DNA of 64,000 nucleotides from Defluviimonas salinarum (lineage in GTDB: Bacteria > Pseudomonadota > Alphaproteobacteria > Rhodobacterales > Rhodobacteraceae). Where the stretch lies: contig NZ_JAPDOG010000001.1 of the NCBI RefSeq assembly GCF_026013545.1, forward strand, positions 161,815-225,814. The letters run 5' to 3'. This document shows, piece by piece, positions 1 to 64,000 of this stretch (positions are counted from its first letter, which is position 1; every line of letters starts with the position of its first letter). The notes below the pieces were generated by a model that saw only the letters and a list, made by a program, of their open reading frames with translations, was not told the origin of the DNA and made no database searches. The translations under genes and the position numbers were made by a program.

Positions 1-1024
1 CGACGGCCAGTTGCAGCGCCTTGCGGACCTGCACGTTGTCATAGGGTGCCGAGAGCTGATTGAAGCGCACCGCGATCGTGGCCGAGGTGGTGGCTTCCGA
101 CTTGGTCCAGCCGATGCTGTCGAAGATCTCCACGAAGTCGCCGTCGGTGCGGTGCACCATGTCGATCTCGTCGGCCTCGGCCGCGGCCAGGAAGGAAGAG
201 GGATCGGTGCCGAGGTCGATATACTCGATGCGGTCGAGATACGGGCCGCCATAGACCTCGGTGCCCCACCAGGTAACGTCGGGATTGCGCACCAGCACCT
301 GCTTGACGCCGACCTCGTTCGATTCGGGCATGTAGGGCCCGGTGCCGATCGGATTGGCCGCGGGATCGCCGCCGTCATAGCTCGAATGCACGACCGCGGC
401 CGGATAGTCGGCCATGCCGGGGATGACCGTGATGTCGGGCATGTTGAGCGTCAGCTTGACGGTATGCGGATCGACCACGGAGATCGCGCCCTCGCGGGCC
501 GTCTTGGTCGTCTCGTCGACGAGGCTCGCCATGCGCGCGGCCATCGAGTTGCCCTCGACATTGCCGTCGCACCAGCGGGTGATGTTGTTGGCCACATCGT
601 CGGCGGTGAAGTCGTCGCCGTTGTTCCACTTCACGCCCTGGCGAAGCTTGAGCGTGTATTCGGTGGCGTCGTCGTTGACCTCCCAGCTTTCCAGCAGCAT
701 GCCGCGGAAGGTGCCGTCGTTGTTGTATTCGACGAGATATTCCAGCCAGCCGCGGCTGAAGTTCGCCAATTCCGACCAGTCGTAGGTGCGCGGATCCTTG
801 AGCGCCTTGGTCTCGAGCTGGCAGCGCACGGTGCCGCCCGCCTTGGCTTCCTGCGCGACCGCCTTCGGCGCAGCGAGGCCCAGCAGGCCGTAGGCGGCGG
901 CGCTGGAGACGCCGAGCGCGGAAGCCCGAGTCAGGAACTCGCGGCGGCTCAGATCGCCCGCCTTGCATTCTTCGGCGTACTTCACGGCCGCCGGATGGAT
1001 CTCCGGCGTGTAGTGCTTGGTCAT
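1..1024 (-). CDS. ABC transporter substrate-binding protein, family 5 (peptide type), partial
   Basis: Periplasmic solute-binding component of a peptide/nickel/opine-type ABC importer; the true substrate cannot be read from sequence. The reading frame starts at ATG 1024 behind a clear AGGGAGG ribosome site and runs off the left edge, so the C-terminal part is missing. Residues 26-30 (SRREF) followed by a hydrophobic, Ala-rich stretch look like a Tat signal with a twin arginine. The part after it ([12 protein letters not shown], then DDFTADDVA) is typical of the SBP_bac_5 family. The AraC-type regulator lies just upstream on the same strand, and permease and ATPase genes would be expected beyond the window edge. 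Confidence 0.9.
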
Positions 1025-1200
1025 TCGCTTTCCTCCCTGCGAGTCTTTCACTCATTCCCCGCGCAACGTCCGGCCTTTGAGGTCGGTGCGTGGCGCAATG
1101 AAATTGCTCACCCGCGCATTGCGCATGCTTTTTTCCCCCACGTCAATTGCCGATTCCGTCACTTTTGGTCGAATTGCGACGTGGCATCTCGCCGTGGGCG

Positions 1201-2109
1201 TCAGCCGTTGCGGCGAAACGCCGAGGGTGTCTTTCCGGTCCGGTGCTGGAAGGCGCGGGTGAAATAGGCCGCCGAGGTAAAGCCCAGCGCCTCGGAGATA
1301 TGCCCTATCGGAAGGCGGGTCTCGCTCAGAAGCACCCGCGCCTCGTAGATTACCCGGTCGTGCAGGAGGTCGGAGGCGGAGCGGCCGCAGGTCTGGTTGC
1401 AGACGCGGGTGAGATGCGTTGGCGTCACGCCGAGTTCGCTGGCATAGGCGGCGACGCCCTTGCCCGACCGAAAATCGCGTTCGAGCAGGGTCGAGAAGCG
1501 GCCCGCGAGCCGGCGCGCGGCGTCGGGTTTCGTGGCCGATGCCGCCTGGGTCTCGACATGGCGTTCGAGCCAGACGCTGAGCAACCCGACATGGTGGTGC
1601 GCCGCGCGGGCCGCGGCGGGCTTGTCGCTGTCGAGCTCGCGCTGGATGTTGTCGATCAGGCCCGAAAGTTCCGCCTGCGGACCGGCATCGCGGATCCGTA
1701 GGTGTCGCGCGTCGGTCGGAAGCTCGAAACCGCGGCCCTGTCCGAAGAAAACGGCGGTGCCAAAGCTCTGGCCGCCGATCTCGAATCCGTGCATCGCGCC
1801 AGCCGGGATGAAGATCGCGTTGTGGGCGCCGTAGCCCCGTGTCACGCCATCGATCGTGATCCGCCCCTGGCCGCGCGTGAACCAGAGCAGGAGCGGCTCG
1901 CTCAGCGACCGCATCGCCTCGACCCGCCAGCGCCCGCCTGCGACGAGCCGCGCGATCGACACGACCCGCACCGGCGCGTTCCGTGCCCCCTGCAGCAATG
2001 GGTCAGCGATGGTGGGCAGCGGTTCGACGCCGCCACGATCCGCCGGCGGCCGGCCGAGGGGCGGCGGATCGGCGAATTGCGACAGGGGCGTACCGGTAAA
2101 AAGTTTCAA
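1201..2109 (-). CDS. AraC family transcriptional regulator
   Basis: DNA-binding regulator with an N-terminal cupin-like sensing region (for example FIPAGAMHGFEIG) and a C-terminal pair of helix-turn-helix motifs (ASELGVTPTHLTRVCNQ, then ISEALGFTSAAYFTRAFQ) ending in the AraC signature RTGKTPSAFRR. I place the start at a TTG (2109, MKLFTGTP). The open frame extends to an ATG at 2205, but the added 32 residues are Arg-rich and look non-coding; the TTG has only a weak ribosome site, so the start is uncertain. It precedes the solute-binding protein gene on the same strand by about 180 bp and may control it; the ligand is unknown. Confidence 0.85.
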   Translation of the reverse strand: MKLFTGTPLSQFADPPPLGRPPADRGGVEPLPTIADPLLQGARNAPVRVVSIARLVAGGRWRVEAMRSLSEPLLLWFTRGQGRITIDGVTRGYGAHNAIFIPAGAMHGFEIGGQSFGTAVFFGQGRGFELPTDARHLRIRDAGPQAELSGLIDNIQRELDSDKPAAARAAHHHVGLLSVWLERHVETQAASATKPDAARRLAGRFSTLLERDFRSGKGVAAYASELGVTPTHLTRVCNQTCGRSASDLLHDRVIYEARVLLSETRLPIGHISEALGFTSAAYFTRAFQHRTGKTPSAFRRNG

Positions 2110-2253
2110 CGGCCGGGTCTCCGCGGCGTGGCGACTGCCCCGGCGGTTGCGGTGGATCGACCCCGAGGCACGGTGAAGTCTAGGCACCAGAGCCGCTCGG
2201 CCCAAGAGAAAAAGCCGGCGATTCAGCCATATCGGCGGTTCGATGCCGATCCG

Positions 2254-3228
2254 TCACGGCCGCGCCAGCCAGCGCCATCCCTTCATCCGGCCGCGAAACC
2301 AGCTGCGCTGGCGCTTGGCGTATTGCCGGCTCGCCGCCTGCGCGAGGCGGATCGCGGTATCGAGATCGGATTCGCCGCGCAGATGCGCGACCAGCTCCGG
2401 TGCGCCGATCGCGCGCGCCCAGAGCGCGGCCGGATTCCAGTCGGCGAGCACGTCACGCACCTCGTCGAGCGCGCCCTCCGCCACCATCATCTCAAAGCGC
2501 CTGTCGATCCGCTCCGCGAGCCAGTCGCGGTCGGCGTCGAGCACGATCGGCACTGTGCGCTCCAGCGGCAGGAGCGGCGCGCCGGTCTCGTCCTGCCAGG
2601 CGGCGAGTCCGCGACCGGTGACGCGGGCGACCTCCCAGGCGCGCTGCACGCGCGCCGGGTTCCTCCGGTCGATCCGCGCCGCCGTCTGAGGATCGAGTTC
2701 GGCCAGCATCGCCTCCAGCCCGGCGCCGGCGAGGAACCGGTCGGCCTCGGCGCGGATCTCGGGTGGCACCGGCGGGATCTCGGCCAGTCCCTCGGTCAGC
2801 GCGCTCAGGTAAAGCCCGGTCCCGCCGACGATGATCGGCCGCTCGGGGCCGGCGAGGATCGGCGCCACCTCGCGCAGCCAGTGGCCGACCGAATAGGCCG
2901 CGCCGCGAGGCATATGGCCATAAAGCCGGTGCGGCGCGCGCGCCTCCTCCTCGGGCGAGGGGCGCGCGGACAGAATCCGCCAGCAGTCCCAGACCTGCAG
3001 CGCGTCGGCATTGACGATCACGCCACCCTGCGCCTCGGCGATCCCGAGCGCCAGCGCGGATTTGCCCGAGGCCGTCGGCCCGGCAATCAGAACCGGTTTT
3101 TCCGGATCTATTTCATCTATTGAAAACAGTGTCTTGCCTGCCGTTCTTATGGTGATCGCCGGGGTGTGCCGTGTCTTGCGCCGGGTTTCGGGTCGACCGA
3201 GGTTGAACCTGCCGCCGAATTCCTCCAT
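2254..3228 (-). CDS. miaA: tRNA dimethylallyltransferase
   Basis: Transfers a dimethylallyl group from DMAPP to N6 of A37 in tRNAs that read codons starting with U, the first step to i6A/ms2i6A. The P-loop [14 protein letters not shown] lies about 50 residues in, followed by NADALQVW and [10 protein letters not shown], both characteristic of MiaA. The start is uncertain: ATG 3228 is used here, an upstream in-frame TTG (3255) also exists, and roughly the first 40 residues are atypical for the family, so a later start is possible. It is divergent from pyrH; the two start codons are only about 40 bp apart. Confidence 0.9.
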
Positions 3229-3267
3229 TTTGCGCCGGAACGAATGGGGCGGCAAGCGGAGCGGAAC

Positions 3268-3999
3268 ATGGAAGGGGTGCAGGAACCCAGGGTCACCTAC
3301 AAGCGTGTGCTCCTGAAGATTTCCGGAGAGGCGCTGATGGGCGATCAGGGCTACGGGCTACACCCCCCCACGGTCAACCGTATCGCCGCCGAGGTGAAGT
3401 CGGTCCACGATCTCGGCGTCGAGATCTGCATGGTGATCGGCGGCGGCAACATCTTCCGCGGCCTGCAGGGCTCGGCGCAGGGGATGGAGCGGGCGACGGC
3501 CGACTATATGGGCATGCTCGCCACAGTGATGAACGCGCTCGCGATGCAGGCGGCACTCGAGGCTCTGAAGATCCATACCCGCGTGATCTCGGCCATCCCG
3601 ATGGACCAGGTCTGCGAGCCCTATATCCGGCGCCGCGCGATCCGGCACCTCGAGAAGAAGCGGGTCTGCATCTTCGCCGCCGGCACCGGCAACCCCTATT
3701 TCACCACCGACACGGCAGCGACGCTGCGCGCCAACGAGATGGGCTGCGAGGCGATCTTCAAGGGCACCAAGGTGGACGGGGTCTACGACAAGGATCCCAA
3801 GAAGCACGCCGACGCCAAGCGCTACGACCGCGTGAGCTACGACGAGGTGCTGCAGAAGCATCTCGGCGTGATGGACGCCTCTGCGATCGCACTCGCGCGG
3901 GACAACCACCTGCCGATCGTCGTCTTCTCGCTCGACGAGCCGGGCGGCTTCCGCGGCATTCTGGCCGGCGACGGGACCTATACGCTGGTCGCCGCCTGA
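3268..3999 (+). CDS. pyrH: UMP kinase
   Basis: Phosphorylates UMP to UDP with ATP in pyrimidine nucleotide synthesis. The 243-residue protein has the amino-acid-kinase fold signature [14 protein letters not shown] near the N terminus, the glycine loop GGGNIFRG, and the [11 protein letters not shown] segment typical of bacterial UMP kinases. ATG 3268 has an AGCGGAG ribosome site; a longer in-frame extension upstream does not resemble PyrH. It begins the pyrH-frr-uppS-cdsA-dxr-rseP block. The rpsB-tsf pair that often precedes pyrH is absent here; miaA is divergent instead. Confidence 0.97.
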
Positions 4000-4075
4000 C
4001 CCTATATCATTATGCGCGTCCTGCGGGTACAAAGGGCGCGACGCACAGTTGACGACATTACCAACGGGATACCCC

Positions 4076-4639
4076 ATGTCCGACGACATCGAGATCGACA
4101 TCGACGACCTTGAACGCCGCATGGACGGCGCGATGACCGCGCTGCGCCACGAATTCGCGAGTCTCCGCACCGGCCGCGCCTCGGCCTCGATGGTCGAGCC
4201 GGTGATGGTCGATGCCTATGGTTCGATGACCCCGATCAACCAGGTCGGCACGATCAACGTGCCCGAGCCGCGTATGGTCACGATCAACGTCTGGGACAAG
4301 GGGCTGGTCTCCAAGGTCGAAAAGGCGATCCGCGACTCCGGCCTCGGCATCAACCCCCAGCTCAACGGCACGATCATCATGCTGCCGATCCCCGAGCTGA
4401 ACGAGGAGCGCCGGCGCGAGCTGACCAAGGTCGCCTCGAACTATGCCGAACATGCCCGCGTCGCGATCCGCAACGTGCGCCGCGACGGCATGGACCAGAT
4501 CAAGAAGGCCAAGGGCGACGGGATGAGCGAGGACGACCAGAAGTTCTGGCATGACGAGGTCCAGGCGCTGACCGACAAGCACATCGCCTCCGTCGACAAG
4601 GCGCTCGAAGAAAAGCAGGCGGAGATCATGCAGGTCTGA
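4076..4639 (+). CDS. frr: Ribosome recycling factor
   Basis: Works with EF-G to split post-termination ribosomes. The 187-residue protein has the usual length and signatures: [14 protein letters not shown] at the N terminus, [32 protein letters not shown] and the C-terminal three-helix segment. ATG 4076 ([10 protein letters not shown]) matches the usual RRF start; an upstream in-frame ATG at 4049 would add an unsupported nine residues. It lies 76 bp downstream of pyrH, the near-universal pairing in bacteria. Confidence 0.97.
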
Positions 4640-4672
4640 GGATCTGCTTGGGGTGCGGAAAGGGCAGGGCCG

Positions 4673-5401
4673 ATGGCCGCGAAGGACATCACGGGCAGCG
4701 CACCGGCGCATGTGGCCATCATCATGGATGGCAACGGCCGCTGGGCCACGAACCGCGGCTGGCCGCGGCTCGTCGGTCATCGGCGCGGCGCCGAGCGGGT
4801 TCGCTCGATCGTCGAGGCCGCGCCGGGGCTCGGTATCCGCTATCTCACCCTCTACGCGTTCTCGACCGAGAACTGGAAACGCTCGACCGAGGAGGTCATC
4901 GGCCTGATGACGATCTTCGCGCGCTACATCCAGTCCGAGGCCGAGCGGCTGTCGGCCGAGGGCGTGCGGCTGCGGTTCATCGGTGGCCGCGAGCGGCTCG
5001 ACAAGAAGCTGCAAAAGCTGATGGCGGGAATCGAGGAGCGGACCGCCGGCAATGACCGCCTGCACCTGACGGTCGCGATCAACTACGGCGGCCGCGACGA
5101 ACTGGTGCGCGCGGCGCGGAATCTCGCCAAGGATGTCGCCGACGGGACCCTCGCGCCGGAGGCGATCGACGAGGCGGCGCTCGCGGCGCGGCTCGACACC
5201 CATGACCTGCCGGACCCGGACCTCGTGATCCGCACCTCCGGCGAGACGCGGATCTCGAACTACCTGCTCTGGCAGTCGGCCTATGCCGAGTACGAGTTCA
5301 CCGACACGCTCTGGCCGGACTTCACGCCGGCCGAGCTCGACGCGATCGTGACGCGCTTCATCCGGCGCGAGCGCCGCTTCGGCGGCGCGCTATCGGCATG
5401 A
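4673..5401 (+). CDS. uppS: Isoprenyl transferase (undecaprenyl diphosphate synthase)
   Basis: Cis-prenyltransferase that makes undecaprenyl diphosphate, the lipid carrier precursor for peptidoglycan and surface polysaccharides. The catalytic motif MDGNGRWA is at residues 18-25, with YAFSTENWKRS and the C-terminal RTSGETRISNYLLWQSAYAE segment of the family. It has 242 residues. The stop codon overlaps the start of cdsA by four bases (ATGA), indicating translational coupling in one operon. Confidence 0.97.
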   Translation: MAAKDITGSAPAHVAIIMDGNGRWATNRGWPRLVGHRRGAERVRSIVEAAPGLGIRYLTLYAFSTENWKRSTEEVIGLMTIFARYIQSEAERLSAEGVRLRFIGGRERLDKKLQKLMAGIEERTAGNDRLHLTVAINYGGRDELVRAARNLAKDVADGTLAPEAIDEAALAARLDTHDLPDPDLVIRTSGETRISNYLLWQSAYAEYEFTDTLWPDFTPAELDAIVTRFIRRERRFGGALSA

Positions 5402-6198
5402 GCGACGCATCCGGCAAATGGGGCGACCTCGCGCCGCGCCTGATCTCCGGCGCGGGCATGGCGGTCGGCGGACTGACTTTGGTCTGGCTCGGCGGGGTCT
5501 GGTTCGCGGCGCTGGCCACGGTCGCGGCCGCGCTGATGGTCTGGGAACTGGCGGCGATGACCGATCGCGCCCGCCCGGTGGAGGCCGTAGCGCTCGGTGC
5601 GCTCGCCGCGATCGCGCTTGCAGTCGTGCTGATGCGTCACGAAAGCCCGTACCTTCTGCCCCTGCTGTTTCTGCCTTCCCTAGTGGGGATCCTGCGGCCG
5701 CGTCGGCCGATGCGGCTCGAATACGGTCTCTATTCTCTCATGATCATGGTCGCGAGCTACGGGCTCGTCGCCTTCCGCGACGGTTACGGGATGCTCTGGC
5801 TGATGTGGCTCGTCCTTGTCGTCGTGGTGACCGACATCGCCGGCTATTTCGCGGGCCGGATCCTCGGCGGGCCCAAGTTCTGGCCGCGCGTGAGCCCCAA
5901 GAAGACCTGGTCGGGAACCGCGGCCGGCTGGATCGCGGCCGCGGCGGTCGGACTGATCTTCCTCGGGATTTCGACCGCCGGGATCGACCTTCTCTGGATT
6001 TCGGCGCTGCTGGCCTTCTTCTCGCAGCTCGGCGACATCGCCGAAAGCGCGATCAAGCGGCGGGCAGGGGTCAAGGACAGCTCGAACCTCATCCCCGGCC
6101 ACGGCGGCCTGATGGACCGCTTCGACGGTCTCCTCGGCGCGGCGATCTTCATGCTCCTCGTGGCGCAGGTCGTCGACGTGCCCGTGGTCCGGTTCTGA
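5398..6198 (+). CDS. cdsA: Phosphatidate cytidylyltransferase
   Basis: Inner-membrane enzyme that makes CDP-diacylglycerol from phosphatidate and CTP, the branch point of phospholipid synthesis. The 266-residue protein is strongly hydrophobic with several membrane segments. It carries the family signature near residues 215-243: SAIKRR, KDSSNLIPGHGG, then LMDRFDG. It starts inside the uppS stop codon and is followed after 3 bp by dxr. Confidence 0.96.
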   Translation: MSDASGKWGDLAPRLISGAGMAVGGLTLVWLGGVWFAALATVAAALMVWELAAMTDRARPVEAVALGALAAIALAVVLMRHESPYLLPLLFLPSLVGILRPRRPMRLEYGLYSLMIMVASYGLVAFRDGYGMLWLMWLVLVVVVTDIAGYFAGRILGGPKFWPRVSPKKTWSGTAAGWIAAAAVGLIFLGISTAGIDLLWISALLAFFSQLGDIAESAIKRRAGVKDSSNLIPGHGGLMDRFDGLLGAAIFMLLVAQVVDVPVVRF

Positions 6199-6201
6199 CG
6201 C

Positions 6202-7383
6202 ATGCGCAGCGTCTCGGTTTTCGGCTCGACCGGGTCGATCGGCGAAAGCACGATCGACCTTCTGACCAGGCAGGGCGGGACCGAAACCTACCGGGTGGTC
6301 GCACTCACCGGCGGTCGCAATGTGCGCCGGCTCGCCGAGCAGGCGCGCGTGCTTCGGCCCGAGGTCGCGGTGATCGCAGAAGAGGCGGCGCTGCCCGCGC
6401 TGCGCGACGCCCTTGCCGGCACTGGAATCGAGACCACCGCCGGGCCGGAAGCTGTCGCCGAAGCGGCACTCAGGCCGGCCGATTGGGTGATGTCCGGCAT
6501 CGTCGGCGCGGCGGGCCTCGTGCCCGGCTTCCGGGCGCTCGCCCATGGCGGCACGCTCGCGCTCGCCAACAAGGAAAGCCTCGTCACCGCAGGGCCGCTG
6601 CTGATGGCCGAGGCGCGCCGCCACGGCGCCCGGATCCTGCCGGTGGACAGCGAGCATTCCGCGGTCTTCCAGGCGCTCGTCGGTGAGGAGATGGAGACGG
6701 TCGAACGCATCACCATCACCGCGAGCGGAGGTGCGTTCCGCGACTGGCCGCTCGAGCGGCTGGCGCGGGCGACGGTGGCGGAAGCCTCGACCCATCCCAA
6801 CTGGGCGATGGGGCAAAGGATCACGATCGACAGCGCATCCATGTTCAACAAGGCGCTGGAAGTGATTGAAACGCGAGAGTTCTTCGGCGTGGCGCCCGAG
6901 CAGATCGAAATCCTCGTCCACCCCGAATCCCTCGTCCATGCGCTGGTGACCTTCCGTGATGGCGGCATGATCGGCCATCTTGGCGCGCCCGACATGCGGC
7001 ACGCGATCGGCTACGCGCTGAACTGGCCGGCGCGCGCGCACCTGCCAGTGGCGCGGCTGAACCTCGCCGAGATCGGCAGCCTGACCTTCGCGGCGCCGGA
7101 TCCGGCCCGTTATCCCGCCCTGCGCCTCGCGCGCGATGTGATGGCGGCGGGCGGCCTCGCCGGCGCGGCATTCAACGCGGCGAAGGAAGTGGCGCTGGAC
7201 GGCTTCATTGCCGGTCGCATCGGCTTCACGGCGATGGCCGGGGTCGTCGAGGAGGTGCTGTCGCGGCTTTCCGGCTCCGGCGGGGTTGGCAAAACCCCGT
7301 CGAGCCTTGATATGGTGCTTGAAACGGATCGCGAAGCGCGCCGCGTGGCGGGCGTGGTGATCGCAGAGACCAGCAGGATTTGA
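6202..7383 (+). CDS. dxr: 1-deoxy-D-xylulose-5-phosphate reductoisomerase
   Basis: Second enzyme of the MEP isoprenoid pathway, converting DXP to MEP with NADPH. The N-terminal nucleotide motif FGSTGSIGESTIDL lies at residues 6-19. The conserved NKESLV and metal-site DSEHSA motifs follow, as does the active-site flap region (WAMGQRITIDSASMFNK). The length of 393 residues is standard. It sits in the operon between cdsA and rseP, with 3-bp gaps on both sides. Confidence 0.97.
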   Translation: MRSVSVFGSTGSIGESTIDLLTRQGGTETYRVVALTGGRNVRRLAEQARVLRPEVAVIAEEAALPALRDALAGTGIETTAGPEAVAEAALRPADWVMSGIVGAAGLVPGFRALAHGGTLALANKESLVTAGPLLMAEARRHGARILPVDSEHSAVFQALVGEEMETVERITITASGGAFRDWPLERLARATVAEASTHPNWAMGQRITIDSASMFNKALEVIETREFFGVAPEQIEILVHPESLVHALVTFRDGGMIGHLGAPDMRHAIGYALNWPARAHLPVARLNLAEIGSLTFAAPDPARYPALRLARDVMAAGGLAGAAFNAAKEVALDGFIAGRIGFTAMAGVVEEVLSRLSGSGGVGKTPSSLDMVLETDREARRVAGVVIAETSRI

Positions 7384-7386
7384 GAA

Positions 7387-8724
7387 TTGGATATTCCCGG
7401 CCTCATCAACAGCTTCGGCGACACGCTTCACACGGTGGTGGTGTTCATCGTCGCATTGTCGATCATCGTTTCGGTGCATGAATACGGCCATTACATCGTC
7501 GGCCGCTGGTCGGGCATCCATGCCGAGGTCTTCTCGATCGGTTTCGGCCCGCGGCTGTGGAGCCGGGTCGACAAGCGCGGCACGCGCTGGCAGGTCGCCG
7601 CTTTCCCCTTCGGCGGCTATGTGAAGTTCCTCGGCGACGCCAACGCCGCCTCGGCGGGCGCGGACGAGACCACGATGGCGAAGCTCTCCGATGACGAGCG
7701 GCGCCACACGATGCATGGCGCGCCCCTGTGGGCGCGGGCGGCCACGGTCTTTGCCGGGCCGCTGTTCAACTTCATCCTCTCGATCCTCGTGTTCGGCGGC
7801 CTGCTCTTCGCCAGCGGTATCGCGACCGACGCACCCGAGATCGAGACCCTCCGGCCGGTACCGGTCGAAAACGGCCTCGCGCCCGGCGACCGGATCCTCG
7901 CGGTAGAGGGGGTCGCGACACCCGACTACGAGGCGCTTGTGGGGCTCGTCGACAAAATGCCGGCCGCCGCCACAGTCGACTACCTGGTGCTGCGCGACGG
8001 GAGCGAACTGACCGTGGTCGGGCCGACGCTGTTCCCGACGCTGGTGCAGGGCGTCCTTCCACGCGGTGCGGCGATCGACGCCGGCCTTGAAGTGGGCGAC
8101 GTCATAACGGCCGCGAACGGCACGCCGACGCCGCGCTTCCTGGATCTGCAGGCCGTGGTCAAGGCGAGTGCAGGCAACCCGGTCACGCTGACCGTCTGGC
8201 GCGACGGCGATGAGTTCGATACGGTGCTCAGCCCGCGCCCGCGCCCGGTCACCGCGGAGGATGGCGGATTCGAGACCGGCTACCAGATCGGCATATCGGG
8301 CGGCTTCATGTTCGACCCGGCGACCCGCCGTCCCGGTCTCGGCGAAGCCTTGCTGACCGGCATCTCGCAGACCTGGGGCATCATCGAGACCACGTTCACC
8401 GCGCTTGGTAGCATGATCGTGGGAAGCATCTCGACCTGCAACCTCAGCGGTCCTGTCGGGATCGCGCAGGTCACCGGTGCGGCGGCGAGCGCGGGGCTCA
8501 TCTCCTTCATCGGCCTTGTCGCGGCGCTCTCGACGGCGATCGGGCTCCTGAACCTCTTTCCGATCCCGGTCCTCGACGGCGGGCACCTGGTGTTCCATGC
8601 CTACGAATGGGCGCGGGGGCGGCCACCCTCGGACCGGTTCATGAATATCGCGATGGCCGCGGGGCTTGCTCTGGTCCTGACGCTGACGGTATTCGGCCTT
8701 TCGAACGATCTCTTCTGCCGCTGA
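7387..8724 (+). CDS. rseP: RIP metalloprotease RseP (site-2 protease)
   Basis: Membrane zinc protease that cuts within membrane segments, classically the anti-sigma factor in the envelope stress response. HEYGH is at residues 31-35 inside the first membrane segment, and the C-terminal LDG motif (NLFPIPVLDGGHL) supplies the third ligand. Between them are periplasmic PDZ-like regions (PVPVENGLAPGDRIL, then GVLPRGAAIDAGLEVGD). The start is a TTG at 7387, 3 bp after dxr; no better start is in frame. It has 445 residues. Confidence 0.95.
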   Translation: MDIPGLINSFGDTLHTVVVFIVALSIIVSVHEYGHYIVGRWSGIHAEVFSIGFGPRLWSRVDKRGTRWQVAAFPFGGYVKFLGDANAASAGADETTMAKLSDDERRHTMHGAPLWARAATVFAGPLFNFILSILVFGGLLFASGIATDAPEIETLRPVPVENGLAPGDRILAVEGVATPDYEALVGLVDKMPAAATVDYLVLRDGSELTVVGPTLFPTLVQGVLPRGAAIDAGLEVGDVITAANGTPTPRFLDLQAVVKASAGNPVTLTVWRDGDEFDTVLSPRPRPVTAEDGGFETGYQIGISGGFMFDPATRRPGLGEALLTGISQTWGIIETTFTALGSMIVGSISTCNLSGPVGIAQVTGAAASAGLISFIGLVAALSTAIGLLNLFPIPVLDGGHLVFHAYEWARGRPPSDRFMNIAMAAGLALVLTLTVFGLSNDLFCR

Positions 8725-8835
8725 GCCTTGCCCAGGGAGGGCGCGACCGTTCGTCGCTGGCGCGGCGCCGCAATGCTGCCATATTCGGCGCCTAGGCTTC
8801 TGGCGAGCGGAAATAACCTGCGCGAGGCGTTGATC

Positions 8836-9000
8836 ATGCAACTCATCGAAAGCGGAGCCCGGGGGGTGTCGATGGTCTACCAGCTCGGTGTGGACCGGAT
8901 CCTGATTCCCCTCGCCATCGTCGCGGGCCTCGCCGGCGGCGCGATGATCGGTTCGGAGATTGCCCGGATGCAAGCGCCCGAAAGCCCATACATGCACTGA
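8836..9000 (+). CDS. Small hypothetical membrane protein (54 aa)
   Basis: I do not recognise this gene. The frame from ATG 8836 encodes 54 residues with one hydrophobic stretch (RILIPLAIVAGLAGGAMIG, about residues 23-41) that could span the membrane, and a short polar tail. A GAGG lies about 11 bases upstream of the ATG. The open frame extends back to 8728, but the extra residues look random. It sits between rseP and the terminator at 9035, so it would be the last gene of the pyrH-rseP unit. Confidence 0.5.
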   Translation: MQLIESGARGVSMVYQLGVDRILIPLAIVAGLAGGAMIGSEIARMQAPESPYMH

Positions 9001-9034
9001 CCGCCGCAGGCGTGTCACAGCATCGCGGATTTGT

Positions 9035-9069
9035 GCGACGCGGCCCCAAGGGGCCGCGTCGCGCCTTTT
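9035..9069 (+). terminator. Rho-independent terminator ending the pyrH-rseP block
   Basis: Perfect 13-bp inverted repeat (GCGACGCGGCCCC at 9035-9047 and its complement at 9050-9062) with two bases between the arms, so the inner pairs open to form the loop. A CCTTTT tail follows at 9064-9069. It lies 35 bp after the 54-residue gene and immediately before bamA. Confidence 0.9.
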
Positions 9070-9096
9070 GACAAGCCCCCCCTTTCCCGGTAGTGA
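9068..9096 (+). promoter_or_regulatory. Sigma-70-type promoter for bamA
   Basis: TTGACA at 9068-9073, a 17-bp spacer and TAGTGA at 9091-9096. The -35 box starts within the T-run of the preceding terminator, so termination and re-initiation are packed into about 60 bp. The -10 is a moderate match; the call rests on the perfect -35 and correct spacing. Confidence 0.6.
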
Positions 9097-9136
9097 CGTG
9101 CCAGAGGACAGTGGCAAAGAATACCGGGAGCAGAGC

Positions 9137-11464
9137 ATGTTGGCGGAGCGGCGCGGCGGAGCAAATGTCGGCGGCAGCAAGCGGAGCCGTGTGCGGGCCA
9201 CGCTTTTGGTAACGGCTGCAGCGGCTTGTGGCCTGTTCTTCAGTCAGGCGATGGCGCAGAGTTACGCCTTCTCGAACGTCGTGGTCGAAGGCAACCAACT
9301 GATCGATCCCGCCACGGTCGTGAAGGTTGCCGGAATCGCCCAGGGCGAAACCGTCAGCGATGCCGCTCTCAACGACGCGGTGCAGCGCCTTACGGCCTCT
9401 GGTCTCTTCGCGACCGTGGAACTCGTCCCCTCGGGCAGCACGCTCGTGATCAAGGTGACCGAGAACCCGACGATCAACGTCATCAGCTTCGAGGGCAACA
9501 AGCGACTCAAGGACGAGGATCTCGAAAAGGTCGTGAAGTCCGAGTCGCGCCGGGTCTACTCGGCCGCCCAGGCCGAGGCCGACGCCGCCGCGATCACCGA
9601 GGCCTATACCCAGGCCGGGCGCCTCGCCGCGCGGGTCGAGCCGCGGATCATCAACCGCGGCAGCAACCGCGTCGATCTCGTCTTCGAGATCCGCGAAGGC
9701 CGCGTGACCGAGATCGAGCGGCTGAGCTTCACCGGCAACCGCGCCTATTCCGACCGGCGGCTGCGCCAGGTGCTCGAGACCAAGCAGGCGGGTCTCCTGC
9801 GCAACATCATCCAGCGCGACACCTACGTCGCCGACCGGATCGAGTTCGACAAGCAGCTCCTGACGGACTTCTACCGCTCGCGCGGCTATATCGACTTCCA
9901 GATCCTGTCGGTCGCGCGCGAGTTCTCGCGCGAGCGCGATGCTTTCTTCCTGACCTTCAACGTGCGCGAGGGGCTGCAGTACAAGTTCAACCGCATCACC
10001 ACTGTCAGCGAGTATGAAGGCGTCGATGCGGCCGCCTATGCCGATGTCGTCAGGATCCGCTCCGGCGCGACCTATTCGCCAGTCTCGATCGACACCACGA
10101 TCAGCCGGATGGAGGCGATCGCCCTTCGTCAGGGCATCAACTTCATGAACATCGAGCCGCGCATCACCCGCAACGAGCGCAATCAGACGCTCGATGTGAC
10201 CTTCGCGCTGACCAAGGGGCCGCGCGTCTTCGTCGAGCGGATCGACATCGAGGGCAACGCCACGACGCTCGACCGCGTGATCCGGCGCCAGTTCAAGACC
10301 GTCGAGGGCGACCCGTTCAACCCGCGCGCGATCCGCGAGGGGGCCGAACGGACCCGGGCGCTCGGCTATTTCGAGACCGCCGACGTCGAGGCCCGTCCTG
10401 GCACCGCGGCCGACCAGGTCATCGTCGACGTCAACGTCGAGGAAAAGCCCACCGGCTCGCTGACCTTCGGCGCGAGCTACAGCGTCTCGGACGGTGTCGG
10501 CTTCCGGATCGGCCTGTCGGAAGACAACTTCCTCGGCCGCGGCCAGTTCGTCAGCCTCAACCTCGCTGCCGGGGCCGATACGCGCGACAGCTCGTTCACC
10601 TTCGTCGAGCCGGCGCTCCTCGGGCGCGATCTGAAGTTCCGCTTCACCGGCTTCTACAGCACCTCGGAGAACGACAACTCGTTCTATTCGACCAAGCGGG
10701 TCGGCATGTCGCCATCGCTCGAGTTCCCGGTCAGCGAACTCGGCCGCTTCGAGGTGCGCTACAAGATCTCGGACGACAAGGTCTACAAGGTCTCCGCCAA
10801 CTCCTCCAGCCTCCTGAAGGCCGACGAGGCGCGGGGTTCCGAACTCACCTCGGCGCTCGGCTACGGCTACCGCTACGACACCCGGATCGGCGGGATCGAT
10901 CCGAACCGCTCGTTCTCGCTGCGCTTCGACCAGGACTTCGCGGGCGTCGGCGGCGACATCCAGTCGATCACCTCGACGGGCCTCGCGACCTACCAGATGA
11001 AGGCGTTCCGCGAGGAGATCACCCTCAGGGCGGAACTCGAGGGTGGCGCCGTCGTCACCCAAGGCGGCGACAGCCGCGTCATCGACCGCTTCAGCGGCAA
11101 CGGCAAGGTGCGCGGCTTCGAGCCGAACGGCTACGGCCCGCGCGACCTGACCGTGCCGAACCAGGACGCGCTCGGCGGCAACTTCTTCGCCGCGGCACGG
11201 GTCGAGGCCGAGTTCCCGCTCGGCCTGCCGGAGGAATACGGCATCACCGGCGGTCTCTTCGCCGATATTGGCTCGGTCTGGGGGCTCGACAATACGCTTG
11301 GCGGCGCGATCGACGACAGCATGAGCCTGCGCAGCTCGATCGGCGTCTCGGTTTTCTGGGACACGGTCCTCGGCCCGCTGCGCTTCAACTTCTCCAAGGC
11401 GCTCCAGAAGGAAGACTTCGACCAGGAGCAGAACTTCGACCTGACGGTTTCGACCCAGTTCTGA
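9137..11464 (+). CDS. bamA: Outer membrane protein assembly factor BamA
   Basis: Omp85 family core of the BAM complex, which inserts beta-barrel proteins into the outer membrane. The 775-residue precursor starts at ATG 9137 behind CGGGAGCAG. It has a signal peptide ending AMAQS, five POTRA-type repeats (for example FSNVVVEGNQLI, then INVISFEGNKRL) and a C-terminal barrel ending in Phe (DLTVSTQF). A longer upstream frame is not supported. Its last base overlaps the first base of skp (TGATG). The following skp, fabZ and lpx genes match the usual bamA neighbourhood, but lpxD is missing. Confidence 0.97.
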   Translation: MLAERRGGANVGGSKRSRVRATLLVTAAAACGLFFSQAMAQSYAFSNVVVEGNQLIDPATVVKVAGIAQGETVSDAALNDAVQRLTASGLFATVELVPSGSTLVIKVTENPTINVISFEGNKRLKDEDLEKVVKSESRRVYSAAQAEADAAAITEAYTQAGRLAARVEPRIINRGSNRVDLVFEIREGRVTEIERLSFTGNRAYSDRRLRQVLETKQAGLLRNIIQRDTYVADRIEFDKQLLTDFYRSRGYIDFQILSVAREFSRERDAFFLTFNVREGLQYKFNRITTVSEYEGVDAAAYADVVRIRSGATYSPVSIDTTISRMEAIALRQGINFMNIEPRITRNERNQTLDVTFALTKGPRVFVERIDIEGNATTLDRVIRRQFKTVEGDPFNPRAIREGAERTRALGYFETADVEARPGTAADQVIVDVNVEEKPTGSLTFGASYSVSDGVGFRIGLSEDNFLGRGQFVSLNLAAGADTRDSSFTFVEPALLGRDLKFRFTGFYSTSENDNSFYSTKRVGMSPSLEFPVSELGRFEVRYKISDDKVYKVSANSSSLLKADEARGSELTSALGYGYRYDTRIGGIDPNRSFSLRFDQDFAGVGGDIQSITSTGLATYQMKAFREEITLRAELEGGAVVTQGGDSRVIDRFSGNGKVRGFEPNGYGPRDLTVPNQDALGGNFFAAARVEAEFPLGLPEEYGITGGLFADIGSVWGLDNTLGGAIDDSMSLRSSIGVSVFWDTVLGPLRFNFSKALQKEDFDQEQNFDLTVSTQF

Positions 11465-12060
11465 TGCGCAGGCTGCGGGCGGCGATCCTTGCGGTACTCC
11501 TGACGGCGGGCGGCCAGCCTGCTCCGGCGCAGGAAGCGAATGCCGAACCCGTCGCAAGCCCTGTCCTGACGCTCGATCAGGAACGCCTCTTCGCCGAGTC
11601 GCTTTGGGGCAAGCGCGCCGCGCAGCGGATCGAGGCCGCCTCGACCGACCTCGGCGCGGAGAACCGGCGCATCGAGGCCGAACTGACCGCCGAGGAGAGG
11701 GCGTTGACCGACCGCCGTCCGACGATGGCGGTCGAGGAGTTTCGCGCCGCCGCCGACGCTTTTGATGCGAAGGTAACCGAGATCCGCCGGACGCAGGACG
11801 CCAAGGCGCGCGAGATCGGCCGTTTGCATGAACTCGAACGCCAGCGGTTCTTCGCCGCTGCTTTCCCTGCATTGCGCGACGTATTGCGCAACCGCGGCGC
11901 GGTCGCGATCCTCGATTCCCGGGCGATCTTCCTTGCCGCCGACGTGATCGACGTCACCGACGAGCTGATCGCGCGTGTTGACGCGGATATCGGCGCCGGG
12001 ACCGATGCGCCGGTGCCGGACGCGCCGGAGTCCGACGGTACGGCCCAGGACGGCAACTGA
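11464..12060 (+). CDS. skp: OmpH/Skp family periplasmic chaperone
   Basis: Periplasmic holdase that escorts unfolded outer-membrane proteins to BamA. The 198-residue precursor has a short signal peptide ([20 protein letters not shown]), then the Skp start [20 protein letters not shown], and a long charged coiled-coil region (about residues 55-130). The C-terminal Asp/Pro-rich tail is longer than in E. coli Skp. Overlap with bamA by one base indicates coupling. Confidence 0.88.
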
Positions 12061-12136
12061 GCGGTCGTGCTTGCCAGTGAAAGGCCGAGTTGTTAGCAAG
12101 GCCGGACCAGTCCAGCCGCGCGGGGGGAGAGACACA

Positions 12137-12595
12137 ATGACCGGCGAAGCGATCACCGAGGCCGATATCCACCTGATCCAGCGGATCATTCCTCATCGCT
12201 ACCCATTCCTGCTGATCGACAAGGTCAAGGACATCGTGGCCAATGAAGGCTGCGTCGGCGTCAAGAACGTGACCTTCAACGAGCCGCATTTCCAGGGCCA
12301 CTTCCCGCAGACCCCGATCATGCCCGGCGTCACGATCATCGAGGCGATGGCGCAGTCGGCGGCGGTTCTGGTCGGCATTTCGCTCGACCTGATCGGGCGC
12401 GACCTTCTGGTCTATTTCATGTCGATCGACAGCTGCAAATTCCGCCGCAAGGTGGTGCCGGGCGACGTGCTGGAGCTGCACATGACCGTGAAACGCGGCG
12501 GCGGAAAGATCTGGAAGTTCCACGGCGCCGCCAAGGTCGAGGGCCAGCTCGCTTGCGAGGCCGAAATCACGGCAATGCTCGACGTCCGGGACTGA
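12137..12595 (+). CDS. fabZ: 3-hydroxyacyl-ACP dehydratase
   Basis: Dehydrates 3-hydroxyacyl-ACP in type II fatty acid synthesis. The 152-residue protein has the catalytic His55 in [11 protein letters not shown] and Glu69 in IIEAMAQSA, and the N-terminal [15 protein letters not shown] typical of FabZ. ATG 12137 is preceded by GGGGGGAGAG. It is one base from lpxA, linking acyl chain supply to lipid A synthesis. Confidence 0.96.
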
Positions 12596-12596
12596 G

Positions 12597-13391
12597 ATGA
12601 CGATCGCCGCGAACGCCCATATCCACCCCGCCGCGATCGTCGAGCACGGCGCAACGATCGGCGAAGGCTGCCGCATCGGGCCGTTCTGCATCATCGGTCC
12701 TGAGGTGACGCTCGGCCGTGGCGTCGAGGTCAAGAGTCATGCGGTGATCACCGGCCGGACCGAGATCGGCGACGAGACGGTGGTGTTTCCCTTCGCAACG
12801 CTCGGCGAGGTGCCGCAGGATCTCAAGTTCAAGGGCGAGGCGACGCAGCTAGTGATCGGGGCACGCAACCGGATCCGCGAGCACGTCACGATGAACACCG
12901 GCACCGCCGGCGGCGGCGGCGTGACGCGAGTGGGCGATGACGGCCTGTTCATGGCCGGCGCCCATGTCGCGCACGACTGCCAGATCGGCAACCGGGTGAT
13001 CCTCGTCAACAACGCCGCTTTGGCCGGGCATTGCATTCTCGAGGACGAGGTCATCGTCGGCGGCCTGTCCGGCGTCCACCAGTTCGTCCGCATCGGCCGC
13101 GGCGCGATGATCGGCGCAGTGACGATGGTCACCGCGGATGTGATCCCGCACGGGCTTGTCCAGGGGCCGCGTGGCGTGCTCGACGGGCTCAACCTCGTGG
13201 GTCTCAAGCGCCGCGGCGCCGGACGCGCCGATATTGCGGCGCTGCGGGATCTCGTCTCGGCGCTCGGCCAGGGGACCTTCCGCGATACCGCGCGCGCGCG
13301 TGCCGAAAGCGGCACCGACAGCCCGCTCGTGCAGGAAGTCCTCGACTTCATCCTCGGCCCCTCCGACCGCTCGTTCCTCGCGCCGAGATGA
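12597..13391 (+). CDS. lpxA: Acyl-ACP--UDP-N-acetylglucosamine O-acyltransferase
   Basis: First committed step of lipid A synthesis, transferring a 3-hydroxyacyl chain to UDP-GlcNAc. The 264-residue protein shows left-handed beta-helix hexapeptide repeats throughout the first two thirds. The catalytic region is GAHVAHDCQIGNRVILVNN, followed by GGLSGVHQFVRIG and a helical C terminus. Its stop overlaps the lpxI start by four bases. Confidence 0.97.
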   Translation: MTIAANAHIHPAAIVEHGATIGEGCRIGPFCIIGPEVTLGRGVEVKSHAVITGRTEIGDETVVFPFATLGEVPQDLKFKGEATQLVIGARNRIREHVTMNTGTAGGGGVTRVGDDGLFMAGAHVAHDCQIGNRVILVNNAALAGHCILEDEVIVGGLSGVHQFVRIGRGAMIGAVTMVTADVIPHGLVQGPRGVLDGLNLVGLKRRGAGRADIAALRDLVSALGQGTFRDTARARAESGTDSPLVQEVLDFILGPSDRSFLAPR

Positions 13392-14212
13392 CGAAGACCG
13401 CGCTCATCGCCGGGCAGGGCGGATTGCCCGTCCATCTTCTCAATGCGCTGCGCCAGAGCGGCGAGGATCACGTCGTCGCCGAACTGGACGGCTTTCCTTC
13501 CGAAGTGGCCGATGCCGATCCGGTGCGGTTCCGGGTCGAACGGCTCGCGCCGTTCCTCGACCGGCTTGCGGATGAGCGAGTGGACCGCGTGGTCTTCGCC
13601 GGCGCGATCCGGCGGCCGCGGCTGGAGCCGGGGCTCATAGACCCCAAGACCGTGACGCTCCTGCCGCGCCTCCTTGGCGCGGTGCAGAAGGGCGATGACG
13701 CGCTCCTGCGCGAGGTCATCGCGATCTTCGAGGACTGGGATTTCGAGGTCGTCGGCGCCGAGGCGGTCGCGCCCGATCTGGTGCCGGGGCCGGGGCTTCT
13801 CGCGGGCGCGCCGTCCGAGGACGACCGCAAGGACGCGGCCCGCGCCGCCGAGATCGTCGCCGGGCTCGCCCCGCTTGATCTGGGGCAGGGAGCGGTCGTG
13901 GCGCAGGGTCTCTGCCTCGCGGTCGAGACCTTGCCGGGGACCGACGCGATGCTCGCCTTCGTGGCGGAACACGCGGCCGGGTTGCGCCGTGATCCGGCCA
14001 AGGCGAGGGGCACCTTCTACAAGGCACCGAAGTCCGGGCAGGATCGGCGCATCGACCTGCCGACGCTCGGCCCCGCGACGGTACGCGCGGTGGCCCGTGC
14101 GGGCCTCGCCGGCATCGCCTGGGAAGCGGGCGGCGTGATCTGCCTCGACCGCGCGGAGATGGTGGCCGAGGCTGAGGCGGCCAACCTCTTCCTCTGGGCA
14201 CGAGAGTCGTGA
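13388..14212 (+). CDS. lpxI: UDP-2,3-diacylglucosamine diphosphatase LpxI
   Basis: Hydrolyses UDP-2,3-diacylglucosamine to lipid X; LpxI (formerly DUF1009) replaces LpxH in many alphaproteobacteria. The 274-residue protein begins with the family-typical LIAGQGGLPVHLLNAL, has VVFAGAIRRP, and ends with GIAWEAGGVICLDR. Its location between lpxA and lpxB, overlapping both neighbours by four bases, is the classic LpxI context. Confidence 0.93.
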   Translation: MTKTALIAGQGGLPVHLLNALRQSGEDHVVAELDGFPSEVADADPVRFRVERLAPFLDRLADERVDRVVFAGAIRRPRLEPGLIDPKTVTLLPRLLGAVQKGDDALLREVIAIFEDWDFEVVGAEAVAPDLVPGPGLLAGAPSEDDRKDAARAAEIVAGLAPLDLGQGAVVAQGLCLAVETLPGTDAMLAFVAEHAAGLRRDPAKARGTFYKAPKSGQDRRIDLPTLGPATVRAVARAGLAGIAWEAGGVICLDRAEMVAEAEAANLFLWARES

Positions 14213-15351
14213 AGATCTTCCTTGTCGCCGGAGAGGCCTCGGGCGACGCTCTCGGCGCCGCGCTCATGGCGGGGCTGAAGGAACTGGCGCCGGGGGCCAC
14301 GTTCCACGGTGTCGGTGGCGCGAAGATGGAGGCCGAGGGCTTCCACAGCCTCTTCCCGATGGAGGAACTCTCGGTCATGGGCCTGATCGAGGTGCTGCCG
14401 AAATATAAACATCTGAAGCGCCGCATTGCTGAAACCGCCGACGAGGTCACCCGGATCCGGCCCGATGCGCTCGTCACCATCGACAGCCCGGATTTCTGCC
14501 TGCGGGTCGCGAAGGCAGCGCGTGCCGCGCATCCGGCGCTTCGAACCATGCACTATGTCGCGCCCACGGTCTGGGCTTGGCGTCCGGGACGGGCCGCGAA
14601 AATGGCGCCCGTCGTCGACCATGTGCTCGCGCTCTTCCCCTTCGAGCCGCCCTACATGGAGGCAGCAGGCATGACCTGCGACTTCGTCGGTCACCCGGTC
14701 GTCGCCGAACCGGTCGCGTCCGCCGAGGCCGCGTCGCGGCTCCGCGAGAACCACATGATCGGCGCCGACCAGCCGCTCCTGCTGTGCCTTCCCGGATCAC
14801 GTCGGGGCGAGGTCACCCGGCTCGCGCCGCGCTTCGAGGAGGCGATCGCCCGGCTCCGCGACCGCGAGCCCAGCTTGCGCGTGGTGATCCCGACGGTACG
14901 CGGTGTGGCCGCTCTCGTGCGCGAGATGACCGCGCGCTGGAAAGTCGTTCCGCTCGTCCTCGAGGAGACTGCCGACAAGCGCGCGGCCTTCGCTGCTGCC
15001 GATCTCGCGCTTGCCGCCTCCGGCACCGTCAGCCTCGAACTCGCCGCGAACCGGGTTCCGATGGTGATCGCGCATGACTTCAACCGCCTGACCTGGTGGA
15101 TGATGAAGCGTGCGGCGCTGATCGACACGGTGACGCTCGTCAACATCGTGACCGAGACCCGCGCGATCCCGGAATTCCTCGGTCCCGCCTGTCAGCCCGG
15201 CCCGATCGCCAACGCGCTCGGCCGGCTTGTCGATGACGCGGAGGCCCGCGCGGCGCAGGTCGTCGCGATGGAGACAACGATGGAGCGCCTTGGCCGCGGC
15301 GGCGAGGCGCCGGGCCTGCGCGCCGCGCGCTCCGTCCTCGCGCATCTCTGA
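14209..15351 (+). CDS. lpxB: Lipid-A-disaccharide synthase
   Basis: GT19 glycosyltransferase that joins UDP-2,3-diacylglucosamine and lipid X into the lipid A disaccharide. The 380-residue protein starts at a GTG overlapping the lpxI stop. Family signatures are LVAGEASGDALGAAL at the N terminus, HYVAPTVWAWRPGRA, and LCLPGSRRGEV. The last gene of the bamA-lpxB block; a long inverted repeat follows. Confidence 0.97.
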   Translation: MKIFLVAGEASGDALGAALMAGLKELAPGATFHGVGGAKMEAEGFHSLFPMEELSVMGLIEVLPKYKHLKRRIAETADEVTRIRPDALVTIDSPDFCLRVAKAARAAHPALRTMHYVAPTVWAWRPGRAAKMAPVVDHVLALFPFEPPYMEAAGMTCDFVGHPVVAEPVASAEAASRLRENHMIGADQPLLLCLPGSRRGEVTRLAPRFEEAIARLRDREPSLRVVIPTVRGVAALVREMTARWKVVPLVLEETADKRAAFAAADLALAASGTVSLELAANRVPMVIAHDFNRLTWWMMKRAALIDTVTLVNIVTETRAIPEFLGPACQPGPIANALGRLVDDAEARAAQVVAMETTMERLGRGGEAPGLRAARSVLAHL

Positions 15352-15359
15352 CCTCATTC

Positions 15360-15444
15360 ATTCATCTTGCTCCAAATATCCCCGCAGGAGGCTCCCGCGG
15401 CAGCCGCCGGACGCTCCGCGCGGGATATTTGGGGCAAGATGAAT
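15360..15444. repeat. Long inverted repeat between lpxB and mnmA
   Basis: Two 23-base arms (15360-15382 and 15422-15444) are complementary except for one position, with a GC-rich centre. It sits between the convergent ends of lpxB and mnmA, so it can act as a two-way terminator. The outer arm word TTTGGGGCAAGATGAA resembles the 23-nt word found 3' of hisI and icd (TTTTGGCAATGAAGAA). Confidence 0.75.
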
Positions 15445-15448
15445 TGTA

Positions 15449-16591
15449 TCAGTTGCCGCGCCAGATCCAGCCGCCGCCAAGGATGCGGCTCGTGCCCGGT
15501 TCGTAGAATACACAGGCCTGACCGGGGCTGACGCCCTCCTCGGGGTCGAGGAGTTCCACCGCCGCTTCGGTCGCTGACAGTGGCCGGATTACCGCCGGCC
15601 GTGGCGGCCGCGTCGAGCGGATGCGGACATTCACGACCCGCTCGGCCTCCGCCTCGAAGGCGCCGTCGCCGAGCCAGTTGATCTCACGCACTGGCACGAT
15701 CCGGGTCGAGAGCGCCTCCTTCGGGCCGACCACCACCCGGCGGGTCTCGGGATCGAGCTTCACGACATAGAGCGGATCGGCCAGCCCGCCGATGCCGAGG
15801 CCGCGCCGCTGGCCGATCGTGTAATGGATCACGCCGCGGTGCTCGCCAAGGACGTTGCCCTCGAGATCGACGATCTCGCCCGGATCGGCCGCGCCGGGGC
15901 GCAGCTTCTCGATCACGCTCGCGTAATTGCCGTTCGGCACGAAGCAGATGTCTTGGCTGTCGGGCTTGTCGGCGACGCTCAACCCGTATTTCGCCGCGAG
16001 CGCCCGGGTCTCGGCCTTGGACGCGAGATGGCCGAGCGGGAAGCGCAGATAGGCGAGCTGTTCCGGAGTCGTCGAGAACAGAAAATAGCTCTGGTCGCGG
16101 TTCGGATCGGCCGCGGCATGCAGTTCCGGCCCGTTCGGCCCGATCTTTCGCTGGATGTAATGCCCCGTCGCCATGCAGTCGGCGTCGAGGTCCTTCGCGG
16201 TGGCAAGGAGATCCTTGAATTTCACGCGCTCGTTGCAGCGGATGCAGGGAACCGGCGTCGCGCCGGCGAGATAGGCATCGGCGAACTCGTCGATCACCGC
16301 CTCGCGGAACATGTTCTCGTAGTCGAGGACGTAGTGCGGAAAACCCATCGCCTCGGCGACCCGGCGGGCATCGTGGATGTCCTGACCAGCACAGCAGGCA
16401 CCTTTCTTCGCGAGTGCCGCGCCGTGGTCATAGAGCTGCAGCGTCACGCCGACCACGTCGTAACCCTCCTCGGCCAGCATCGCCGCGACGACGGAACTGT
16501 CGACGCCGCCCGACATGGCGACGACGACCCGCGTGTCGGCGGGGCGCTTCGGCAGGCCGAGCGAGTTCAGAGGGGGGGTGTCAAGTGCCAT
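15449..16591 (-). CDS. mnmA: tRNA-specific 2-thiouridylase
   Basis: Puts the 2-thio group on U34 of Glu, Gln and Lys tRNAs using ATP and relayed sulfur. The PP-loop [10 protein letters not shown] is near residue 28. The catalytic cysteines are in [14 protein letters not shown] and [11 protein letters not shown], and the motif [14 protein letters not shown] is family-typical. Its length of 380 residues is normal. It is convergent with lpxB and divergent from sciP. Sulfur would be supplied by cysteine desulfurases such as the two in the suf operon. Confidence 0.97.
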
Positions 16592-16710
16592 GGCGCCTCC
16601 GGAGGTCGGGAGGAATATAGGAAAATCGTTGCTACTCTCAAGTCACGGTTTCACCGCGCGTTAAGCCCGTCGGCACAGGCTTGTGGCGGGTGAAGACCGA
16701 GGGGTGAGAC

Positions 16711-16998
16711 ATGTACTTGAAGAAGATCGACGGGCCAAGGGCCGTAACCCTGCCCGATGGCACGGTAATGACGCGGGCCGATCTGCCCGCGCCCGAGACG
16801 CGGCGCTGGGTCGCCAGCCGCAAGTCCAAGGTGGTCAGGGCGGTCAGCTACGGGCTCTTGCCGCTGAAAGAGGCGCTGGAACGCTACCAGCTTAGCGAGG
16901 AGGAGTTCGAATTGTGGCGCGCCGCTGTGGAGCGGCACGGGGAAAAGGGCTTGAAAGTCACGGCGATCCAGAAATACCGTCAACCTTGGGTAGATTGA
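16711..16998 (+). CDS. sciP: SciP-type CtrA inhibitor (DUF1153)
   Basis: Small helix-turn-helix protein; in Caulobacter SciP binds CtrA at promoters and blocks transcription of CtrA targets. The 95-residue protein has the DUF1153 features: a basic segment RRWVASRKSKVVRAV, a helix region LLPLKEALERYQLSEEEFELW, and the C terminus KVTAIQKYR. It lies 85 bp upstream of ctrA in the same orientation, so inhibitor and target may be co-regulated. I saw only a half-site (GTTAA, about 16655) upstream of sciP itself. Confidence 0.9.
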   Translation: MYLKKIDGPRAVTLPDGTVMTRADLPAPETRRWVASRKSKVVRAVSYGLLPLKEALERYQLSEEEFELWRAAVERHGEKGLKVTAIQKYRQPWVD

Positions 16999-17016
16999 TC
17001 GGTTCGCACCGCTACG

Positions 17017-17032
17017 GTAACGCGTGATTAAC
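17017..17032 (+). promoter_or_regulatory. Candidate CtrA binding site upstream of ctrA
   Basis: GTAA at 17017-17020, seven bases, then TTAAC at 17028-17032. This matches the CtrA consensus TTAA-N7-TTAAC with one mismatch in the first half. It lies 52 bp before the ctrA start and would fit autoregulation; an additional half-site (GATTAA) lies at about 17063. Confidence 0.5.
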
Positions 17033-17083
17033 CATTCTGCGGCAGTGTTTCGGTGATCGAAGGATTAAAGCGGAGTGCGCCAG

Positions 17084-17797
17084 ATGCGAATCCTGTTGGT
17101 GGAGGATGACCCGACAACCTCGCGCAGCATCGAGCTGATGCTGACCCATGCCAATCTCAACGTCTATTGCACGGATCTCGGCGAGGAGGGGATCGACCTG
17201 GCGAAGCTCTACGACTACGACCTGATCCTGCTCGATCTGAACCTGCCGGACATGAACGGGCACGAGGTGCTGCGCCAGCTTCGCCTGGCGAAGGTCGATA
17301 CGCCGATCCTGATCCTCACGGGCGCGGATGATACCGAGAACAAGATCCGCGGCTTCGGATTCGGTGCCGACGATTACATGACCAAGCCCTTCCACCGCGA
17401 GGAGCTTGTCGCGCGTATCCATGCGATCATCCGCCGGTCCAAGGGACACGCGCAGTCGATCATCCGCACCGGCAAGATCGGCGTCAATCTCGACGCCAAG
17501 ACGGTCGAGGTCGAGGGGCAGACGGTGCATCTGACCGGCAAGGAGTACCAGATGCTGGAGCTGCTCTCGCTGCGGAAGGGCACGACCCTGACCAAGGAGA
17601 TGTTCCTCAACCATCTCTACGGCGGCATGGACGAGCCGGAGCTGAAGATCATCGACGTCTTCATCTGCAAGCTCCGGAAGAAGCTCGCCGAGGCCACCGG
17701 GGGCGAGAACTATATCGAGACGGTCTGGGGGCGTGGCTATGTGTTGCGCGAACCCGCGCTGAACGAGGCTGGCCGCAGGCTCGCCCTCGGCGCCTGA
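17084..17797 (+). CDS. ctrA: Cell-cycle response regulator CtrA
   Basis: OmpR-type response regulator; a cell-cycle master regulator in Caulobacter and a regulator of motility and gene transfer agents in Rhodobacterales. The 237-residue protein has the receiver domain at residues 1-115 with acidic pocket E7-D8-D9, phosphorylated Asp51 ([11 protein letters not shown]) and Lys in MTKPF. The winged-helix domain includes [19 protein letters not shown] and [17 protein letters not shown] 17084 (MRILLVEDD) is chosen over an in-frame GTG nine bases upstream because CGGAG is well placed and the family starts here. Confidence 0.96.
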
Positions 17798-22152
<4,355 letters not shown>

Positions 22153-22157
22153 CATTA

Positions 22158-22193
22158 GTTCTTCATGCGTTCTTAAATGTTCCTAAAAAGTTC
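22158..22193 (+). promoter_or_regulatory. Two tandem SOS (LexA) boxes
   Basis: GTTC-N7-GTTC occurs twice: 22158-22172 (spacer TTCATGC) and 22179-22193 (spacer CTAAAAA), six bases apart. This direct repeat is the established LexA box of alphaproteobacteria such as Rhodobacter sphaeroides. The boxes lie 65-100 bp before the start of the 40-residue gene, the only gene facing them. A TTTACA at 22194-22199 could be a -35 element; a convincing -10 was not seen. Confidence 0.8.
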
Positions 22194-22257
22194 TTTACAT
22201 CGCGTGCGCAATATGAGAACAAATAGGCAACAGAGACGCATTCGAGGGAGTTGCCCG

Positions 22258-22380
22258 ATGAAGACCGATCTGAAATCCGTCCTGATGCGCGCCCGCGGAA
22301 CGCTGGTGCAGGACATGGCGGGCCTTTGCTCGCTCGTCGTGATGCTGCTTGTCGGGCTGCACCTGCCCAGCCTGATCTGA
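22258..22380 (+). CDS. SOS-controlled small membrane peptide (40 aa)
   Basis: No known family recognised. ATG 22258 has a GAGGGAG ribosome site nine bases upstream. The peptide has a basic N-terminal half (KTDLKSVLMRARG) and one hydrophobic segment at about residues 19-40 (MAGLCSLVVMLLVGLHLPS), consistent with a single membrane pass, ending at Ile40. Its promoter region has two LexA boxes and its own terminator follows, so it is a separate SOS transcription unit. By analogy with Caulobacter SidA, a LexA-controlled one-pass inhibitor of division, it could restrain division after damage; this is inference, with no sequence match claimed. An in-frame ATG at 22177 would start within the SOS boxes and is not used. 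Confidence 0.75.
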   Translation: MKTDLKSVLMRARGTLVQDMAGLCSLVVMLLVGLHLPSLI

Positions 22381-22478
22381 CCCCTTACTGCCTCGCGGTT
22401 CTCCGCCCGGAAACGCGCCTATCCCCGAACCCGCGGCTCCCCAAGCCCACGCGCCCGGACACCGGAAATCGCCTCCTG

Positions 22479-22515
22479 CCGCCGCATCCGTGAGGATCGC
22501 GGCGGTTTTTTTTTC
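22479..22515 (+). terminator. Rho-independent terminator after the SOS peptide
   Basis: Stem CCGCCGCATCC / GGATCGCGGCGG (one bulged base) with a GTGA loop, followed by nine T residues at 22506-22514. It lies about 100 bp after the SOS peptide stop, with nothing recognisable in between. Confidence 0.9.
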
Positions 22516-22546
22516 TTGATCCGGGCAGGGAGCGTTCGGGGGTGTC

Positions 22547-22990
22547 TCAGGCCGCGGCTTCGGCCTGGGCCATCGCCTCGGCCGTCGCCTCGAGTGCCAA
22601 GAGGATCGAGGCGTGTCGGTTCTTGAACTCGCGCGCCGGCAGCAGTGCCTCGTAACCCGTGAAGGGGGCGGATGGGACCGGTCCGCCATCCTTCAGCATC
22701 GCCCGAAGCTCGTCGCGGGCGCGTTCGACCTCCGCCCGCGTGCGGCCGATCATCGCCGCGCCCGAGAGCGCCGCCGAGGCCTGGCCGAGCGCGCAGGCCT
22801 TCACGTCCTGACCGTAGTCGGTGATCCGGCCGTCGCCGACGACGATATCGACGGTCACGGTGGAGCCGCAGAGCGGCGAACGCTTGCGCACGGTCGCGGT
22901 CGGGGTGTCGAGGCGCCGCATGTGCGGAATGTCGGCCGCGAGCGCGAGGATGCGCTGAGAATAGAGCTTGATCAGGTCGGTTTCGCTCAT
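22547..22990 (-). CDS. IscU/SufU-like iron-sulfur scaffold protein, third Cys replaced
   Basis: Member of the IscU/NifU N-terminal scaffold family, which assembles Fe-S clusters or accepts sulfur. The 147-residue protein keeps two of three cluster cysteines, C41 (SPLCGSTV) and C66 (KACALGQASAAL). At the third position the expected Cys is Ser128 (NRHASILLALEA). ATG 22990 gives a normal N terminus (ETDLIKLYSQRIL); a longer start at 23020 is possible. It is divergent from hisI. Without the third ligand it may act as a sulfur acceptor or carrier rather than a classic scaffold (inference). Confidence 0.85.
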   Translation of the reverse strand: MSETDLIKLYSQRILALAADIPHMRRLDTPTATVRKRSPLCGSTVTVDIVVGDGRITDYGQDVKACALGQASAALSGAAMIGRTRAEVERARDELRAMLKDGGPVPSAPFTGYEALLPAREFKNRHASILLALEATAEAMAQAEAAA

Positions 22991-23065
22991 GGGCTTGCTC
23001 GGGCTTTCCTCGGTCGGCATTCCCCTCTAGATAGGCCGAACGGCTGGCAATGCAAAGGTGGCACG

Positions 23066-23425
23066 ATGCGTTTCGATCCCGCAACCCTGGTCTATGACGG
23101 CCGTGGCCTGATCCCGGCGATCGCGCAGGATCATCGCTCGGGCGAGGTCCTGATGCTGGCCTGGATGAACGCCGAGGCAGTGGCAAGGACGCTGGAGACG
23201 GGGCGCGTGACCTATTGGTCGCGCTCGCGCCAGGCCTTCTGGGTGAAGGGCGAGAGCTCGGGTCACGTGCAGCGGCTTGTCGAGATGCGGCTCGACTGCG
23301 ACCGCGATTGCCTGCTGGTGCTGGTCGAGCAGGCGGGGCCGGCCTGCCACACCAATCGGCGCTCGTGCTTCTATACCGGGATCCGGGACGGGGCGGAGAC
23401 CGAGCTGATGACGCCGGAGGTCTGA
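23066..23425 (+). CDS. hisI: Phosphoribosyl-AMP cyclohydrolase
   Basis: Opens the ring of PR-AMP, the third step of histidine synthesis. The 119-residue single-domain form (no HisE fusion) carries the metal-site cysteines and His in CDRDCLLVLVEQ and GPACHTNRRSCFY, and the motif MLAWMNAEA near the N terminus. It stands alone, away from other his genes. Confidence 0.96.
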   Translation: MRFDPATLVYDGRGLIPAIAQDHRSGEVLMLAWMNAEAVARTLETGRVTYWSRSRQAFWVKGESSGHVQRLVEMRLDCDRDCLLVLVEQAGPACHTNRRSCFYTGIRDGAETELMTPEV

Positions 23426-23435
23426 GCCAGGCCCG

Positions 23436-23478
23436 GCCGGAGGATGCCTCCGGCGGGGGTATTTTGGCAATGAAGAAG
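23436..23478 (+). terminator. 3'-end hairpin plus repeated 23-nt word after hisI
   Basis: A hairpin with arms CCGGAGG / CCTCCGG (23437-23453) is followed directly by a 23-nt word (23456-23478, ending TTTTGGCAATGAAGAAG). The same 23 bases occur on the other strand at 37225-37247, 3' of icd. It lies between the convergent ends of hisI and gluQ. Confidence 0.65.
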
Positions 23479-23484
23479 TCCCTG

Positions 23485-24333
23485 TCAGGCGAGGCCGACC
23501 ATGCGGCGGATTTCCTCGGGGCGCACGCCGTCGTCCCGATAGGTGCGGATCGCGCGGGCGTCGTCGCGCTTGGCGAGCCGCTTGCCGTTCTCGTCGCGGA
23601 TCAGGCGGTGGTGGTGGTAGACCGGTGTCGGCAGGTCGAGGAGGCGCTGCAGCAGGACCTGAAGGAAGGTGATCTCGTAAAGGTCGGCGCCGCGAATGAT
23701 GTGGGTGATGCCCTGTGTGGCATCGTCGAGCACCGAGGCGAGCGCATAGGAGACGGTGCCGATCTCCTTGCGGCCGAGGACTGCGTCGCCATGGAGCGCG
23801 GCTAGACCGGCGGCGGACAGCGGGTGGTGTCCGGGATGGTTCGGCCCGGTCTCGGTGAAGCCGCCGATCGGACCGTCCTCGCCGAGCGCGGCGACGGCCC
23901 TGCCGAGGTCGAGCCTGAGCGCGTCGCCGTCGCGCCGGTCCGAGAGCAGCCGGTGCCGGCAGGTGCCGGGATAGGGGCCCTCGGTGGGCATCGCCCCTTC
24001 CTGCGGGGCCGCGAGCGCCGCGCGGATATCGGCGCGGGTGCAACTGCAGGGAAAGATGAGCCCGCGGCGGCCAAGATCATCGAGCGCCGCGTCGTAGCGG
24101 GCGAGGTGGTCGGATTGCCGCAGGACCGGTTCGGGCCAGTCGAGGCCCAGCCAGTGCAGATCCTCGTAGATCAGCGCTTCCCATTCCGGGCGGGCGCGGG
24201 CGGTATCGGTATCCTCGATCCGGAGAAGAAAGGTGCCGCCCGCCGCTCGCGCCATGTCATGGGCGAGGATGGCGGAATAGGCGTGGCCGAGATGCAGGGG
24301 GCCGGTCGGCGAGGGCGCGAAGCGTGTGCGCAT
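23485..24333 (-). CDS. gluQ: Glutamyl-Q tRNA(Asp) synthetase
   Basis: Truncated GluRS paralogue that glutamylates queuosine at the wobble base of tRNA-Asp. The 282-residue protein has only the catalytic domain: RFAPSPTGPLHLGHAYSA at the N terminus, an insertion with zinc-type cysteines (PCSCTRADI, then GTCRHR) and KRLAKRDDA in place of KMSKR; no anticodon-binding domain. It overlaps the end of trmFO by three bases. Its substrate, queuosine tRNA, depends on the queCDE operon about 7 kb away. Confidence 0.93.
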   Translation of the reverse strand: MRTRFAPSPTGPLHLGHAYSAILAHDMARAAGGTFLLRIEDTDTARARPEWEALIYEDLHWLGLDWPEPVLRQSDHLARYDAALDDLGRRGLIFPCSCTRADIRAALAAPQEGAMPTEGPYPGTCRHRLLSDRRDGDALRLDLGRAVAALGEDGPIGGFTETGPNHPGHHPLSAAGLAALHGDAVLGRKEIGTVSYALASVLDDATQGITHIIRGADLYEITFLQVLLQRLLDLPTPVYHHHRLIRDENGKRLAKRDDARAIRTYRDDGVRPEEIRRMVGLA

Positions 24334-25673
24334 CAGCCTTGGCCGTCAAGCCATTCCCGGAAAGCGGTTTTCGCCCGGTCGGTATAGGCCTTGTAGCGGT
24401 CCTTGCGGCCGCGGCGCCCGCCCTTGGCGTCGATCGGCGGGAAGAGGCCGAAGTTCACGTTCATCGGCTGGAAGGTCTTTGCTTCCGCCCCGCCGGTGAT
24501 GTGGGTGACGAGCGCGCCCATCGCGGTGTCCGGCGCGGGTGGCGGAAGGTCGCGGCCGAGGATCTCCGCCGCCGCCATGCGGCCAGCGAGAAGCCCCATA
24601 GCCGCGCTTTCGACATAACCCTCGACGCCGGTGATCTGGCCGGCGAAGCGGATATGCGACCGCGATTTCAGCCGCATTCGCGCGTCGAGCAACGTCGGCG
24701 AGTTGATGAAGGTGTTGCGGTGAATGCCGCCGAGGCGCGCGAAGCTGGCGTTTTCAAGGCCAGGAATGCGTTTGAAAACCTCTGTTTGTGCGCCGTACTT
24801 CATCTTGGTCTGGAAGCCGACGATGTTGTAGAGCGTGCCGAGTGCATTGTCGCGGCGGAGTTGGACGACCGCATAGGGCTTCACGTCGGGGCGATGCGCG
24901 TTCGTCAGCCCCACGGGCTTCATCGGCCCGAAGCGCAGCGTCTCGCGGCCGCGTTCGGCCATGACCTCGATCGGCAGGCAGCCGTCGAAATAGATCGCCG
25001 TCTCACCCTCGTGGAACTCGGTCTTGTCGGCGGCGAGCAGCGCGTCGATGAAGGCCTCGTACTGGTCCCGCGACATCGGGCAGTTCATGTAGGCGGTGCG
25101 CTCGTCCTCGGTCTCGCCCTTGTCGTAGCGCGACTGCATCCAGGCGACCGACATGTCGACGCTCTCGGCATAGACGATCGGCGCGATCGCGTCGAAGAAG
25201 GCGAGCGCCTCGGCCCCGGTCTCGGCGCGGATCGCCTCGGCCAGCCGGCCGGAGGTGAGGGGGCCGGTGGCAATTATCCATTTCCCGGATGAGGGAAGCT
25301 CTGCAACCTCCTCCTCGGAAACGCTAATCAGCGGATGGTCGCGGAGCCGTCCGGTGACGCTCTCGGCGAAGGGATCGCGGTCGACCGCGAGCGCGCCGCC
25401 CGCGGGAAGGCGGTGGTGGTCGGCCATCTCCATGATCAGACCGCCGGCCGCGCGCATCTCCCAGTGGAGGAGACCGACGGCGTTCCGTTCGTCATCGTCC
25501 GAGCGGAACGAGTTCGAGCAGACCATCTCCGCCAGCATCCCGGTCCGGTGGGCGAAGGTGCCGACCTTGGGCCGCATCTCGTGGATGGTGACCGGCACGC
25601 CGAGGCTTGCCGCCTGCCATGCCGCTTCGGATCCGGCCATGCCGCCGCCGATGATGTGAAGTGTCTCGACCAT
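24333..25673 (-). CDS. trmFO: Folate-dependent tRNA (uracil-5-)-methyltransferase TrmFO
   Basis: FAD enzyme that makes m5U54 in the T-loop of tRNA using methylenetetrahydrofolate. The N-terminal Rossmann motif [16 protein letters not shown] is at residues 6-21, followed by the conserved [10 protein letters not shown] containing the key cysteine, and [15 protein letters not shown] later. It has 446 residues. The first gene of a two-gene unit with gluQ, so two tRNA modification enzymes are co-expressed. Confidence 0.95.
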
Positions 25674-25753
25674 GGCGGGGATTTAGGCCGAATGCGCGCA
25701 AAGGAAAAGGGGCAGCCGCGTCGCTGCCCCCGGAAACCTTTGAGATCGGCGGT

Positions 25754-26155
25754 TCAGGCGAGCGCCTTGCGGCCTGCCACCAGTTCGTCGACCGACCAGG
25801 CGCCAGCGCCATGCGCGGCGAGAATCAGGAAACCACCGGCGAGGCCGAGGTTCTTCATGAACATGATCATCTGCATCTGATCGGCGGGTACGAAGTGAAA
25901 CAGCAGGGCCGCGGCGATGCTGAAGCCGGCGAGCGCCAGCGCCGTAAGGCGGGTCTGGAAGCCGGCGAGGATTGCGATGCCGCCGAGCAGTTCGAGCCCG
26001 ATGACCGGCCAGGCGAGGAAGGCGGGCACGCCTCCGGATTGCATGTAGCCGGCGAATCCGGCGACATCGCCGAGCTTGCCATAGCCAGCGGTGATGAAGA
26101 CGACGCTCAACAGGAGGCGGGCGACGAGCGAGGCGAGGGGGTGGTGGTCAGTCAT
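25754..26155 (-). CDS. DoxX family membrane protein
   Basis: Four-helix inner-membrane protein of 133 residues. The DoxX features are the first segment LVARLLLSVVFITAGYGKL, then WPVIGLELLGGIAILAGF. The family is of unclear function (some members are linked to redox or quinone proteins). ATG 26155 has a GGAGACAG site. It stands alone between trmFO and the outer-membrane protein gene. Confidence 0.9.
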   Translation of the reverse strand: MTDHHPLASLVARLLLSVVFITAGYGKLGDVAGFAGYMQSGGVPAFLAWPVIGLELLGGIAILAGFQTRLTALALAGFSIAAALLFHFVPADQMQMIMFMKNLGLAGGFLILAAHGAGAWSVDELVAGRKALA

Positions 26156-26284
26156 GATCTGTCTCCAATCGGCCGCGGATGCGGCGTTGCAGCAGATCTA
26201 GCCTGTGCAGGTATCGAAAAAAATACCGTCAAGGGAACAGTTTTTGTGCAACTGCGCACACGTCATTCAAAGACCGGAGGTGAC

Positions 26285-26312
26285 GCCCCCGCCGCAGGCT
26301 GACGGCGGGGGC
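26285..26312 (-). terminator. Hairpin after the outer-membrane protein gene
   Basis: Ten-bp perfect stem (GCCCCCGCCG at 26285-26294 and its complement at 26303-26312) with an eight-base loop, nine bases past the stop of the gene at 26321. There is no T-run on the minus strand, so termination efficiency is unclear. Confidence 0.55.
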
Positions 26313-26320
26313 ATTCGCGA

Positions 26321-27031
26321 TCAGAGGCCCGGCAGAAGTTCGAACAGGCCGCGGCGACCGAAGGTTGCACCGCGCTCGGCGCCGAAGGTCATCGCCGCGC
26401 CGATGCCGACATAGGGCTCGCTGTTTGAGAAACCGAAGGCGCCGGCCTTGACGGTCCCGAGTTCCGCATAGACGTCGAACGTCGGGCTGACGGCGTAGCT
26501 GCCGGTCGCGCCGAACCGGGTGACATCGAGGCCGCCATCGAAATTGGCATGCTGGAGCGAACCGCCCAGCGTGAAGCCGTGGTCGAAGCCGTAGCTGCCG
26601 GAGAGACCGGTGATGTTGACATGGAAGCCGGCGTCGTCGGCATGCGCGAGATAGGCCTCGGCATTGGCGGCGCCGAGATCGAATCCGGCCTCGAGACCGT
26701 AGAAGTCCTGGTTGTCTCCGAAGAGCCGGTCGTTGCCATAGAAGCCGCCGAACGAGACCTGGTCGTTAGCATGGTAGATGCCGTGCAGCGTGAGGTTGGT
26801 CCCGGTCTCGTCGATGAGGTTGAAGGCATGCGCGCCCGCGTCAAACTGCACTCCGAAGTTCGGCGTGAAGCCGATCTCGACAGCGCCGGTCACGGCGAGC
26901 TTCGAGACATCGGTGTCATCCGTGAAGGTGGAATAGCTGAAGGCGAGATCGCCGCCGGTGACCTCGACGGCCATGGCGGGAGTAAATGCAACGGTGCTCG
27001 CCACGATGGCGAACGCGAAAACGGATTTCAT
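26321..27031 (-). CDS. Putative outer-membrane beta-barrel protein
   Basis: Unnamed secreted protein of 236 residues with a signal peptide (KSVFAFAIVASTVAFTPAMA) and alternating polar/hydrophobic strands rich in Gly, Asp and aromatic residues (FGVQFDAGAHAF, then YGLEAGFDLGAANAEAYL), as in small porin-like barrels. The strand GIGAAMTFG is followed by about 14 extra residues (RGATFGRRGLFELL), so the protein does not end in the usual terminal Phe strand. ATG 27031 is chosen because GGAG lies six bases before it; an ATG at 27043 overlaps that site. Confidence 0.7.
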   Translation of the reverse strand: MKSVFAFAIVASTVAFTPAMAVEVTGGDLAFSYSTFTDDTDVSKLAVTGAVEIGFTPNFGVQFDAGAHAFNLIDETGTNLTLHGIYHANDQVSFGGFYGNDRLFGDNQDFYGLEAGFDLGAANAEAYLAHADDAGFHVNITGLSGSYGFDHGFTLGGSLQHANFDGGLDVTRFGATGSYAVSPTFDVYAELGTVKAGAFGFSNSEPYVGIGAAMTFGAERGATFGRRGLFELLPGL

Positions 27032-27255
27032 CTTCTGCTCCATGGTTTTGATTTATTGGCGCAAACTTGCCTTCGATATCCGTCTCATACGGAGCGGGTC
27101 ACCGCAACGGGAGCGCGAAAAGTTGCTGCCCGCGAAGCAAAAAAAAGGCACATGTGGACCATGAAACAAACCAACCATACGGCCGGTTCATGCAGGCGGA
27201 CCGACAGGCCCGCATCTCCGATGTCCAAGAGCTGTGACGCCGGGTGCCGCGACTG

Positions 27256-27435
27256 TCAGAAGTCCACTTCGATATCGATGTCGCGCAGATATTCCCGCTC
27301 GGCGGCGCTGCGGTGATCCTCGACGGCGTCGTCGTCCGGTTCCAGATCGTCAAGTGTCATGGGCCGAAAGCGGAGCCAGGACGGAAGCCACGAGACGAGC
27401 CCGCCGGGTTGCGCAAAGATGTCCGACAGACTCAT
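27256..27435 (-). CDS. Small acidic hypothetical protein (59 aa)
   Basis: Function unknown. ATG 27435 follows a GGGAGAG ribosome site. The N-terminal half is amphipathic or hydrophobic (SLSDIFAQPGGLVSWLPSWL) and the C-terminal half is strongly acidic (TLDDLEPDDDAVEDH, then REYLRDIDIEVDF). Net charge is very negative. It lies about 190 bp downstream of gyrA on the same strand, separated by sequence without a recognisable gene. The opposite-strand frame over this stretch lacks a ribosome site. Confidence 0.6.
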   Translation of the reverse strand: MSLSDIFAQPGGLVSWLPSWLRFRPMTLDDLEPDDDAVEDHRSAAEREYLRDIDIEVDF

Positions 27436-27627
27436 GATAACTCTCCCGACTCGTCCCCAATAGAGGCAGGTTTCCGCTCAAATGTGGCGGATATGCGGAG
27501 GATCGGCGGCAATCTGCTGACAACGATCGCGGCCCGATTCTGACGAACCCTGCCGCCGCCTCCAGCGGGGCAATCGGCACCGACCCCGACGCGCGGCGTC
27601 CGGCATCCCGACGCGCGCCGAGCCGGA

Positions 27628-30357
<2,730 letters not shown>

Positions 30358-30413
30358 GGATGCTCGCCCTCTTTCTTGTCGCCGTGCGATCGGCCTAGAT
30401 ATTGTTGCGCGAG

Positions 30414-30443
30414 ACTATACTCCATGCCATCCATTGGGTGCAA
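30414..30443 (-). promoter_or_regulatory. Sigma-70-type promoter for gyrA
   Basis: Read on the minus strand: TTGCAC (30443-30438), an 18-bp spacer, TATAGT (30419-30414), about 55 bp before the gyrA start. Both boxes match the consensus well. Confidence 0.65.
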
Positions 30444-30501
30444 TGGCGGCGCGCCCGGTTTCGGGCCGTGCCGGTAACACAATCATAACATATTGTTTTC
30501 A

Positions 30502-30529
30502 TTGTCGTTAACCGCGACTCGTGTAGCAT
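30502..30529 (+). promoter_or_regulatory. Possible promoter for usg
   Basis: TTGTCG (30502-30507), a 16-bp spacer and TAGCAT (30524-30529), 30 bp before the usg start. A moderate match; the rest of the 200-bp gyrA-usg gap holds no gene. Confidence 0.4.
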
Positions 30530-30558
30530 GGTGTTGGAAGGCAGTGACGGAGGCAACC

Positions 30559-30840
30559 ATGCGCGCGAGCGAACCGGGCGCCGAAACGGAGCTGATGCTG
30601 AAGGGCTACGGGCTCACGACGGCGGAACTTTACTACCGGATGCCGGACTACCGGCATGTACTCAACAGCTTCATCTGGCAGGAATATGACCTCGCCCCGG
30701 ATTACCCGGAGCTGTTTCGGTTCATCGAATTCTGGCAGGAGCAGATCGAGGGGCCGCTGCATTCGGTGCGGTTTTGCCACCGCAAGCTGATCGGGCCCGG
30801 CGAGTGGCGAAACGTCGTCGGCGAGTTCCGGCTTCACTGA
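30559..30840 (+). CDS. usg: Usg family protein
   Basis: Conserved alphaproteobacterial protein of unknown function, first noted beside tryptophan genes in Caulobacter. The 93-residue protein has the family pattern: LKGYGLTTAELYYRMPDY, then SFIWQEYDLAPDYPEL, then GPLHSVRFCHRKLIGPGEWR. ATG 30559 follows GGAGG; a longer upstream frame is not supported. Here there are no tryptophan genes nearby; gyrA is divergent and queE convergent. Confidence 0.88.
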   Translation: MRASEPGAETELMLKGYGLTTAELYYRMPDYRHVLNSFIWQEYDLAPDYPELFRFIEFWQEQIEGPLHSVRFCHRKLIGPGEWRNVVGEFRLH

Positions 30841-30860
30841 GCGAAACTGGTCCTGCGAGG

Positions 30861-30907
30861 GCCAAGAAAATTCCAATTTTCTTGGCAAAAATCTTTGAAG
30901 ATTTTTG
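30861..30907. terminator. Two adjoining perfect palindromes between usg and queE
   Basis: Hairpin 1: GCCAAGAAAATT (30861-30872), loop CC, perfect 12-base complement to 30886. Hairpin 2: CAAAAATCTT (30886-30895), loop TG, perfect complement to 30907. Each strand presents a T-rich arm, so this can serve as a two-way terminator for the convergent usg and queE. The AT content is striking against the GC-rich surroundings. Confidence 0.75.
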
Positions 30908-30942
30908 TGGCGCCCTTGGTGGCGGTCGGCGCGTTGCCGGGA

Positions 30943-31659
30943 TCAGACGCCGCGCTTGTTACCCCAGATCAGCACATGCAGCTGTGGCAGGATGCGCGGG
31001 CGGAACCATCCGTCGGCCAGCGTCCGCTCCACCAGCCACTCCATGCGCGCAAGAACCCCGTCCATGTCGATGGTTGCATCCTCCTCCTCGGGCGGGGGCG
31101 GGGTATGGTTGCCGGGCTGGAGATAGAGCGGCAGGTCGGGGTGGCGCTCCGCCGCCTCGCGGGCCCAGAGATAGTCGGCCTCGTCGAAGATCACGATCTT
31201 CATCACCGCCGCGGCCGTGTCCGCGGCCGTCACGCAGGCATCGAACCGCACCCAGTCCACCACCTCGCCGGACGAGGGCGGCTTGGGGCTGAGGATCAGC
31301 ATGTCGAGCGCGGCGAACCAATCCTGGGCGACCGAGCCCTGCGTCTCCAGCGCGAAGCGGTAGCCTTCGGCCTTTCCCATCGCGATCAGCGGCGCGAAAT
31401 CCTGGATCGCCGGATTACCGCCCGAGAGCGAGACCGTGAGCGGCCGGCCGCCGGAAAGTGCCGTCACCCGCGCCCAGACCTCCGCCGCCGTCATCGGCGC
31501 CCATTCATTCCGAAACCGGCTCTCGACCGCATGGAGGCTGTCGCACCAGGCACAGCGGTAATCGCAGCCGCCGGCGCGGACGAAGACCGTTGGCGCACCG
31601 ATCAGCGCGCCTTCGCCCTGGATGGTCGGGCCGAAGATCTCTGCGATGCGCAACGTCAC
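30943..31659 (-). CDS. queE: 7-carboxy-7-deazaguanine synthase
   Basis: Radical SAM enzyme that contracts 6-carboxytetrahydropterin to 7-carboxy-7-deazaguanine in the queuosine pathway. The 238-residue protein starts at GTG 31659, overlapping the queD stop by three bases. The cluster motif is C32-X3-C36-X2-C39 ([12 protein letters not shown]), with [14 protein letters not shown] before it and [12 protein letters not shown] after. The last gene of queC-queD-queE. Confidence 0.96.
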
Positions 31660-32012
31660 GGCCGGTACTCGGCCCAGGTCTTCGGGGTTTCGCTGACCCT
31701 TACCGCGCTGACTTCCGGCCAGCGCGCGCGGGCCCAGTCGAACAGCGCGCGCGCGATGTGCTCCGAAGTCACGCGGTCGTCGCCGAAGACATCGTTGAGA
31801 TGGCGGTGGTCGAGGGTCTCGTCGATATGCGCCTTCAGGGGCGCGAGCTCGCGGTAGTCGCGCACGAAGCCGTTCGCATCCAGCTCGGCGGCGGCAAGCT
31901 CGACCTCGACGACATAATTGTGGCCATGAAGCCGCGCGCAGGGATGGTCCCCGGGCAGGTGCTTCAGCTGGTGCGAGGCCGAGAAGGCGAATTCCTTGGT
32001 GATCCGGTACAT
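31656..32012 (-). CDS. queD: 6-carboxy-5,6,7,8-tetrahydropterin synthase
   Basis: Converts dihydroneopterin triphosphate to 6-carboxytetrahydropterin, the first dedicated step to queuosine. The 118-residue protein has zinc ligands H14 (SASHQL) and H29/H31 (RLHGHNY), and catalytic Cys25 ([11 protein letters not shown]). ATG 32012 shares one base with the queC stop; a longer upstream frame lies within queC and is not real. Confidence 0.95.
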
Positions 32013-32710
32013 CAGTGCCCTGCCGCCGCGACTGCGACTTTCCAGAAATCGGAATCTGCGTAGATCGTGGGGTCCGCGACGCCGGCGAGATGGAAGGCCT
32101 CGCGCCGCTCGACACAGGTGCCGCAGCGGCCGCAATGGGTTGTGCCGCCCTTGTAGCAGGACCAGGTTTCGGCGAACGGCGTGCCATGCTTCGCGCCGGC
32201 CGTGACGATCGCCGATTTCGGCAGGTGCACGAAGGGGGTGAAGAGGCGCACGGCGGCATAGCCGTCGAGCGCGTGGCGCTGCATCTCCTCGAAAGCGGAG
32301 ACAAAGCCGGGGCGGCAGTCGGGATAGATGAAGTGATCGCCACCATGGACGGCGGTCGCCACCGCATCGGCCTTCTGGGCGGCGGCGATGCCAAAGGCGA
32401 TGGCGAGCATGATCGCGTTGCGGTTCGGCACCACGGTGATCCGCATCGTCTCCTCGGCGTAGTGCCCGTCGGGCACGTCGACATCATCGGTCAGCGCCGA
32501 GCCGGAGAGATGTGCGCCGATCGCGCGCATGTCGATGAGGTCGTGAGGTACGCCAAGCCTGGCGGCGCATTTCGCGGCGAAGTCGAGCTCCTTCCGGTGC
32601 CTTTGGCCGTAATCGAAGGAGACGAGGCGGACGAGCTCGTGCTCGGCCGCGACCATGTGGGCGAGCGATACGGAATCGAGCCCGCCAGAGCAGATGACGA
32701 CAGTCTTCAT
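32012..32710 (-). CDS. queC: 7-cyano-7-deazaguanine synthase
   Basis: ATP-dependent enzyme that turns 7-carboxy-7-deazaguanine into preQ0. The 232-residue protein has the PP-loop [12 protein letters not shown] at residues 7-18 and a zinc site [19 protein letters not shown] near the C terminus. First gene of the queCDE operon, seven bases 3' of a preQ1-I aptamer that overlaps its ribosome site. Confidence 0.97.
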
Positions 32711-32716
32711 TTCGGA

Positions 32717-32752
32717 CCCTTGTTTTAGCGAACCGGGTAGGCTGCGACCGGT
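32717..32752 (-). promoter_or_regulatory. preQ1-I riboswitch upstream of queC
   Basis: On the minus strand: P1 arm ACCGG, loop TCGCAGCCTAC, closing arm CCGGT, then an A-rich tail CTAAAACAAGGG ending seven bases from the queC start. Order, loop and tail closely match the known Thermoanaerobacter preQ1-I aptamer (GGGTCGCAGTAACCC, then AACAAAACAAGG). The AAGGG doubles as the ribosome site, so preQ1 binding would hide it and switch off translation of queCDE. Confidence 0.88.
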
Positions 32753-32877
32753 GCCCCGGGTTCGCCCCGGAGCGGCGGCTTCCTAGCAGGTGTCGGGTCC
32801 GAAGGGAAGCCGGTCGCTGCCCTTGCAGGTGCGCCGGAGGCGACGCATGATGCCGCCGATTCCGTATGGGAGACGAC

Positions 32878-33297
32878 ATGAAAGCGCGCGTGAAATGGGC
32901 CGAGGCCCGCACCTTCGTCGGCGAGGTGACGACCGGTCACAAGATCGCCTTCGGCACAGCGCACGGTGAGGGCGCCAAGCCGGGGCCGAGCCCGATGGAG
33001 CTGGTGCTGATCGGCACCGGCGGCTGTTCGGCCTATGACGTGGTCTCGATCCTCGAGAAGGGCCGCCAGCGGGTCGAGGATTGCGTGGTCGAGCTCGAAG
33101 CCGACCGGGCCGAGACCGAACCGAAGGTCTTCACCCGCATCCACATGCATTTCATCGTCAAGGGCCGGGGGCTCGACCCGAAGAAGGTCGAACGGGCGAT
33201 CGAGCTCTCGGTGGAGAAATACTGCTCGGCCTCGGCGATGATGGCCAAGACCGCGGAGCTCACGCATGATTTCGAGGTGATCGACACCACGGATTGA
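32878..33297 (+). CDS. OsmC family protein
   Basis: OsmC/YhfA-like protein of 139 residues; the OsmC branch reduces organic hydroperoxides with two cysteines. Visible are the two family cysteine sites in LIGTGGCSAYDVVSIL and VEKYCSASAMM, and the core GPSPMELVL. ATG 32878 has GGAG seven bases upstream. It is divergent from the queC operon. The YhfA-type core suggests a peroxide or thiol role, but the substrate is unknown. Confidence 0.88.
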   Translation: MKARVKWAEARTFVGEVTTGHKIAFGTAHGEGAKPGPSPMELVLIGTGGCSAYDVVSILEKGRQRVEDCVVELEADRAETEPKVFTRIHMHFIVKGRGLDPKKVERAIELSVEKYCSASAMMAKTAELTHDFEVIDTTD

Positions 33298-33302
33298 TGG
33301 CG

Positions 33303-33617
33303 TCACGTCAGGCGGATCCGCATGGTATCCGTCGCCGGATCGAACGGCCGACGGAGCATCTCGTTGTAGAGCGGCAGCGCGGGCACGACCTTCTCGGCGA
33401 GAAGCGCGTCGAGATCGTCCCAGCCGTTCCAGCGTTCGACGAGATGGACCGTGTCCTCCGTTCCCTCCTTCAGGCCGAAGTCGTAGGAGACGCAGCCGAA
33501 CGCTTCGGCATCGGGCCTGCCATAGGCGGCGAGGGCGCCGAGGCAACGGGCCGCGTTCTCGGCGTCCTTGCACTCCAGCGTCACGACATGCACAGATCGA
33601 CCGGTGCCCGTGGTCAT
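33303..33617 (-). CDS. Dimeric alpha-beta barrel (ABM-like) protein
   Basis: A 104-residue protein resembling the antibiotic biosynthesis monooxygenase / quinol monooxygenase fold: a start of VHVVTLECKDAENAARC and a central VHLVERWNGWDDLDALL followed by the terminal strand. The similarity is weak, so function is open. A GGAG site precedes its ATG. It is divergent from the AraC regulator gene 78 bp away, which may control it, and convergent with the OsmC gene. Confidence 0.6.
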   Translation of the reverse strand: MTTGTGRSVHVVTLECKDAENAARCLGALAAYGRPDAEAFGCVSYDFGLKEGTEDTVHLVERWNGWDDLDALLAEKVVPALPLYNEMLRRPFDPATDTMRIRLT

Positions 33618-33695
33618 CTGGTCGGCTCCATCCCGTAAATCCGTTCAGGGGCATCCTGCGCCGACCGCGAGCGGCGCGGTATCCGGACCGTGCCA

Positions 33696-34493
33696 ATGAG
33701 CGTCGAGAAACTGCCAGACCTGGACCTTCCCGATTTCGGCGACCTCGTCGACGCGGTGCGGCCGGTCCTGTCCTACGGCTGGCGCGCCGAGGGGGCGCAC
33801 CGCGCGGCCGCCCATGCCCCTGCGCGCGGCCATATCATCCAGCCCAGGAGCGGCGCTTACTGGGTGCTTACGGGCGAGGGGACCTGGCTCGTGCCTGCGG
33901 GCCTCGCGATCTGGATCCCGCCCGGCATGCATCACGAGGTCTATTCGCACGGTTCGGTCATGGCCCGCATCCTCTTCGTCGAGACGGCCCATGCCGGGCT
34001 GCTGCCTGCCCGCGCGGGCACCGTCAAGGTCAGCCCGCTGCTCGACGCCCTCCTGTCGCGGACCGTGGACTACGGCACCGCCTATCCGCCCGAAGGGCCG
34101 GAAGCGCGGCTCGCGCGGGTGATGCTCGACGAACTGGCCGCGATGGAGTTCGCGCCGCTGCCGCTGCCGGTCTCGAAGGAGCCGCGGCTCGCGCGGGCGA
34201 TGGAGCGGGTGATCGCGGCACCCGAGGCAAACGAAAGCATCGAGGATCTGGCGAAGGCCGCTGGCGCGAGCCCGCGCACGCTCGCACGGCTCTTTCGGGC
34301 CGAAACCGGCATGACCTACACGCAGTGGCGCACGAACCTGCTTCTTGCGAATGCGTTCGAGCGGCTGGAGAAGGGCGCGAGCGTGACAGAAGTGGCGCTC
34401 GATCTCGGCTACGCGAGCCCGTCGAGCTTCGCCTTTGACTGCCGCAGCAGGCTTGGCGTGCCGCCGGGGAAGTTTCGCGCGAGATCGGATTAG
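33696..34493 (+). CDS. AraC family regulator with cupin sensing domain
   Basis: The 265-residue protein has an N-terminal AraC-type cupin (GHIIQPRSGAYWVLTGEGTW, then IWIPPGMHHEVYSHG) and a C-terminal pair of helix-turn-helix motifs (IEDLAKAAGASPRTLARLFR, then VTEVALDLGYASPSSFAFDC). ATG 33696 is taken over a GTG six bases upstream. Divergent from the ABM-like gene; the ligand is unknown. Confidence 0.88.
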   Translation: MSVEKLPDLDLPDFGDLVDAVRPVLSYGWRAEGAHRAAAHAPARGHIIQPRSGAYWVLTGEGTWLVPAGLAIWIPPGMHHEVYSHGSVMARILFVETAHAGLLPARAGTVKVSPLLDALLSRTVDYGTAYPPEGPEARLARVMLDELAAMEFAPLPLPVSKEPRLARAMERVIAAPEANESIEDLAKAAGASPRTLARLFRAETGMTYTQWRTNLLLANAFERLEKGASVTEVALDLGYASPSSFAFDCRSRLGVPPGKFRARSD

Positions 34494-34511
34494 CGCTCAT
34501 TGCGCCAGCAT

Positions 34512-34541
34512 CCTCCTCGCGCCGAACCCGTCGCGAGGAGG
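34512..34541 (+). terminator. Hairpin after the AraC gene
   Basis: Perfect ten-bp stem (CCTCCTCGCG at 34512-34521, complement at 34532-34541) with a ten-base loop, between the convergent AraC gene and typA. No T-run follows, so its function as a terminator is a guess. Confidence 0.45.
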
Positions 34542-34652
34542 GTCATACCGGCCGCCTGGAGGGATCTGGCCCGGAAGGCACATGCGCGATCAGAAAATCA
34601 GGTGAAACCGCACGACGCTACAGCCGTGCGGTACCGCTTCAGGAGGGATGCC

Positions 34653-36470
34653 TCAGCCGGCCTTGGCCTGGCGCTTGCGCTCGTGCGGGTCGAGGAAGCG
34701 TTTCCTCAGCCGCACGATCTTCGGCGTGACCTCGACGAGCTCGTCGTCCTCGACATAGGCGATGGCCTCTTCGAGGCTCATCCGCACCGGCGGCGTCAGA
34801 CGCACCGCCTCGTCCGTGCCCGAGGCACGGATATTGGTCAGCTTCTTGCCCTTCAGGGGGTTCACCTCGAGGTCGTTATCGCGGCTGTGCTCGCCGATGA
34901 TCATGCCCTCGTAGACCTGCTCCTGCGCACCGATGAAGAGCTTGCCGCGCTCCTCGAGGTTCCAGAGCGCATAGGCGACCGAAACGCCGTTCTCCATGGA
35001 AATCAGCACGCCCACGCGGCGGCCTTCGATCGCGCCCTTGTGCGGCGCCCAGCCGTGGAAGATGCGGTTGAGAACGCCGGTGCCGCGGGTGTCGGTCAGG
35101 AACTGGCCGTGATAGCCGATGAGCCCGCGCGAGGGCACATGAGCGACGATCCGGGTCTTGCCGACGCCGGCGGGCTTCATCTCGACGAGATCGCCCTTGC
35201 GCTGTCCGGTGAGCTTCTCGATCACGACGCCGGAGTACTCGTCGTCGACATCGACGATGACCTCCTCGATCGGCTCCATCCGCACGCCGTTCTCCTCGCG
35301 GAAGATCACGCGCGGGCGCGAGATCGAGAGCTCGAAGCCTTCGCGGCGCATGTTCTCGATGAGAACGCCCATCTGGAGTTCGCCACGACCCGAGACGATG
35401 AAGGCCTCGCCGCCCGGCGTGTCCTCGATCTTGATCGCGACGTTGGACTCGGCCTCCTTCATCAGCCGCTCGCGGATCACCCGCGACTGGACCTTGTTGC
35501 CGTCCTTGCCGGCCAAGGGGCTGTCATTGATGCCGAAGGTGACCGAGATCGTCGGCGGGTCGATCGGCTGCGCGGGCAGCGGCACGTCGATCGCCGGATC
35601 GCAGAGCGTGTCGGCGACGGTGGCCTTGGTCATGCCGGCGACGGTGACGATGTCGCCCGCCTGCGCCGCATCGATCGGGGTCTGGGCGAGACCGCGGAAG
35701 GCAAGGATCTTGGTCACGCGGAACTGCTCGATCCGCTCGCCCTTGCGGCTGAGCGCCTTGACCTGGTCGCCGACCTTGAGCGTGCCGGATTCCACCCGGC
35801 CAGTGAGGATGCGGCCGATGAACGGATCGGCGGAAAGCGTCGTCGCGAGCATCCGGAACGGCTTTTCAGCGTCGGCGATCTGGCGCGGCGCGGGGACATG
35901 TTTCACGATGAGATCGAAGAGCGCGGACAGATCCTTGCGCGGCCCGTCCAATTCCGCGTCCGCCCAGCCGGCGCGGCCCGAGGCATAGAGATGCGGGAAG
36001 TCGAGTTGCGCGTCGTCGGCGCCGAGGTTGGCGAAGAGGTCGAAGACCTCGTTCAACGCCCGGTCGGGCTCAGCATCGGGCTTGTCGACCTTGTTCAGCA
36101 CCACGATCGGGCGAAGCCCCAGCGCCAGCGCCTTCGAGGTCACGAACTTCGTCTGCGGCATCGGCCCTTCGGCGGCGTCGACCAGAAGCACCACGCCGTC
36201 GACCATGTTGAGGATCCGCTCGACCTCGCCGCCGAAATCGGCGTGGCCGGGCGTGTCGACGATGTTGATCCGGGTGCCGCCATGTTCGACCGAGGTGCAT
36301 TTGGCGAGGATGGTGATGCCGCGTTCGCGCTCGATATCGTTGGAATCCATCGCCCTTTCGGAGACCTGCTGGTTCTCCCGGAAGGCGCCGGATTGCTTGA
36401 GAAGCTCGTCCACGAGCGTGGTCTTGCCGTGGTCAACGTGTGCGATGATCGCGATGTTGCGAAGGTCCAT
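34653..36470 (-). CDS. typA: Translational GTPase TypA/BipA
   Basis: Ribosome-binding GTPase of the EF-G family, involved in ribosome assembly and stress growth. The 605-residue protein has G1 [10 protein letters not shown] at residues 9-18, G3 [12 protein letters not shown]4 NKVDK, an EF-G-like C-terminal half and the TypA-specific end region. ATG 36470 ([15 protein letters not shown]) is the family start; a longer frame is not coding. It lies 65 bp after the YitT-like gene. Confidence 0.97.
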
Positions 36471-36535
36471 GGGGTCCGCCAATTCCTGAGGTTGGCGCCC
36501 CGATAGAGGAAAACCGGCCCGATGGCCAGTGCCAA

Positions 36536-37138
36536 TCAAGCCGCGATGTAGCGGTCGCGACGGTGATTGACGGCGATCACGAGGTTCACCACCAGCGCCC
36601 CGAGCGCCGAGATCGCGACGGTTCCCGCGTCCCGGAGCGTCAGCGCGGCGGCGAAGACGCAGACGTCGAAGGCAAGCTGGGTCCAGCCGGCACGGAACCC
36701 GGTCCGGTCCTGGAGATGGAGCGCGACGATGCCGACGCCGCCGAGGCTCGCGCCATGCCGGAAGAGCGCCAGGAGCGCCGCGCCGGAGATCGCGCCGAAG
36801 AGGACCGCGCCGAGCACCGGGTCGAGGGCGGCGAAACTCAGCCAGCGCGGCAGGACCATGGCGAGCCCCGACATCAGCGCCACCGCGACGAAGGTCTTGA
36901 CGACGAAGCGCCCGCCCATGCGACGGTAGCCGAGCCAGTAGAACGGCAGGTTGATCGCGAAGAAGACCGGTCCGAACCCCCAGCCCGTCGCATAGGAGAT
37001 CAGCACCGCCAACCCCGCGGTCTGGCCGGTGACAAGGCCGAGATGGGTCAGGATCGTGATCCCGAACGCCGCCATGCCGGCCCCGAAGAGGATGCCCTGG
37101 GCGTCGTCGATCGCGCTGTGATGCGTGGAGTCGGTCAT
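36536..37138 (-). CDS. YitT family membrane protein
   Basis: Inner-membrane protein of 200 residues with five or six predicted hydrophobic segments. The family pattern includes GILFGAGMAAFGITILTHLG, GQTAGLAVLISYATG, and HGASLGGVGIVALHLQ. Function in the family is unknown. It lies upstream of typA on the same strand, but no shared pathway is evident. Confidence 0.85.
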   Translation of the reverse strand: MTDSTHHSAIDDAQGILFGAGMAAFGITILTHLGLVTGQTAGLAVLISYATGWGFGPVFFAINLPFYWLGYRRMGGRFVVKTFVAVALMSGLAMVLPRWLSFAALDPVLGAVLFGAISGAALLALFRHGASLGGVGIVALHLQDRTGFRAGWTQLAFDVCVFAAALTLRDAGTVAISALGALVVNLVIAVNHRRDRYIAA

Positions 37139-37224
37139 TGCCCCGGAATGCGTCCGCGCGCGCGGTCGGTCCAGTGCTCACGGTGTCGCAGGGCTGACCC
37201 GACGGTCCGGACGCCCGCGCCCGT

Positions 37225-37302
37225 CTTCTTCATTGCCAAAATACCCCGGGGGGCGCGGGGGGCAGCGCCCCCCGCCGGATCGCCCCGGATTTCATCCGGG
37301 GC
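37225..37302 (-). terminator. Terminator hairpins and repeated 23-nt word after icd
   Basis: Reading from icd: a nine-bp hairpin with GAA loop (37302-37282), a second G/C-only hairpin (GGGGGGCG / CGCCCCCC, about 37276-37250), then the 23-nt word (37247-37225) identical to the one after hisI at 23456-23478. Strong 3'-end structure for icd. Confidence 0.75.
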
Positions 37303-37310
37303 GAAACCCT

Positions 37311-38522
37311 TCAGGCCAATGCCTTGTTCAGGTATTCGTCGACCTTCTCGAGATAGCCCATCGTGGTGAGCCACTTCTGGTCCGGCCCGACCAGGAGCGC
37401 GAGGTCCTTGGTCATGAACCCGTCCTCCACCGTCTGCACCGTCACCTTCTCCAGCGTCTCGGCGAATTTCTGCAGCGCCGCGTTGCCGTCAAGCTTGGCG
37501 CGGTGCTTGAGGCCCCCGGTCCAGGCGTAGATCGAGGCGATCGAGTTCGTCGAGGTCTCCTTGCCGGCCTGGTGCTGGCGGTAGTGCCGCGTCACCGTGC
37601 CATGCGCCGCCTCGGCTTCAACGGTCTTTCCGTCCGGCGTCATCAGCACCGAGGTCATGAGGCCGAGCGAACCGAAGCCCTGCGCCACGGTGTCCGACTG
37701 CACGTCGCCGTCGTAGTTCTTGCAGGCCCAGACATAGCCGCCCGACCATTTCAGCGCCGAGGCCACCATGTCGTCGATCAGGCGATGCTCGTAGGTGATG
37801 CCGGCGGCCTTGAACTTGTCGGCGAATTCCTCGTCGAAGACCTTCTGGAAGAGATCCTTGAAACGGCCGTCATAGGCCTTGAGGATGGTGTTCTTGGTGG
37901 ACAGATACACCGGCCAGCCCTTGACGAGACCGTAGTTCATCGAGGCCCGCGCGAAGTCGATGATCGACTGGTCGAGGTTGTACATCGCCATCGTCACGCC
38001 GGCGCCGGGGGCGTCGAAGACTTCCTTCTCGATGACCTCGCCGTCGTCGCCGACGAACTTGATCGTCAGCTTGCCCTTGCCGGGAAAGCGGAAGTCAGTG
38101 GCGCGGTACTGGTCGCCGAAGGCATGGCGGCCGACGACGATCGGCTGGGTCCAGCCCGGCACGAGGCGGGGCACGTTCTGGCAGATGATCGGTTCGCGGA
38201 AGATCACGCCGCCAAGGATGTTGCGGATCGTGCCGTTCGGGCTCCTCCACATCTGCTTCAGCCCGAATTCCTCGACGCGCTGCTCGTCCGGCGTGATCGT
38301 CGCGCATTTCACGCCGACGCCATGCTGCTTGATCGCATTCGCGGCATCGATGGTGATCTGGTCGTCGGTGCGGTCGCGCTCCTCGATGCCGAGATCGTAG
38401 TATTTCAGATCGATGTCGAGATAGGGCAGGATCAGCTTTTTCTTGATGAAGTCCCAGATGATCCGGGTCATCTCGTCGCCGTCGAGTTCGACGACGGGGT
38501 TTTCAACCTTGATCTTCGACAT
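37311..38522 (-). CDS. icd: NADP-dependent isocitrate dehydrogenase
   Basis: TCA-cycle enzyme that converts isocitrate to 2-oxoglutarate with NADP+. The 403-residue protein belongs to the homodimeric class related to mitochondrial enzymes, not the E. coli type: N terminus [19 protein letters not shown], then KMW-like [26 protein letters not shown]-type metal site ([18 protein letters not shown]) and [11 protein letters not shown]. Confidence 0.97.
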
Positions 38523-38628
38523 TCTCTTCTCCGCTTGAGGACTGACTCGTTGCCGGTGACATAGCGGAAATCACGGGGTCTGGAAAGATGGTATGCGGTG
38601 GTATACCGAAATTTGAAAGAAATCTGAT

Positions 38629-38651
38629 GGCCGGGCAGGGGCTGCCCGGCC
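38629..38651 (-). terminator. Terminator after ycnI
   Basis: Perfect ten-bp stem GGCCGGGCAG / CTGCCCGGCC with a three-base loop, seven bases past the ycnI stop, followed on the minus strand by the T-rich ATCAGATTTCTTTC. Confidence 0.75.
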
Positions 38652-38658
38652 TGGCGGG

Positions 38659-39195
38659 TCAGTGCCCCTTGTGCTCTGGGGCCGAAATCGTCAGCCCGAC
38701 GGCCGGATGGTCGAGCTTCGCTTCGGGATTGGCGGGGTCGGGCAGCTCCGACCACGAGACTTCGCCGCCGGCACAGGTCTGGGTGACGACGAAATAGAGT
38801 GTCGTGCCGGCGTCGAGCTCGGGGTCGATCGTGCCGCGGAAGCTGAACTCGTCGAACCACTCGTCGGGCAGCACGCCCGTCCAGGTGATCTCGGTGACGC
38901 CCTCGCTGACCGGCTTGCCATGATTCATGTAGGTCTTGGCATGGCTCGCCTTGATGGTCTCCAGCCCCCAGCCGGCCTTGGGCATCGGCTTGACCGAGAA
39001 GACGCCCTCCGGAAGCCGGACATGGACCTTCTCGGTCGCCTGGCCCTCGCAGCCATGCGGGATGCGCAGCACGGCCTTGTAGGTGGTGCCGGCCGCGGCC
39101 TCAGGTGTCTCGAAGCTGGCATGGGCGAGCGCGGCGGAGCCGGGGATGAGGGCGGCGAGCGCGAGGGCCGCCGCGGTGATGCGGGTGACGTTCAT
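38659..39195 (-). CDS. YcnI family copper-associated periplasmic protein (DUF1775)
   Basis: Periplasmic protein of 178 residues with a signal peptide (ITAAALALAALIPGSAALA). The predicted mature N terminus is His (HASFETPEAAAG), the residue that binds copper in characterised YcnI proteins. Other features are the family core AVLRIPHGCEGQATEKVHVR and GWGLETIKA. It follows the DUF2946-like gene on the same strand, consistent with a copper-handling module. Confidence 0.85.
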   Translation of the reverse strand: MNVTRITAAALALAALIPGSAALAHASFETPEAAAGTTYKAVLRIPHGCEGQATEKVHVRLPEGVFSVKPMPKAGWGLETIKASHAKTYMNHGKPVSEGVTEITWTGVLPDEWFDEFSFRGTIDPELDAGTTLYFVVTQTCAGGEVSWSELPDPANPEAKLDHPAVGLTISAPEHKGH

Positions 39196-39250
39196 GTCTG
39201 TACCTGATGTCTTGAGTTTTCAGTCGCGCCGTGGCGCGGGATGGATGTCG

Positions 39251-39589
39251 TCAGGTATGCCGTGGCGGTGCGTTCGACGGGGGACGATGCCAGCGTCGAG
39301 GGCTGACGAGGCGCCGTGCGGTCGCGCGGCGGGTCGAGGTGATCCGGCGGCGCGCCTTCCGAAGGGGAATTGCGGGCGCCGTGAGCATGCCGGGCGTCGC
39401 GATCTGGCAATAGTCGCAATGCGCATGGGTGCCGGTTCCCGAGGGGCCGTCGCCACAGACCTCGCCGATGGCGGCAACCGGCGACGGCACGAGCGCCGTG
39501 CGCGCGAGATCCACCGCCATCCGCCCGGCCGCAAGCGGCCCGGTGGCAAGTCCGACAAGCAGAAGAATTCGGACAAGACGATGAAACAA
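39251..39589 (-). CDS. DUF2946-like small secreted/membrane protein
   Basis: A 112-residue frame from TTG 39589 with a hydrophobic N terminus (HRLVRILLLVGLATGPLAAG) and a Cys/His cluster (VCGDGPSGTGTHAHCDYCQI) resembling DUF2946 proteins found beside metal genes. The C-terminal third is Arg-rich. There is no clear ribosome site, so start and even coding status are uncertain; the Cys/His cluster and position 55 bp before ycnI argue for it. Confidence 0.5.
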   Translation of the reverse strand: MFHRLVRILLLVGLATGPLAAGRMAVDLARTALVPSPVAAIGEVCGDGPSGTGTHAHCDYCQIATPGMLTAPAIPLRKARRRITSTRRATARRLVSPRRWHRPPSNAPPRHT

Positions 39590-39670
39590 GGAGGTTTTTC
39601 CGGGCTGCTCTATTGCATGCCACTCACGCCAAACGCCCGGGAATGTCCAGCGCCTTTCTGTCGCAGGCAG

Positions 39671-40264
39671 CTACGACAGATCGGGGAAGAAGGCCTGAAG
39701 CCGCGCCCGAACATAGGTCCAGATCGACGGCGCGCCGCGCGCGACCTTGGCGCCGACACGGGCTTCAAGCTGTTCGAAGGTCACCTCGTATTCGGTCCAG
39801 CTGCCGCCGCCCGAGGCGAGGTTGTGCAGGACCGGCTGCACCCGGTCGAGCGACTTGGCGAAGATCGCATCGGGCGTGACCGCCGCCTCGAACTCTTCCC
39901 AAAGCGCGCGGAGCTCGGTGCCGAGGTCGGCCGGCAGCAGGCCGAAGATCCGGTCGGCGGCGCGGGCCTCGGCCGCGGCCACTTCGGCCGAGCCATGCGC
40001 CTCGCCATTCGCGGAATGGATCGGCACGTCGCCCACGTCGATCTCCACTAGGTCGTGCAGGAGCAGCATCTTCACCACCCGGTCGATGGTCACGCCGGGA
40101 CCGGCGTGATCGGCGAGCACAAGAGCATACAGTGCCAGATGCCAGCTGTGTTCGCCCGAGTTCTCGCGTCGCGAGCCGTCGGCAAGCGTTGTGGCGCGGA
40201 TCACCTGCTTGAGCTTGTCCGCCTCCATCAGGAAGGCGAACTGGGCATCGAGCCGGGCACTCAT
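39671..40264 (-). CDS. HD domain protein (YfbR/HDDC2-like)
   Basis: Predicted metal-dependent phosphohydrolase of 197 residues, close to 5'-deoxynucleotidases of the YfbR/HDDC2 type. The HD signature is seen as His in GEHSWHLALYAL, HD in MLLLHDLVEIDVGD and a downstream Asp in AKSLDRVQPVL. It overlaps the following upstream gene (40261-40491) by four bases, so they are coupled. Confidence 0.88.
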   Translation of the reverse strand: MSARLDAQFAFLMEADKLKQVIRATTLADGSRRENSGEHSWHLALYALVLADHAGPGVTIDRVVKMLLLHDLVEIDVGDVPIHSANGEAHGSAEVAAAEARAADRIFGLLPADLGTELRALWEEFEAAVTPDAIFAKSLDRVQPVLHNLASGGGSWTEYEVTFEQLEARVGAKVARGAPSIWTYVRARLQAFFPDLS

Positions 40265-40491
40265 CCCTTTCGTGCCGCCAGCGCCTTCCTGAGCCGCGCC
40301 TCGAGGAACAGGCGCGCCTTGGCGTCGGCGCGCTGTGCCCGGATCGCGGCCATATAGGCCTCCTGCAAGGCCGAGGAGGCGGCTTCGACGATCTTGTTGA
40401 CCTCGGTCACCAGCGCTTCGTCGCCGGTCTCCTCGACCGCCGCGAGCACGTCTGCGGCAAGCGCAATCCCGAGCTCTTCCGTCGTATGCAT
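40261..40491 (-). CDS. Hypothetical protein (76 aa), coupled to the HD protein
   Basis: Not recognised. A 76-residue, helix-rich and charged protein (TEELGIALAADVLAAVEE, then AKARLFLEARLRKALAARKG). ATG 40491 follows the alpha/beta hydrolase stop by four bases, and its stop overlaps the HD gene start by four bases. That tight packing supports real translation; the frame can be extended upstream, but this would run into the hydrolase gene. Confidence 0.72.
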   Translation of the reverse strand: MHTTEELGIALAADVLAAVEETGDEALVTEVNKIVEAASSALQEAYMAAIRAQRADAKARLFLEARLRKALAARKG

Positions 40492-40495
40492 CGGC

Positions 40496-41155
40496 TTACC
40501 GCGTCTGCTCGCCGAGCCGGCGGCGGACATAGGCCTGCACGGTCGAGATCATCGGCGCCATCTGCTCTTCCTCGTTCTCGAAGAAATGCCCTGCGCCCTC
40601 GATCTGCTCGTGGGTGATGGTGATGCCCTTCTGCTCGCGGAGCTTGGACACGAGCGCGGCGGTATCCTTCGGCGGCGCCACCCGGTCGGCAGTACCGTTG
40701 ATGATCAGGCCCGAGGAGGGGCAGGGCGCGAGGAACGAGAAGTCGTACATGTTGGCCGGCGGCGACACGCTGATGAACCCGGTGATCTCGGGCCGGCGCA
40801 TGAGAAGCTGCATGCCGATCCAGGCGCCGAACGAGAAACCCGCGACCCAGCAATGCTTGGAATTGGGGTTCATCGCCTGCAGATAGTCGAGCGCCGAGGC
40901 CGCGTCGGAAAGCTCGCCGATGCCCTGGTCGTACTCGCCCTGGCTGCGGCCGACGCCGCGGAAGTTGAAGCGCAGGACGGTGAAGCCAAGCTCGTAGAAC
41001 GCGTAGTGCAGACGATGCACGACGCGGTTATTCATCGTGCCGCCGAACTGGGGATGCGGATGCAGGATGATCGCTATCGGCGCGTCGGGCTGTTTCTGCG
41101 GATGGTAGCGTCCCTCGAGGCGGCCTTCCGGGCCGGCGAAAATGACTTCTGGCAT
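40496..41155 (-). CDS. Alpha/beta hydrolase (COG2945-like)
   Basis: Serine hydrolase of 219 residues. The nucleophile elbow is GFSFGAWIG, the acid is in NGTADRVAPP and the His is in EGAGHFFENEE; HPHPQFGGTMNNRVV near the N terminus and FNFRGVGRSQGEYD are typical of this family. ATG 41155 (MPEVIFAGPEGR) is preferred over a start 51 bases upstream. First of a three-gene unit with the 76-residue protein and HD hydrolase; divergent from the suf operon. Confidence 0.9.
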   Translation of the reverse strand: MPEVIFAGPEGRLEGRYHPQKQPDAPIAIILHPHPQFGGTMNNRVVHRLHYAFYELGFTVLRFNFRGVGRSQGEYDQGIGELSDAASALDYLQAMNPNSKHCWVAGFSFGAWIGMQLLMRRPEITGFISVSPPANMYDFSFLAPCPSSGLIINGTADRVAPPKDTAALVSKLREQKGITITHEQIEGAGHFFENEEEQMAPMISTVQAYVRRRLGEQTR

Positions 41156-41208
41156 CGCCTGTCTTCTCTCTGCGGGGGCCCGTCGCGTCAATTCTGGGCA
41201 AGCCATTC

Positions 41209-41237
41209 TTGACGATTTTGCTCAGGCACCCTAGAAC
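41209..41237 (+). promoter_or_regulatory. Promoter of the suf operon
   Basis: TTGACG (41209-41214), a 17-bp spacer and TAGAAC (41232-41237), 91 bp before the first gene. The -10 forms the left half of the palindrome at 41230-41246, so a bound regulator would block RNA polymerase. Confidence 0.6.
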
Positions 41238-41246
41238 TGTTCTAAA
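41230..41246 (+). promoter_or_regulatory. Irr-type iron control element (ICE) upstream of suf
   Basis: CCTAGAA-CTG-TTCTAAA matches 12 of 14 defined positions of the Irr box TTTAGAA-N3-TTCTAAA. The central 13 bases (TAGAACTGTTCTA) are a perfect palindrome. Irr control of suf operons is established in alphaproteobacteria including Rhodobacterales. Overlap with the -10 box suggests repression; the direction of control is not proven by sequence. Confidence 0.72.
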
Positions 41247-41327
41247 TACCGGCGGATGCCGGTGACCGGGTGGAATGGAGTTAAGCGGCCTTCCGCCTGT
41301 CGTCAATCTCTTTGCGGAGCTCGCACG

Positions 41328-41786
41328 ATGAAACTCTCAACCAAGGGACGCTATGCGATGGTGGCGCTTGCCGACCTTGCGACGGTGCGGGAGGATCAGC
41401 TCACCTCGCTCGCCGAGATCGCGCAGCGTCAGGACATCTCGCTGCCCTATCTCGAACAGCTCTTCGTAAAGCTGCGGCGCGCGGGCCTGGTCGAATCGGT
41501 GCGCGGCCCGGGGGGCGGCTACAAGCTGGCGCGCGATCCTGCCGACATCCGCGTCAGCGAGGTTCTCGAAGCGGTGGACGAGACGGTGAGCGCGCTCCAT
41601 ACCGGCGCGGGCGCTTCGGGCGGGGTGTCGGGCAGCCGCGCGCAGTCGATGACAAACCGCCTCTGGGAGGGACTCTCGGCGCATGTCTATGTGTTCCTGC
41701 ACCAGACCCGGCTTTCCGACGTGATCGGCAACACGCTGAAACCCTGCCCGGCGGTGCCGGCATTGTTCCAGGTGGTGGACGAATGA
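41328..41786 (+). CDS. iscR: Rrf2 family regulator (IscR-like), cluster cysteines missing
   Basis: Transcription factor that heads the suf operon and probably senses Fe-S status. The 152-residue protein has the Rrf2 winged helix (KLSTKGRYAMVALADLA, then VRGPGGGYKLARDPADI). The loop that in E. coli IscR carries three cysteines reads HTGAGASGGVSGSRAQSM, with none. The only Cys is C140 near the end. A single-cysteine IscR has been described in Rhodobacter sphaeroides. ATG 41328 follows GGAG; it overlaps the next gene by four bases. Confidence 0.9.
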   Translation: MKLSTKGRYAMVALADLATVREDQLTSLAEIAQRQDISLPYLEQLFVKLRRAGLVESVRGPGGGYKLARDPADIRVSEVLEAVDETVSALHTGAGASGGVSGSRAQSMTNRLWEGLSAHVYVFLHQTRLSDVIGNTLKPCPAVPALFQVVDE

Positions 41787-42883
41787 GCGGTTTTCAGAGT
41801 GAGGGTTCGGTGACCGGACGCGTCTATCTGGACTGGAACGCTTCGGCGCCGCTCAGGCCCGAGGCGAGGGAGGCCCTGGTGGCTGCGCTCGACGTCGTGG
41901 GCAACCCATCCTCGGTGCATGCCGAAGGGCGGGCGGCGAAAGCGGTGGTGGAGCGTGCCCGGGAGCAGGTGGCGGTAGCGGTCGGGGCCAAGCCGAGGGA
42001 AGTGGTCTTCACCTCCGGCGCGACAGAGGCGGCCGGTATTCTGCGGCAGGTGTTTCCGCACGGTGCGGTCTGCGTCGACGACATCGCGCATGACGCTCTC
42101 TGGTCGCACTTCGATCTCACGCATGCGGAAAGCGGGGCGAATGTGCTTGCCATGGGGCTTGCCAACTCCGAGACCGGAGCGATCACTGAGCCGCCCCAAC
42201 GCGATGCGGACGGTTTCTTTCCCTATGGCGCAAGACGCTGTTCGAGCCTGCTGCTTGATGTGACGCAGGTGGTGGGCCGCATCCCCTGGGCCTTCGCCTG
42301 GTCGGAAGCTTCGTTGGCGGTGCTTTCGGCGCACAAGCTCGGAGGGCCGAAGGGCGTGGGCGCGCTGATCGTCCGCGAGGGGCTCGACATAGAGCCGCTC
42401 AGCCTTGGTGGAGGGCAGGAGCTGGGGCGGCGCTCGGGCACCGAGAACGTGGCCGGGATCGCGGGCTTCGGAGCCGCGATCGAGGCGGCGATGCGTGACC
42501 TCGATGCGGGGCGCTGGCGGGCTGTCGCCGCGTTGCGCGACCGGATGGAAGCCGGCATTGCCGATGCGGCGCCGGAGACTATCTTTGTCGGACGGGACGG
42601 AGCGCGGCTGCCCAACACCGCGTGTTTCGTGACACCCGGCTGGAAGGGTGAGACCCAGGTGATGCAGATGGACCTTGCCGGGTTCGCGGTCTCGGCCGGC
42701 TCGGCCTGTTCGAGCGGCAAGGTCAAGGCGAGCCGGGTCCTGACGGCGATGGGATATGACGACGTGGCGGCGGCTTCGGGGCTCCGCGTCTCGCTCGGGC
42801 CCGAGACGCGGCCCGAGGATGTGGACCGTTTCACCGAGGTCTGGGCCGCGGCACACGCGCGCTTCCGCGCAAGGGCGGCGTGA
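41783..42883 (+). CDS. iscS: Cysteine desulfurase, IscS/NifS type
   Basis: PLP enzyme that takes sulfur from cysteine for cluster assembly. The 366-residue protein begins [18 protein letters not shown], has the PLP lysine in [13 protein letters not shown] and the active cysteine in [17 protein letters not shown], the long-loop type I arrangement. It is overlapped by the regulator gene and followed by sufB; a type II enzyme (sufS) lies at the other end of the operon. Confidence 0.93.
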
Positions 42884-42924
42884 GGGGGCGCTGGCAAGTT
42901 ATGGACAGGACGAAAGAAAAGGCG

Positions 42925-44460
42925 ATGGCATTGGATCAGGATCGGGTTGAGGCCGAATTGGAAGTGCGTGAAGGCGTCGACCGCGAGACGGTCGAGACGG
43001 TCCAGAACATGGGCGCCTACAAGTACGGCTGGGAAACCGAGATCGAGATGGAATTCGCGCCGATCGGCGTGAACGAAGACATCGTGCGGCTGATCTCGGC
43101 GAAGAACGAAGAGCCGGAATGGATGACCGAGTGGCGCCTCGCCGCGTTCCGCCGCTGGCAGGAGATGGAGGAGCCCCGCTGGGCGATGCTCCACTATCCC
43201 GAGATCGACTACCAGTCGCAGTACTACTACGCCAAGCCGAAGAGCATGGCCGAGAAACCGAAATCGCTCGACGAGGTCGATCCGAAGCTGCTCGCCACCT
43301 ATGAGAAGCTGGGGATTCCGCTGAAAGAGCAGATGATCCTCGCCGGGGTCGAAGGCGCCGACGAAGCGCCGGCAGAGGCCCGCAAGGTGGCCGTCGACGC
43401 GGTCTTCGACTCGGTCTCGCTCGGCACCACCTTCAAGGAGGAACTGAAGAAGGCGGGCGTGATCTTCTGCTCGATCTCGGAGGCGATCCGGGAGCATCCG
43501 GAGCTGGTCAAGAAGTACCTCGGCAGCGTCGTGCCGCAATCCGACAACTTCTTCGCGACGCTGAACTCGGCGGTCTTCTCGGACGGCTCCTTCGTCTACA
43601 TCCCGCCGAACACCCGCTGCCCGATGGAACTGTCGACCTATTTCCGCATCAATGCCGAGAACACCGGCCAGTTCGAGCGGACGCTGATCATTGCCGACAG
43701 GGGGAGCTATGTGAGCTACCTCGAAGGCTGCACCGCGCCGAAGCGCGACACCGCGCAGCTTCATGCGGCGGTGGTCGAGATCGTCATCCTCGAAGATGCC
43801 GAGGTGAAGTATTCGACGGTGCAGAACTGGTTCCCCGGCGACGAGGAAGGCCGGGGCGGCATCTACAACTTCGTCACCAAGCGCGCCGATTGCCGGGGCG
43901 ACCGGGCGAAGGTGATGTGGACGCAGGTCGAAACCGGATCGGCGATCACCTGGAAGTATCCCTCCTGCATCCTCAGGGGCGACGACAGCCAGGGCGAGTT
44001 CTATTCGATCGCCATCGCCAACAACATGCAGCAGGCGGATACCGGCACCAAGATGATCCATCTTGGCAAGAACTCTCGGTCGCGCATTGTTTCCAAAGGG
44101 ATTTCCGCCGGCAAGGCGCAGAACACCTATCGCGGGCTCGTCTCGATGCACCCGAAGGCGAAGAACTCGCGCAACTACACGCAGTGCGACTCGCTTCTGA
44201 TCGGCGACAAGTGCGGGGCGCACACGGTTCCCTACATCGAGGTGAAGAACAACTCGTCCCGCGTCGAGCACGAGGCGACGACCTCGAAGGTCGATGACGA
44301 CCAGCTCTTCTACTGCCGCTCGCGCGGCATGGACGAGGAGGAGGCGGTGGCGCTCGTCGTCAACGGCTTCTGTCGCGAGGTGTTGCAGGCGCTGCCGATG
44401 GAATTCGCGATGGAGGCGCAGAGCCTCGTCGCGATCTCGCTGGAAGGGAGCGTGGGGTGA
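42925..44460 (+). CDS. sufB: Fe-S cluster assembly protein SufB
   Basis: Scaffold subunit of the SufBC2D complex. The 511-residue protein shows [57 protein letters not shown] and the C-terminal [19 protein letters not shown] 42925 (MALDQDR) is chosen; another ATG at 42901 would add eight residues and neither has a strong ribosome site. Confidence 0.96.
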
Positions 44461-44509
44461 TCCGGATTCGCTTCGAGGATTGCCGGCCAGTTCGACGGGA
44501 CGCGTTGCG

Positions 44510-44686
44510 ATGATTGCCACGACCATGCCTTCGATCGAATGGCGCTCCATCGCCGTGTATCATGGCACGGCCGCCGGCGAGGCGTTCTTCCGAGTCAACG
44601 CGACTACCGGCGCCCGTCTCGACGACGAGGCAATCAACGGCATGCCGATGATCTCGGCATCACGAACCGCGGGGATACCGAAATGA
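44510..44686 (+). CDS. Small hypothetical protein in the suf operon (58 aa)
   Basis: Not recognised. From ATG 44510 it encodes 58 residues (PSIEWRSIAVYHGTAAGEAF, then DDEAINGMPM) without a signal or membrane segment. No strong ribosome site is visible. The main support is the four-base ATGA overlap with the next gene and its place between sufB and sufC on the same strand. Confidence 0.45.
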   Translation: MIATTMPSIEWRSIAVYHGTAAGEAFFRVNATTGARLDDEAINGMPMISASRTAGIPK

Positions 44687-45003
44687 AACCTGTCGTTCTT
44701 CTTGTTGGAAAACTTCCCGGAATCGTCGGCCATCTGGCGGATGAACTCGAAGATATGCCGATCCGCTGGCTCGGCGCGCATGATCACGGCGAGGTCGTGC
44801 GCCAACTCGAGACCGAGCCGGAGATCTCCTGTGTGATCATGGGCGCGGGACTCGACGACGGGATTCGCGGCGACCTCATCGGGATCATCGCGGCAATCCG
44901 GCCCGACATCTCGATCCACCTCAAGGACCGGGCGTCCGGCCCCGACGGCATGGCAGCCTTCGTGCGGCGTGTTGCCGCAGCGATGGTTCTGGGCGGGGTC
45001 TAG
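44683..45003 (+). CDS. Hypothetical protein in the suf operon (106 aa)
   Basis: Not recognised. Alternating hydrophobic strands and helices (KPVVLLVGKLPGIVGHLAD, then ISCVIMGAGLDDGIRGDL, then RPDISIHLKDR) suggest a small alpha/beta fold reminiscent of a receiver-like domain, but the acidic pocket and lysine of response regulators are not evident. Overlaps the preceding small gene by four bases. Confidence 0.7.
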   Translation: MKPVVLLVGKLPGIVGHLADELEDMPIRWLGAHDHGEVVRQLETEPEISCVIMGAGLDDGIRGDLIGIIAAIRPDISIHLKDRASGPDGMAAFVRRVAAAMVLGGV

Positions 45004-45210
45004 GACCGAAACCGATGCGCGCCTTGATCCGACCCGCAGGCGGTGGAAACGCCGCGCCAGCAATGGAAAACGCGACCGAACCGCGCGCCGGCGGCGCATT
45101 GCGGCGGATTGATGGCGGTCTTGCCGCGAAAAACCCACGTTCTGAACCCGAATTCGGCCGCATCTCCTCCCCAGCGTGGCTCTTGAAGCTGTGCAGTGCG
45201 GAGGCGAGAG

Positions 45211-45726
45211 ATGAACGCGGTGATCGACCAGAAGGCCGCGTTCGCGGAACGGCTCAACCGGATCAACCGCGGCTGCCAGTTCGAACATGCGGACGTGATC
45301 GGGCATCACACGCAGCGTCACTACAACAAGATCGCCGCGCGTCTCGCCAAGCAGCCGCAGCGGAGCTTCAGCGGCACCGTCTTGATCTCGATTGCCTTTC
45401 TGTGCGGCATGACGGCAGTTCTGGCTGGGCGGGTCTCCTATTTCCACCTGGCGAAGACCGAGGGATTGCCGCCGGCCTTCTACGATCTCGGCGAGCGCGG
45501 CATGGCGCTCTTCGCCTTCGTGCTGGCGGCGCTTTTCTTCCTCTTCCTTCCCCTCTCGACCCGGCCCCGCATCATGGCGCTTCTGGCCGGGTGCTTGCTG
45601 ATGCACTACGGCGAGATTGCGGTCGCCGCGAACGCGCCGGAGGTCTGGTCGCAGATCTTCTCGCCGGAATACGCCGCATCGCTGGCCGAGCAGGGCAAGG
45701 ACTACCGACTCACGCCCACCGGCTGA
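45211..45726 (+). CDS. Hypothetical membrane protein in the suf operon (171 aa)
   Basis: Not recognised. The N-terminal 55 residues are soluble and basic (VIGHHTQRHYNKIAARLAKQ); then follow three hydrophobic segments (VLISIAFLCGMTAVLAG, MALFAFVLAALFFLFLP, IMALLAGCLLMHYGEIAV). ATG 45211 follows CGGAGGCG. It lies between the 106-residue gene (207 bp without another gene) and sufC. Confidence 0.75.
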   Translation: MNAVIDQKAAFAERLNRINRGCQFEHADVIGHHTQRHYNKIAARLAKQPQRSFSGTVLISIAFLCGMTAVLAGRVSYFHLAKTEGLPPAFYDLGERGMALFAFVLAALFFLFLPLSTRPRIMALLAGCLLMHYGEIAVAANAPEVWSQIFSPEYAASLAEQGKDYRLTPTG

Positions 45727-45749
45727 ACCGACACCCATCCGAAACCCTT

Positions 45750-45778
45750 GCGGCCCGGGCCTCGCGCCCGCGGGCCGC
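45750..45778 (+). terminator. Internal hairpin before sufC
   Basis: Eight-bp stem GCGGCCCG / CGGGCCGC with GC-rich interior, then CTTTGC, between the 171-residue gene and sufC. It lacks a T-run; it may slow or attenuate transcription, or protect the 5' end of the sufC-sufD message. Confidence 0.45.
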
Positions 45779-45802
45779 CTTTGCCGTTTGAAAGAGGAAA
45801 AG

Positions 45803-46557
<755 letters not shown>

Positions 46558-46558
<1 letters not shown>

Positions 46559-47862
46559 TGGCGGCCCCGATGCGGAAGGATGAGGCGCGCGTGGCCGCGA
46601 CCGAAGCGCGGCTCGCCGCGCTCGACTTGCCGAAAGGTGGCTTCACCGCCCATGCCCGTGCCAACGCTCTGGCGCGGCTGAGAGAGATGGGCCTGCCGGG
46701 GCGGCGGGACGAGTACTGGAAATTCACCGATCCGGCCGTGTTGAACGCGACCGAGGCGGCGAAGGCCGCGCTGTTCGATCCGAAGGAGTCGCAGCTTTTC
46801 GGCGGTGTCGATTGCGTGAAGCTGGTATTCGTCGACGGCGTCTTTGACGCCGAGGTCTCCGACGATCCGGTGCTAGCGGGCGTGGAGATCGCGCGGCTGG
46901 CGGAGGCCGGCGCCTCCGATATCCACTGGGCGCAGGAGCTTTACGGCGCGCTCGAGGCGAAGGGCCAGTCGCCGGTCGTCCGGCCCTTCGCGGCGCTCAA
47001 CACCGCGGCGGCGACCGATGGTGTCCTGATCCGGGCGACGGCGCAGGCCGCAAAACCGGTGCACCTCGTTTACCGCCACGAATCAGAGGCTTCCGACGCG
47101 ATCCTTCATCACTGCGTGAAGATCGAGCCGGGGGCGGAGCTGACGCTCCTCGAAACCGGGCCGGCGGCGGCGCGGTTCAACAAGGTGATGGAGGTCGATG
47201 TCGCCGCGGGCGGCCGGTTCCACCATGTCCGCGCCCAGGGCCGTGACCACGAGCGCCGGGCGATCACGCATATCTTCGCCCGCGTTGCTGAGGAAGCCTC
47301 GTTCAAGAGCTTCACGCTCACCGTCAACGGCCAGATGACGCGCAACGAATGCGTGATCGAGATCGCCGGAGACGATGCAATCGCGCATGTCGCGGGCGCG
47401 GCCCTCGGCGATGGCAGCTATGGCCGGTTCCATCACGACGACACGATCTTCGTCACCCATGATGCTGAACGCTGCGAAAGCCGGCAGGTGTTCAAGAAGG
47501 TGCTGAAAAACGGCGCGGTGGGCGTCTTCCAGGGCAAGATCCTCGTCAAGCCCGGCGCGCAGAAGACCGACGGCTACCAGATCAGCCAGTCGCTGCTTCT
47601 GGACGAGGACAGCCAGTTCCTCGCCAAGCCGGAACTGGAGATCTATGCCGATGACGTGAAATGCTCGCACGGATCGACGACCGGCGCTATCGACGAGACG
47701 GCGCTGTTCTATCTGCGCTCGCGCGGGGTCGGGAAGCAGGATGCGACGGCACTTCTGGTCCTGTCCTTCCTTGCCGACGCGATCGCGGAGATCGAGGACG
47801 AGACGCTCGCCGCCGAGATCGTCGAGCGGCTCGAAGCCTGGCTCCAGCGCCGGAAGAAGTGA
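46558..47862 (+). CDS. sufD: Fe-S cluster assembly protein SufD
   Basis: SufB paralogue and structural subunit of SufBC2D. The 434-residue protein has the C-terminal SufBD core: FQGKILVKPGAQKTDGYQIS, KPELEIYADDVKCSHGSTTG and ALFYLRSRGV. The N-terminal helical region contains PGRRDEYWKFTDP. Overlaps sufC and the next gene by one base each. Confidence 0.96.
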
Positions 47863-48350
47863 TGGCCGTCACCGACGACATCGTCGCCACCTACCGGGGG
47901 CCGCGCAGGGTGATGCGCCGGCTTCTGGCCGGTGAGCGCCACGAGGCCCGTGCGCTCGCCTATCTGATCGCGGCGCTCGTCGTGATCTACATCGCGCAGT
48001 GGCCCGGTCTCAGCCGGGCCGCGCATTTCGCGCCGGAAGTGCCGCTCGTCCAGAGGATGGTGGCGTCCTTCCTCGCGGTCATGGCGCTCTTGCCGGCCTT
48101 CTACCTGGTCGCGGCGCTCGGTCATCTCGTGGCGCGCATGTTCGGCGGCAGCGGGGATTACTTCGGCGCCCGGATCGCGCTCTTCTGGGCGCTTCTCGCG
48201 GTGTCGCCGCTCATGCTGCTGCAGGGCATGGTCGCGGGCTTCATCGGGCCGGGGCTGCAGGCCGGCGCGGTGGGCGGGATCGTTTTCGTGGTCTTCCTGT
48301 GGTTCTGGTTGAGCGGGCTGGCCGTCTCGGAAAGCGGAGCGAAGTCATGA
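47862..48350 (+). CDS. Yip1-type membrane protein 1
   Basis: A 162-residue protein with four to five hydrophobic segments (AYLIAALVVIYIAQW, then VASFLAVMALLPAFYLVAAL, then IALFWALLAVSPLMLLQGMV), resembling the Yip1/DUF1282 group. Function unknown. It overlaps sufD by one base and the next gene by four. A paralogue follows directly. Confidence 0.78.
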   Translation: MAVTDDIVATYRGPRRVMRRLLAGERHEARALAYLIAALVVIYIAQWPGLSRAAHFAPEVPLVQRMVASFLAVMALLPAFYLVAALGHLVARMFGGSGDYFGARIALFWALLAVSPLMLLQGMVAGFIGPGLQAGAVGGIVFVVFLWFWLSGLAVSESGAKS

Positions 48351-48943
48351 CGGCGATCGGCCCCGTTATCGTCGACCTGGTGGCGCACACGCTGCGCCGT
48401 CCGCGCGAGGCCGCGCGGCGGCTGATCGATTTCGACCTGCCGATGGAGGCGCGCTGGCTCGGGCTCCTGCTGGTTGCGGTGGTGGCGCTTCTGGAGACCC
48501 GGATCGCGCTTCTCTTCATGCCCTCCGACCAGCAGGCCGCGGTCTTCGCCGTTCTCGCCGACCCCTGGCTCGGGGTGGCGTTCCAGATCCTGTCGCTGGT
48601 GATCATCGCCGGGGCGATGGCGTTCGTCGGTCGCATCTTCGGCGGGCAGGGCGTCTTCGCGGATGCGCTGCTGCTGGTCGTCTGGCTCGAGTTCCTGCTG
48701 ACCTTGGCGCAGGCCGTGCAGATGCTCGTGATGTTCGTAGCACCGCCGCTCGCCACGCTCATCGCCTTCGCGGCGCTGGGGATGTTCCTCTGGCTTCTGG
48801 CGCATTTCACCGCCGCGCTGCACGGCTTTCGCGATCTCGCCAAGGTCTTCGTCGGGATGGTGGCGAGCTTCTTCGTCATTGTCGCCGTTCTTGCCGTCCT
48901 GCTCGCGATGCTGGGCGTCCTCCCTCCGATCGAGAAGGTCTGA
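48347..48943 (+). CDS. Yip1-type membrane protein 2
   Basis: A 198-residue paralogue of the preceding protein, with the same pattern of five hydrophobic segments (WLGLLLVAVVALLETRIAL, FQILSLVIIAGAMAFVGRIFGG, VGMVASFFVIVAVLAVLLAM). Function unknown. Two bases before sufS; the pair sits between sufD and sufS. Confidence 0.8.
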   Translation: MTAIGPVIVDLVAHTLRRPREAARRLIDFDLPMEARWLGLLLVAVVALLETRIALLFMPSDQQAAVFAVLADPWLGVAFQILSLVIIAGAMAFVGRIFGGQGVFADALLLVVWLEFLLTLAQAVQMLVMFVAPPLATLIAFAALGMFLWLLAHFTAALHGFRDLAKVFVGMVASFFVIVAVLAVLLAMLGVLPPIEKV

Positions 48944-48945
48944 CC

Positions 48946-50166
48946 ATGTACGACGTCGCCAAGATCCGCGCCGATTTTCCGATCCTCTCGCGCGAGGTGA
49001 ACGGCAAGCCGCTCGTCTACCTCGACAACGGAGCCTCGGCGCAGAAGCCGCGCGTCGTGATCGAGGCGATCACGCAGGCCTACGAGATGGAATATGCCAA
49101 CGTCCATCGCGGCCTGCACCACCTGTCGAACCTCGCCACCGAGAAATACGAGGGGGTGCGCGCCATCGTCGCCCGCTTCCTCGGCGCGCCCGATTCCGAG
49201 GAGATCGTCTTCACCTCCGGCACGACCGAAGGGATCAACCTCGTCTCCTATGCATGGGCCGCGCCCAGGATGCAGCCCGGCGACGAGATCGTGCTGTCGG
49301 TGCTCGAACATCACGCCAACATCGTGCCCTGGCACTTTCTGCGCGAGCGTCAGGGCGTGGTGCTGAAATGGGTGGAGCCGGAGCCGGACGGCACGCTCGA
49401 CCCCGAGAAGGTGATCGCTGCCATCGGGCCCCGGACGAAGCTCGTCGCCGTCACCCAGATGTCGAACGTGACCGGAACCCTCGTCGATGTCGCCGCGATC
49501 TGCCGCGGCGCGCGCGAGAAAGGCGTGCCGGTCCTCGTCGACGGTTCGCAGGGCGCGGTGCACCGGCCGGTGTCGGTCGCCGAGATCGGCTGCGACTTCT
49601 ATGCGATCACCGGCCACAAGCTTTACGGGCCGACCGGGTCGGGCGCGATCTGGATCGCGAAGGAGCGGATGGCCGAGATGCGGCCCTTCCTCGGCGGTGG
49701 CGACATGATCCGCGACGTCTACCGGGACGCGGTGACCTACAACGACCCGCCGATGAAGTTCGAAGCCGGGACGCCCGGCATCGTCCAGCAGATCGGCATG
49801 GGGGTCGCACTGGAATACCTCATGGGTCTCGGCATGGGGAATGTCGCTGCGCATGAGGCGGATCTGCGCGACTACGCGCTGAGCCGGTTCAAGGGGCTGA
49901 ACTGGCTCAACCTGCAAGGCACCGCGCCCGGCAAGGGGGCGATCTTCTCCTTCACGCTGGAAGGGGCGGCGCATGCCCACGACATCTCGACTGTCCTCGA
50001 CAAGAAGGGCGTCGCGGTGCGCGCCGGCACCCATTGCGCGATGCCGCTGCTGGAGTTCTACGGCGTCACGGCGACCTGCCGCGCCTCGTTCGGGCTCTAC
50101 AACACCCGCGCCGAGGTCGATTCGCTGGTCGAGGCGCTGGAGCTTTGCCACGAGCTTTTCGCCTGA
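48946..50166 (+). CDS. sufS: Cysteine desulfurase SufS
   Basis: Type II PLP cysteine desulfurase. The 406-residue protein has YLDNGASAQKPRVVI, VHRGLHHLSNLATEKYEG, the PLP lysine in FYAITGHKLYGPTG and active Cys in RAGTHCAMPLLEFYG. Last gene of the operon; no sufE, sufU, sufA or sufT follows, and the next gene is convergent 30 bp away. Confidence 0.96.
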   Translation: MYDVAKIRADFPILSREVNGKPLVYLDNGASAQKPRVVIEAITQAYEMEYANVHRGLHHLSNLATEKYEGVRAIVARFLGAPDSEEIVFTSGTTEGINLVSYAWAAPRMQPGDEIVLSVLEHHANIVPWHFLRERQGVVLKWVEPEPDGTLDPEKVIAAIGPRTKLVAVTQMSNVTGTLVDVAAICRGAREKGVPVLVDGSQGAVHRPVSVAEIGCDFYAITGHKLYGPTGSGAIWIAKERMAEMRPFLGGGDMIRDVYRDAVTYNDPPMKFEAGTPGIVQQIGMGVALEYLMGLGMGNVAAHEADLRDYALSRFKGLNWLNLQGTAPGKGAIFSFTLEGAAHAHDISTVLDKKGVAVRAGTHCAMPLLEFYGVTATCRASFGLYNTRAEVDSLVEALELCHELFA

Positions 50167-50196
50167 AGGGCGACGGGGCAGGGGCCGCCCCGGCGA

Positions 50197-52410
50197 TCAG
50201 AACGAGAAGGTGATCGCCAGCACGCCGGCCGTATCCGAAACGCCCGCGCGGTTGCCGTAGTTTTCCGCGTAAGCGAGCTCGGCGAGGAACTCCAGTCCGG
50301 GCGCCAGCGGCCGCTGGTAGCTGATCGCGAGGTCGACCTGCCGCTCGGAGGGCGCGAGGTCGAGCGCCACCGGTTCGAATGCGGAGCGTCCGGCGCTGCG
50401 GACCACCGGCAGAACCATTTCGGCGCGCCCCGAGGTCACCGCCATCGGCAAGGATGCGCGCAAGCTCAGCCGGTCGCCGGAGGCGAAGACCTCGCGCTGG
50501 CCGAGATCGAGGTCGAGGCTTGAGAACCGCGCCGCCGAGACGCCTGACAGATAGGCCGGGGCACCGAGATCGGCGATGCCGGTCTCGCCGGAGAGCGAGA
50601 TGAACCCGCCACTCGCGCTCTCGCCCGTCAAGCCGAGCTGGAGGGCGACGAGGTCGCTTGCCGGAAGCCCGTCATCCGCGGCGCCGAGCCCGAGCGCGCC
50701 GCGGTCGTGCGCGATCTTCACGCCGATGTCGAGCCCGACCGGCCCGTCGATCAGCGCGTGTTTGGCGCTGATCCCGTATCCGGCGTCCGCGTCGCCGCTC
50801 GCCGGGATCAGGAGCGCGCCGGACAGGCTGCCATCGGGGCTTGTGAAATCGAGCGTCCGGCCGTTGAACGCGCGGAACGGTTCCGTCAGTGCCTGCGCGG
50901 CGGCGGCGCGCCGGGCCGAAAGGTCGTCGGAGGTCGCCCGTGCCAGAAGTCCCTCGGCCATGGGCCGCGGCACCGAGCTTGCGGTCAGCGCCCCGGCAGG
51001 CATCCGGAACCCGCCCGCGAGGCTGTCCGTGACCTCGACCTCGATCACGCCGAGGCTGCGCTCGACGGCGTCCCCGATGGCCGCTCCCGCGACGATCACC
51101 GGCCCGGTGGTCTTGACCTCGACGCCGCCGGGCAGGCTCATGCTGGTCGTGCCGATCGGCAGCAGGGCCGCCCTGACGTCGAGAAAGCCATGCCCGTAGA
51201 CGTCGCTGTAGCCATGCACGAAGCCGGGCACGAGTTCGACCGATCCGTCCGGCGCGAAGAAGCCATTGTCGGCCGAGGCGAGCAGGCGCAGCCGCAACTG
51301 ATGCGGTGTCAGGTTCGGGAATGCCTCGGCCAGGATCGCCAGCGCCCCGGCGACCTGGGGTGCGGCGAACGAGGAGCCGACCGTGAAACCGTATGAACTG
51401 TTCGAGGCCGCGGTGGCGGCGTTCCAGCTTCCGTCGGCGACAAGGCACCATCGGGCGGCGTTGAGACAGGAGGCGGATTGCATCTGCGCCGACTGGACGC
51501 TGGCGGCGTCGAATGCCGGGGTTGCGTTTCCGACCGCGAGCCAGCCCGTCTCCAGGCTTGGCCGCAGGGCGGGCAGACCCTCCATGAGCTCGGAGGTGGT
51601 CGCGGCCTTGTCGTTCGACAGGGCGAAGACGACGACGCCTCTGGCAGCGTAGGCGTCGAGTGCGGCAAGGTAGGCGGCACCGTCCGAAGTGCCGAAGACG
51701 GTGTCGAAGCTTGCCGAGGTCGCGGGCACCGGGAAGCCCCAGGAATTGTTCTGGGCGACTGCGCCACGCTGCAGGGCCGTGCGGGTCGCCGCCGTCACCG
51801 AGGAAGCCGAGCCGGAACTGCCGAGCGCGAGGTTCGCGCCCGGCGCGACGCCGATCATCCTCGACGACGAGCCTGCGGCGACCGAGGCCACGGCGGTCCC
51901 ATGATCCGCAACCGGCAACGCGCCCGATGTGGCGACTGTCCTGCCGGCGATCGTGTCGTGCGTTTGCCGGAAACCCTCGTCGACGATGGAGATCGTCTGC
52001 CCCGCGCCCGTCAAGCCGACGGCATGGGCGTATTCGGTGCGGGCCGACGCCAGGGGATAGCTGGAAAAGGTGGGGCCCGGAACGGCGCTGAACCGCCATT
52101 CGTTCTTCTGGAAGAGGTAGCGCGCCGTTGTGTCCCGGAGTGCCGCCGCTGCGGCCTCGTAGGGTTCGAAGGATTGCACGAAGTAGGAGCCGAGCGTTCC
52201 CGCCCCGCCCGGCACCGGGATCGGCAGCGTGGCGGCGCTTTCGCCTCCCTTGCACGCGGTCAGAACCAGAACCGCGCCAATGCCGAGAAACAGGACCGGC
52301 CGACAGGGAGGTTCTTTGCGGCCGGGGCGAAGTCGCTTGGCGAGGGACGCGCGAATGCAGCAATGGAGGCGTTCGGCCATGCGTGGTGATTCCAGCTCTC
52401 GGTCTGCCAT
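50197..52410 (-). CDS. S8 (subtilase) serine protease lipoprotein with C-terminal barrel-like region
   Basis: Secreted subtilisin-type protease. The 737-residue frame has a lipobox LVLTAC with acylated Cys53, the catalytic Asp144 (SIVDEGF), His170 ([12 protein letters not shown]) and Ser347 ([12 protein letters not shown]). The C-terminal third (about residues 500-737) is strand-rich, ends in ITFSF and resembles an autotransporter barrel, a design like Neisseria NalP. The start may instead be ATG 52380; neither has a good ribosome site. Asp in D-E-G rather than D-S/T-G is unusual. It lies convergent with sufS. Confidence 0.85.
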
Positions 52411-52594
52411 CTTCCCATTTTCTAACCGGGAAAGACGCTGGAGCGAGGGCCGAATGCTCCTTCAGCTTCAGATAGAACGGCGGTGCGGCGGACATGCCGC
52501 AGCTTGCGGTGCCCGGCTGCCCTCGATCTCGAACGGGCCATGCAAAGCCCCCATTGCGGGACGGGAAACTTGTCGCTATAGAGGCGAGGACCGC

Positions 52595-52671
52595 GCACCC
52601 GTAGCTCAGCTGGATAGAGTGCTGCCCTCCGAAGGCAGAGGTCACAGGTTCGAATCCTGTCGGGTGCGCCA
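52595..52671 (+). tRNA. tRNA-Arg (anticodon CCG)
   Basis: A 77-nt cloverleaf: acceptor GCACCCG / CGGGTGC, D arm GCTC-GAGT, anticodon stem CTGCC / GGCAG around loop CTCCGAA (anticodon CCG), T arm ACAGG / CCTGT with loop TTCGAAT, discriminator G and encoded CCA at 52669-52671. Confidence 0.97.
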
Positions 52672-53077
52672 AAATCCCAAAGTGATTACAGAAGCTTGAC
52701 ATCCTATCATGGCGTGGCGGCGCGTGCGTCCGGTGCGATGGCGCGCATCGGCGCGTGCCGCAGTGTAAAGTGGGGCGCTACCTGCTGTCAGTGGCGCCGC
52801 AGCGAAACTGCCGAGGCGCGCCAGAGATGAGCCCTAAACCCATCGCTGTTCGCCTGACCGGCGGGCCATACTAGACATGCCCGTTCCGAGAGCACGGGCG
52901 CCGTGCCGTTGCCTCCGTCCAGGTTTCGTCGCCATCGGCCACGGTTTCCGGGCGCCGGGACCGTCCGCGGTCGAAGGCCGACTCGCGGATGCCGCTTTCG
53001 GCAATGCTCGCGGCACGCACAAGGCAAAGATTACGCGGGATTGCGGCGCGGCGCCGCGGCGGGAAAGGGCGGATATC
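52672..53077 (+). other. Gap with no recognisable gene
   Basis: About 400 bp between the tRNA and the phosphatase-superfamily gene. Frames through it are short or Arg/Pro-rich and lack ribosome sites; no repeat of the tRNA 3' end, insertion sequence or attachment site was seen. It presumably holds the promoter of the next gene. Confidence 0.6.
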
Positions 53078-53914
53078 TTGGATCGAAAGCTTCTCCTCAT
53101 CATCATCGACGGCGTGCCCTATGCCAACTGGCGCGGCTTCTTCGGCAATCTGGAGGGCTGGGTCGCCTCAGGCGAGGCGCGGGTCTGGCGGATGCGGTCG
53201 GTCATGCCGTCCACCTCGGCCTCCTGCTATGCCTCGATTCATACCGGGGTCAGCCCCCAGGTGCACCGGGTGACATCGAATGAGTCGATCTTCAGGGTGG
53301 CCGAGCCGGACGTCTTCTCCGAGGTGGCAAAGGCCGGAGGCCGCACCGGCGCCGTGGCCCACAGCTTCTGGTCGGAGTTTTTCAATCGCGCGCCCTTCGA
53401 TCCGGTCCGTGACATCGAATACGACGAGCCGGGGCAGGGTCCGATCAGCCACGGCCGCTTCCACACGATGACCGGCTATGGCCACGACAACCAGATGACG
53501 CCCTGCGACGCCGACCTCTTCGCGACGCTCACCATGCTGGCCGAGAGGCACGGGATCGACTACGGCATGCTCCATACCTGCACCCTGGACAGCATGGGTC
53601 ACCGCTTCGGCCACGACTGCATCCAGATGGACCTCGCCTGCTTCAAGCTCGACGGCCAGCTCGCGCCCTATGTCGAGCGTTGGCGCAAGGCGGGCTACGA
53701 GGTCATCGTGACCGCCGACCACGGCCAGTCCAAACGCGGCCATCACGGCGGGGCCGAGGACGTGCAGCGCGACTTCGCGCTCTATTACTTCGGCCCGGCC
53801 GAAGGACCCGCGCCGGATACGCTCCTGAACCAGACCCAGCTCGCGCCGACAATCCTCGCGCGCCTCGGCGTGGAGATACCGGAGACGATGCGCGACGAGC
53901 CGTTCCTGGTGTGA
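53078..53914 (+). CDS. Alkaline phosphatase superfamily / phosphodiesterase-type protein
   Basis: Metal-dependent hydrolase of the NPP/phosphodiesterase branch; substrate unknown. The 278-residue protein begins with the metal Asp in LLLIIIDGVPYANW. The nucleophile region is MPSTSASCYASIHTG, with metal ligands in LDSMGHRFGHD and VTADHGQSKRGHHGG. No signal peptide is seen. The TTG start at 53078 follows AAGGGCGGA; a longer open frame upstream looks non-coding. Confidence 0.82.
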   Translation: MDRKLLLIIIDGVPYANWRGFFGNLEGWVASGEARVWRMRSVMPSTSASCYASIHTGVSPQVHRVTSNESIFRVAEPDVFSEVAKAGGRTGAVAHSFWSEFFNRAPFDPVRDIEYDEPGQGPISHGRFHTMTGYGHDNQMTPCDADLFATLTMLAERHGIDYGMLHTCTLDSMGHRFGHDCIQMDLACFKLDGQLAPYVERWRKAGYEVIVTADHGQSKRGHHGGAEDVQRDFALYYFGPAEGPAPDTLLNQTQLAPTILARLGVEIPETMRDEPFLV

Positions 53915-54165
53915 GCCGGGATCTGTCACGATGTCCGCAAGAGCGCTGGATCGATGGAGCGAAAGCGTGCAGTTGGAACTGTGCCCGGCCGACCTCGATG
54001 CGCTCGCCGAGGGTAAGACCTGCCGCACCTGAGCGGTCCGGGAATCGCTTCCTGGCTGAGGGATTTGGTCAGGCTGACCGGACAGGTTGTGTTGCCGGCC
54101 AGTTGTCGTTGCCTTGAATGGTTGAGACCGCTAGACATGCCTGCGAGCAGATGAATGGAGCAGGC

Positions 54166-55251
54166 ATGTCGGAACCTTTGCCCGAAGCTGGATGGTCGCG
54201 GGATTATACTTCCGTGAGCAGTGCGCTTGTTTGCCCTCCGTCGAGATCGCAATACCTTCAGCAATGTGGCGTGATGGATGGCGATTTCGACTATGCGCAT
54301 GCCGCTTTGTGGCGGTTTGGTAAGCGATTTACGCAACCCCTGAGCGAACGGCCCGTTCCGGTTGAGAAGTGGTCCGGACGTCATATCTGGGGCGGCTTGT
54401 TCTTCGGAAATTTCGGCCATTTCCTGATGGAAACGATCTCGCGGTTGTGGATTCGCGGAAGAGTTGACGCCGAGAGTGTTCTGTTCGTTCCGCGCCATGA
54501 TGCACTGACCGATTTTAAGGGCTACCAGTCTGCACTCTACGAACTCCTAGATATCGGGATCCCCGCTCGGATTGTAACAGACCCGGTCGAGGTCGACGAA
54601 CTGATCGTTCCCGGTCAGGGTTTCGGGCTTGGTCGAATTTCCCGCGCTACGCCGGAATTCAAGGACTTGCTAAACGTCATGGCGGCTTCGATAGAGCCCA
54701 ATGGGCCGGAAAAGCTGTACATTTCCCGAACACAATTCGGCGGGCAGGGCGGCGTGCTGAGCGAGGCATGTCTGGAAGCAAATATGGAGGCGTTGGGATA
54801 CACCGTGATCCATCCGCAACGTCTTTCACTGCCGCGTCAGCTAGCACTCTACAAGGCGGCGAAACATGTCGTCGGCCTAGATGGATCGGCTTTCCATCTT
54901 TTTGGATTCGTGGCGCGCGAAGATCAGCGCGCGGCAATTGTCTTGCGCCGTAATTCCGAAGCGTTCACCGCGATTGCCACCCAATTGGAGTCATTCATGG
55001 GGCATCCGCCAGTAATCATCAACGCCTTGGCGGCAGATTGGATGCCCGAGACACAGAATTTTGCAAATCACCAGACCTGGGGAGAATTGGACTTCTCCGA
55101 GGTGGGGAGATGTCTTGGCGCAGGCGGGTTCATTAAAAAGTCCGACGTTTGGTGTGCTCCGACAAAGGCTCAGTTGGCCGAAGCAGTTGATATGGCCGCT
55201 ACAAAAGCAAAGACGAACTTGAAACGCCGTGCCTCGCAAGTGAACACCTGA
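54166..55251 (+). CDS. Glycosyltransferase family 61 (DUF563) protein
   Basis: Predicted glycosyltransferase of 361 residues, likely acting on cell-surface or exopolysaccharide. Visible DUF563 features: FGNFGHFLMETISRLW, a His/Glu-containing core, LYISRTQFGGQGGVLSEA, and VVGLDGSAFHLFGF. ATG 54166 has GGAG six bases upstream; ATGs at 54118 and 54151 are alternatives. GC is clearly lower than in the neighbourhood, which suggests horizontal gain. The 250 bp before it holds only a short 33-codon frame. Confidence 0.78.
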   Translation: MSEPLPEAGWSRDYTSVSSALVCPPSRSQYLQQCGVMDGDFDYAHAALWRFGKRFTQPLSERPVPVEKWSGRHIWGGLFFGNFGHFLMETISRLWIRGRVDAESVLFVPRHDALTDFKGYQSALYELLDIGIPARIVTDPVEVDELIVPGQGFGLGRISRATPEFKDLLNVMAASIEPNGPEKLYISRTQFGGQGGVLSEACLEANMEALGYTVIHPQRLSLPRQLALYKAAKHVVGLDGSAFHLFGFVAREDQRAAIVLRRNSEAFTAIATQLESFMGHPPVIINALAADWMPETQNFANHQTWGELDFSEVGRCLGAGGFIKKSDVWCAPTKAQLAEAVDMAATKAKTNLKRRASQVNT

Positions 55252-55303
55252 GTGTCCTGCACCACGAAATGCTACGTTGGTCTAGCAGTAGGGGAATTAT
55301 AAG

Positions 55304-56152
55304 ATGCACGACAACATGAACATATTGGGCGTCTGCCGGTTCTCGATGCTGGGGCGCGGTGATTGGAAGGCCTACAGGAACCAGCCGGATGACAAGCTCG
55401 AGGAGATCTATGAAGAGAAGGCTCGCGAACTCTTCGCGCCGGATCGGATGGAGAACCGGCTTGCTACATTCGAGCATCTGACGCTGAAATCGCTCGCAGC
55501 CCAGAGCGATCAGGACTTTCGGTTCCTCGTCGTGGCCTCGGACCGGCTGCCCGCCGACTATAGGGAGCGTCTAGTCCGCATATGCGCCGGCGTGAAAGCG
55601 GTCGTCCTGAGGTTCGTGCCGCCAACGCATATCTCCGACGTGATCCGGGAGACCTTGGCGGAACTGGCAATCGCGCCGGGCGACACGCTTCAGTTTCGGT
55701 TGGACGACGACGACTGCGTTTCGAAGGATTTTATCCGTCGCGCCCGGCGTCACGCCACGGCGATGTGGGAAAACCAGAACTTCGCGATAAGCTTCGCTCA
55801 GCAGTACTATTGTGTAACCGATGGCCCGACCGAAGGTATCTACAATTGGTATAGCCCCTTCTTCTCGGCGGGCGCCATGACTCGCCATCGTGACCGGACG
55901 GTGTTCGATTGGGGGCACTACCAGATCCCGTCCCGCATGGTATCGGTGACTGATCCACATTTTCCGAACATCGTCACGCATCGCGGCGATAACGACACGC
56001 CACGCCACGAGGCGCGCATCCTTAAGAAGCGTGGCATGGTACCCGCCTCGGTCGCTGAACTGCGCCGCGTGAGGGAGCGGCATTTCGATTTTCTCGACGA
56101 TGAGGGGCTGGCGCTTTGTCGGCTTGACCAGTTCGTGGTGGAACCAACGTGA
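55304..56152 (+). CDS. Putative rhamnosyltransferase-like glycosyltransferase
   Basis: The 282-residue protein has the pattern of the putative rhamnosyl transferase family (PF11316): FEHLTLKSLAAQSDQDFRFL, then RLDDDDCVSKDFI with an acidic nucleotide-sugar/metal site. Acceptor and sugar unknown. ATG 55304 follows GGGGAATTATAAG; an ATG at 55316 is an alternative. Moderately lower GC than nearby core genes, adjacent to the GT61 gene, with which it may form a surface-sugar unit. Confidence 0.78.
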   Translation: MHDNMNILGVCRFSMLGRGDWKAYRNQPDDKLEEIYEEKARELFAPDRMENRLATFEHLTLKSLAAQSDQDFRFLVVASDRLPADYRERLVRICAGVKAVVLRFVPPTHISDVIRETLAELAIAPGDTLQFRLDDDDCVSKDFIRRARRHATAMWENQNFAISFAQQYYCVTDGPTEGIYNWYSPFFSAGAMTRHRDRTVFDWGHYQIPSRMVSVTDPHFPNIVTHRGDNDTPRHEARILKKRGMVPASVAELRRVRERHFDFLDDEGLALCRLDQFVVEPT

Positions 56153-56324
56153 AATGGCCGCGTTCCAGCGTAGCACGAAGTTCTTGGCCGCCGCCTTTAT
56201 CTGCCGGCTCTGGCATATCAAGGCGGCCGGGATTCGTGGGTTTGAGGCCGTCAAGCCATTGACCTTTGAGGCTTGAAGGCGTTTCTACTGGGCGGGCAAA
56301 TTTCCGCGCGAAAGGAACAGAACC

Positions 56325-56924
56325 ATGGCCTTCACACTTCCCGATCTTCCCTACGCCCACGACGCGCTCGCCGCGCTCGGCATGTCGAAGGAGACGCTCG
56401 AGTATCACCACGACCTGCACCACAAGGCCTATGTCGACAACGGCAACAAGCTGATTGCCGGGACCGAGTGGGAGGGCAAGTCGCTCGAGGACATCATCAC
56501 CGGCACCTACCAGGCCGGTGCGGTCGCGCAGAACGGCATCTTCAACAACGCCTCGCAGCATTGGAATCACAACCAGTTCTGGGAGATGATGGGGCCGGGC
56601 GGCAAGGCGATGCCGGGCGAGCTGGAAAAGGCGATCACCGAGGCTTTCGGTTCGGTCCAGAAGTTCAAGGACGATTTCGCCGCCGCCGGTGCGGGCCAGT
56701 TCGGCTCGGGCTGGTGCTGGCTCGTCAAGGACAAGGACGGCAGCCTCAAGGTCACCAAGACCGAGAACGGCGTGAACCCGCTCTGCTTCGGCCAGACCGC
56801 GCTTCTGGGCTGCGACGTGTGGGAGCACAGCTACTACATCGACTTCCGCAACAAGCGCCCCGCCTATCTCACGAACTTCCTCGACAAGCTCGTGAGCTGG
56901 GAAAACGTCGCCTCGCGTCTCTGA
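56325..56924 (+). CDS. sodB: Superoxide dismutase [Fe]
   Basis: Cytoplasmic Fe/Mn-family SOD of 199 residues. Metal ligands lie in LEYHHDLHHKAYVDN, NNASQHWNHNQFW and DVWEHSYYIDF. The Gln in NNASQHWNH is the second-sphere residue typical of iron-type enzymes. The following metallophosphoesterase gene starts two bases after its stop. Confidence 0.96.
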   Translation: MAFTLPDLPYAHDALAALGMSKETLEYHHDLHHKAYVDNGNKLIAGTEWEGKSLEDIITGTYQAGAVAQNGIFNNASQHWNHNQFWEMMGPGGKAMPGELEKAITEAFGSVQKFKDDFAAAGAGQFGSGWCWLVKDKDGSLKVTKTENGVNPLCFGQTALLGCDVWEHSYYIDFRNKRPAYLTNFLDKLVSWENVASRL

Positions 56925-56925
56925 G

Positions 56926-57816
56926 GTGATCTCGCGGCGCGGCGTATTGAGGGGCCTGCTGGGGGTATTCCTGGCGGGCCTTTTCACCTCCGCCTATGCC
57001 TTCTTCGTCGAGCCGGCGCTGCGGCTCCGGGTGCGGCGCTGGCAGGTGAGGCCCGAGGGCTGGCGCGGGGCGCCGCTGAGGATCGCCGTCGTGGCGGACC
57101 TTCACATGGGCGAGCCCTTCGTGCCGCTGCGCCGGCTCAGGCGGATCGTCGCGCGCACCAATGCGCTTGGCGCCGATCTCGTCGTCGTGCTCGGCGACCT
57201 CGCGGCTGGACACCGCTTCGTCACGAAAGAGGTCCCGGTGGCCGAGACGGCCGCCGCGCTTGGCCGGCTCTCCGCGCCGCTCGGTGTCTACGGGATCCTC
57301 GGCAACCACGACTGGTGGGATGACCGGAGCGCCCAGCGCCGCCGCGCCGGGCCGGTTCTCGCGGGCACCGCGCTCGAAGCGAACGGCATCCCGGTGCTGG
57401 AGAACCACGCGCTGAAGATCGTCCGGCCGGCCGGGGATTTCTGGCTCGCCGGGCTTGGCGACCAGCTGGCGCTGGTCGACGGGCCGGGCCGATATACGGG
57501 CGTCGACGATCTCGACGGCACGCTCGCCCAGATCGAAGGTGACGAACCGGCGATCCTGCTCGCGCATGAGCCGGATATATTTCCGCGCGTGCCGGAGCGG
57601 ATCGCGCTCACGCTGTCGGGCCATACGCATGGCGGGCAGGTCCGGTGCTTTGGCTATTCGCCGCTCGTGCCCTCCGCCTACGGCAACCGCTTCGCCTATG
57701 GCCATGTCCGCGAAGAGGGCCGCGACCTCGTCGTCTCGGGTGGGATCGGCTGCTCGATCCTGCCGGTGCGCCTCGGCGTCGTGCCGGAGATCACGATGGT
57801 GGAGATCAGCGCATGA
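56926..57816 (+). CDS. Metallophosphoesterase
   Basis: Calcineurin-like phosphoesterase of 296 residues with an N-terminal membrane anchor (RGVLRGLLGVFLAGLFTSAYAFF). Motifs in order: VADLHMGEP, VVLGDLAAG, LGNHDWWDD, LLAHEPD, LSGHTHGGQVRCFG. Similar to YkuE-type enzymes acting on the outer face of the membrane; substrate unknown. The start is GTG 56926, one base after sodB; overlaps rarD by four bases. Confidence 0.9.
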   Translation: MISRRGVLRGLLGVFLAGLFTSAYAFFVEPALRLRVRRWQVRPEGWRGAPLRIAVVADLHMGEPFVPLRRLRRIVARTNALGADLVVVLGDLAAGHRFVTKEVPVAETAAALGRLSAPLGVYGILGNHDWWDDRSAQRRRAGPVLAGTALEANGIPVLENHALKIVRPAGDFWLAGLGDQLALVDGPGRYTGVDDLDGTLAQIEGDEPAILLAHEPDIFPRVPERIALTLSGHTHGGQVRCFGYSPLVPSAYGNRFAYGHVREEGRDLVVSGGIGCSILPVRLGVVPEITMVEISA

Positions 57817-58718
57817 GCGAGGCGGTCAAGGGCGTTCTAGCGATGGTCCTGGCCTGTACGGTCTGGGGCTTGTCGGGGATCTTCTACAAGGCGGTGGCCC
57901 ATGTTCCTCCGCCCGAGGTGCTGGCCCATCGCACGCTCTGGTCGCTGGTATTCTTTCTGGCCGTCCTTGCCGTCCAAGGCAGGCTCCGGCTTCTGCCCGC
58001 GCTCGTTGCCGGGCGGTCGGTCCTCCTGGTCGCTGTCGCCGCGCTGATGATTTCGGCCAACTGGTTCGGCTTCATCTGGTCGATCCAGAACGGCCGCGCG
58101 ATCGAGGCCTCGCTCGGCTACTACATCTTCCCGCTGGTCGCGGTGATGATCGGCCGCGTGATTTTCGGCGAAACGCTCAGCCGGGGTCAGTGGGCGGCGG
58201 TGGCGCTGGCCGCGCTGGCGGTCACGGTGCTGACCGGCGGGCTCGGCGCCGCCCCCTGGATCGCGCTTTTTCTCGCCACGACATTCGGGATCTACGGCCT
58301 GCTCAAGCGCCGGATCGAGGCGGGGCCGGTCGTGTCGGTCGCGGCCGAGGTGACGCTACTCGCGCCCGTGGCCGCGCTCTGGCTCTGGGGCGTCCATTCG
58401 GGGCATTGGGGCAGGGGCGGCGGTGCCTTCGGCGCCAACTGGCCCGACAGCGTGATCCTCGCGCTGTCGGGCATCCTGACAGGAGGCCCGCTGATGCTCT
58501 TTTCCTACGCCACCAAGCGGGTGCGGATGGCGACCGTGGGCCTCGTCCAGTACCTCAACCCGACGCTGCAGTTTGCCGTCGCCGCGTTGATTTTCGCCGA
58601 GCCGGTGACGCTCTGGCACATGATCGCCTTCCCGCTGATCTGGACCGCGCTTGCCGTCTATTCGCTGAGCGCGCTGCGGCAGGAGCGCCGGCGCCGGCAG
58701 GTGCCGGTCGCGGTCTAG
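57813..58718 (+). CDS. rarD: EamA/RarD family transporter
   Basis: Inner-membrane drug/metabolite transporter of 301 residues with ten hydrophobic segments in two EamA repeats. The RarD-type pattern includes WGLSGIFYKAVAHVPPPEVLAHRTLWS at the N terminus (split here) and WSIQNGRAIEASLGYYIFP. Substrate unknown. Its stop shares the CTAG with the convergent LOG gene. Confidence 0.9.
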   Translation: MSEAVKGVLAMVLACTVWGLSGIFYKAVAHVPPPEVLAHRTLWSLVFFLAVLAVQGRLRLLPALVAGRSVLLVAVAALMISANWFGFIWSIQNGRAIEASLGYYIFPLVAVMIGRVIFGETLSRGQWAAVALAALAVTVLTGGLGAAPWIALFLATTFGIYGLLKRRIEAGPVVSVAAEVTLLAPVAALWLWGVHSGHWGRGGGAFGANWPDSVILALSGILTGGPLMLFSYATKRVRMATVGLVQYLNPTLQFAVAALIFAEPVTLWHMIAFPLIWTALAVYSLSALRQERRRRQVPVAV

Positions 58719-59281
58719 CCGCGCGTGGCGAAGCCGCGCCGCAGCACCGCCTCGAGCGCCTCGACCGTCGAGGCCACCTCGACGAAGCCCCGCAGCGAGG
58801 CGTCTGCGAATCCCTCGTCGACGATCGCGTCGATGAGCGCGACGAGCCGGTCCCAATAGCCCTGGGTGTTCAGGAGGACGATCGGCTTCGCGTGGAGTCC
58901 GAGCTGGCGCCAGGTGAGCACCTCGAAGAACTCGTCGAGCGATCCGCCGCCGCCGGGCAGAACCACGACGGCGTCGGCGTTCATGAACATGACCTTCTTG
59001 CGTTCGTGCATCGTCTCGGTGACGACGAAGGTCGAGAGATCGCGCTTGCCCACTTCGAGCGACAAAAGGTGCGTAGGGATCACGCCGAAGGTCTCGCCTC
59101 CGGCGCTTTGGGCGGCGCGGGCGACCTCGCCCATCAGGCCGACATCGCCCGCTCCGTAGACCAGCCGCCAGCCGTTCGCCGCGAGCATCGACCCGGTTGC
59201 GCGCGCGGCCTCAGGGTAGGCCGGACGGGCGCCGACGCGCGAGCCGCAGTAGACGCAAACGGAATGCCGGGTTCTGGACAT
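58715..59281 (-). CDS. LOG family protein (cytokinin riboside 5'-monophosphate phosphoribohydrolase-like)
   Basis: Rossmann-fold protein of 188 residues (TIGR00730). The N-terminal VCVYCGSRVGARPAY and LVYGAGDVGLMG are typical, and the active-site motif PGGGGSLDEFFE corresponds to the PGGxGTxxE box with Ser for Thr. Bacterial relatives cleave nucleoside monophosphates; the actual substrate is unknown. Convergent with rarD, with stops overlapping on CTAG. Confidence 0.9.
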   Translation of the reverse strand: MSRTRHSVCVYCGSRVGARPAYPEAARATGSMLAANGWRLVYGAGDVGLMGEVARAAQSAGGETFGVIPTHLLSLEVGKRDLSTFVVTETMHERKKVMFMNADAVVVLPGGGGSLDEFFEVLTWRQLGLHAKPIVLLNTQGYWDRLVALIDAIVDEGFADASLRGFVEVASTVEALEAVLRRGFATRG

Positions 59282-59374
59282 GGGATCCTCGCGCAGGGTT
59301 GCTTTGACCCCTGATAACGGCGTTGCTATGGTCGCTCAAGCGCGACGGAAGGATGCGCATCTGAGGGGAAATGC

Positions 59375-60610
59375 ATGGAAGACAAGTCGGTAGCCCGGAG
59401 CGACGGCGCCGCTACTTTGAAGTGGGTCGGCGGTGTGCTCGGCGGGCTCGCCTTGGCGGCAGTGATCGGCCATTTTCTGCTGCCACCGGTCGGGTTGCCG
59501 ACCGGGTCGCCGGACGAAGAGCCGGCGACGGTATCCCAGCCGGCTCCAGCCGTGCAGGCGCCAAACGCGCCGGAGCCGCCCAAACCGGCGGCGGAATCGC
59601 CGTCGGTACCGTCTTTCGACACGGTGCGGGTCGATGCGGGGGGATCGCTGCTCGTGGCCGGGCGCGCCGAAGCGGGGGCGTCGGTTACGATCCGTATCGA
59701 CGGCGCTGAAGCCCAGACCGCGGTCGCGGACTCGAAAGGGAGCTTCGCGGCCCTGCTTTCGTTGCCACCGAGCGACGAGCCGCGTGTCCTGACGTTGGAG
59801 ACGTCTCAGAAAGACGGCAGCGTTGTCGCTTCGGAGGCGGCGGTGGTCGTCGAACCATTTGGCGAACCGGACCAAGTCGTCGAAGCAGCACCGGAGGAGG
59901 AAACCCCCGCCCAACCGGAGGCAGAAGTGGCTGACCAGCCGGATGTGCTGATCGTCGATTCCGAGGGCGTGCGCCGGCAGTCTTCGCCGGTATCGCCCGG
60001 CGATATCGTGATCGACACGATCGGCTACGCGCCGTCCGGTGCCGTCCGCGTGGCCGGACATGGCGCTTCCGGCAGCTTTGCCCGGGTCTATCTCGACAAC
60101 CGCGAGATCCTGACGGTTCCGGTCGAAACTGGCGGACGCTGGACGGCCGAACTCTCGGATCTGTCTCCGGGGCTCTATACGATGCGGATCGACCAGATCG
60201 ACGGGGGCGGCAAGGTCACCGCGCGCTTCGAGACTCCGTTTCTGCGCGAGGCGGCCGAAACGGTCGCCGCAGCGCTTCGTACCAACGCAGTTCCCGAGCT
60301 TTCCACCGCGGCCGCGAACGGGAGTGCGACGGTCGACGGGTCCGTGACTGCTCCGGACACTGGCGCCGCTCCGGCAGGAGGAACCGCCCCGACCGCCGTG
60401 GCGACAGAGGGCGACGCGCCGCGTACACCGGCGACGCAAGCCTCGATCGTCACCGTGCAGCCGGGCTTCACGCTCTGGCGGATCGCGCGCGAGAACTATG
60501 GCAGTGGTATCCTCTATGTGAAGGTCTACGAGGCGAACAAGGAGCAGATCCGCGATCCGGACCTCATCTATCCCGGCCAGATATTCACCGTGCCGGCGCC
60601 GGCCGAATAG
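59375..60610 (+). CDS. LysM domain protein with N-terminal membrane anchor
   Basis: A 411-residue protein with an N-terminal membrane segment ([19 protein letters not shown]), Pro/Ala/Glu-rich linkers, two Ig-like repeats ([19 protein letters not shown], then [19 protein letters not shown]), and a C-terminal LysM domain ([18 protein letters not shown], then [14 protein letters not shown]). Probably an envelope protein that contacts peptidoglycan. Confidence 0.86.
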
Positions 60611-60615
60611 CCTGC

Positions 60616-60960
60616 TCAGAGACCCGGTGGCAGGCTTCCTTCAGTCTCCGGCGTGCAGCAGGCGCGGATCTCGGGATGCGCGCAGCAGCAGTCGTTGAGC
60701 AGATAGGCGATGACCTGTCCGATCACCCCGGCGTCCGCCATGTAGAAGACATGGCGCGATTCCCGGCGCGACGTGATCAGCCCGGCCTGTTCCAGCGTCG
60801 AGAGGTGGAACGACAGCCGCGACGCGGAAACGTCGAGGCGTCGCGCGATATCGCCTGCCGCGAGCCCCTCGGCACCCGTTCCGATCAGGGCGCGCACGAG
60901 TTCCAGCCGGGTCCCGTTGGCCAGCGCCGACAGCGCGTTCAGGGCTTTACTCTGCTCCAC
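60616..60960 (-). CDS. ArsR family regulator with C-terminal Cys cluster
   Basis: Winged-helix repressor of 114 residues (NALSALANGTRLELVRALI, then LDVSASRLSFHLSTLEQAG). The C terminus has five cysteines in a CCC-X6-CC arrangement (NDCCCAHPEIRACC), a plausible metal or metalloid sensor site. The start is GTG 60960 without a ribosome site, abutting a palindrome; a leaderless message is possible. Divergent from the Atm1-type exporter. Confidence 0.85.
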   Translation of the reverse strand: MEQSKALNALSALANGTRLELVRALIGTGAEGLAAGDIARRLDVSASRLSFHLSTLEQAGLITSRRESRHVFYMADAGVIGQVIAYLLNDCCCAHPEIRACCTPETEGSLPPGL

Positions 60961-60962
60961 TG

Positions 60963-60986
60963 TTCAACTACTCATGAAACGTTGAA
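60963..60986. promoter_or_regulatory. Candidate operator between arsR and the Atm1-type gene
   Basis: Inverted repeat TTCAAC-N12-GTTGAA two bases from the ArsR start codon, in the divergent region. Position and symmetry suit ArsR autoregulation and control of the exporter; the match is to symmetry, not to a defined consensus. Confidence 0.5.
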
Positions 60987-61057
60987 ATATGATCTTGATA
61001 CCCGAGACCGCCGTTGCGATCAACCGGGTTGACCATGCGACAAGAGGCGGTGACCGG

Positions 61058-62968
61058 ATGGCTGGCAACCAGGGAACAACAGCGGATGGCTGGCGTCGCA
61101 GCGCGCGAACGCTGAAACGCGTGGCGCCCTATCTCTGGCCCGAGGACCAGTTCTGGGTGAAGCGGCGCGTTGTTCTGTCGCTGAGCGCGCTGGTCGTCGC
61201 CAAGATCGTCTCGGTGCTGACGCCGTTCTTCTACAAGGCGGCCGTGGATTCGCTTTCGGGCGAGGGGCGGGGCGACGCCTGGCTGCTCGCGATGGGGGCG
61301 ATCGGGCTCACGGTGGCCTACGGGATGGCGCGGATCGGCACGATCGGGTTCAACGAGCTTCGGGACGTGATCTTCGTGCGGGTGGGGCAAAGGGCGCTCA
61401 GGAAGCTCGCGCTCGAGACCTTTACCCACATCCATCGCCTGTCGATGCGCTACCACATCACCCGCAAGACCGGCGGCCTGAGCCGGGTGATCGAGCGCGG
61501 CGTGAAGGGGGTCGAGTTCCTGCTGCGCTTCATGCTCCTGTCGGTCGGTCCGCTGATCCTAGAACTCAGCATGGTGACGGTGATCTTCGCGCTGCTGTTC
61601 GACTGGCGTTACGCTGCCGTCGTGCTGGTCACGATCACGCTCTATGTCACCTACACGTTCAAGATCACCGAATGGCGGGTGAAGATCCGTCGAAAGATGA
61701 ACGAACAGGACACCGACGCGAACCAGAAGGCGATCGATAGCCTCCTGAACTTCGAGACGGTGAAGTATTTCGGCGCCGAGGCACGCGAGGCGCACCGCTA
61801 CGACGAGGCGATGCGCGGCTATGAAGGTGCTGCCATCAAGACCGGTCAGTCGCTCTCGCTCCTGAATTTCGGCCAGGCTCTGCTGATCACCGCGGGGCTG
61901 GTGATCGTGATGGTCATGGCCGCCTTCGGGGTGCAGTCGGGAACGCTGACGGTGGGCGATTTCGTCATGGTCAACGCCTACATGATCCAGATCACCATGC
62001 CGCTGAACTTTCTCGGCACCGTCTACCGCGAGATCCGCCAGGCGCTGGTCGACATGGGCGAGATGTTCGACCTTCTCGAACAACCCGCCGAGGTCACCGA
62101 CAGGCCCGGCGCAAAGCCGCTTTCGGTGAAGGGCGGCGAGGTCACGCTCGACCGGGTGAAGTTCGGCTATGACGCGGCCCGGCCGATCCTCAAGGGCATC
62201 AGCCTGTCCATCGGGGCCGGCGAGACCGTGGCGATCGTCGGGCCGTCGGGCTCGGGCAAGTCGACCATCGGGCGGCTCCTCTTCCGGTTCTATGACGTCA
62301 CCGGCGGGGCGCTCCGGATCGACGGGCAGGATCTGCGCGACGTCACCCAGGATTCGCTGCACGCGCTGATCGGCGTCGTGCCGCAGGACACCGTGCTCTT
62401 CAACGACACGGTCCTTTACAACATCGCCTACGGTCGCCCCGAGGCCAGCCGCGAGGAGCTGATCGCGGCGGCAAAGGCCGCGAAGATCCACGACTTCATC
62501 ATGTCGCTACCGGAAGGCTACGAAACCAAGGTCGGCGAGCGCGGCCTGAAGCTCTCGGGCGGCGAGAAGCAGCGCGTCGGGATCGCCCGGACGCTCCTGA
62601 AGAACCCGCCGATCCTGCTTCTCGACGAGGCGACGTCGGCCCTCGACACCCAGACCGAACGCGACATCCAGGAAAGCCTGAAGGCGATGGGCAAGGGCCG
62701 CACGGTGATCACCATCGCGCACCGACTCTCGACGATTGCCGATGCCGACCGGATCGTGGTGCTCGAAAAGGGCGAGATCGCCGAGATCGGGCGGCACGAC
62801 GACCTGCTCGCCAGGGGCGGCCGCTATGCGGCGATGTGGGCGCGCCAGTCCGCCGAGGAGGACGACGCGGCGGCGGCGCCGCCCGAAAGGCTGGCCGCCG
62901 GTGCCGAGGACGTGCTTGTCACCGACTTGCCGCCCGATCGCCAGTGGCACTACGCGCCGAAGAACTGA
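61058..62968 (+). CDS. Atm1-type ABC exporter (half transporter)
   Basis: Membrane exporter of the Atm1/HMT1 class, which in characterised members moves glutathione-bound sulfur or metals. The 636-residue protein has six hydrophobic segments followed by the nucleotide-binding domain: Walker A GPSGSGKST, signature LSGGEKQRVGIAR, Walker B ILLLDEATSALD. ATG 61058 follows AAGAGGCGG; a longer start at 60989 would run through the operator. Divergent from the ArsR gene. Confidence 0.92.
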   Translation: MAGNQGTTADGWRRSARTLKRVAPYLWPEDQFWVKRRVVLSLSALVVAKIVSVLTPFFYKAAVDSLSGEGRGDAWLLAMGAIGLTVAYGMARIGTIGFNELRDVIFVRVGQRALRKLALETFTHIHRLSMRYHITRKTGGLSRVIERGVKGVEFLLRFMLLSVGPLILELSMVTVIFALLFDWRYAAVVLVTITLYVTYTFKITEWRVKIRRKMNEQDTDANQKAIDSLLNFETVKYFGAEAREAHRYDEAMRGYEGAAIKTGQSLSLLNFGQALLITAGLVIVMVMAAFGVQSGTLTVGDFVMVNAYMIQITMPLNFLGTVYREIRQALVDMGEMFDLLEQPAEVTDRPGAKPLSVKGGEVTLDRVKFGYDAARPILKGISLSIGAGETVAIVGPSGSGKSTIGRLLFRFYDVTGGALRIDGQDLRDVTQDSLHALIGVVPQDTVLFNDTVLYNIAYGRPEASREELIAAAKAAKIHDFIMSLPEGYETKVGERGLKLSGGEKQRVGIARTLLKNPPILLLDEATSALDTQTERDIQESLKAMGKGRTVITIAHRLSTIADADRIVVLEKGEIAEIGRHDDLLARGGRYAAMWARQSAEEDDAAAAPPERLAAGAEDVLVTDLPPDRQWHYAPKN

Positions 62969-62984
62969 GACCGGATCTCCTGGA

Positions 62985-63010
62985 CCCGCGCGCAGGGATC
63001 AGCGCGCGGG
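62985..63010 (+). terminator. Hairpin after the Atm1-type gene
   Basis: Perfect nine-bp stem CCCGCGCGC / GCGCGCGGG with an eight-base loop, 16 bp past the stop. There is no T-run; possible terminator. Confidence 0.5.
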
Positions 63011-63110
63011 CGTTGCGGCGGCGGCTCCGGGCTTGGCAAGGGCTCGGGCTTGCGTGTAAGACGGGCCGCAGACCGGGCCCGTCGCGGGCCTCGGCACGAG
63101 GGAGATCGGC

Positions 63111-63779
63111 GTGAGCGAAACCGACAGTTTCATCGACGAGGTGACCGAGGAGGTCCGCCGCGACAAGCTCTTTGCGCTGATGCGCAAATACGGCTGGATC
63201 GGCATCGCGCTCGTCGTGCTGATCGTCGGCGGCGCAGGGTATACCGAGTGGCAGAAGGCGCGCCACAAGACCGCCGCGCAAGGCTTCGGCGACAGTATCG
63301 TGGCCGCGCTCGAATCCGACGATGCCGCGGCGCGGCTCGCGGCGCTGGAGGCGATCGGTGCGGACGGCGTCGGCGATGGCGCCGGGCAGCGCGCGATGGT
63401 GACCCTCCTCGCCGCGCACGAGGCGCTGCGGTCGGGCGATCGCGACGGGGCGCGCGACCGGTTCGAGGCGCTGGCGGCCGATCCCGAGGTTTCGGCCGGC
63501 TACCGCGATCTCGCCCGGCTCAAGGCGGTGATCCTGGCGGGCGCCGAGATGGATGCGGCCGAGCGCGACGCGGCGCTCGAGGAACTCGCCCAGCCCGGTG
63601 CGCCGTTCCGGGTTCTGGCGCTGGAGCAGCAGGCGCTGGTGCTGATGGCCGACGCGAAGGACGACGAGGCGTTGGAGCTTCTGCGGCGGATCCTCGAGGA
63701 ACCGGACGTGACCGCGGGCTTGCGCCGGCGCGTGACGCAGTTGATTGTAATTCTGGGCGGCGATCCCGAAGCGGCCTGA
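63111..63779 (+). CDS. YfgM-like TPR membrane protein
   Basis: Periplasmic-facing single-pass protein of 222 residues. The N-terminal cytosolic segment VTEEVRRDKLFALMRKYGW precedes a membrane segment (IGIALVVLIVGGAGYTEWQ), followed by helical TPR-type repeats. It resembles YfgM, an ancillary SecYEG/BamB-linked protein. The start is GTG 63111 behind GAGGGAG. It is followed by bamB, the same order as E. coli yfgM-bamB. Confidence 0.85.
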   Translation: MSETDSFIDEVTEEVRRDKLFALMRKYGWIGIALVVLIVGGAGYTEWQKARHKTAAQGFGDSIVAALESDDAAARLAALEAIGADGVGDGAGQRAMVTLLAAHEALRSGDRDGARDRFEALAADPEVSAGYRDLARLKAVILAGAEMDAAERDAALEELAQPGAPFRVLALEQQALVLMADAKDDEALELLRRILEEPDVTAGLRRRVTQLIVILGGDPEAA

Positions 63780-63841
63780 CGGGCGGGCGGTGCGCCGTCG
63801 CGCGCCGCCGGGGATGCAACGAACGAAGAGGCAGGCAGGTG

Positions 63842-64000
63842 ATGATTTCCCGAGCGATTGGTGCGGCAGGCATTCTCGTGCTGGTTTCGGCCTGCACGGA
63901 CCCCGAGGTGATCCTCGAAGGCGAGCGTCAGGACGTGCGGGCCGCCGCCATCGGAGCCGATGCCGCGCAGCTTGCGCCGGCAGCGGCCGTTGCGGCGCCG
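63842..64000 (+). CDS. bamB: Outer membrane assembly lipoprotein BamB, partial
   Basis: The first 53 residues of a gene that runs off the right edge. The N terminus is a lipoprotein signal (IGAAGILVLVSACTDPEVIL) with lipobox LVSAC. The rest is missing, so the assignment rests on the lipobox and its position after the YfgM-like gene; BamB would be a beta-propeller subunit of the BAM complex. Confidence 0.7.
   Translation, partial: MISRAIGAAGILVLVSACTDPEVILEGERQDVRAAAIGADAAQLAPAAAVAAP

Follow-up and report, generated by a model that had tools for sequence, protein, structure and literature searches.

Dual-function RNAs, in which one RNA supplies both a small protein and a regulatory part, are known from SgrS/SgrT and RNAIII, and SOS-type control of a single-pass peptide is known from Escherichia coli tisB; the available passages on dinQ likewise describe a single-pass peptide under SOS-type control. 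The Caulobacter DidA/DriD pair, with an SOS-independent damage peptide, is a precedent for control of a small membrane peptide by a damage regulator other than LexA. Caulobacter SidA is presented, in the excerpts available, as a 29-aa SOS-induced division inhibitor of the inner membrane that interacts with FtsW (PMC4211646). UdsC is described in the available extracts as a 67-nt sRNA from the RSP_7527 3′ UTR, cut by RNase E from a 300-nt mRNA, which lowers RpoHII and rises with H2O2 (PMC9779115, PMC8625941, PMC6238624).

Here we describe a locus of Defluviimonas salinarum for which we favour, with a probability of about 0.6, the reading of a stress-controlled mRNA with two outputs, a peptide and a regulatory RNA. 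It resembles SidA in its short, predicted one-pass inner-membrane peptide and in a promoter with suspected LexA-type repeats, and differs in that LexA control is doubtful here and that the SidA passages available mention no structured 3′ UTR RNA; a SidA-like role for the peptide is attractive, as a functional guess from size and topology rather than from a comparison of sequences. The DriD site is given in the source excerpts as a 20-bp pseudo-palindrome, whereas GTTC direct repeats are present here. The nearest experimental parallel that we found is UdsC, since RSP_7527 of R. sphaeroides likewise encodes a small hypothetical protein on a transcript of ~300 nt and gives rise to a regulatory RNA from its 3′ UTR. 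This likeness is one of description and not of sequence, and the UdsC extracts differ in reporting a 67-nt sRNA and an RpoHII promoter. SgrS/SgrT and RNAIII are also likened by description and not by sequence, and differ from the multi-stem 3′ part with repeated CUGYCY loops found here, while in comparison with tisB and dinQ our predictions gave no sign of an antisense RNA and showed the 3′ UTR folding back on the start region in only 6 of 58 transcripts.

Layout of the locus behind recG

The window, that is, the whole stretch of 64,000 nucleotides that was analysed, carries the locus on its + strand in the order recG end, GTTC repeats, TTTACA, GAAC-N7-CAAC, GAGGGAG, 40-codon gene and terminator. 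Relatives were compared as 61 units, composed of the 30 best peptide loci (picked by protein) and 31 loci picked by DNA, 29 of the latter by the promoter pattern and two, from a plasmid collection, by similarity. The features are as follows.

20065..22152, + strand: recG (NF008164, 1121 bits, cut-off 785; start codon picked by eye)
22158..22172, + strand: outer repeat pair GTTC-N7-GTTC (exact match)
22169..22193, + strand: core repeats GTTC-N6-GTTC-N7-GTTC, second spacer A-rich; box A is 22179-22193
22194..22199, + strand: -35-like hexamer TTTACA, abutting box A (TTTACA in 56 of 61 units)
22214..22231, + strand: TGA plus box B (GAAC-N7-CAAC, 22217-22231) in the expected -10/start region
22244..22250, + strand: putative ribosome-binding site GAGGGAG (from sequence), 7 nt before the ATG
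22258..22380, + strand: peptide gene, 40 residues, predicted one-pass membrane peptide, MKTDLKSVLMRARGTLVQDMAGLCSLVVMLLVGLHLPSLI (from relatives, codon pattern and predicted helix)
22388..22393, + strand: RNA leader CUGCCU, the sole CUGYCY motif remaining in the window copy
22395..22472, + strand: shortened core of the 3′ UTR RNA, with stem P1 (GCGGUUCUCCG.. paired with ..CGGAAAUCGC) around a C-rich loop and hairpin GGCUCCCCAAGCC (from the MFE fold)
22478..22514, + strand: predicted intrinsic terminator GCCGCCGC..GCGGCGG plus T9 (from sequence, fold and terminator scan; stem kept in 26 relatives)

The peptide ORF runs from an ATG at 22258 to a stop codon at 22378-22380. The terminator stem (22478-22505) begins 97 nt past this stop codon and has nine T behind it; the terminator scan returned one site at the locus compared with 0.5 in shuffles, and is therefore weak by itself. 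A first-pass annotation of this DNA had described a 40-residue gene after recG with a good ribosome site, a membrane segment and its own terminator, all of which were recovered by sequence, predicted helix and scan. Its elements were correctly placed, but it took nothing to lie between the gene and the terminator and so missed the structured 3′ UTR described below. Four GTTC copies lie in the promoter (22158, 22169, 22179 and 22190) and form GTTC-N7-GTTC twice, at 22158-22172 and 22179-22193, as the tandem boxes of the earlier reading had it, although GAAC-N7-CAAC at 22217-22231 had been overlooked.

The 3′ end of recG was recognised upstream by residue motifs in 55 of the 61 units, and two of the six misses had short flanks. 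In the window, ctrA, ligA and recG form one + strand row just before the locus (17075-22152; NCBIfam, with CtrA as NF045991), and a convergent SufU/NifU-like gene follows on the - strand at 22547-23020 (TIGR01994, 48.9 bits, below the cut-off of 92.5). A SufU/NifU-like residue motif was found downstream in 48 of the 61 units.

Conservation of the promoter and the peptide

Taken alone, GTTC-N7-GTTC is weak evidence against chance, with five occurrences in the window where 1.8 would be expected (a count of five was reached in 5 of 100 shuffles) and 121 genome-wide against 73 for the reversed pattern. The full pattern, GTTC-N7-GTTC-TT-N16..21-TGAGAAC, had exactly one match per genome in 215 of 295 Rhodobacteraceae genomes and its reversed control had none in the same 295, which argues that the promoter as a whole is not a chance arrangement, even though one of the 215 matches, in genome G146, looks like a chance match. 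The pattern had no match in the other 80 genomes. The first-pass annotation had proposed, as a check, that the peptide frame and the boxes be conserved together in relatives, and the pattern was indeed found upstream of all 30 best peptide loci, which had been picked by the peptide alone. A DNA scan of a species collection with a slightly longer spacer, which catches only the long-spacer variant, returned 29 contigs; the organisms named in their titles are all Rhodobacterales, and one contig is titled only Alphaproteobacteria bacterium. Behind the promoter, all 31 DNA-picked loci carry an ORF of 31-44 codons with a hydrophobic stretch, and such a stretch is present in the ORFs of all 61 units, both counts being favoured by an ORF chooser that preferred ORFs of this kind; a stricter residue motif was absent in 9 of the 31.

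Individual promoter elements varied to different degrees. The position of the outermost GTTC varies among relatives, and across the 61 units the repeat upstream of box A stood at N6 in 53, at N7 in three and was absent in five. The hexamer after box A was TTTACA in 56 units, TTTACT in four and TTGATC in one, with TTGAC, TTGCC and TTGAT as further variants among the family-wide pattern matches, and the distance from box A to GAAC varied by about one base; together, the hexamer variants and this one-base variation in spacing fit a promoter. At N7 behind GAAC, the second half of box B was CAAC in 47 units, TAAC in nine, AAAC in three and GAAC in two. No sigma-70 match was obtained at the promoter at the scanner's threshold. 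In the genus of G150 (loci L161-L166), box A is kept, the spacer contains an additional GTTC, and only a short stem remains of the RNA.

Searches with the 40 residues (E ≤ 0.01) identified relatives of the peptide in 209 of 295 Rhodobacteraceae genomes; among the 260 genomes with completeness of 90% or more and contamination of 5% or less, 185 had one. A class-wide sample of 289 genomes gave six matches, of which four were in Rhodobacteraceae; the remaining two lie within ORFs of 290 and 526 residues, and we take them as chance. In a 40-column alignment of the 30 best-scoring relatives, T15, D19, G22, L30, L34 and P37 were invariant, and mean differences at codon positions 1, 2 and 3 were 0.42, 0.28 and 0.59, respectively, as counted over the genes whose length is exactly 40 codons (48 of 61). 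AlphaFold predicted a single helix over residues 2-39 (mean pLDDT 90.6). Judged by these comparisons, the 40-codon ORF is not a product of chance.

The peptide is poorly represented in reference collections. The 30 relatives had no match in Pfam and a single chance-level match in NCBIfam (E 0.075, 1 of 30), and in PHROGs only two families were matched, both weakly (E 0.0089 at best; 2 of 30 members). A sequence search of the PDB with the peptide returned none, and the phage records searched held no match. A DNA search of plasmids gave six weak matches, and the two inspected, on Paracoccus and Pseudorhodobacter replicons, are the peptide locus. The earlier remark that so short a gene is easily missed by annotation accords with a conserved gene for which none of 30 relatives has a Pfam match.

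A structured RNA in the 3′ UTR of relatives

Comparison of relatives indicates that their 3′ UTR is a conserved structured RNA, and part of the same predicted transcript as the peptide. Downstream of the stop codon, the 61 units share repeated motifs and pairing arms, with a TGCC[TC] leader shortly past the stop codon in relatives, the motif itself having been used to set the RNA start. A long-range stem, defined by a first pair no more than 30 nt from the start of the RNA and a span above 60 nt, was present in the MFE fold of 55 of the 58 units with a recognised terminator, and mostly begins 5-8 nt into the CUGCC leader. A covariance model of this RNA (R1; 12 sequences, 14 pairs) matched 99 of 295 Rhodobacteraceae genomes, at one place per genome. 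In 74 of the 75 genomes where it could be placed relative to the peptide, the RNA lay 4-72 nt (median 13) behind it on the same strand, the exception being the weakest R1 match; the other 24 of the 99 genomes comprise 17 with a peptide match whose place is not shown and seven without a match.

The closing stem P1 was assessed in several ways. Across 54 distinct sequences, 93.9% of P1 cells were paired, whereas shuffles gave 76.9% and slid partners 28-41%, and double changes occurred in 13 of 14 pairs, with none of 500 shuffles reaching these values; these counts lean towards structure because the alignment behind them (A5) was fitted to R1 and includes its 12 seed sequences. A MAFFT alignment of 12 sequences made without structure still had double changes in 6 of 14 pairs, while RNAalifold on a 26-sequence MAFFT alignment (A2) found the terminator stem only and not P1. 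The mean MFE z-score was -2.58 for 56 RNAs without their terminators, 38 of which fell below -2. P1 arms from the same RNA paired at -24.0 kcal/mol compared with -17.8 kcal/mol for swapped arms, yet the RNA's own 3′ arm ranked first in only 9 of 54 swaps. P1 was kept in 42 of 58 predicted whole transcripts. CUGYCY occurred 3.12 times per RNA against 0.54 when shuffled, and 76% of its bases were unpaired compared with 44% of all bases. The loops keep their sequence as the stems covary.

The RNA was also compared with Rfam 15, where 12 loci gave no match at the gathering score. Four further loci searched at E values up to 5 gave only eight sub-threshold matches, of which a single one overlaps an RNA, namely SNORA77 in L051 (E 1.1, with 22.1 bits against a gathering score of 42). 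A second form of the RNA, with P1 closing as GCGG..CCGC and other inner hairpins, was seen in L051, L053, L060, L062, L067, L073 and L076, which are Maritimibacter and Sinisalibacter records.

The copy in the window is short, measuring 78 nt from end to end of P1, and comprises the C-rich loop CUAUCCCC, the hairpin GGCUCCCCAAGCC and one CUGYCY motif (the leader CUGCCU). Its P1 was present in the MFE fold of the RNA and also in the predicted whole transcript; at the same-genus locus L006, the same stem formed in the RNA folded alone and not in the whole transcript. R1 had no match in the window's own genome (G000) or in the same-genus genome G010, although the fold is similar by eye, and the z-score of the window copy was -0.38 without the terminator and -1.54 with it. 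The RNA of this genome is shortened and may be weakened. The RNA part of our reading has good support across the family, but for the window's own genome, with its short copy, missing R1 match and poor z-scores, it is no more than plausible.

Control of the promoter and competing readings

We assessed LexA control by comparing box A with SOS boxes. The window's own genome has GTTC-N7-GTTC boxes at lexA, recA and uvrA: recA at L033 (G000:C34:122811), uvrA at L031 (C23:62832) and lexA at L043 (C1:278886-278911), the last with three repeats. A further box, L032 (C31:8622), lies beside a radical-SAM gene that is presumably splB-like. In nine LexA-positive relatives, a perfect box was found at recA in nine and at uvrA in eight. 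Box A of all 61 units has an A immediately ahead of its second GTTC, where 27 of 29 SOS boxes at lexA, recA and uvrA have T, in counts of related sequences that are not independent events; 31 of the 61 units were chosen by DNA pattern or similarity, and the pattern leaves this base free. The 29 SOS boxes (recA 10, uvrA 9, lexA 10) come from LexA-positive genomes and the window's own; boxes of LexA-negative genomes do not enter this set, nor does uvrA of G270, which has no perfect box, nor the lexA loci L104, where the box lies far upstream, and L098 and L101, where none was seen. Two other regulators considered for the repeats were rejected, namely CenR, which reads TGA-N8-TGA in the source excerpts and does not fit GTTC repeats, and DriD, whose site in the excerpts is a pseudo-palindrome of 20 bp and not a GTTC direct repeat. 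The available part of a D. shibae LexA study does not mention the peptide gene.

Genomes without a detectable LexA pointed in both directions. The LexA DNA-binding domain (PF01726) was not detected in 17 of 295 Rhodobacteraceae genomes, and the promoter pattern was present in 6 of these 17 compared with 209 of the 278 positive genomes (p = 0.0009). Ten of the 17 are not of high quality, however, and among high-quality genomes the promoter was found in three of seven LexA-negative and 189 of 253 LexA-positive genomes (p = 0.08). The recA and uvrA boxes were inspected in ten of the 17 (uvrA of G059 unscored). Both boxes are kept in G158, G160 and G195 despite no detected LexA, and in these three lexA is probably missing from the draft assembly only. 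G028, G069 and G150 retain the full promoter pattern with LexA undetected; a perfect box is absent from recA and uvrA in G028, from recA in G150 (uvrA kept) and from uvrA in G069 (recA not found), and these boxes have decayed only slightly, by about one base as judged by eye. G150 encodes two S24 proteins, resembling a phage-type repressor and UmuD. LexA was found in six of the seven genomes of its genus, which implies a recent loss; the promoter pattern is also present in six of seven, and the genome without the pattern has LexA. In G157 (L147), a draft assembly with a run of N, there is no LexA and no GTTC promoter or boxes are left, with the peptide and RNA kept. The earlier suggestion of LexA control therefore stands in part: GTTC direct repeats are present at the promoter, which is rarer where LexA is missing, but the A that precedes the second GTTC in every one of the 61 units speaks against it. 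LexA control of the peptide gene is doubtful and partly supported by these sequence comparisons, with LexA as one of two candidates.

Were the locus a LexA-repressed SOS gene for a SidA-like division-inhibiting peptide, RecA-triggered cleavage of LexA would free boxes A and B, the peptide would bind a late division protein and the 3′ UTR would only stabilise the mRNA. We regard this as possible but rather unlikely as a whole: the GTTC direct repeats, the same boxes at the genome's own lexA, recA and uvrA, the rarity of the promoter in LexA-negative genomes and a peptide that resembles SidA in size and single helix all favour it, but the invariant A, the next repeat at N6 in 53 of 61 units, a box B that is imperfect in 59 of 61, the persistence of the pattern in LexA-negative G028, G069 and G150 and the weaker association in the seven high-quality genomes count against it, and the conserved RNA is left unexplained. 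The other candidate is a different regulator acting on the GTTC repeats, for example an OmpR-family response regulator that activates from direct repeats of 10-11 bp by a weak -10. OmpR-family regulators often bind direct repeats, according to the excerpts available (PMC9275681). Consistent with such an activator, three to four GTTC copies at 10-11 bp steps end at the -35, the spacer has a distinct signature, no sigma-70 match reached the scanner's threshold, and three LexA-negative lineages whose SOS boxes are imperfect retain the pattern. Control of this kind is also on balance doubtful, as no candidate protein was identified, the LexA loss of G150 is recent with its uvrA box intact, the decay of SOS boxes in the three lineages is slight and the promoter is more often absent in LexA-negative genomes. 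CtrA reads TTAA-N7-TTAA, a motif that does not fit the repeats.

Other explanations concern the products rather than the trigger. The RNA could be the main product, with the peptide as a short translated leader in control of processing or stability, as suggested by loops that keep their sequence while stems covary and by the seven of 99 RNA-positive genomes without a peptide match (G080, G082, G151, G153, G199, G201 and G202), four of which carry the promoter pattern. Invariant residues and a coding signature in the peptide make this improbable; for a query of 40 residues, failure to match at E ≤ 0.01 does not amount to absence, and in the window the peptide is intact and the RNA reduced. A type I toxin, in which the mRNA of a hydrophobic peptide is silenced by fold-back or an antisense RNA as for tisB and dinQ, would agree with a small hydrophobic peptide, a structured mRNA and a stress-type promoter, and the start region is indeed paired, mostly with the coding part (at least four bases in 47 of 58 predicted transcripts, a count without a shuffle control). 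The start region paired with the 3′ UTR in only 6 of 58 predicted transcripts, also without a shuffle control, and the promoter pattern gives one copy per genome, usually behind recG. There was no promoter-like site on either strand of 22100-22560 and hence no sign of an antisense RNA there, and we consider a toxin improbable. Orthology with R. sphaeroides RSP_7527-UdsC would account for a similar layout and length (a 300-nt mRNA against 294 nt predicted here), but has a low probability, since the RSP_7527 promoter is read as RpoHII-dependent in the extracts available and loci L063, L068, L070, L071 and L077, which we judge to be near R. sphaeroides, predict 254-266 nt; as flanking tags, the same extracts give only RSP_2633 at 1,273,100 and RSP_2685 at 1,330,900, and do not mention recG.

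Under the reading we favour, that of a stress-controlled mRNA with two outputs, a single short transcript (~300 nt, 294 nt predicted in the window) would give two products. It would start from a dedicated promoter, probably read by the housekeeping sigma factor, and the GTTC repeats upstream of the -35 together with GAAC-N7-CAAC at the -10/start imply that a DNA-binding protein can gate it. The trigger would be a stress signal, for which LexA is one candidate. The first product would be the peptide of 40 residues, whose N-terminus is basic and whose single helix would span the inner membrane; it may act on an envelope or division membrane complex. The second would be the 3′ UTR, predicted in many relatives to form a long closing stem, several hairpins that expose CUGYCY loops and an intrinsic terminator; whole or excised by an RNase, this RNA could pair its C-rich loops with G-rich targets such as ribosome-binding sites, or bind protein. 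We give somewhat less than even odds to a more specific version for the family, in which a Rhodobacteraceae-wide recG locus encodes the peptide and an undescribed multi-loop RNA whose CUGYCY loops serve as sponge or anti-ribosome-site fingers, and in which the GTTC repeats are read by a regulator that is not, or not only, LexA.

Sequence comparison across Rhodobacteraceae shows that the promoter, the peptide and the RNA have been conserved together as a unit, in most cases with recG in front. The unit has no Pfam match, no NCBIfam match beyond chance and no Rfam family (16 loci), and is present in about seven in ten of the sampled Rhodobacteraceae genera (peptide in 209 and promoter in 215 of 295). 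Being widespread in the family and, by the promoter pattern, found once per genome, it likely matters to these bacteria. If our reading is true, membrane peptide and regulatory RNA would both be tied to a promoter of stress type next to recG, and the locus would allow a test of whether GTTC repeats can be read by a factor besides LexA. The repeated loops of the RNA provide a direct hypothesis on its partners.
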